DNA of 22,860 bases from a virus. Location: the IMG/VR virus record IMGVR_UViG_3300050002_000040, positions 1 through 22,860 of that record; one strand, written 5' to 3'. Positions within the stretch are counted from its first letter, which is position 1; every line of letters begins with the position of its first letter. The translations under genes were made by a program, and so were the position numbers. Below, piece after piece: positions 1-22,860 of the stretch. The notes under the pieces were generated by a model. The model worked only from the letters and a program-made list of their open reading frames with translations. It ran no database searches and had not been told where the DNA came from.

Positions 1-1
1 G

Positions 2-1432
2 CAAGGGATCAACGCGCGCGCCGCGGGTGCCGTTTGGCCCGGCGCGGGTTCCGACGCGCGCACGCCCGGCGACGCGATCGCCGACGTGTTCGGGCCGCGC
101 CCGTTCGCCGCGCATATCCCGACCGTGGGATACGACTACGACTTTCACCGCGGCGTCGACGTCGACCTTGACGTTGGCGACGTCGTGCGAAGTGTGATCG
201 GCGGCGCGTGCATTCGCGCGAGTCAGTCGCACTTCGGGTGGCAAGTCGCCGGGCAACTCGACTTCTGGAACGAAGTTGATCCCGAGGCAATCCTGACCGC
301 GTCGATCGACACTGGAAACGCCGAACTTGATATCGATATCGACGCGGGCGCGCCCGGGCTGATCCTGTTTCAGAACACGCCGCGGATTGAGCGCGCCGCG
401 CAACCGATCCAGGTTGACGACGACTGGATCATCGAGTTTCAGATCGTCTCGCCGACCGTCGGCACGGCGGGCAACGCGATCGGAATCGCGGTAGTTGACT
501 TTCTCACGAACCAAAACGTTCGGCTTCAAACCGACGGGATCGACATACTCGCAAAAGGCAACGACTCGGGCGGCGCGCTTGCGGGCGGGTCGCTCGGCGA
601 TACCGGTCAAGAGTGGTTTCGGATCGAGCAGAACTCGGGAACGGTCACGTTCCGCACGAGCACCGACGGCGAGTCATGGTCGACGTTTCAAACCGAGACG
701 CCTTCGTGGACGAACACGACGCGCCCGGTTTTCGTGCCGTGGATCTACTACGATTGGCAAGCGTCGGGCGTCGAGTCGTTCCAGGTCAAGCAGTGCAACT
801 ACGTCGACGCGAGCACGATCGGGCGCTTCGGCAATTGGGCGATGGTTTGCGACGGCGACCGCCGCGTTGCGATCATGCACTGTCGCGAGTTGACCCTGGA
901 GAAAGGCGACATCGTCGCGCCCGGCGACCAACTCGGCACGATCGGTCAGACGGGATTCGATACCCGGTCGGGCCGAATCCAGAGCGCTCATGCTCACGTC
1001 GAGTTGTTGCCCGGGAACAGCTACTTTTACGACAACGACGATCCGATCAACCCGCTTGATCCGTCGCTGTTGCCACGCGTCAACGTGAGCAACAACGTCG
1101 CCGCCGTGCTCACCGAAGAAAACGATCCGAATAGCGACGCGAGTTGGCGCCTGGAGATCACGGTCACCCGCGCCGACGAAGATTTCGATTTCAACAGCGT
1201 CACGCTAACGACGACGGGCGCGACGCGAACCGTCAACTTCGATTCACGCGCCGGGCTCGACGCGGATCCCGACGTTCCCGATCATGACGGCGTGTACATT
1301 GTCGCGTCGTCGTTCAACGCGGCGAGCGCGTCGTACGTCGTCGATCTCTACTTCGACAAAGCCGTCCTGACCGGTACGCTTTCGAGTTGGAGCGTCGAAG
1401 ATACCGAAGGGAACACGCTAGCAAGCGGGTAA
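2..1432 (+). CDS. Tail-associated M23 (LytM-like) peptidoglycan endopeptidase, 5' partial
   Basis: The frame is open to the left edge, so the gene starts before the window; a GTG at 86 is only an internal candidate. Numbering from 86, the first M23 half is visible at 1-45: FGPR, then H21-x3-D25, the usual zinc ligands. The second half is at about 238-306: FGNW, a MHC histidine (H265), a VAPGDQLGTIGQTG loop and the A-H-A-H pair at 301-304. All expected metal and catalytic residues are present. Between the halves, about 190 residues form a beta-rich insertion (WFRIEQNSGTVTF and STDGESW stretches) that resembles a concanavalin-like sugar-binding sandwich. The C-terminus (about 330-448) looks like a beta-sandwich. 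M23 enzymes cut peptidoglycan cross-links, and in a tail protein this would help DNA entry. It sits just before other tail genes. The M23 call is firm; the lectin-like role of the insertion is inference. Confidence 0.85.
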   Translation, partial: QGINARAAGAVWPGAGSDARTPGDAIADVFGPRPFAAHIPTVGYDYDFHRGVDVDLDVGDVVRSVIGGACIRASQSHFGWQVAGQLDFWNEVDPEAILTASIDTGNAELDIDIDAGAPGLILFQNTPRIERAAQPIQVDDDWIIEFQIVSPTVGTAGNAIGIAVVDFLTNQNVRLQTDGIDILAKGNDSGGALAGGSLGDTGQEWFRIEQNSGTVTFRTSTDGESWSTFQTETPSWTNTTRPVFVPWIYYDWQASGVESFQVKQCNYVDASTIGRFGNWAMVCDGDRRVAIMHCRELTLEKGDIVAPGDQLGTIGQTGFDTRSGRIQSAHAHVELLPGNSYFYDNDDPINPLDPSLLPRVNVSNNVAAVLTEENDPNSDASWRLEITVTRADEDFDFNSVTLTTTGATRTVNFDSRAGLDADPDVPDHDGVYIVASSFNAASASYVVDLYFDKAVLTGTLSSWSVEDTEGNTLASG

Positions 1433-1435
1433 CGC

Positions 1436-2227
1436 ATGACCGTCGCCTTCACAGCCTACGTTTCAGCCGTGCCAACCGCGGGGCTTACTCCCACGTGGTC
1501 GACGGCATACGACGCGGTAACGGGCGTCGAGCAAACGGTCGGCTTGCCGTCGTTCGACGATCTCGGGTCGGGTCTGTACAGCTTCGAACCGCCGACCGGT
1601 TACGACTTCACCGGGATCATCGATCTAGGCGTGACCGCCGATCCGCGCTACCTCGTGTATCGCGCCGACACTATCGAGACGTTCGGCGCCTTCGATCCGG
1701 ATCCGCTCGCGGGCTTGGCCCCCGGGTTCCTGGTTTACAAAAATCTCGACACAGGCGCGAACGTACTCGCGCCGACGATCACCGAACTCGGGAACGGGCT
1801 GTACAAGTTCGACAAGCCCGCGATCGGCGATCCGCTCGGTGGGATCATCGAGCTTGGCCCGAGCGCGTCGCCCGAGTACCTCAAGTACGACGCGCAAAAC
1901 GTCACGACGCCGGGCGGCGGCGATGGCAACCCGCCGGTACTTACGATCGTTTCACCGGCGGCGGGCGGAACGCTGTTGCCGGGCGGCGCGGTCACGATCG
2001 AAGTGACCGACGTTGACGGAACCGTTTTCGTGGAACTCGCGGTCACGTACCCGGGCGGCGCGACCGAGGTCGTGTTCCGTGACGACGACTATCGGCGACC
2101 ATTCTCCGGAACGCGCGTCGCGATCGCGAACGGCTTTCGCTACGTCGTCAACCGTGACGGCGGGTGGCCGACGGGTAACCCGCGGTTCGAAGTTGCCGCC
2201 GTTGACGCCGGGGGGGCCCGCTTGTGA
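1436..2227 (+). CDS. Phage tail/structural protein with two internal repeats and an Ig-like C-terminus
   Basis: This 263-residue protein starts at ATG 1436, three bases after the previous stop. It contains two related units of about 70-75 residues: the first has DLGSGLYSFEPP followed by GIIDLG, the second has ELGNGLYKFDKP followed by GIIELG, and each ends in YLVY or YLKY. A GGGDGNPP linker follows. The C-terminal part (about 165-263) begins PPVLTIVSPAAGGTL and looks like a bacterial Ig-like or cadherin-like domain. No catalytic motif was seen. Lying between the tail peptidase and a baseplate protein, it is probably a tail-tip or host-contact structural protein. The repeat structure is seen directly; the role is inferred from position. 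Confidence 0.75.
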   Translation: MTVAFTAYVSAVPTAGLTPTWSTAYDAVTGVEQTVGLPSFDDLGSGLYSFEPPTGYDFTGIIDLGVTADPRYLVYRADTIETFGAFDPDPLAGLAPGFLVYKNLDTGANVLAPTITELGNGLYKFDKPAIGDPLGGIIELGPSASPEYLKYDAQNVTTPGGGDGNPPVLTIVSPAAGGTLLPGGAVTIEVTDVDGTVFVELAVTYPGGATEVVFRDDDYRRPFSGTRVAIANGFRYVVNRDGGWPTGNPRFEVAAVDAGGARL

Positions 2228-2865
2228 GCACGTGGTTCTACACAGTCGAGTCGCCGACCGACTCGCCGGGCGCGATCGGTCAACGCACGCCGTCGCAGTA
2301 CGCCCGCGTCATGCGGCATCTATTGCCGCCCGGGCGGCTTTGGAATTTCGATCCCGCCGGGTACTTGATGCGGGTCTTTCTCGCGGCGGGCGACGAGTTG
2401 TCGCGCGTGAGCGGGCGCGTACTCGACTTGCTCGCCGAAGCCGATCCGCGTACGGCAACCGACGCCGAGTTGCTCGGCGACTTCGAGCGGCTTCTAACGC
2501 TCGACGGAACGGGCACCGAGTCGGAGCGACAGAACCGCGTCGTTGCGCGACTCACGCAAGACCGCGGGTTCCGCCCGCAAGACGTTCGGGAAACGCTCGC
2601 GCCGTTGCTCGATCAAGACGTGGTCGACGTCGTGATTATCGAGCGCACGACGATCGCCGCCGCCGTGATCGCGGAGCCGCGCGAGATCTACCGCTACTTC
2701 GTGTATCGCGACCCGCTTGCCGCGGGTACCGCCGACCTCGAAGGCGCGCAAGCCGCCCTCGATTCGCTCGAACACACGCATACCAAAGGGCACGTAATCG
2801 AGTCGCTCGACTTCAAGTGCGACGAAGCAACGTCGCTCTGTGACCGCGACGCGCTAGGAGCATAA
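2224..2865 (+). CDS. YmfQ/DUF2313-family baseplate (tail) protein
   Basis: The GTG start at 2224 overlaps the preceding TGA as GTGA. The 213-residue product has the layout of the YmfQ family, which includes baseplate proteins of contractile and some other tailed phages. LLPPGRLW lies near residue 33, a helical stretch with DELSRVSGRVLDLL follows, and then the aspartate-rich DPRTATDAELLGDFERLL. The middle holds a SERQNRVVARL helix that fits the same family. Members help assemble the baseplate wedge or tail tip. The length is typical of the family. The C-terminus contains two cysteines (CDEATSLC). The neighbours on both sides are tail genes, which supports the call. Confidence 0.85.
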   Translation: MSTWFYTVESPTDSPGAIGQRTPSQYARVMRHLLPPGRLWNFDPAGYLMRVFLAAGDELSRVSGRVLDLLAEADPRTATDAELLGDFERLLTLDGTGTESERQNRVVARLTQDRGFRPQDVRETLAPLLDQDVVDVVIIERTTIAAAVIAEPREIYRYFVYRDPLAAGTADLEGAQAALDSLEHTHTKGHVIESLDFKCDEATSLCDRDALGA

Positions 2866-2869
2866 ACCG

Positions 2870-3403
2870 ATGGCACTTCCACTTTCACGCGACACGAGTT
2901 ACGCGCCCGGGTCGCAGGTTTTTTCGGCCGACCTGAACAACCTGCAAGACTCGATCATCTCGGGCGCGCACGGTCCGAAAGTCGTGCTCGTCGGTCCGCA
3001 ATTGGCAGGTCTCGTGACCGCGACCTACTCGGGCGACTACGTCACGATCGACTCGGATCCAGAGCGCGCCGACTTTCCGATCGTGTTGCCGCAAGGCGCG
3101 ATCCTTGAAGCCGTTACCGTGTTCGGCGAGAACATCGGCGCGCCGACCAATGAGGTCGACGGCACAATCCGCGAGATCGCGTTTTCGAACTACGCGGTAG
3201 CCACGCAAACGTTGAGCACCACGAAGGGCGCGGGCACGAGCAACGGCGAATGGACGCTAGCGTGGACGTCGGCGGATACCGATATTCCGTACACCGTTCC
3301 CGCTTCCGACGTCGCGTACCAAGTGCGGATCCAAACGACGGGCGCCGTCGGCGTGACCGTGCGCGTGTACGGCATGACGTATCAGTACTACGTCCCGGTG
3401 TAG
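2870..3403 (+). CDS. Small phage tail/fibre-like structural protein
   Basis: ATG 2870 lies four bases after the previous stop, preceded by a GGAG-like ribosome site (ctaggagcataaaccg). The 177-residue product begins with PGSQVFSADLNNLQD, an N-terminal style common in small phage tail-fibre or appendage proteins. The rest is rich in Thr, Val and Ala and predicted beta, with no signal peptide and no membrane segment. It ends in an aromatic stretch, YGMTYQYYVPV. It directly follows the YmfQ-like baseplate gene and precedes the lysis cassette, where tail-fibre genes often lie. I do not recognise a specific family. A surface-exposed trimeric or beta-sandwich structural protein is the likely class. 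Confidence 0.72.
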   Translation: MALPLSRDTSYAPGSQVFSADLNNLQDSIISGAHGPKVVLVGPQLAGLVTATYSGDYVTIDSDPERADFPIVLPQGAILEAVTVFGENIGAPTNEVDGTIREIAFSNYAVATQTLSTTKGAGTSNGEWTLAWTSADTDIPYTVPASDVAYQVRIQTTGAVGVTVRVYGMTYQYYVPV

Positions 3404-3410
3404 CGGAACG

Positions 3411-3857
3411 ATGGCCGACGACGACACCGACCTCCGCGCGCGAGTGACCACGCTAGAGCAAGCGGCCGAAGCGATGTCACGCCGGTTCGGCGATCGGCTC
3501 GACGACGGCGCCGAACGCTTCGCGATCCAGCGACGGCAAATCGAGCAAGTCGAAGCCGCGATCGCGCCGAAGCCCGCGGACAAATGGAAGCTAGCGGGCA
3601 TCGTCCTATCGGTCGCGGTTTTGCTTTTCACGTGGGTTTGGCAAGCCGCACGCTACCCCGATCGATCCGAGTACACGGCGCTCGCCACGCGAATGGAATC
3701 GTTCGTCTCGGATATGCGCGGTCGCTTCGACTTGCTTCGCGAAGCGGGCCTCCGAAGCGAGTCGGACATAGCGCTGTTGCGCAATCGGATCGGCGGTCTT
3801 GATCGGTCGCTTGCTCGAATCGAAGAAGAGATCCGTAGCGCAAGGGCGCGCGATTGA
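3411..3857 (+). CDS. Single-TM coiled-coil membrane protein at the start of the lysis cassette
   Basis: ATG 3411 follows the tail gene by seven bases. The 148-residue protein has a charged helical N-terminus (about 1-58, rich in Arg, Glu and Gln). One hydrophobic segment follows at about 62-78 (LAGIVLSVAVLLFTWVW), then a long C-terminal helix with heptad-like spacing (about 88-145, ending ARIEEEIRSARARD). No signal peptide is seen. This topology resembles XhlA-like and other small membrane-anchored coiled-coil proteins found in phage lysis regions, but no family signature is certain. It overlaps the next gene (TTGA), so the two are probably translationally coupled. Confidence 0.75.
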   Translation: MADDDTDLRARVTTLEQAAEAMSRRFGDRLDDGAERFAIQRRQIEQVEAAIAPKPADKWKLAGIVLSVAVLLFTWVWQAARYPDRSEYTALATRMESFVSDMRGRFDLLREAGLRSESDIALLRNRIGGLDRSLARIEEEIRSARARD

Positions 3858-4162
3858 GCGACCGGGCGAACCGCCCGACGATTCAGAACGTCGTCGCGGA
3901 GGCGACTGTGTTGCGACGGGTGCGCGAAGTCGAGGTCGGCGCGCACGAGGCGTACCGACGCTTGCGGCGCAAGGTCGAGTTTCGGTCGCTCATGTTCGCC
4001 GTATTGCTGACCGCCGCGGTCACGGGTGCGATCGGCTTTTCGGCCGCGCGGTCGCTTGACCGAATCACGTCGGCGCAAGTGCGAACCATGTTCGACGAGC
4101 ACGCCGCGGTCGCCCGCGAGTTGCGACGGCGGATCGAGTTGCTCGAAAGCGGGCGCAAGTGA
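3854..4162 (+). CDS. Small single-TM coiled-coil protein of the lysis cassette
   Basis: The proposed start is TTG 3854, which overlaps the upstream TGA in a TTGA arrangement like many other junctions in this window. The 102-residue product has a basic helical N-terminus and one clear membrane segment at about 46-63 (LMFAVLLTAAVTGAIGFSA). A charged helix ending RELRRRIELLESGRK completes it. Its plan (basic N-terminus, TM, short helix) matches its upstream neighbour and the downstream spanin-like protein, giving three similar membrane proteins in a row. The function is not recognised; a holin partner or antiholin is possible. The TTG start is supported by spacing rather than by a strong ribosome-binding site. 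Confidence 0.7.
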   Translation: MSDRANRPTIQNVVAEATVLRRVREVEVGAHEAYRRLRRKVEFRSLMFAVLLTAAVTGAIGFSAARSLDRITSAQVRTMFDEHAAVARELRRRIELLESGRK

Positions 4163-4563
4163 ACGCCGCCGCGATCGTGGCCCTCGTGGCGTTGTCGACG
4201 TCGGGCGTCGTGCTCGCCGTGCTCGCCGTGCGCTTGTCGAGCATGGCGCGCGAACTCGCCAACGTGCGCGAGTCGCTCGGGCGCGCGTCCGAAGAGCGAA
4301 CCGAGTTGCGCGCCGCGCTCGTCGAAGCGGGTCGCGCGAACGCTGTACTTGAGCGGCAACTGTTGATCCTTCGCGAGCGTCACGCTGAACGGCTACGCTT
4401 TCTTCGTGCCCAACTCGAAGAGTGCACCGATCCGGGGGTTCGCGGTCGCATTGCTGTTGACGGGATCCGTCGCATCTTGCGGTCGGTCGAAACCACCCGT
4501 GAACTACCCGCGAGCCCGAATCGATTGCTTACCGATCGAGACGACGCCCCTACCGACGGTTGA
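4159..4563 (+). CDS. Inner-membrane spanin-like protein (Rz-like)
   Basis: GTG 4159 overlaps the preceding TGA (GTGA). The 134-residue protein has an N-terminal membrane anchor (about 4-24, IVALVALSTSGVVLAVLAV) followed by a long coiled coil (about 28-90) rich in Arg, Glu and Leu. This is the classic i-spanin layout: N-in, C-out, spanning the periplasm. The decisive context is a lipoprotein gene that starts inside its 3' part in a different frame (4406-4738), as in Rz/Rz1 pairs. I-spanins bind the outer-membrane partner and fuse the two membranes in the last step of lysis of Gram-negative hosts. Sequence similarity to Rz itself was not tested; the call rests on topology and gene overlap. Confidence 0.75.
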   Translation: MNAAAIVALVALSTSGVVLAVLAVRLSSMARELANVRESLGRASEERTELRAALVEAGRANAVLERQLLILRERHAERLRFLRAQLEECTDPGVRGRIAVDGIRRILRSVETTRELPASPNRLLTDRDDAPTDG

Positions 4564-4738
4564 TCCCGACGGGTGGATCGCGGCGGGCGAGCCCGGGTGC
4601 GAAGTCGATCCCGATCGCGTCGCCGCTTGCGTTACGCCCGCCGCCGCGATCCAGTTGCACGAGTTGCTCGACTCGTTGACCGCGTTCCGCGCCGACGCGC
4701 TCGCGCTTTGCTCGAAGGGAGTCGCCGATGCGAAGTAG
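4406..4738 (+). CDS. Outer-membrane spanin-like lipoprotein (Rz1-like)
   Basis: This gene begins at GTG 4406 inside the i-spanin gene, in the +1 frame, and overlaps it by 158 bases. The 110-residue product has a lipoprotein signal: basic start, hydrophobic core AVALLLTG, and lipobox V-A-S-C with the acylated cysteine at residue 25. The first mature residues are CGRSKPPVNYP, proline-containing as in many o-spanins. No membrane segment follows. Five further cysteines lie in the mature part, so disulfide bonds are possible. Overlapping i-spanin/o-spanin gene pairs are typical of phages of Gram-negative bacteria. The call rests on the lipobox and the overlapping arrangement. Confidence 0.77.
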   Translation: MPNSKSAPIRGFAVALLLTGSVASCGRSKPPVNYPRARIDCLPIETTPLPTVDPDGWIAAGEPGCEVDPDRVAACVTPAAAIQLHELLDSLTAFRADALALCSKGVADAK

Positions 4739-5252
4739 ACTCAAAGCCGCCCTCCTGGCGGCAACTCTAGTAGCCACGCCCGCGGCGGTCGCCGCGTCGC
4801 CGGGAACGCCCCCCAGTGCCGTCCTATACGCGCCCGCGCACGCGGGCCCGAGCGTAACGCCCGACCGACCCGGGCCCGTTACAGGCGAACACAGCGCGCC
4901 TGACGTGGGCGCTACGCCCGCCGACGATTGGCGCGGCAACTCGGCGGCGCTTTACGACGCGATCCTGTCCGGCCGTTGGCTCGCCGCCGTTGCCGCCGCG
5001 CTGTTGCTCGGCGTCTATACCGTTCGGCGGATCGCGCTTCGCCGCGTCGCATGGTTTCAAACGCGGCTCGGTGGTTGGTTGATCAACTTCGGTCTCGCAA
5101 CGACCGCCGCGGTTGCCGTCGGGATGCGCGCCGGTTCGCTCGGACTGGCGACCGTGCTCGATGCGATCGCGCTCGGCGTTTGCTCGGCGGGCGCATACCA
5201 AGCCGTTCGCGATGCGCGGCGACCAGTGGCGAAACTCGACGACGTTGGTTAA
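4728..5252 (+). CDS. Holin-like multi-TM membrane protein with signal peptide
   Basis: ATG 4728 overlaps the end of the spanin gene, with a GAAGGGA ribosome site seven bases upstream. The 174-residue product starts with a signal peptide-like segment (LKAALLAATLVATPAAVAA, residues 5-23), followed by a Pro/Gly-rich linker. Three hydrophobic segments follow at about 84-98, 115-132 and 137-157, and the tail is charged. Basic residues (RRIALRR) separate the first two segments. Small multi-TM proteins next to spanins and upstream of the endolysin are usually holins, which form the inner-membrane lesion that times lysis. The long N-terminal extension with a signal peptide is unusual for a holin, so another membrane role remains possible. 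Confidence 0.72.
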   Translation: MRSRLKAALLAATLVATPAAVAASPGTPPSAVLYAPAHAGPSVTPDRPGPVTGEHSAPDVGATPADDWRGNSAALYDAILSGRWLAAVAAALLLGVYTVRRIALRRVAWFQTRLGGWLINFGLATTAAVAVGMRAGSLGLATVLDAIALGVCSAGAYQAVRDARRPVAKLDDVG

Positions 5253-5297
5253 GGTAACTCCCACCCGGTCGCGCGGGGTTTCTTCGGTCACTCTGGT

Positions 5298-5330
5298 TCC
5301 CTTTGGTTGGATTGGCGTTCGAAAAAGGGA
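5298..5330. terminator. Weak inverted repeat in the 90-base gap between convergent genes
   Basis: The space from 5253 to 5342 lies between the rightward holin-like gene and the small leftward gene. It contains TCCCTTT (5298-5304) and AAAGGGA (5324-5330), an inverted repeat with a 19-base loop. Nearby is a short GC stem with a TGTTTT tail (5337-5356). Neither is a strong intrinsic terminator. They are offered only as the best candidates for ending the convergent transcripts. Confidence 0.22.
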
Positions 5331-5342
5331 TGCGGGCCCGCG

Positions 5343-5546
5343 CTACCGGGTGTTTTCTGTTTCGGGATCGCGATCGTCGTCGTTGAACGCGATGCGCGCG
5401 CCGACCGGGCCCGACTGGAACGAAACCGAAAGGCGCCCCTTGCCGTCGCTAAGTTCGAGCGACACGCCGGTGACGACGCCCGCGCGTAGTTGCTCGGCGA
5501 TCCATTCCAACGTGCGCGCGAGCGCTTCGACGCCGTCAACGTGCAT
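5343..5546 (-). CDS. Small leftward gene inside the lysis region, unknown function
   Basis: I place the start at ATG 5546, giving 67 residues. The frame stays open further upstream, but that extension is Cys/Pro-rich and overlaps the endolysin gene, so it was not used. The product has a helical first half (VEALARTLEWIAEQL) and a beta-like second half (VSLELSDGKGRLSVSF) with an acidic end. Composition is normal for a real protein, whereas the competing frames here are Arg/Ser-rich shadows. No ribosome-binding site is seen. A weak promoter-like pair (TTGCGG, 17 bases, CGTTAT) lies just upstream on the same strand. It is the only leftward gene between the holin-like and endolysin genes. I do not recognise a family. 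Confidence 0.6.
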   Translation of the reverse strand: MHVDGVEALARTLEWIAEQLRAGVVTGVSLELSDGKGRLSVSFQSGPVGARIAFNDDDRDPETENTR

Positions 5547-5576
5547 ACAGCAACAGCATAACGGCGCGGGTGGGTA

Positions 5577-6266
5577 GTGACCGCAACCAAACCCACAGAG
5601 TGCAGTTGCTTCGGCTTCCCGCTTCGCAAGGGCCATGTCCGAACTCTAATCCGTCACTGGGAACGAACGCACGGATTAGAGCGCAAGGGGTTCTCTTCCG
5701 CCGAAGTGGTCGCTTCGATCGAAGCCGCACAAAACGCCGAACACGCCGAGCGAAACCTGTTCAAGGTCGCAACGGAGATCGCGCTCAACAACCGCGGCAA
5801 CGGCGAAAGCGAATCCAACAACCGCGGCGCCGACCTGTACCTATGGCGGCAAAACGACGGAACGGGTTTGCCCTGGGATCTGGCGGGCCCGTGGTGCGCG
5901 TCGTTCGCGTCGTTCTGTTTAGTGCAAGCCGCGAAGCGACTCGACGACTACGCCTTGCCGTTCAAGACGTCGCGCGGCGCAAAAACGCTGACCGAGCGCG
6001 TCGCCGAAGTCGGGCGCGAATGCGTCAACCCGGAACCGTACGCGCTCATCTGCTGGCATCGGTCGTCACTCGGATCCGCGAGTCGCAAGGGGCATGTCGG
6101 CTTTATCGTCTCGTACGACCGCGCGACCGATACGTTGATCACGGTCGACGGAAACAAAAACCGCCGCGGTCATAGACTCGCGACGGTTGAAACGTTCGAT
6201 CACCCGAACGGACGGTGGCGGGATAAGCTTTACATGATGGCGACTATTGCGCCGCGCTCGCAATAG
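5577..6266 (+). CDS. Endolysin, CHAP/NlpC-P60-like cysteine peptidase or amidase
   Basis: The start is GTG 5577, preceded by GGGTGGG, and the protein has 229 residues. The catalytic region is recognisable: NNRGADLYLW (81-90), PWCASFASFC with the candidate nucleophile C107, and KGHVGFIVSY with the candidate histidine H173, followed by VDGNKN (190-195) as the likely third polar residue. This matches the pattern of phage lysins related to TIGR02594/CHAP enzymes, which cut peptide or amide bonds in peptidoglycan. The N-terminus (C9, C11, H20, H27, H32) could bind zinc or form a wall-binding module. No signal peptide is seen, so export would need the holin-like protein encoded just upstream. Its 3' end overlaps the convergent gene by 23 bases. 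Confidence 0.83.
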   Translation: MTATKPTECSCFGFPLRKGHVRTLIRHWERTHGLERKGFSSAEVVASIEAAQNAEHAERNLFKVATEIALNNRGNGESESNNRGADLYLWRQNDGTGLPWDLAGPWCASFASFCLVQAAKRLDDYALPFKTSRGAKTLTERVAEVGRECVNPEPYALICWHRSSLGSASRKGHVGFIVSYDRATDTLITVDGNKNRRGHRLATVETFDHPNGRWRDKLYMMATIAPRSQ

Positions 6267-6873
6267 CGCCGTCGTAAATTTCATATTCGCCGCCGTCGTC
6301 GAACCCATACCGATCATCCCAGCCGGCATGGTCGGTGCGCCGCGTTTGCGGCAGTGCGGCGCGCATGTATACCGCGCTTTGATCGAGTGTCTCGCGGTCA
6401 CAATCGTGGTACCCGTTTCGCCACCCGTCGCGAATGTCGGGGCAATTCGACTGGATTATGTCGGCCGCGCTATAGGTCGCGGCCGAGCACGAGCAGACGA
6501 CGTCAAGCGATGCGATCCCGTATTGCCGTAGCAGCGCTTCGCACGTTTCGCGGTCGCGCCAGCACTGTTGTGCATAGCTCACGTATTCGACCATTTCGCG
6601 CGACATCGAAAACCATTCGCGCCCCATTTTGTCGGCACTTCGAACGTCGCCATAGTCGATCCGCGACGCCGAAAACTGAAGGTGCATCTCATACTCGCTT
6701 GCGTGCGTAACGCACAAGAGCCGGAGCGGGTACGCGGAACCGGTGGCGAGTTCGCGGATCCGGGTTCGCGGAGTTTTTGCAGTGCCGATCTTTACGCGGT
6801 CGGTTCCGACCGCCCAAATGAAATACGTTCCAGAACCCACGGACTTTCGCGATTTTTCCGGCGCGCGCGGCAT
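6244..6873 (-). CDS. GIY-YIG (T5orf172/MUG113-type) nuclease-domain protein
   Basis: ATG 6873 is chosen because it lies four bases after the upstream stop; translation further upstream is an Arg/Ser-rich shadow of the neighbouring gene. The 209-residue product has the T5orf172 form of the GIY-YIG fold. YFIWA (17-21) replaces GIY and VKIG (27-30) replaces YIG. Arginines in TPRTRIREL (34-42), the Glu/His pair in EYEMH (60-64) and the closing REWFSM (85-90) follow. The domain cuts DNA in some members and is only inferred by homology in others. About 115 C-terminal residues are Cys- and acid-rich and unassigned. It is the last gene of the leftward recombination operon. A role in recombination, exclusion or homing is possible. 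Confidence 0.8.
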   Translation of the reverse strand: MPRAPEKSRKSVGSGTYFIWAVGTDRVKIGTAKTPRTRIRELATGSAYPLRLLCVTHASEYEMHLQFSASRIDYGDVRSADKMGREWFSMSREMVEYVSYAQQCWRDRETCEALLRQYGIASLDVVCSCSAATYSAADIIQSNCPDIRDGWRNGYHDCDRETLDQSAVYMRAALPQTRRTDHAGWDDRYGFDDGGEYEIYDGAIASAAQ

Positions 6874-6877
6874 CGCG

Positions 6878-7390
6878 CTAGTCACTCCATTCGCGCGTAC
6901 GCAACTCGCGCACCGCGTAGCTGATATGAACGCCGTCGGCGTCGACGTTGATCTGAATTTGCGCGAGATTGTCGATCGACTTCGCGATCTCGCGAATGGT
7001 CGCGAGCTTTCGGTCGAGCGTTGCCGCCGCGAGTATGTCGAGCGCTTTGCTCGTGCTCGACGGGGGAAGCGTTTTCGGGTGCGCGGGCTTCGCTTCTTCG
7101 ACGATCTCAAGTTGCGGCGGCAAGCGTCGCGTTGCCCGCTTGTCGCGAACGCTCTTGATCACTTCGTTCGGGCCAACGGGTGGGAGGCGTTGTTCGTCGC
7201 GCGCTTCGTTGCGCAAGTCGCCGAGTCGGTCGGTCGCCATTGCCTTGCCGTACTTGCGCACGAGCAGTTTTCGGGCGGCGTTGATCGTGCCGTTCGGGTT
7301 GTTGCGAAAAAACTCCAAGGCGTCGCGCTTGCGGGCTTCGTACGTGCCCGGGTGGCGCGCGAACTTCGCGTTCGGATCGCGCGGGTTCAT
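6878..7390 (-). CDS. Unknown protein between RecT and the GIY-YIG gene
   Basis: ATG 7390 overlaps the end of the RecT gene as ATGA, which fixes the start better than the much longer Arg-rich upstream frame. The 170-residue product starts MNPRDPNAKFARHPGTYEAR. It has a helical region resembling a small helix-turn-helix (INAARKLLVRKYGKAMATDRL), then a Pro/Lys-rich linker, a Leu-rich helix with LDRKLATIREIAKSIDNLA, and a beta-like end (IQINVDADGVHISYAV). No catalytic motif was seen. Its place inside an operon with RecT and YqaJ suggests an accessory recombination or DNA-binding role. I do not recognise a family. Confidence 0.75.
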   Translation of the reverse strand: MNPRDPNAKFARHPGTYEARKRDALEFFRNNPNGTINAARKLLVRKYGKAMATDRLGDLRNEARDEQRLPPVGPNEVIKSVRDKRATRRLPPQLEIVEEAKPAHPKTLPPSSTSKALDILAAATLDRKLATIREIAKSIDNLAQIQINVDADGVHISYAVRELRTREWSD

Positions 7391-8283
7391 TTCTCGACCT
7401 CGGGATCGTGCGGCGCGTTCCATGGGTCGATCGTGTCGTCGGGTGCCGCTACGGTGCGCGCGTCGTTGTCGTCGTCGAGCACGGGCTTCCGTTTCCGCTT
7501 TACTTTCTTCTTGAGCCGGTCGACGCCGCCGTCGTCGTCGTTCGGCACGTCGACCACGTCGGGTTCGACGCCGCGCGCTCGAAACGCTTCGCGGTACGCG
7601 CTCACGTCGCCGCCTTCGCCCGCGGCGTCGAGTTGAAAGCCGAACGCCGAGCGCTCGCCGAGCGGCAAGCGCTTGCCGAGTCGCCGAATGGGCGACTTGC
7701 GGAACATTTGATCCTCCCACAATTGCCACGGCGAATCGCTTCGCGTGGTTTTCGCGGTCGACTTGATCTTGTCGAGGTCGGCGCGCGACATGAACTCGAC
7801 GTCAAGCTCACCGGAGGCGAACATCGCGAACGCGTACGCGCCGACGATCTCGCCTCGGTCCTCGCCCAAGAAGGGCCGGTGACGGACGCGCGCATCGGTG
7901 CCGATGTCGACGTCGAAGTCGTCGCGAAAATAGACGACGTTCGCCGATACCTTCGACACGCCCGGCGTTTCGCGCGCGAGCCGAAGGATCCCGCGATAGC
8001 CGAGTTGAAACGTCGCGGTGTTTCCGTAGGGGACAATGAACGCCTCCTGACGGATGCCGCCGGGCTCAAGCCCTACCTGGGCGCACGCGATCAACGCCAA
8101 ATAGATCGACTCGGGCGAGCACTTTTGAAGTTGCTTGCTCTTTTGGAAATCCATTAGCGCGAAGCGAATCAGCGCGGCGGGATCGATCCGATTCTGCGCC
8201 CATTGTTCGAGCGCGACGCGCTTACCGGCGAGGTACGTTGCGAGTTGGCGGGTCGGGTGATTCTGGCGTTCGAGTTGAGTCAT
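7387..8283 (-). CDS. recT: RecT-family single-strand annealing protein
   Basis: The 298-residue product carries the RecT signature in order: LALIACAQVGLEPGG, then EAFIVPYGNTATFQLGYRG, RLARETPGVSKV, the NVVYFRDDF segment, GEIVGAYAFAMF, and the closing PWQLWEDQMFRKSPIRRLGK with LP. RecT proteins coat single-stranded DNA, anneal complementary strands and work with a 5'-3' exonuclease. That partner (YqaJ) lies immediately upstream and overlaps by ATGA. The C-terminus, after about residue 205, is an acidic and Lys-rich tail that is probably flexible. The family assignment is firm. The pair would process double-strand ends during phage replication or recombination. Confidence 0.93.
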   Translation of the reverse strand: MTQLERQNHPTRQLATYLAGKRVALEQWAQNRIDPAALIRFALMDFQKSKQLQKCSPESIYLALIACAQVGLEPGGIRQEAFIVPYGNTATFQLGYRGILRLARETPGVSKVSANVVYFRDDFDVDIGTDARVRHRPFLGEDRGEIVGAYAFAMFASGELDVEFMSRADLDKIKSTAKTTRSDSPWQLWEDQMFRKSPIRRLGKRLPLGERSAFGFQLDAAGEGGDVSAYREAFRARGVEPDVVDVPNDDDGGVDRLKKKVKRKRKPVLDDDNDARTVAAPDDTIDPWNAPHDPEVEK

Positions 8284-9332
8284 GGTCGGTCCGTAATGAG
8301 TGACAAGAGGTCAAGCGGCGCATCTTCGCGCCATGCGCGCGGCGCGTTGAAGCGTCGCGGCGGTTGCGTTCGCGAATCTTCGACGAACGATTCGGCCAAA
8401 AGCGGGTCAATACCGGCGTGCGCGGCAAGCGCGTTGAACGCGTCGCGGTACGAAGGGCGCCCGCGCTTGTCATGCTTGAAGCCGAACGTTCCCTGGTCGG
8501 TTTCGACGGCGTCGTTGTCGCCGATCGCGAGCATGAGTTTTTGCGTCAGGCGCGACTCTTCGAGGTCGAGCGCTTTGCGGGCGGCGCGGGCGGCGCGAAG
8601 CCGCAAAGCGAGTTGCTCGACCTCGGGGTTTGACTTCGCAACGAGCCCGGTCGTCTTGCGCGCGCGCCCTTTAACGTATTTCGTGAACGCGTCGGATCCG
8701 TCGGGTTCGGGCGGCGACTTCGCTTGTACCTTGAACCAAAACGCTTCGGCTTGTTCGAGCAAGTACGCCTCAAGCTCGCGATCGCGTTCCACGTGAAACT
8801 CGCGATAGTCGCTCGTGTTAAGCAACGCGGCAACGTCGCACCGGTTGACGTCGAGCCCGCTCATGTACCAGGCAACCTGACACAAAATATGCTCGGGCAA
8901 TTCGTCGGAACCGTCGTCGCCGAAACCGCGGAACGTACCGAGCCCCGCGGTCTTGATCTCAAGAATCCGATCGACAAGTTCGCGCGGCGGCGGCGGCGCG
9001 CCGCGATGGTAAGGCTCGAACGCGCCGGGCTCCAACACAACCCGGTCGAGCGAAAACAAGTGCCACGATCGGGTCGGGTGTTCGACGGTATCGAACGGGC
9101 CAACGACGGTCTTGTCGTCGTGTCGTCGCTGATACTCGTCGGCGACGATCGGCTCAAGCAACGCGCCGAATCGTTGCGAGTCGGTCGGCGAGTCGGTCGG
9201 CGGTTCGCCTTCGGCGATCTTTTCGAGGTACACGTCGATCGGTCGGCGGAACGGCGACAGGCCACAAATCGCGGCGACGTCGCTTCCACCGATGCCGCGA
9301 CGCCGATAGCGTCGTTGGTCTTGCGTCAGCAT
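8280..9332 (-). CDS. YqaJ-family phage exonuclease (recombinase partner)
   Basis: ATG 9332 is preferred; the frame extends upstream only as an Arg-rich shadow. The 350-residue product starts with the family hallmark GIGGSDVAAICGLSPF (13-28). Next come LLEP (58-61) with E60, SLDR with D96, EIK with E125 and K127, and QVAWYMSG with Q152. These fit the PD-(D/E)XK nuclease core of lambda-exonuclease-like YqaJ proteins, which resect one strand at double-strand ends. The second half is helical (RLRAARAARKALDLEES). It overlaps RecT by four bases, a classic exonuclease/annealase pair. The active site appears complete. Confidence 0.93.
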   Translation of the reverse strand: MLTQDQRRYRRRGIGGSDVAAICGLSPFRRPIDVYLEKIAEGEPPTDSPTDSQRFGALLEPIVADEYQRRHDDKTVVGPFDTVEHPTRSWHLFSLDRVVLEPGAFEPYHRGAPPPPRELVDRILEIKTAGLGTFRGFGDDGSDELPEHILCQVAWYMSGLDVNRCDVAALLNTSDYREFHVERDRELEAYLLEQAEAFWFKVQAKSPPEPDGSDAFTKYVKGRARKTTGLVAKSNPEVEQLALRLRAARAARKALDLEESRLTQKLMLAIGDNDAVETDQGTFGFKHDKRGRPSYRDAFNALAAHAGIDPLLAESFVEDSRTQPPRRFNAPRAWREDAPLDLLSLITDRP

Positions 9333-9550
9333 TCGTTGTCTCCCATGACCGCGCCGGTCACGTCGATCGTGACGGTCAGGCGCGCATCGCACGCGCCGCA
9401 ATAGCCGATGAGCGTTACGACCGGGCCCGGCGACCGCCAACGGCCGATGGTCGCGCCCTTCGTGCCGCGAACGAAGTTGCCGTACGACGACGTTCGACGC
9501 GCGTGCTCATCGTCGCCGCATAGCGGCGCGGTGGTTGGTCGGCGTTTCAC
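9326..9550 (-). CDS. Small cysteine-containing protein upstream of YqaJ
   Basis: This 74-residue product starts at GTG 9550 and ends seven bases into the YqaJ gene, so the two are coupled. Its C-terminal half reads PVVTLIGYCGACDARLTV and ends in GDNEC. The CGAC pair plus the cysteine near the N-terminus (PLCGDD) and the last residue could form a metal site, but a zinc ribbon is not clear. No family is recognised. A promoter-like pair lies directly upstream, and the gap to the predicted -10 element is only seven bases, so the mRNA may lack a leader. Confidence 0.63.
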   Translation of the reverse strand: MKRRPTTAPLCGDDEHARRTSSYGNFVRGTKGATIGRWRSPGPVVTLIGYCGACDARLTVTIDVTGAVMGDNEC

Positions 9551-9557
9551 GGCGGCT

Positions 9558-9587
9558 AGTAAACCTAGCCACTATGACAGTGCGCAA
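9558..9587 (-). promoter_or_regulatory. Weak promoter-like pair ahead of the small leftward gene
   Basis: On the minus strand, TTGCGC (9582-9587) and TTTACT (9558-9563) are separated by 18 bases. Only seven bases then remain to GTG 9550, so a transcript from here would start at or next to the codon. The -10 element matches the bacterial consensus at four of six positions. GGCTAG-TAAAC-CTAGCC (9554-9570), a short inverted repeat, overlaps the -10 and could be an operator. Confidence 0.33.
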
Positions 9588-9600
9588 GCGGGAGCGGCGA

Positions 9601-9783
9601 CTACTTGCGCCGCTCGCGCGCCGCGTTCGCCGCGAGCGCTTGCGCGACTTCGATAAGTGCGTCGGCCGCGCGCGGGTTGCGCTCTTCGAGGCGTCGCATC
9701 ACAGCGACAGCGCGGGCTCGCTTTGCGCGCATCGGTTTGGCGCGCGAAGGGATAAGGCTAGCGACGTTGTCTCGATCCCCCAT
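9601..9783 (-). CDS. Small basic helical protein, unknown function
   Basis: ATG 9783 gives 60 residues; a TTG eight codons upstream (9807) would give 68. The product is Arg/Ala-rich and helical (RRLEERNPRAADALIEVAQAL). It lies between the repressor gene and the small leftward gene at 9326. No ribosome-binding site stands out. Because Arg-rich shadows are common in this GC-rich DNA, the gene is less certain than its neighbours. It is supported by the tidy fit between flanking genes and by the ordered helix pattern. No family is recognised. Confidence 0.5.
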   Translation of the reverse strand: MGDRDNVASLIPSRAKPMRAKRARAVAVMRRLEERNPRAADALIEVAQALAANAARERRK

Positions 9784-9794
9784 CGAGCAACGAA

Positions 9795-9826
9795 CGCTAG
9801 CGGACAAGCGCGAACGATCGCTAGCG
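9795..9826. repeat. Two identical 8-base palindromes at the 3' end of the repressor gene
   Basis: The perfect palindrome CGCTAGCG occurs at 9795-9802 and 9819-9826, 24 bases apart. The two copies flank the junction between the repressor stop and the next leftward gene. GGCTAGCG at 9756-9763 is a related near-copy. Two palindromes about two helical turns apart could be protein-binding sites, but no binding evidence exists. Confidence 0.4.
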
Positions 9827-10231
9827 CTTCGTGCTGACTTTCGCCGATCGGCGTGTCGGTTTGGCGGGTTCGTCTGCCGCGAATCGCTCGGCGTACGCTT
9901 CGGCCATATCGAGCAAGTGATCCGCGTAAGCGGGATCGACGTTTTCGAGTTGCTCTAGAGCGGCGAGCAACTTCGCGGCGCGTGCGCTCACGGCGGCGGG
10001 TGGGCACGGTACGCCGACCGCCTTCGATATCGCTGCGACGTGAGGGCTCGTTGCGATCTTCCCGCGTGTGATCGTGCCGAGCGTCGCGTGGTGGATCTTG
10101 AGTTGCCGCGCGAGCGCTCGAAGCCCGAGACCGCGCGCCCTCATTGCGTCGACGACGCTCGCCGACCATTCGGGGGTCACCGGCAAGCGAACCGCCGACG
10201 CCTTCGGCGCCTTCGGGGATTGGATTGGCAT
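9821..10231 (-). CDS. XRE-type HTH transcription regulator, probable phage repressor
   Basis: The 136-residue product starts at ATG 10231. A helix-turn-helix occupies about 22-77: SVVDAMRARGLGLRALARQL, then KIHHATLGTITRGK, then PHVAAISKAVGV. The C-terminus is helical and basic (LLAALEQLENVDP, then KPTRRSAKVSTKR). It is transcribed divergently from a second XRE-type gene, the standard repressor/Cro layout. No LexA-like S24 peptidase domain is present, so control by RecA-stimulated self-cleavage is not expected. The repressor role is inferred from gene order and fold. The recombination genes lie downstream on the same strand. Confidence 0.82.
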   Translation of the reverse strand: MPIQSPKAPKASAVRLPVTPEWSASVVDAMRARGLGLRALARQLKIHHATLGTITRGKIATSPHVAAISKAVGVPCPPAAVSARAAKLLAALEQLENVDPAYADHLLDMAEAYAERFAADEPAKPTRRSAKVSTKR

Positions 10232-10238
10232 AACCCGA

Positions 10239-10267
10239 GTCTTACCCGTGACCGTGGATCACTTCCA
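10239..10267 (-). promoter_or_regulatory. Possible promoter of the repressor gene
   Basis: On the minus strand, TGGAAG (10262-10267) and TAAGAC (10239-10244) are 17 bases apart, and only seven bases separate the -10 from ATG 10231. No ribosome-binding site is visible. The matches to consensus are modest, as would suit an activated promoter. The spacing would give a leaderless or nearly leaderless mRNA, as is known for lambda cI made from its maintenance promoter. Confidence 0.35.
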
Positions 10268-10289
10268 GCGGAAAGCTACACGGTTCGGC

Positions 10290-10341
10290 GAAAGTGGCTA
10301 CGTTTCCCAACCACTTTCCTTGCGGCGCGGTGGCTACGTTT
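10290..10341. promoter_or_regulatory. Operator-like repeats in the divergent repressor/Cro intergenic region
   Basis: The 127-base gap between the two HTH genes contains a direct repeat GTGGCTACGTTT at 10294-10305 and 10330-10341, 36 bases start to start. It also holds an inverted repeat GAAAGTGG (10290-10297) and CCACTTTC (10311-10318). A shorter relative, GGAAAGCTACA, lies at 10270-10280. The second direct repeat sits where the rightward promoter would be (TTGCGG at 10320-10325, then TAGTAG or TAGACA at 10341-10349). The arrangement suits an operator controlling the genetic switch; protein binding is inferred. Confidence 0.5.
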
Positions 10342-10358
10342 AGTAGACAAAACGAACG

Positions 10359-10574
10359 GTGCACGACTTCCCGGATCGACTTCGCCACTTCCGAACCGCC
10401 CGCGGCTTGAGCGTTCGCGGGCTCGCGCGGGAACTGAACTTGAACCATCAAACCTGTTGCAACTGGGAACTCGGCCGAACCGCGCCGCGCGCTGACCGAA
10501 TGCAAGCCCTCGCCGACGTACTAGGGATCACGGTCGCCGAATTCTTCGCCGCCGACGTGCCGACTCGCGACTAG
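10359..10574 (+). CDS. XRE-type HTH protein, Cro-like
   Basis: The GTG start at 10359 gives 71 residues, almost all one helix-turn-helix domain: RLRHFRTARGLSVRGLAREL, then NLNHQTCCNWELGR, then MQALADVLGITVAEFF. The length and single-domain form are typical of Cro-like proteins. It is the first rightward gene after the switch region and precedes the replication initiator, as cro precedes the O/P genes in lambda. No clear Shine-Dalgarno sequence precedes the start. It may repress the divergent repressor gene and its own promoter; this is inference. Confidence 0.83.
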   Translation: MHDFPDRLRHFRTARGLSVRGLARELNLNHQTCCNWELGRTAPRADRMQALADVLGITVAEFFAADVPTRD

Positions 10575-10589
10575 GGGCACCCGGGGGGC

Positions 10590-11450
10590 ATGGGCAAGCA
10601 ACCCGACGCGTACCCGTTGGATCTGGATCGTGGGTACAACCCGCTACCGCGAGCGCTCGCCGACTTCCCGGCGGTCATGGCGGATCCCGCCGCGCTCCAG
10701 GTTTTGGTCGTGATCTGTTGTCGCGTTCGGCACGTTGCGGGCGACGTCGCGACCGCGCGCGGGCCCGTTCGGCTGTTGCCCGGGCAGTGCGTTGTCGGCG
10801 CTCGCGACCTCGCCGATCGTTGCGGTCGCGACAAACGCACGATGCACGACGCGCTAAAGCGACTCGAAAGCCTCGGCTTGATCACGAAAAAACCCGGACA
10901 CAGGGGGACGGTCATAACGCTTTGTCGTTACGGCGAATTTGGCAACGCGTCACGACGTCGCCCGGACACTGATTCGGACACTGATTCGGACACTGATTCG
11001 GACACTGATTCGGACGTAAGTAACGGTAGTAACGGAGTAACGGAAATAACGGGATCACACACCGCGACTTCGTCGCTATGCGAGCCCGCTTCGCCGAAGC
11101 CGAAGCCGCCAAGGGCTGACGCGAAGAAAACCGATCCGGATCTCGCCCGACGGTTCGTCGAGTACCTCAACGCGAAAGCGAAGCGACGCTACCGGCTGAC
11201 CGACGCGGTCAAGCGACAAGTTCGAGCGCGCGTCGCCGAAGGCGCAACCGCCGACGACTTCCGAGCGGTGGTCGACGGGCGAGTTCGCGAATGGGCGAGC
11301 GACGAACGCATGGCGAAGTACCTCACGCCGACGACGCTCCTACGCAAAACAAAATTCTTCGAGTACGCCGACGACGCCACCACGAAGCCGAACGCAAAGG
11401 GCGCCCGCTCGCGGGTGCGCTATCCGGCCAACTTCAAATTCGCCACATGA
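10590..11450 (+). CDS. Phage replication initiator with winged-helix and Phg_2220_C-like domains
   Basis: ATG 10590 follows a GGGGGG ribosome-binding stretch. The 286-residue product has a winged-helix region at about 65-115 (ARDLADRCGRDKRTMHDAL, then RLESLGLITKK). A low-complexity Asp/Thr/Ser linker with four DTDS units follows at 126-142. The C-terminal domain (about 185-260) reads FVEYLNAKAKRRYRL, then VAEGATADDFRAVVDGRV, then YLTPTTLLR and KFFEYAD. That C-terminus fits the conserved phage C-terminal domain found in O-like or DnaD-like initiators. It would bind the origin and load the DnaB-type helicase, whose gene overlaps its end (ATGA). The linker DNA is a tandem iteron-like array. Confidence 0.85.
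   Translation: MGKQPDAYPLDLDRGYNPLPRALADFPAVMADPAALQVLVVICCRVRHVAGDVATARGPVRLLPGQCVVGARDLADRCGRDKRTMHDALKRLESLGLITKKPGHRGTVITLCRYGEFGNASRRRPDTDSDTDSDTDSDTDSDVSNGSNGVTEITGSHTATSSLCEPASPKPKPPRADAKKTDPDLARRFVEYLNAKAKRRYRLTDAVKRQVRARVAEGATADDFRAVVDGRVREWASDERMAKYLTPTTLLRKTKFFEYADDATTKPNAKGARSRVRYPANFKFAT
10964..11052 (+). repeat. Candidate replication origin: 12-base iterons plus TAACGG repeats inside the initiator gene
   Basis: Four perfect 12-base units, GGACACTGATTC, run at 10964-10975, 10976-10987, 10988-10999 and 11000-11011, followed by a partial GGAC. They encode the DTDS repeats. Immediately after, TAACGG occurs at 11021, 11030, 11038 and 11047, in sequence lower in GC than its surroundings. 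Iterons next to a softer AT-richer block within the initiator gene match the layout of lambda-type origins, where O protein binds iterons inside its own gene. Origin activity is inferred from this layout. Confidence 0.55.
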
Positions 11451-12760
11451 CCGAACCAAACCAACTCCCCCATTCGCCGCGCGCGGAGAAATCCGTTCTA
11501 GGCGCGATCTTCACCCGGCCCGACGTGTTCGACGGCGTCGACCTCGAACCGGGCCACTTCTTCGACCCACGTTGTCGAACCGTGTGGGAGGCGTTCGTCG
11601 CCTTGCGGTCAAAGCGCGTCGCGCTCGACGTCGGCACGGTGGAGATCGAGTTGCAGACCCGCAAGCGCTTCGACGCGATCGGCGGCTTCCCGTTTCTCGC
11701 CGAACTGCTCTGCGATACGCCGACCGCCGACAACGTTGACCACTACGCCGCCGTCGTGCGCGAACGGGCGACCGTTCGGCGCGTGATTGAAGGCGCGTCG
11801 CAAATCGCGACCGTCGGGCGCACGGGCGAGGTCGACGGCGACGAATTGCTGGCGCGCTTGGCTCAATTGGCGGCGGGTATCGAGCCCGCGAAGCGGTATG
11901 CCGTGCACGACGCCCGATCATTGGCCCGTCAACGCGTCTCAGAGCTTGCTCACGCCCTCGAAGGGAAGTCGGCGGGCGGCAACCCCCTCCGAATCCCGAC
12001 CGGTCTCAGCACGTTTGACGGCGCCTATGGTGGCCTCCCGCGCGGCACGCATTCGGCCCTTGTGGCGCCGACGGGCCATGGCAAGACGGCGACCGCGCAG
12101 CATATCGCCCTGACCACGCCGGTACCCGCGCTCGTTTTTAGCTTCGAAGAGTTGAAACGTGACGGCGCCGACCGGGTGCTGTCGGCGCGTTCGGGGGTTG
12201 CGGCGATCCGGATCACGGCGGGCGAACTCAACGCGGCCGAGTTCTCGCGACTGGTAGCGGTCGCCGACGAGATGCCCGAGTCGGTGTACTCGGTCAACGC
12301 CCGCGGCATGACCGATCGCGACGTCGCTCGCATGGCGCGACGCGTCGTGCCCGCGCTCGGCGTCGGCGTCGTTGTCGTCGACTACCTGAACCGGGTGCGC
12401 CTATCGGCGTCGCCGAAGTTGCGCACCGACGAACGGATGCGCGAAGCGGTCGCGCGGTTCGACGACGCCGCGGGCGAACTCGACGTTGCTTGGCTCACGT
12501 GCGCGCAAGTCAACCGCGACTACCGAAAGCAAAACCGGGTACCGCGAATCACCGATGCGCGCGAATGCGCCGCGCTCGAAGAGTACTCCAAGCTTGGAAT
12601 CGTCGTGTATCGACCGAATCGAGACGACGACGAATCAACCGACGACGACGATCGGATCCAGATCATCGTCGACAAAGCGAACATCGGCGAAGCGCCGACC
12701 GTGTTCGAGTTCGGTTGGCACGGGCCAACCATGACTATTCAAACCGGGAGACCGAAGTGA
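11447..12760 (+). CDS. dnaB: DnaB-type replicative DNA helicase
   Basis: ATG 11447 overlaps the initiator stop as ATGA; a longer frame exists upstream but reads as a shadow. The 437-residue product has the DnaB N-terminal helical domain (PRAEKSVLGAIF at 11-22, FFDPRCRTVWEAF at 38-50). The RecA-like core carries RIPTGLSTFDGAYGGLPRG, the Walker A motif APTGHGKT (207-214), FSFEEL (231-236) and the Walker B-like VVVDYLNRVRL (308-318). The residue before the conserved Gly-Lys-Thr is His, where many DnaB proteins have Met or Ser-Met. It unwinds DNA at the fork and would be loaded by the initiator encoded just upstream. Confidence 0.95.
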   Translation: MTEPNQLPHSPRAEKSVLGAIFTRPDVFDGVDLEPGHFFDPRCRTVWEAFVALRSKRVALDVGTVEIELQTRKRFDAIGGFPFLAELLCDTPTADNVDHYAAVVRERATVRRVIEGASQIATVGRTGEVDGDELLARLAQLAAGIEPAKRYAVHDARSLARQRVSELAHALEGKSAGGNPLRIPTGLSTFDGAYGGLPRGTHSALVAPTGHGKTATAQHIALTTPVPALVFSFEELKRDGADRVLSARSGVAAIRITAGELNAAEFSRLVAVADEMPESVYSVNARGMTDRDVARMARRVVPALGVGVVVVDYLNRVRLSASPKLRTDERMREAVARFDDAAGELDVAWLTCAQVNRDYRKQNRVPRITDARECAALEEYSKLGIVVYRPNRDDDESTDDDDRIQIIVDKANIGEAPTVFEFGWHGPTMTIQTGRPK

Positions 12761-12984
12761 AAACGTTGATCGAATTGGCCGAAGAGCACGTCGACGCCGA
12801 CGGGCGCGAACGATCGCCCGCCGCACGCGCCGCGTTAGCTTGCGTCTTGCTCGTGCGAGCAAGCCACGCCATGCACGAGCGGGTAAAAGAGATCGAAGAG
12901 CGCGAGCAACTCGAAAGACTGCGCGAGCAACTCGAAAAGTTGATCGCGCTTGCCGAAGTTGTCGAGGGCAAAAACGGTGCATAA
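12757..12984 (+). CDS. Small coiled-coil protein between DnaB and methyltransferase genes
   Basis: GTG 12757 overlaps the helicase stop (GTGA), giving 75 residues. The second half is a strongly charged helix, VKEIEEREQLERLREQLEKL, likely a coiled coil. The first half is helical and Ala-rich with one cysteine. No membrane segment or enzyme motif is seen. It overlaps the next gene by eight bases. A helper of replication is possible from position only; no family is recognised. Confidence 0.68.
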   Translation: MKTLIELAEEHVDADGRERSPAARAALACVLLVRASHAMHERVKEIEEREQLERLREQLEKLIALAEVVEGKNGA

Positions 12985-13741
12985 AGTCGAGCACGCCGAT
13001 TGCCTCGAAGCGCTCGAACGACTCGTCGACAAGTCGTCGACGGTCGACGTCGTGATCACCGACCCGCCGTACTCGAAGAAAGTGCACGACTGCGGTCGGC
13101 GCGGCATGACGCCGAACTATTCCGAGCCGACGCGACCGAACGCTAAGCGGGCGCAGTTCAATCGCACCCGCGATCTCGGGTTCGACTACCTTCGCGCCGA
13201 TCTTCGTCGCGACGTCTCGCGGTTGATCGCTCGCGTCACGAAGCGATGGGCGTTGATCTTCTCCGACGTCGAAGGCGTTTCCGACTGGCGTCGCGATATC
13301 GAAGCCGCCGGGCTCGAATACGTGCGCACGTGTTTCTGGCGCAAGAAAGGCGCAACGCCACAATTCACCGGCGACCGCCCGGCGTCACACGTCGAGGCGA
13401 TTATCGCGTTTCATCAAACGCACCCGAACGGCAAGCCGAAGAAAAAGAAGTGGAACGGCGGCGGGCGCGGAAACGTTTTCGAACACCCGATCGTGCTCAA
13501 CCGGGGGGGCAAAGTGCGAGTTCATACGGCGCAGAAACCGCTCGCCCTTATGCGCGAACTCGTCGAGTTGTTCTCGGATCCGGGCGACGTGATTTGCGAT
13601 CCGTTCGCCGGTAGCGGTTCGACGCTAGTCGCGGCGAAGTTGCTCGGGCGAAGTTCGCTCGGGGTCGAAAGCGACGAAGAGCACGTAGCGGTCGCGCGCG
13701 AGCGCTTGCGCAAGACGCGGCCCCCGAAAGATTCGCAGTAG
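12977..13741 (+). CDS. DNA methyltransferase, beta class (N6-adenine or N4-cytosine)
   Basis: The start is taken as GTG 12977, directly before HKVEHADCLEAL, a usual beginning for these enzymes. The product has 254 residues. Motif IV is TDPPY (28-32). Motif I comes near the C-terminus as DPFAGSGST (about 208-216), with the LGVESDEEHVAVA end that binds S-adenosylmethionine. This order (IV before I) marks the beta class of amino-methyltransferases. A Lys/Trp-rich central stretch (KPKKKKWNGGGRGNVFEHP) may belong to target recognition. No restriction endonuclease gene lies beside it, so a solitary phage methylase that protects DNA is likely. The modified base and site cannot be read from the sequence. 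Confidence 0.9.
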   Translation: MHKVEHADCLEALERLVDKSSTVDVVITDPPYSKKVHDCGRRGMTPNYSEPTRPNAKRAQFNRTRDLGFDYLRADLRRDVSRLIARVTKRWALIFSDVEGVSDWRRDIEAAGLEYVRTCFWRKKGATPQFTGDRPASHVEAIIAFHQTHPNGKPKKKKWNGGGRGNVFEHPIVLNRGGKVRVHTAQKPLALMRELVELFSDPGDVICDPFAGSGSTLVAAKLLGRSSLGVESDEEHVAVARERLRKTRPPKDSQ

Positions 13742-13766
13742 CCAACCAAGAAAAGGACAAACGACA

Positions 13767-14114
13767 ATGCCGAAACAGCAAACCGAAATCCCTGGAACCG
13801 AGCGACCGTCGATCGACGCTATCGACGACGCGGCGTGCGACTTCGTGGCCAAGCGCGACGAACGGATGGCGTTGAGCAAAGAAGAGAAAGCCGCAAAAGG
13901 GCACTTGCTCGCGCAAATGAAAGCGCACGAAAACGATCTCGATCGAGACAAGGACGGATCGCTCGTGTACTCGTTTTACGACGGCGAGCGCGAGCTTGAA
14001 GCGCGATACCGCCAATCGCTCGACGTGAGCGTTCGGGTGCGCAAAGCCGAAGAAGACGACGGCGAAGCCGATAACGTCGTCGATATCGAAGAAGCGAGCA
14101 AGAAGATCGGGTAG
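13767..14114 (+). CDS. Unknown charged phage protein
   Basis: ATG 13767 is preceded by an AAAAGGA ribosome-binding site at a normal distance. The 115-residue product is highly charged, with a helical first half (DFVAKRDERMALSKEEKAAK) and a middle SLVYSFYDGERELEARY. The tail is acidic (EEDDGEADNVVDIEEASKK). No cysteine cluster beyond one residue and no membrane segment is seen. It lies between a methyltransferase and RusA in the early operon. Similar-looking charged proteins are common in phage replication modules, but I do not recognise the family. Confidence 0.75.
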   Translation: MPKQQTEIPGTERPSIDAIDDAACDFVAKRDERMALSKEEKAAKGHLLAQMKAHENDLDRDKDGSLVYSFYDGERELEARYRQSLDVSVRVRKAEEDDGEADNVVDIEEASKKIG

Positions 14115-14644
14115 TGCAAGAAGGGCTACCCATAGCGCCCGTCGGCCGCGAGCTTAGTTTCGCGGTCGCGGGCGTGCCCATTGCACAGGGAAGCAAGACG
14201 GCGACGATCGTCGGTAAGCGCGTTCCATGGGGCAACACGGTTGCGATCGTGGCGCCGCGCGTCGTGCTTACCGACCTCGCCGATATGCACAAGAAGTCGC
14301 GCGGCTCGAACGCGCTCAAGAAGTGGCGGCAAAACGTCGCCGGTCGCGCGCTCATTGCTCGCCGCAAAGCGGGCTTCGAAATGTTTACAGCCGCGGTCAC
14401 GGTCGACGCCGAGTTCGTACTACCGCGCGCCGACGGCCACTTCGTTACGAGCGGCGCGCTCGCGAAACGCGCGCCGCTTTTTCCTAGACGCCCGGACGTA
14501 TCGAAGCTGTTGCGCGCGATCGAAGATGCAATGACGGGCGTTGTTTACGTGGACGATTCGCAAGTAACGCGCGCGGTCGTGTCGAAGCGCTACGCGATCC
14601 GCGGCGGTTCGGGCGGCGTCATGATCCGAGTACGGGAGGCATAG
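14114..14644 (+). CDS. rusA: RusA-family Holliday-junction resolvase
   Basis: GTG 14114 overlaps the previous TAG by one base (TAGTG), giving 176 residues. The RusA core is clear: AVAGVPIAQGSKTA near the N-terminus and FVLPRADGHF (101-110). The catalytic-type block follows as PDVSKLLRAIEDAMTGVVY (127-145) with VDDSQV (146-151) and a later lysine (K158). Conserved aspartates D128, D138, D147 and D148 fit metal binding. RusA dimers cut four-way junctions, and here would process replication and recombination intermediates before packaging. The RecT/YqaJ pair on the other arm makes such junctions likely. Confidence 0.9.
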   Translation: MQEGLPIAPVGRELSFAVAGVPIAQGSKTATIVGKRVPWGNTVAIVAPRVVLTDLADMHKKSRGSNALKKWRQNVAGRALIARRKAGFEMFTAAVTVDAEFVLPRADGHFVTSGALAKRAPLFPRRPDVSKLLRAIEDAMTGVVYVDDSQVTRAVVSKRYAIRGGSGGVMIRVREA

Positions 14645-14670
14645 GTGGGTTTTTTCTATCGCTGGAAACT

Positions 14671-14877
14671 ATGGCTATTGCGTCGCCGCATGACGCGATG
14701 CGAGCGCTTGCTCGCGGAACATATCGCCGCGACGTCGCGCCGGGGTTCGCTGTGAAGCGCCCGCGCTGCTCGAAGTGTCGCCGCGTCTTGCTCGCGGGCG
14801 AAGGGCCGAACTTGTCGATCAACGGGCGCCGCGTTTGCCCGACGTGTTTCGATCGCATTACCGGGGGGGACAAGTGA
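14671..14877 (+). CDS. Small zinc-ribbon protein
   Basis: ATG 14671 gives 68 residues, with a weak purine-rich site upstream. Two cysteine pairs, CSKC (33-36) and CPTC (56-59), are separated by 19 residues with a GP and an NGRRV segment. This is a typical treble-clef or zinc-ribbon spacing. The N-terminus is helical and basic. The gene overlaps the next one as GTGA, and that one also encodes a ribbon. It probably binds zinc and perhaps nucleic acid; the exact role is unknown. Confidence 0.7.
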   Translation: MAIASPHDAMRALARGTYRRDVAPGFAVKRPRCSKCRRVLLAGEGPNLSINGRRVCPTCFDRITGGDK

Positions 14878-15131
14878 ACAACCCGTCGCTTTGCTCGTGC
14901 GGCGGCGTCGCGGGCGTCAAAGATGTTCGCCCGACGCCCGGCGCGGTTCGTCGTCGTCGCCAGTGCGCGCGATGCCAGCGGTCGACGACGACGTACGAAA
15001 TCTCGATCCCGCAACTCGGCGACGCCGTGCTCGTGCGCCGCGTCGCTGGCGGGCTTACGTTCCAAACCGTCAAACCGCGAACCGCCGTCGTGATCGACGT
15101 CGAAGGCGGGCGCACTAGGGGCAAGCGTTGA
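14874..15131 (+). CDS. NrdR-like zinc-ribbon protein
   Basis: GTG 14874 overlaps the previous stop (GTGA), giving 85 residues. C7 and C9 (CSC) and C31 and C34 (CARC) form a likely zinc site. The stretch RRRRQCARCQRSTTTYE strongly recalls the zinc ribbon of NrdR, where an Arg run precedes the second cysteine pair and TTYE follows it. NrdR represses ribonucleotide reductase genes, but the ATP-cone needed for that is absent. The protein may be a stand-alone DNA-binding ribbon, as found in several phages. The first cysteine pair is C-x-C instead of the usual C-x2-C, which is odd. It overlaps the next methyltransferase gene (TTGA). Confidence 0.75.
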   Translation: MNNPSLCSCGGVAGVKDVRPTPGAVRRRRQCARCQRSTTTYEISIPQLGDAVLVRRVAGGLTFQTVKPRTAVVIDVEGGRTRGKR

Positions 15132-15910
15132 AGCCTTACTTTCGGGGCAAGTCGGCGACCATCTATCACGGCGACGCGATCGACGTGCTCGCGCACTTGC
15201 ACGAAGAGAAAACGCGCGTCGACCTCGTGCTCACCGATCCGCCGTACTCGTCGGGCGGCATGATGCGAAGCGACCGCAACCAAACAACGACGGCGAAGTA
15301 CCGGTTTACCGACGTCGTGAAATCAGATCCCGACTTCACCGGCGACAACCGCGACCAGCGGTCGTTCGAAAAGTGGGCGAGCTATTGGCTCGGCGACGCG
15401 CTCAAGGTAACGAAGCCCGGCGGCGCGATCGCGTGCTTTATCGACTGGCGAAACTTGCCGGTTGTCGTCGACGCGATCCAGATCGGCGGGTGGGTGTATC
15501 GCGGGATCGTGCCGTGGGACAAAGGCGACGGCACGCGCCCGGTCAAAGCCTGGTTCCGCGGGCAGTGCGAGTACATTGCCCTCGGAAGCAATGGACCGAT
15601 CGAACGTGGCCCGGGTGCTGACGGCATTTGCCAGACCGGTTTCCTACGTCACGGCGTCGTCGGCGCGAAGAAGCAACACTTGACCGAGAAACCCGTCGAG
15701 CTTTGCTCGAACGTGATCCGCACCCGCGACGACTGGCGACTCGTACTCGATCCGTTTATGGGATCGGGCACGACGCTTCGCGCTGCGAAGGATCTCGGAC
15801 GCCACGCGATCGGGATCGAGATCAACGAACGCTATTGCGAGATCGCGGCGAACCGACTCTCACAAGAAACCCTCGACTTTGGAGTGACCGCCGATGGCAA
15901 AAATCCATAA
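15128..15910 (+). CDS. Second DNA methyltransferase, beta class
   Basis: The start is TTG 15128, overlapping the preceding TGA (TTGA). The 260-residue product starts MKPYFRGKSATIYHGDAI. Motif IV is TDPPY (36-40) followed by SSGGMMR. Motif I is DPFMGSGTT (about 208-216), followed by GIEINERYCEIAANRL. A PVKAWFRGQCEYIALG stretch lies in the middle. The order again marks the beta class. Apart from these motifs it differs clearly from the first methyltransferase, so it probably recognises another site. No endonuclease lies beside it. It could protect phage DNA from host restriction or help mark replicated DNA. Confidence 0.92.
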   Translation: MKPYFRGKSATIYHGDAIDVLAHLHEEKTRVDLVLTDPPYSSGGMMRSDRNQTTTAKYRFTDVVKSDPDFTGDNRDQRSFEKWASYWLGDALKVTKPGGAIACFIDWRNLPVVVDAIQIGGWVYRGIVPWDKGDGTRPVKAWFRGQCEYIALGSNGPIERGPGADGICQTGFLRHGVVGAKKQHLTEKPVELCSNVIRTRDDWRLVLDPFMGSGTTLRAAKDLGRHAIGIEINERYCEIAANRLSQETLDFGVTADGKNP

Positions 15911-16166
15911 CGCAACGCACCCCGTCAACCGCGAGTACGTCGCCGCGCTATCGGTCGCGAACGCGATCGAGAAACACTTGGGCGGGCGCGTTACGTTGCA
16001 CGTCAACGGCACGACGTGGGAGGGCGCGCCGTCGTTCGCCGTCGAGTTGCCGTGCGAGCTTTACGAGGCGATCAACGAGCGCAACGCGGCCGACTTGACG
16101 TCGGCCCTTTGCGACCTCGTGGACCGGCTGACGGCGATTCTGGCGAGCCCGAAAAATGGCGATTAG
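15894..16166 (+). CDS. Unknown small protein after the second methyltransferase
   Basis: ATG 15894 lies inside the end of the methyltransferase gene, giving a 17-base overlap and a 90-residue product. The sequence is well balanced: helical VAALSVANAIEKHLGG, then beta-like RVTLHVNGTTWEG and FAVELPCELYEAI, then a helix LTSALCDLVDRLTAIL. No motif is recognised. Its position suggests an early-expressed accessory protein. Confidence 0.7.
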   Translation: MAKIHNATHPVNREYVAALSVANAIEKHLGGRVTLHVNGTTWEGAPSFAVELPCELYEAINERNAADLTSALCDLVDRLTAILASPKNGD

Positions 16167-16437
16167 CGACCAAGAAGCCGCCCGTATCGCCGATCTCGTG
16201 GTTCGGCGCCTTCGGGAATCGGGGTGTGATATCATCGTCGACGGGAACGCCAACCCAACAACCGAAAAGGAAGAACCAAAATGCCAATCCAACCGAAGCG
16301 AGACCGAGCCCTCGGGCCTTATCAGCAACGCCGAAAATGGCGAGTCGTGTACGTTGTCGACGGAACGCGAACGCCTAAGAACTTTGCGACAAAAGGCGCG
16401 GCGATCGACGCGATCGTCGCGTTCAACAAAGCAGTGA
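16156..16437 (+). CDS. Small protein overlapping the integrase start
   Basis: ATG 16156 overlaps the previous stop region, and the frame runs 157 bases into the integrase gene in a different frame. It would encode 93 residues. The first 32 residues (ISDQEAARIADLVVRRL and the following acidic part) look like a real protein. The part overlapping the integrase is Ser/Arg-rich and could be a shadow. A small excisionase would often sit here, but no excisionase fold is evident. Start and identity are both tentative. Confidence 0.45.
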   Translation: MAISDQEAARIADLVVRRLRESGCDIIVDGNANPTTEKEEPKCQSNRSETEPSGLISNAENGESCTLSTERERLRTLRQKARRSTRSSRSTKQ

Positions 16438-17321
16438 GTGACGAAGATCGATCGCTTTCGTCGGCACTCGATCGCTACGCCGAGTATCTGGACGACAAAG
16501 GCAACGCCGCGAAGAGCAACGCGACGACGCTCGCGCGCTTGCGCGCCTTCTTTGCGCCGTTCAAGCACGAGCCGATCGACACGATCACCGAACAAAAGGC
16601 GGCGAAGATCTACCAGTCATATCGCAAGCGCAAAACGCGCACCGGGCGACCGCCGACCGCGGCGACGCATCGCGGCGTGCTCAAGCAAGCGCGCACGTTC
16701 GCGGCATGGTGCCGTGACAAAGGCTGGTGTCGCGGCAACCCGTTTGCGGCCGTCGAGTTGATGGGCAAGCCGACGAAGGGCAAGCCGTCGTTGCGAATCA
16801 ACGAAGCGCGCAAGCTCTACCAAGCTTGCATTACGGACGGCTCCGACGGCGCGTTCGCGGTCGCGACCGCGTTGCTCATGGGAACCCGCGCGACCGAGAC
16901 TGTTACGATCACGGCGCGCGACGTTGACGACGGCGGGAACGTGCTCTGGGTGGAAGGCGAGGGCACGAAGCACGCCGACGGGCCGCGCGCGCTTGCCTTG
17001 CCGGATACCGCGGTGCGCGATTGGATCGCCCGACGCGCGGCGTACGCGAAGGGCGGGCGCCTATGGCCGGGCAAGGATCGAACATGGCTCTACCGCGAAG
17101 CGCGGCGCCTGTCGAAGGCGGCTGGGATACCGCCGGTCGGCGCGCAACAACTTCGAGTGACCCATTCGACGCTCACCAAAGAGCACGGAATAACCGCCGC
17201 CGTCGTCGCCGACCAACTCGGTCATACCGAAGGCGTCAACCGCGACCACTACAGTCGCCCGGGCGTCGAAGAAGCCGCCAACGCCCGGCGCGTGTTCGGC
17301 GTGATCAACGGCGGCGCATAG
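16281..17321 (+). CDS. int: Tyrosine-family site-specific integrase
   Basis: ATG 16281 is preceded by an AAGGAAGAA ribosome-binding site. The 346-residue product has a small N-terminal beta domain (about 12-48, RKWRVVYVVDGTRTPKNFAT) like arm-site binding domains. A SAM-like core-binding domain (about 57-150) and the catalytic domain follow. Candidate active-site residues are R203 (GTRATE), K230, R292 (in QQLR), H315 (LGHT) and Y324 (DHYSRP). The box II histidine before the second arginine is replaced by Gln (Q289), a tolerated variation. It integrates and, with a directionality factor, excises the genome at attP, which lies just downstream. The arm-binding domain matches the four arm-like repeats there. 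Confidence 0.93.
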   Translation: MPIQPKRDRALGPYQQRRKWRVVYVVDGTRTPKNFATKGAAIDAIVAFNKAVSDEDRSLSSALDRYAEYLDDKGNAAKSNATTLARLRAFFAPFKHEPIDTITEQKAAKIYQSYRKRKTRTGRPPTAATHRGVLKQARTFAAWCRDKGWCRGNPFAAVELMGKPTKGKPSLRINEARKLYQACITDGSDGAFAVATALLMGTRATETVTITARDVDDGGNVLWVEGEGTKHADGPRALALPDTAVRDWIARRAAYAKGGRLWPGKDRTWLYREARRLSKAAGIPPVGAQQLRVTHSTLTKEHGITAAVVADQLGHTEGVNRDHYSRPGVEEAANARRVFGVINGGA

Positions 17322-17339
17322 CGAATCCACGCCCCCCCC

Positions 17340-17377
17340 AAAATGCCCCGCGTCGGTCGCCCGGCGCGGGGCATTTT
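17340..17377. terminator. Strong intrinsic terminator after the integrase gene
   Basis: AAAATGCCCCGCG (17340-17352) pairs perfectly with CGCGGGGCATTTT (17365-17377) across a 12-base loop, and a T-run forms the end of the stem. The symmetrical A- and T-tracts mean it can work in both directions. It isolates the early operon from attP and the unknown operon beyond. Confidence 0.87.
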
Positions 17378-17431
17378 AGTGGGCGGTCGCCGCCGCGCTC
17401 GGATCGTACGCCGTCGGCGTCTTGCCCGTCG

Positions 17432-17459
17432 AGTTAGGGTCCCGGCTGGGAACCTAACT
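17432..17459. repeat. Inverted repeat between terminator and attP
   Basis: AGTTAGGGTCCC (17432-17443) faces GGGAACCTAACT (17448-17459) over a four-base loop, with one mismatch. There is no U-rich tail, so it is not a plain terminator. It ends in sequence that reads TTGACA on the plus strand, but no matching -10 follows. It could be a binding site for a dimeric protein near attP, or a structured RNA end. Confidence 0.5.
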
Positions 17460-17593
17460 TGACAAAGCCGAGCGGGCATGACCCCCAGCCAAAACGAGCG
17501 CGCGTACGACGTTTCCGCGGGGCTTTTTGTCGCCAGCGAATCGCGGTTTCGACCGTCGTCGACACTAGACCGCGCCCGCGCTAGACCGAAAAA

Positions 17594-17823
17594 GCGGGGA
17601 ACGATTCAGGGTCGAACCGTTCCCCGCTTCCGATCGCTCGCTAACCAAAATGCAAAAAAGCGAACGATCTCGCCGTGCGAAGGGCGGGAATCGAACCCGC
17701 ACGAATTGCTTCACCAGATCCTTAGTCTGGTTTTGACCTTGAAATCATTCGGGTAACGCCCGTTTACCGTTCCCCGCTCATGAGCAAGTCGCCGCCTTCG
17801 TTGCGTTCCGCGGGGAACGGTTC
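17594..17823. other. attP: attP region with four arm-type repeats around a tRNA core
   Basis: The 751-base non-coding gap between the integrase and the next gene (17322-18072) holds this site. A motif close to GAACCGTTCCCCGC occurs four times: inverted at 17594-17607 (one base changed), direct at 17614-17627, direct at 17764-17777 (starts TTAC), and inverted at 17810-17823. Two copies lie on each side of a tRNA-Leu 3' fragment (17676-17730). This matches integrase arm sites flanking a core at a tRNA gene. Because both arms are present, the site appears to be an intact attP rather than attL or attR. Confidence 0.72.
17676..17730 (-). other. 3' fragment of a tRNA-Leu gene (attP core identity block)
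   Basis: Read on the minus strand, CCAGA-CTAAGGA-TCTGG (17730-17714) forms an anticodon stem-loop with loop anticodon AAG (Leu). GAA-GCAA-TTC is a variable-arm hairpin, as in long-variable-arm tRNAs. GCGGG-TTCGATT-CCCGC is a T-arm, and CCTTCGC plus A is the 3' acceptor strand. No D-arm or matching GCGAAGG 5' acceptor strand exists further 5', and no CCA follows. It is therefore not a working tRNA. Phages using tRNA genes as attB carry exactly such a 3' piece so that integration restores the host tRNA. Confidence 0.75.
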
Positions 17824-17858
17824 ACCGGCGACGCGATCGGCACGATTCGGCGTGCGGG

Positions 17859-17887
17859 TCAACCGTCCGGGAAACCCGGACGGTTGA
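17859..17887. repeat. Perfect 13-base hairpin right of attP
   Basis: TCAACCGTCCGGG (17859-17871) and CCCGGACGGTTGA (17875-17887) pair perfectly around an AAA loop. No T-run follows, so classic termination is doubtful. It lies between the attP arm and the gene at 18073. The remaining stretch to 18072 shows no gene that I can support. Confidence 0.6.
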
Positions 17888-18072
17888 TTCCACGCATTGA
17901 GTGAGCCGCGCCCGGCGGCTTGCGCCCATTCGGGCCTCAAATCAACGCCCGAAAATTAACACGGCGCGCGTGGCTGGGAAAAATAGACGCCGCGATCTTG
18001 AACCGGCGATCAACCCGCCCTACCGTAGCGCCCGGGCATCGCGACGACTGGACCGTCGCACGGGAGGCAACG

Positions 18073-19146
18073 ATGGCAAGAAAGCGAGCACCGAGCGTCG
18101 CCAAAGGGATTGCGGCGCGAACCGCGAGCAAAGGGAAGTCGACTCACGCCGAGCGGATCGAATACGCCCGGCAACTCTGGACCGACGATCCGTCGATCTC
18201 ACTCAACGGCCGCAACGGGATGCACTATCGCCTTGTAGAGCGCTTCGGCGTCGCTCCAAGGGATCAGCAATTGGTCCAACTGCACGCCGAAGTTGAGCGC
18301 GAGCGGCGCGCGAACCGACGCCGGGCCCGCGTGCTAGCCGAAGCCGCCGAGCGCACGCCGATGATCACGACCGACAAAGCCGACGAGTTGCGGTCGCAAT
18401 TGAAACTCGTCGAACCCGAACCCGAACCCGAACCGAAGAGCGAACCCGAACCGGATATGGGATCCAAAGTGAGACCGCGGCGAAGTTACACGCCCGGCGA
18501 ACGCGCGGCGATACTGGCGAACGTTGAAAACCGCCCGTTTGGCGAAACCGTCAAAGCGGCGTGCCGTCGGTTGGACGTGCCCGCGCAAACCATATCGAGT
18601 TGGCGAAGTCGCATGGCGCGTGGCGTGAGCAAAGACGATCGGCGACGCGCTGAAGTCAGGGTCGCCGCATACGAGTACCGGAAAAGCACGGGCGCGACGC
18701 AAATAGTAATCGCCAAGCGCTTCAAGATCTCGCACGCCAGCGCGGCACGCTATACGACCGACCACGAGCGATACGAGCACGCGAAGCAAGTGCTCGCGTT
18801 GTTCGAGCCCGCAAAGCCGTCGACGCCGGTCACACCGAAGAGCGATACTCCGATCGTGGAAACGCCAACCGACCCTACGGACTGGAACGCGCTTGCTACC
18901 GATTGGCTGGAAGAAGAAGCCGCTCGGCAACTGCCACCCGCTTTCCCCGAGCGGCGAGACGTGCCGCCGAGTACGCCCGCCGCGGGCCTTGTTGCGTTGC
19001 CTAGCACGGCGCGTGAGTCGATCGCCGCCGCGATGCGCATGCTTCTCGACGAAGTGCCCGGGCTCGTGCGCCTGGAATACGACCGCAAGACGGGAACGCC
19101 GACGCTCCGCTTCGAGGTCATTGAGTCGGGTGAGGTCGAGCTATGA
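18073..19146 (+). CDS. Multi-HTH DNA-binding protein, unknown role
   Basis: ATG 18073 has a good GGGAGG site five bases upstream, so I prefer it to an in-frame start 51 codons earlier. The 357-residue product has an N-terminal helical region (about 25-60, AERIEYARQLWTDDPSISLN). An acidic EPEPEPEP-type linker lies at about 114-127. A homeodomain-like HTH as in transposase accessory proteins (139-181, YTPGERAAILANV then LDVPAQTISSWRSRMARG) follows, and a third HTH-like segment (192-230, STGATQIVIAKRFKISHASA). The C-terminus is Pro-rich with a short beta-like end. No transposase catalytic domain follows. It leads the operon next to attP, so it could be a regulator, excision factor or terminase small subunit. 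Confidence 0.8.
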   Translation: MARKRAPSVAKGIAARTASKGKSTHAERIEYARQLWTDDPSISLNGRNGMHYRLVERFGVAPRDQQLVQLHAEVERERRANRRRARVLAEAAERTPMITTDKADELRSQLKLVEPEPEPEPKSEPEPDMGSKVRPRRSYTPGERAAILANVENRPFGETVKAACRRLDVPAQTISSWRSRMARGVSKDDRRRAEVRVAAYEYRKSTGATQIVIAKRFKISHASAARYTTDHERYEHAKQVLALFEPAKPSTPVTPKSDTPIVETPTDPTDWNALATDWLEEEAARQLPPAFPERRDVPPSTPAAGLVALPSTARESIAAAMRMLLDEVPGLVRLEYDRKTGTPTLRFEVIESGEVEL

Positions 19147-19322
19147 CGGTGGTGACGATCGGCACTCGGCACTCCGAAGACGACGGCACCTTCCGTTACG
19201 AGCGGATCGATTGCGGCCGTTGCGGGCGAACTATCCGGGAAAGCCGGATCGTTGACGGTCAACTTCAAGAGTACACGGGCCCGTGCGATTGCACGAGCGA
19301 CTCGGGTGAGGTCGAGCGTTGA
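19143..19322 (+). CDS. Tiny zinc-ribbon-like protein
   Basis: ATG 19143 overlaps the previous stop (ATGA) and gives 59 residues. C24 and C27 (CGRC) and C48 and C50 (CDC) form a plausible zinc site, with REYE-like charged residues between. It lies in a tightly coupled operon, each gene overlapping the next by four bases. The size and cysteine pattern suggest a small zinc-binding phage protein; no family is recognised. Confidence 0.66.
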   Translation: MTVVTIGTRHSEDDGTFRYERIDCGRCGRTIRESRIVDGQLQEYTGPCDCTSDSGEVER

Positions 19323-19525
19323 GCAACAGTACACAGACTCCCGTTGCTGACGCGCTCGACGCTCGCGTGTTCGCTCTTGAAGACAACGCGGGCGCGACGC
19401 TTGGCCCGGTCTCGTACACCGACGACGCTTCCGGTCGCGAACTTCGCGAAGCGGTCACGTTGAAAGTTCTTGTGAACGTCCTAACCAAAGGGTTGGCGCT
19501 GGCGACCGAGAGGGGGAAACGGTGA
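19319..19525 (+). CDS. Small unknown protein in the attP-proximal operon
   Basis: TTG 19319 overlaps the preceding TGA (TTGA) and yields 68 residues. The product is mixed alpha/beta in look (ADALDARVFALEDNAG, then ELREAVTLKVLVNVLTKGLA). No metal site, signal or membrane segment is seen. It overlaps the next gene as GTGA. The TTG start is supported by the overlap pattern shared by the whole operon. Confidence 0.64.
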   Translation: MSNSTQTPVADALDARVFALEDNAGATLGPVSYTDDASGRELREAVTLKVLVNVLTKGLALATERGKR

Positions 19526-19782
19526 ACATTGTCGACGACGTTCTCAAGTCGTTCGAAGGTCAAATCATGGTTGAGCGCCACGAGCTCGCGTCACGTATGG
19601 CGGGCGCGTTCGAAAAGCGACTTCGTGCGGCGAGCGTGTTCGACTGGCTAGCAGTCGAGGGGCTCGCTCGTGCGCTCGTGCGGGATATGGTCGGCGGCGT
19701 TGCGTGCGAGCCCGACCACTCGGTGCGGGTTATGGCGTGCGCGTGCTACTTCGGCGAGTTGTCGGAATTGGGGCTGAAATGA
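19522..19782 (+). CDS. Small helical unknown protein
   Basis: GTG 19522 follows a GAGAGGGGG-type ribosome site and overlaps the previous stop. The 86-residue product is mostly helical (LKSFEGQIMVERHELASRM, then FEKRLRAASVFDWLAVEGL), with three cysteines near the C-terminus (VACEP and MACACYF). No family is recognised. It ends overlapping the next start as ATGA. Confidence 0.7.
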   Translation: MNIVDDVLKSFEGQIMVERHELASRMAGAFEKRLRAASVFDWLAVEGLARALVRDMVGGVACEPDHSVRVMACACYFGELSELGLK

Positions 19783-20186
19783 TCTCGCGATCTCGACTGC
19801 AAAGCCTTGACGCGCTCGTGTGGCAGACCATCGAGTCCTTCCACCCGGTCGTTGACGGGCGGGACGCCGCCTACGTGCTCGAAGCCGCCGCCGATGACCA
19901 CGGGGCAATCTGGCTTCGGTATTCCAACGACAAGAAGCACCCGTTCGCGGTGCCCGTGTCGTGCGTGCAAATGCTCGCCGACGCGGCGAACGACGAAGGC
20001 GCAACGGTACGGTTCGATCCCGCCGCCGACGGCGTGCTCGTGCTACGCGCCAACGGCGACGCCGAATTGTTCCGCCCGCGAGACGAGACGATCGTGGGTC
20101 ACGCGATCGAAGAAGCCGCGCGCAACCTAGCCAACTTCGATCGCGCGCTCGGCGTCGCGGCGCAAACCAAGAAGGCGGACGCGTGA
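19779..20186 (+). CDS. Unknown protein of the attP-proximal operon
   Basis: ATG 19779 overlaps the previous stop (ATGA) and gives 135 residues; an upstream in-frame start would be a shadow of the previous gene. The product is balanced, with a helix LDALVWQTIESFHPVV, then beta-like GAIWLRYSNDKKHPFAVPV, VRFDPAADGVLVLRANGDAE and a C-terminal helix (IEEAARNLANFDRAL). It resembles a compact alpha/beta domain, but no motif names it. It is one of several unannotated genes here and might be an anti-defence or regulatory protein; that is only inference from location. Confidence 0.74.
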   Translation: MISRSRLQSLDALVWQTIESFHPVVDGRDAAYVLEAAADDHGAIWLRYSNDKKHPFAVPVSCVQMLADAANDEGATVRFDPAADGVLVLRANGDAELFRPRDETIVGHAIEEAARNLANFDRALGVAAQTKKADA

Positions 20187-20344
20187 ACCGGGCGGCGCAA
20201 GACTGGTACGCGAAGCTAACGAAGCATGAGCGCGAGCAAGTGCGCGCATGGCTTCGCGTGAACCGCCCGCCGCGTTGGTACAAGGCGGGTCAAGTACAAT
20301 GGGCGTTTGAGCAAATGGACCGAGCCGAAGCGGTGTGGTTTTGA
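20183..20344 (+). CDS. Tiny basic protein
   Basis: GTG 20183 overlaps the previous stop (GTGA) and encodes 53 residues. The sequence is helical and basic with many aromatic residues (WYAKLTKHEREQVRAWLRV, then PPRWYKAGQVQWAFEQM). Despite its size the pattern is well ordered, and its end overlaps the next gene (TTGA). Function is unknown; nucleic-acid binding is possible from composition only. Confidence 0.62.
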   Translation: MNRAAQDWYAKLTKHEREQVRAWLRVNRPPRWYKAGQVQWAFEQMDRAEAVWF

Positions 20345-20598
20345 AGCGCGCACCCGAAGCAACCTACGAAGTGATCAACGGCCGGGTTCGACGCCTCACC
20401 CACGTCGACGCCGGTTGCCCGATCCCGATGCGTCTTTCGTGGCGAATCATGGATGCGATCCGATCGGGCGCTTCGAAGATTCCGGCAATCGCTCGCGCGG
20501 TCGGCGCGGACCCGATCGAAGTGCGAAAGCAACTACGCCGACTGCGAACCGCTGGCGTGGTTAGGCTACGCCGCGGTCATTACGACTTGCGCGAGTGA
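20341..20598 (+). CDS. Small winged-helix-like DNA-binding protein
   Basis: TTG 20341 overlaps the preceding TGA (TTGA); a GTG two codons earlier (20335) is an alternative. The 85-residue product has a clear winged-helix core: SWRIMDAIRSGASKIPAIAR, then VGADPIEVRKQLRRLRTAG, then VVRLRRGHYDL as the wing. The preceding segment is short and partly beta. It closes the operon before a strong terminator. It may regulate the operon or a phage promoter. Confidence 0.72.
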   Translation: MKRAPEATYEVINGRVRRLTHVDAGCPIPMRLSWRIMDAIRSGASKIPAIARAVGADPIEVRKQLRRLRTAGVVRLRRGHYDLRE

Positions 20599-20661
20599 GC
20601 CGTTTCGGCTCAAGGTAAACGAGCCCAAACCGTAGCGGTCTCCCGACTGCTCGTCATCAAA

Positions 20662-20702
20662 GCCCGGCCGATGATCCAGCGACGATCGGCCGGGCGTTTT
20701 TT
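20662..20702 (+). terminator. Strong intrinsic terminator ending the unknown operon
   Basis: GCCCGGCCGAT (20662-20672) pairs perfectly with ATCGGCCGGGC (20685-20695) over a 12-base loop, followed by G and six T residues (20697-20702). It is a textbook rho-independent terminator for rightward transcripts. The rest of the 138-base gap (20599-20736) holds no gene. Confidence 0.92.
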
Positions 20703-20728
20703 GTGGCGTCGCGGGCGCGCGCTATAGT
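20701..20728 (+). promoter_or_regulatory. Sigma70-like promoter directly after the terminator
   Basis: TTGTGG (20701-20706) and TATAGT (20723-20728) are 16 bases apart. The predicted start, about seven bases after the -10, falls near 20735, two bases before GTG 20737. This would make a leaderless or nearly leaderless mRNA. The -35 element overlaps the T-run of the terminator, giving a compact terminator/promoter switch. Confidence 0.6.
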
Positions 20729-20736
20729 CGGCACCC

Positions 20737-21354
20737 GTGGGCACGTACAACCGGCTGTCGAAGGCGGAAAAGCAACGAGTCGCGCGGGCGCGGTTGAGCG
20801 AACCGCCGCTAGCGTGCCCTCAGTGCGCTACGAAAGTACCGGTTGGCCAACTCGCGGCGCATATCCGCGAGCGTTGCCCGGGCAAGCCCGAACCCACGTC
20901 GGCGAGTCGCTGGATCACGCGCCGCGAAATGGAACGACTCGGCGTCGATACCGTGACCGCCGACCGCTGGATCGCCTCGGGCCGGATTCGAAGCCGCCCG
21001 GGCGACGAAGGCGACCGCTTCCTTCTTCGCGACGTCGACCTCTTGGTTAGCTTGGCCGAAGTCGGCCCGGCGAATCCGTCGAGCAAAGCCACACGCAAAG
21101 CCGCGCGCAAAGCGCCAACCAAAACGTTGACGACTACGCGCCGACGTGCTCACGCTAGACGCATGGCCAACGACACACTGTCGCCCGAGGTCGCGAAGCG
21201 CTTGCGAGCGCTCACGGAAGCGATCGGCGTTGAGCGGGCTTCGCGCCGCTTCGATATCCCGGCGGGCACGCTACGGCGCGCGCTCGCGGGCGAGTCGCTA
21301 CGGCGCGGAACGCGCACGCTAATCGAAACCGAGATCGCCAAGGTCGGCAAGTGA
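20737..21354 (+). CDS. Zinc-finger and HTH DNA-binding protein
   Basis: GTG 20737 has no ribosome site and lies just after a promoter. The 205-residue product has C27, C30, H42 and C47 (CPQC and HIRERC), a C2HC-type zinc finger. A MerR/excisionase-like winged helix follows at about 58-105 (RWITRREMERLGVDTVTADR). A Lys/Arg-rich linker (115-142) leads to a second HTH region (150-200, VAKRLRALTEAIGVERASRR then IPAGTLRRALAG). It leads the last operon. A transcription regulator or packaging-related DNA-binding protein is plausible; the target is unknown. Confidence 0.8.
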   Translation: MGTYNRLSKAEKQRVARARLSEPPLACPQCATKVPVGQLAAHIRERCPGKPEPTSASRWITRREMERLGVDTVTADRWIASGRIRSRPGDEGDRFLLRDVDLLVSLAEVGPANPSSKATRKAARKAPTKTLTTTRRRAHARRMANDTLSPEVAKRLRALTEAIGVERASRRFDIPAGTLRRALAGESLRRGTRTLIETEIAKVGK

Positions 21355-21557
21355 CCGACTTCGTCGACGGCTTGCTCGCCGGGCTTGTCATGGGCGGGTC
21401 GCTCGTTGGGATCTTAGTCAGCGATTCGATCCGACGTCACAAAGCGGCGGCGCGCGCTGCGATCGAAAAGTCGGAGCGATGGCAATGGGAACTTGCGGTG
21501 GAGCGCGCAACCATCAAGCGCGAGCGCGAACGCGCTCGGACGGAGTTGGGGCGATGA
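21351..21557 (+). CDS. Small single-TM protein
   Basis: GTG 21351 overlaps the previous stop (GTGA). The 68-residue product has an N-terminal membrane segment (about 7-25, GLLAGLVMGGSLVGILV) and a strongly charged helical tail (KREREREARTEL-like). The layout suggests a membrane anchor with a cytoplasmic coiled coil. No family is recognised. It may act at the membrane during infection or lysis. Confidence 0.7.
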   Translation: MTDFVDGLLAGLVMGGSLVGILVSDSIRRHKAAARAAIEKSERWQWELAVERATIKRERERARTELGR

Positions 21558-21742
21558 GCGGATTTCTCAACGAAGCAACGGCGATCTTCGACGTCAAGCA
21601 AAGCGCGGCCGTACCGCTCGCCAACGCCAACGGCAAAGCCGTTATTGCGTGGCGCGTCGGGCGTATTCTGTACATTCACCCCGACAACTGGGGGCGCTTC
21701 GCTCGCATGTTCACCGAGTCGGGCGGATTGTTCTCGCTATGA
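21554..21742 (+). CDS. Small unknown protein upstream of the gpZ-like gene
   Basis: ATG 21554 overlaps the previous stop (ATGA) and gives 62 residues. The sequence is balanced, with beta-like KAVIAWRVGRILYIHPDNW and a short helix (WGRFARMF). It overlaps the next gene as ATGA. Some phages carry small head-tail connector or neck proteins here, but no signature is seen. Confidence 0.68.
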   Translation: MSGFLNEATAIFDVKQSAAVPLANANGKAVIAWRVGRILYIHPDNWGRFARMFTESGGLFSL

Positions 21743-22290
21743 TCGAAGCGAAGCTAGACGCCAGCCAACTACGCGACGCGCGAAAAGCGCTCAAGCCGGG
21801 CCCGCACAAGAGGGCCATGCGCAAGGCGGGTTCCGAAGCGGTTCGCAAAATGAAAACGGCGGCGAGTCGGCGAATCCGCGAAGAGAAAAACATTAAGGAC
21901 CGAGCGATCAAGAAAGCGATGGTTGGCGTTCGCCCGGTCGGCGCGAAGTCGGTCGAGCGCATGGGATGGGGCATCCGCTTTCGCGATATCAACGTGCCGC
22001 TTCTAGACTACGGCGCGCGCCAAACCAAAAAAGGCGTAACGGTCGCCGTGAACAAAGGCGGCGCGCGAACGCTCATACAATCCGCGTTCAAAGCGACGAT
22101 GCCGCGAACCGGGCACACTGGGATCTTCAAACGCACGAGCAACCTACGCTTGCCGATTCGCGAGCTATTCGGAAGCCGCGCCGTCGACCAACTTCTGAAA
22201 CCCGGCGAAGCCGACAAGATCCTGATCCACGGTCGCGACGCGTTTCGCAAAGCGTTCGCCCGATTGCTGCCATGGGAGCGTAGCCGGTGA
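21739..22290 (+). CDS. Phage minor tail protein Z (gpZ)-like
   Basis: ATG 21739 overlaps the previous stop (ATGA). The 183-residue product has a basic helical N-terminal half (RKALKPGPHKRAMRKAGSEA, then EEKNIKDRAIKKAM). The distinctive later part reads LDYGARQTKKGVTVAVNKGG, then IQSAFKATM, HTGIFKRTSNLRLPIRELFG. This order, a GARQT-like loop followed by an aF-x-R and LPI-x-ELFG end, matches the minor tail protein Z family of lambda-like phages, which is involved in tail completion. Family membership is likely. The odd point is the location: it lies on the far side of attP from the other tail genes, so structural genes probably continue to the right. Confidence 0.74.
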   Translation: MIEAKLDASQLRDARKALKPGPHKRAMRKAGSEAVRKMKTAASRRIREEKNIKDRAIKKAMVGVRPVGAKSVERMGWGIRFRDINVPLLDYGARQTKKGVTVAVNKGGARTLIQSAFKATMPRTGHTGIFKRTSNLRLPIRELFGSRAVDQLLKPGEADKILIHGRDAFRKAFARLLPWERSR

Positions 22291-22517
22291 CCGAAGGCGA
22301 ACGGCTTGTATGGGCGGCGGTATTCGCGCGCGCCTTCGATACGGAGAACGCGCCACGGCACGTAGTGCGCGCGCCCGCGCTGAGGGCCGAATACGAGCGC
22401 ACCCGTTTCCAACGGGCCATTGAAGCGGCAAGCCACGCCGTTGACGCCCTACGTGCGAGCCCAATGCGAGAGCACGAATCAAGAGCAGCACTGCGATTGC
22501 GAGAAATGCTGGCGTGA
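22287..22517 (+). CDS. Small unknown protein after the gpZ-like gene
   Basis: GTG 22287 overlaps the previous stop (GTGA) and gives 76 residues. The sequence is helical and charged (LVWAAVFARAFD, then RTRFQRAIEAASHAVDAL, RAALRLREML). No motif is recognised. It is the last well-supported gene; beyond it the DNA changes in character. Confidence 0.63.
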   Translation: MTEGERLVWAAVFARAFDTENAPRHVVRAPALRAEYERTRFQRAIEAASHAVDALRASPMREHESRAALRLREMLA

Positions 22518-22860
22518 CCGAATCCCCCCCTATGGCCTCAGGCGAGCAACAGCGTTTCCCCCATGGGCGCACGTGGCCAACCAGCCAAACGAGCCAACGA
22601 GCCAACGGGCCAACGGGCACCGACGAGCAGTGCAGAGCAGAGCAGAGCAACACAGCAGAGCAGAGCAGAGCAAAGCAACAGAGCAGAGCCCTTCAAGAAG
22701 GGCCCTGGGGGGCTGTGTCGCGGCGATTTAGGGTGCCCCCCCTACGCCGAAGCCACGGCGAGGGCTTTCGCCCGTACGCGCGATTCCAGGGCGTATCCGG
22801 TGGGGGGGCCCGGTTTGGGTCCTCCCCAGGGTATGCCAGCGTACGGGTGCGGAACGCCGC
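22514..22860 (+). CDS. Doubtful open frame to the right edge
   Basis: GTG 22514 overlaps the previous stop (GTGA), and the frame stays open to the end of the window (115 codons). Its translation is dominated by the repeat tract (Gln, Ser, Arg and Ala) and then Gly/Arg/Pro-rich sequence with no domain pattern. The overlap pattern argues for a gene, the composition against it. I regard it as probably non-coding. Confidence 0.22.
   Translation, partial: MTESPPMASGEQQRFPHGRTWPTSQTSQRANGPTGTDEQCRAEQSNTAEQSRAKQQSRALQEGPWGAVSRRFRVPPLRRSHGEGFRPYARFQGVSGGGARFGSSPGYASVRVRNA
22576..22689. repeat. Tandem GCCAAC-type and AGCAG-type repeats
   Basis: Five tandem units of about eight bases (GCCAACCA, GCCAAACGA, GCCAACGA, GCCAACGG, GCCAACGG) run at 22576-22616. 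From 22627 to 22689 the sequence is a run of GCAGA/AGCAG units. A hairpin GCCCTT-CAAG-AAGGGC follows (22688-22703), and a GGGGGGC/GCCCCCC pair at 22707-22741. Base composition differs clearly from the coding DNA. The tract could be a packaging (cos or pac) or terminase-binding region, which is inference. Confidence 0.6.

Follow-up and report, generated by a model that had tools for sequence, protein, structure and literature searches.

A tRNA-Leu 3′ half flanked by four repeats as the probable intact attP of an uncultivated tailed phage

A tRNA fragment that adjoins an integrase gene is often the attR junction of an integrated element. Such a fragment, with an AAG anticodon, lies next to an integrase gene in the linear and incomplete IMG/VR virus record IMGVR_UViG_3300050002_000040, all 22,860 bp of which were analysed (the window). 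The question raised by this locus is whether it is a junction with a chromosome or the attachment site of the phage itself. An initial annotation had proposed an intact attP beside an integrase; this proposal was upheld by the family matches of the integrase, by the presence of a tRNA 3′ half on its own, and by the occurrence of one motif and of phage genes on both flanks. Positions 17594-17823 very probably constitute an intact attP belonging to a temperate tailed phage, which would be used by an arm-binding integrase with strand exchange at the anticodon loop of a tRNA-Leu gene.

The tRNA-Leu core and the adjoining integrase

The minus strand of positions 17676-17730 reads CCAGA-CTAAGGA-TCTGG-TGAAGCAATTCGT-GCGGG-TTCGATT-CCCGC-CCTTCGC-A, which is the 3′ half of a type II (leucine-like) tRNA. 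It begins at the anticodon stem, covers tRNA positions 27-73, encodes no CCA, and would serve as the attP common core. The length of exactly 55 nt given in the initial annotation was confirmed by reading the sequence; over these 55 nt the anticodon stem, the T stem and the acceptor strand are intact. The anticodon AAG occupies positions 17721-17723, with the wobble base A34 at 17723. No complete tRNA was detected in the window by ARAGORN, the Rfam search returned no match, and neither the acceptor 5′ strand nor the D arm of a tRNA-Leu was seen at 17731-17800. A 5′ half at higher coordinates, which according to the initial annotation would speak against an attP, was looked for and none lies beyond 17731. 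Directly after the tRNA 3′ end, a terminator scan and folding located a short hairpin followed by T6 (17654..17674, minus strand), which is likely to be a tRNA terminator supplied by the phage.

When an att site lies within a tRNA gene, its 7-bp overlap usually coincides with the anticodon loop, on either side of which stand the two halves of the palindromic stem (PMC8371274). The anticodon stem-loop CCAGA-CTAAGGA-TCTGG (17714..17730, minus strand) fits this plan, CCAGA and TCTGG being the putative core-type sites and CTAAGGA the putative 7-bp overlap; the crossover would then take place around the anticodon loop.

The integrase gene (16281..17321, plus strand) specifies a 346-residue protein of the tyrosine family and ends 273 bp from the attP site. 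The protein matched PF00589 (1.6e-8, above the cut-off) and the phrog_1 integrase family (1.3e-36 over residues 17-332), and the catalytic R..K..QxxR..H..Y motifs could all be located, the first His of the HxxR box being replaced by Gln; it carries a tyrosine recombinase catalytic domain. The closest solved protein by sequence is lambda Int, residues 70-233 of which aligned weakly (E 0.012) with residues 53-226 of the integrase, while XerA, which has no arm domain, aligned from residue 65 onwards. Both alignments leave some 50-64 extra N-terminal residues ahead of the core-binding domain. A single-sequence structure prediction was uninformative (pLDDT 36) and was discarded. The initial annotation had assigned the integrase a likely arm-binding domain; an N-terminal stretch placed as in lambda Int is indeed present, but no domain model matched it, and it is by position that it is likely to be an arm-binding domain. 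Close relatives of the integrase were found neither in IMG/VR nor in phage or plasmid collections, and a search of 294 Planctomycetota genomes returned only distant recombinases, the best of them 33% identical over part of the protein.

Besides the repeats described below, the stretch between the integrase gene and the next gene (which probably starts at ATG 18073) contains three more strong hairpins, at 17334-17383, 17428-17463 and 17859-17887, with sequences unrelated to the repeat motif. The first, just downstream of the integrase gene, has 23-nt arms, a folding energy of –43.3 kcal/mol and A-rich and T-rich ends, which make it terminator-like on both strands. No relatives of the neighbouring gene 17920 were found in IMG/VR.

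The four repeats around the core

Two putative arm-type sites lie to the left of the core: an outer one, GAATCGTTCCCCGC (17594..17607, minus strand), with one mismatch to GAACCGTTCCCCGC, and an inner one that is an exact copy of GAACCGTTCCCCGC (17614..17627, plus strand). To the right, an inner site, TTACCGTTCCCCGC (17764..17777, plus strand), differs from the same motif at two positions, while the outer one (17810..17823, minus strand) is again an exact copy and forms an inverted repeat with 17757-17777. The four copies of a 14-base motif reported in the initial annotation, two on each side of the tRNA piece, are thus present with 0-2 mismatches, and they are unique in the record: no further copies were found in the 22,860 bp at two or fewer mismatches, and the matches seen elsewhere at three mismatches are background. 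When 11-mers were grouped allowing one mismatch, a family of four members was observed, whereas no family in 150 dinucleotide-shuffled versions of these 230 bp had more than three. Some tiles elsewhere in the window yield families of four as well, owing to simple or coding repeats; the argument for arm sites therefore rests on the uniqueness of the motif and its placement, and not on family size alone. Measured from the centre of the anticodon loop (17722), the copies are placed at about –122, –102, +48 and +94 bp, and their orientations are –,+ on the left and +,– on the right. Each pair is therefore internally inverted, and the two sides do not mirror each other about the core, so the symmetrical arms of the initial annotation had to be given up.

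The left pair forms a hairpin (17592-17629) whose minus-strand fold of –36.1 kcal/mol ends in TTTTT and is terminator-like, and the right pair forms an inverted repeat of 21 nt whose loop is 32 nt long. Since both pairs are inverted repeats as well, and the left one resembles a terminator, binding of the integrase to the repeats can only be presumed. A rather unlikely alternative keeps the tRNA fragment as the att core but takes the four repeats for a pair of hairpins that act as transcription terminators or regulators and not as arm sites for the integrase. The energy of the left hairpin, its T run on the minus strand and the inverted repeat on the right are what such elements would show, and further hairpins lie in the same intergenic region (17428-17463 and 17859-17887). 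These, however, differ in sequence, whereas a single sequence is used here four times and nowhere else, with a pair of copies to either side of the core and at distances that suit arm sites; in addition, a 32-nt loop is atypical of an intrinsic terminator. The preferred reading of the repeats as arm-type sites can coexist with a terminator role, and either the hairpin of the left pair or the short T6 hairpin could terminate transcription of the rebuilt tRNA. The surroundings of the core showed no IHF consensus; the host may use other bending proteins.

The wobble base, the host gene and the state of integration

The initial annotation had considered the AAG anticodon unusual for bacteria, which agrees with the literature: bacterial tRNA-Leu(AAG) has been reported almost exclusively from Bacilli, with some cases in Mycoplasma and Prochlorococcus (PMC13249217). 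A GTDB-wide pattern scan in which base 34 was left open turned up four tRNA genes that have the right half of this anticodon arm, along with a similar T arm and acceptor, and all four are tRNA-Leu(UAG). Samples of Planctomycetota and Methylomirabilota genomes, searched beyond the GTDB-wide scans, yielded two further genes, both with T34 (the other matches had already been counted). All six bacterial tRNA genes found with the anticodon arm of the fragment are therefore tRNA-Leu(UAG) with T34, while the A34 form was present in none of 392 Planctomycetota genomes. Neither a host tRNA-Leu with AAG nor any host tRNA gene that matches the fragment emerged from the GTDB-wide scans or the two samples; the best genomic matches, the tRNA-Leu(UAG) genes of four genomes, were 84-86% identical over query positions 16-70/71 and all differ at base 34. 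Searches of IMG/VR with exact and relaxed patterns gave no match to the tRNA fragment, and nothing closely related to the attP turned up in IMG/VR or in phage or plasmid collections. The A34 pattern matched five IMG/VR records (one of 21.7 kb and four large ones of 197-364 kb), in each case a complete tRNA-Leu(AAG) within a tRNA cluster, and these were set aside as unrelated to the attP.

Leucine codons in the genes of the window are CTC-rich and CTG-poor (CTC 39%, CTT 16%, CTG 12%), while the proline and alanine families prefer G-ending codons, unlike leucine. This usage would fit a tRNA with AAG or GAG, but CTC is high in other GC-rich phages too and the usage was not taken as support.

The simplest readings of A34 are either an unsampled host with a rare tRNA-Leu(AAG) or a tolerated attP-attB mismatch at the wobble base; recombination is usually hampered when the overlap contains mismatches, but certain integrases accept them (PMC10865867). 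That the phage integrates into a tRNA-Leu(UAG) gene of its host in spite of differing from it at base 34, which would rebuild the tRNA with an AAG anticodon and change leucine decoding in the lysogen, is judged very unlikely. The fragment could also be slightly decayed. That it is a decayed or non-functional leftover, at which the phage no longer integrates, is equally improbable: its A34 contrasts with the T found at this position in all six similar genomic tRNA genes, and a matching host gene was not found, but the anticodon stem, T stem and acceptor strand have all been kept across the 55 nt, and the integrase is an open frame of 346 residues.

The genes around the site bear on its state of integration. 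On the left are those for RecT, YqaJ, DnaB, methylases, a RusA-like resolvase, a lysis gene and a baseplate protein. On the right is a gene whose product weakly matches an excisionase/transcriptional regulator family (20737..21354, plus strand; phrog_66, 1.2e-5), a candidate directionality factor, and a tail-completion or neck protein gene (21739..22290, plus strand; phrog_27, 1.7e-17). The neck protein is 37% identical to a protein of Rhizobium phage PPF1 and is also related to one of Paenibacillus phage Lily; its presence identifies the right flank as phage DNA, and the phage-like genes that the initial annotation placed on both sides are thus there. With phage genes and the same 14-nt motif on both flanks, and the tRNA 5′ half absent, the site is best taken as an intact attP and not as an attL or attR. 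That it is one of the latter, with chromosomal DNA on one side, is scarcely credible: fragments beside integrases are frequently attR, but no tRNA 5′ half is present, the arm motif is the same on both sides when the integrated state would leave a chromosomal side devoid of arm sites, and phage genes, including the right-hand neck protein gene, lie on both sides. A junction between two different prophages in tandem was likewise rejected, since their arm sequences should differ, yet the motif is the same on both flanks.

The same virus is assembled in a second IMG/VR record, 3300050175_000081, which is 100% identical over positions 1-9316 of the window and extends some 2.6 kb further left; the overlap ends short of the attP. 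The best matches of the phage proteins were to actinophages, Rhizobium phages and Paenibacillus phages at 30-45% identity, which was not decisive for assigning a host. The right end of the window (22520-22860) includes AGAGCAGAGC-type simple repeats and has no clear gene.

Known attachment sites and a proposed mechanism

Lambda-type integrases bridge arm-type and core-type sites in an attP of about 240 bp (PMC4880445). The site described here, with 230 bp, is similar in size to that of lambda (about 240 bp; PMC8371274, PMC4880445), and is also similar in having arm-type sites (here putative) on both sides and an integrase with an N-terminal extension before the core-binding and catalytic domains. 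Unlike in lambda, the core lies in a tRNA gene, an IHF consensus was not seen, and the four putative arm sites have another sequence, each pair being inverted within itself. In the attP of mycobacteriophage CrimD (cluster K1), two pairs of short repeats flank a core at the 3′-end of a tRNA/tmRNA gene, and a stem-loop terminator is predicted within the site (PMC3203893). The CrimD core, however, is part of tmRNA, close to the T stem, the CrimD attP is 5′ of int, and the inversion is between the two pairs and not within each. A tRNA-Leu 3′ sequence is present in the attP of mycobacteriophage Omega and of the Oenococcus oeni IntB, IntD and IntF prophages (PMC10865867, PMC8074189), and in the Oenococcus phages the core is likewise flanked by repeats; these have other integrases and other hosts, Omega uses tRNA-Leu(CAA), and the core of O. 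oeni IntF stops short of the anticodon loop. Fionnbharth and Gaia, which show tRNA-dependent lysogeny, also have a tyrosine integrase aimed at the anticodon region of a tRNA and pairs of putative arm-type sites (PMC10865867), but their common core is of 8-10 bp and the whole tRNA is supplied by the phage. Such a lifestyle was rejected here, given the 55-nt 3′ half in place of a core of ∼10 bp; no tRNA gene, of the same isotype or any other, was seen in the incomplete record.

In the mechanism that we propose, the N-terminal domain of the integrase would bind the four 14-bp arm-type sites, while its core-binding and catalytic domains would bind the inverted repeat of the anticodon stem at the core-type sites CCAGA and TCTGG. 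Strands would be exchanged around the 7-bp anticodon loop with a matching site in a host tRNA-Leu gene. The 3′ half of the host gene would be replaced by the phage copy, which would restore the tRNA and bring its own terminator-like hairpin. The direction of the reaction may be controlled by the excisionase-like protein.

The anatomy of the site is best read as that of an ordinary lambda-type attP, routine apart from A34. Such an attP marks this uncultivated phage as temperate and reveals the kind of host gene that it uses. The AAG anticodon provides a handle: it may point to a host lineage, so far unsampled, that possesses a tRNA-Leu(AAG), or to a wobble mismatch that would need to be tolerated or would change a host tRNA. 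If the mismatch is tolerated, lysogeny could rewrite the anticodon of the host.
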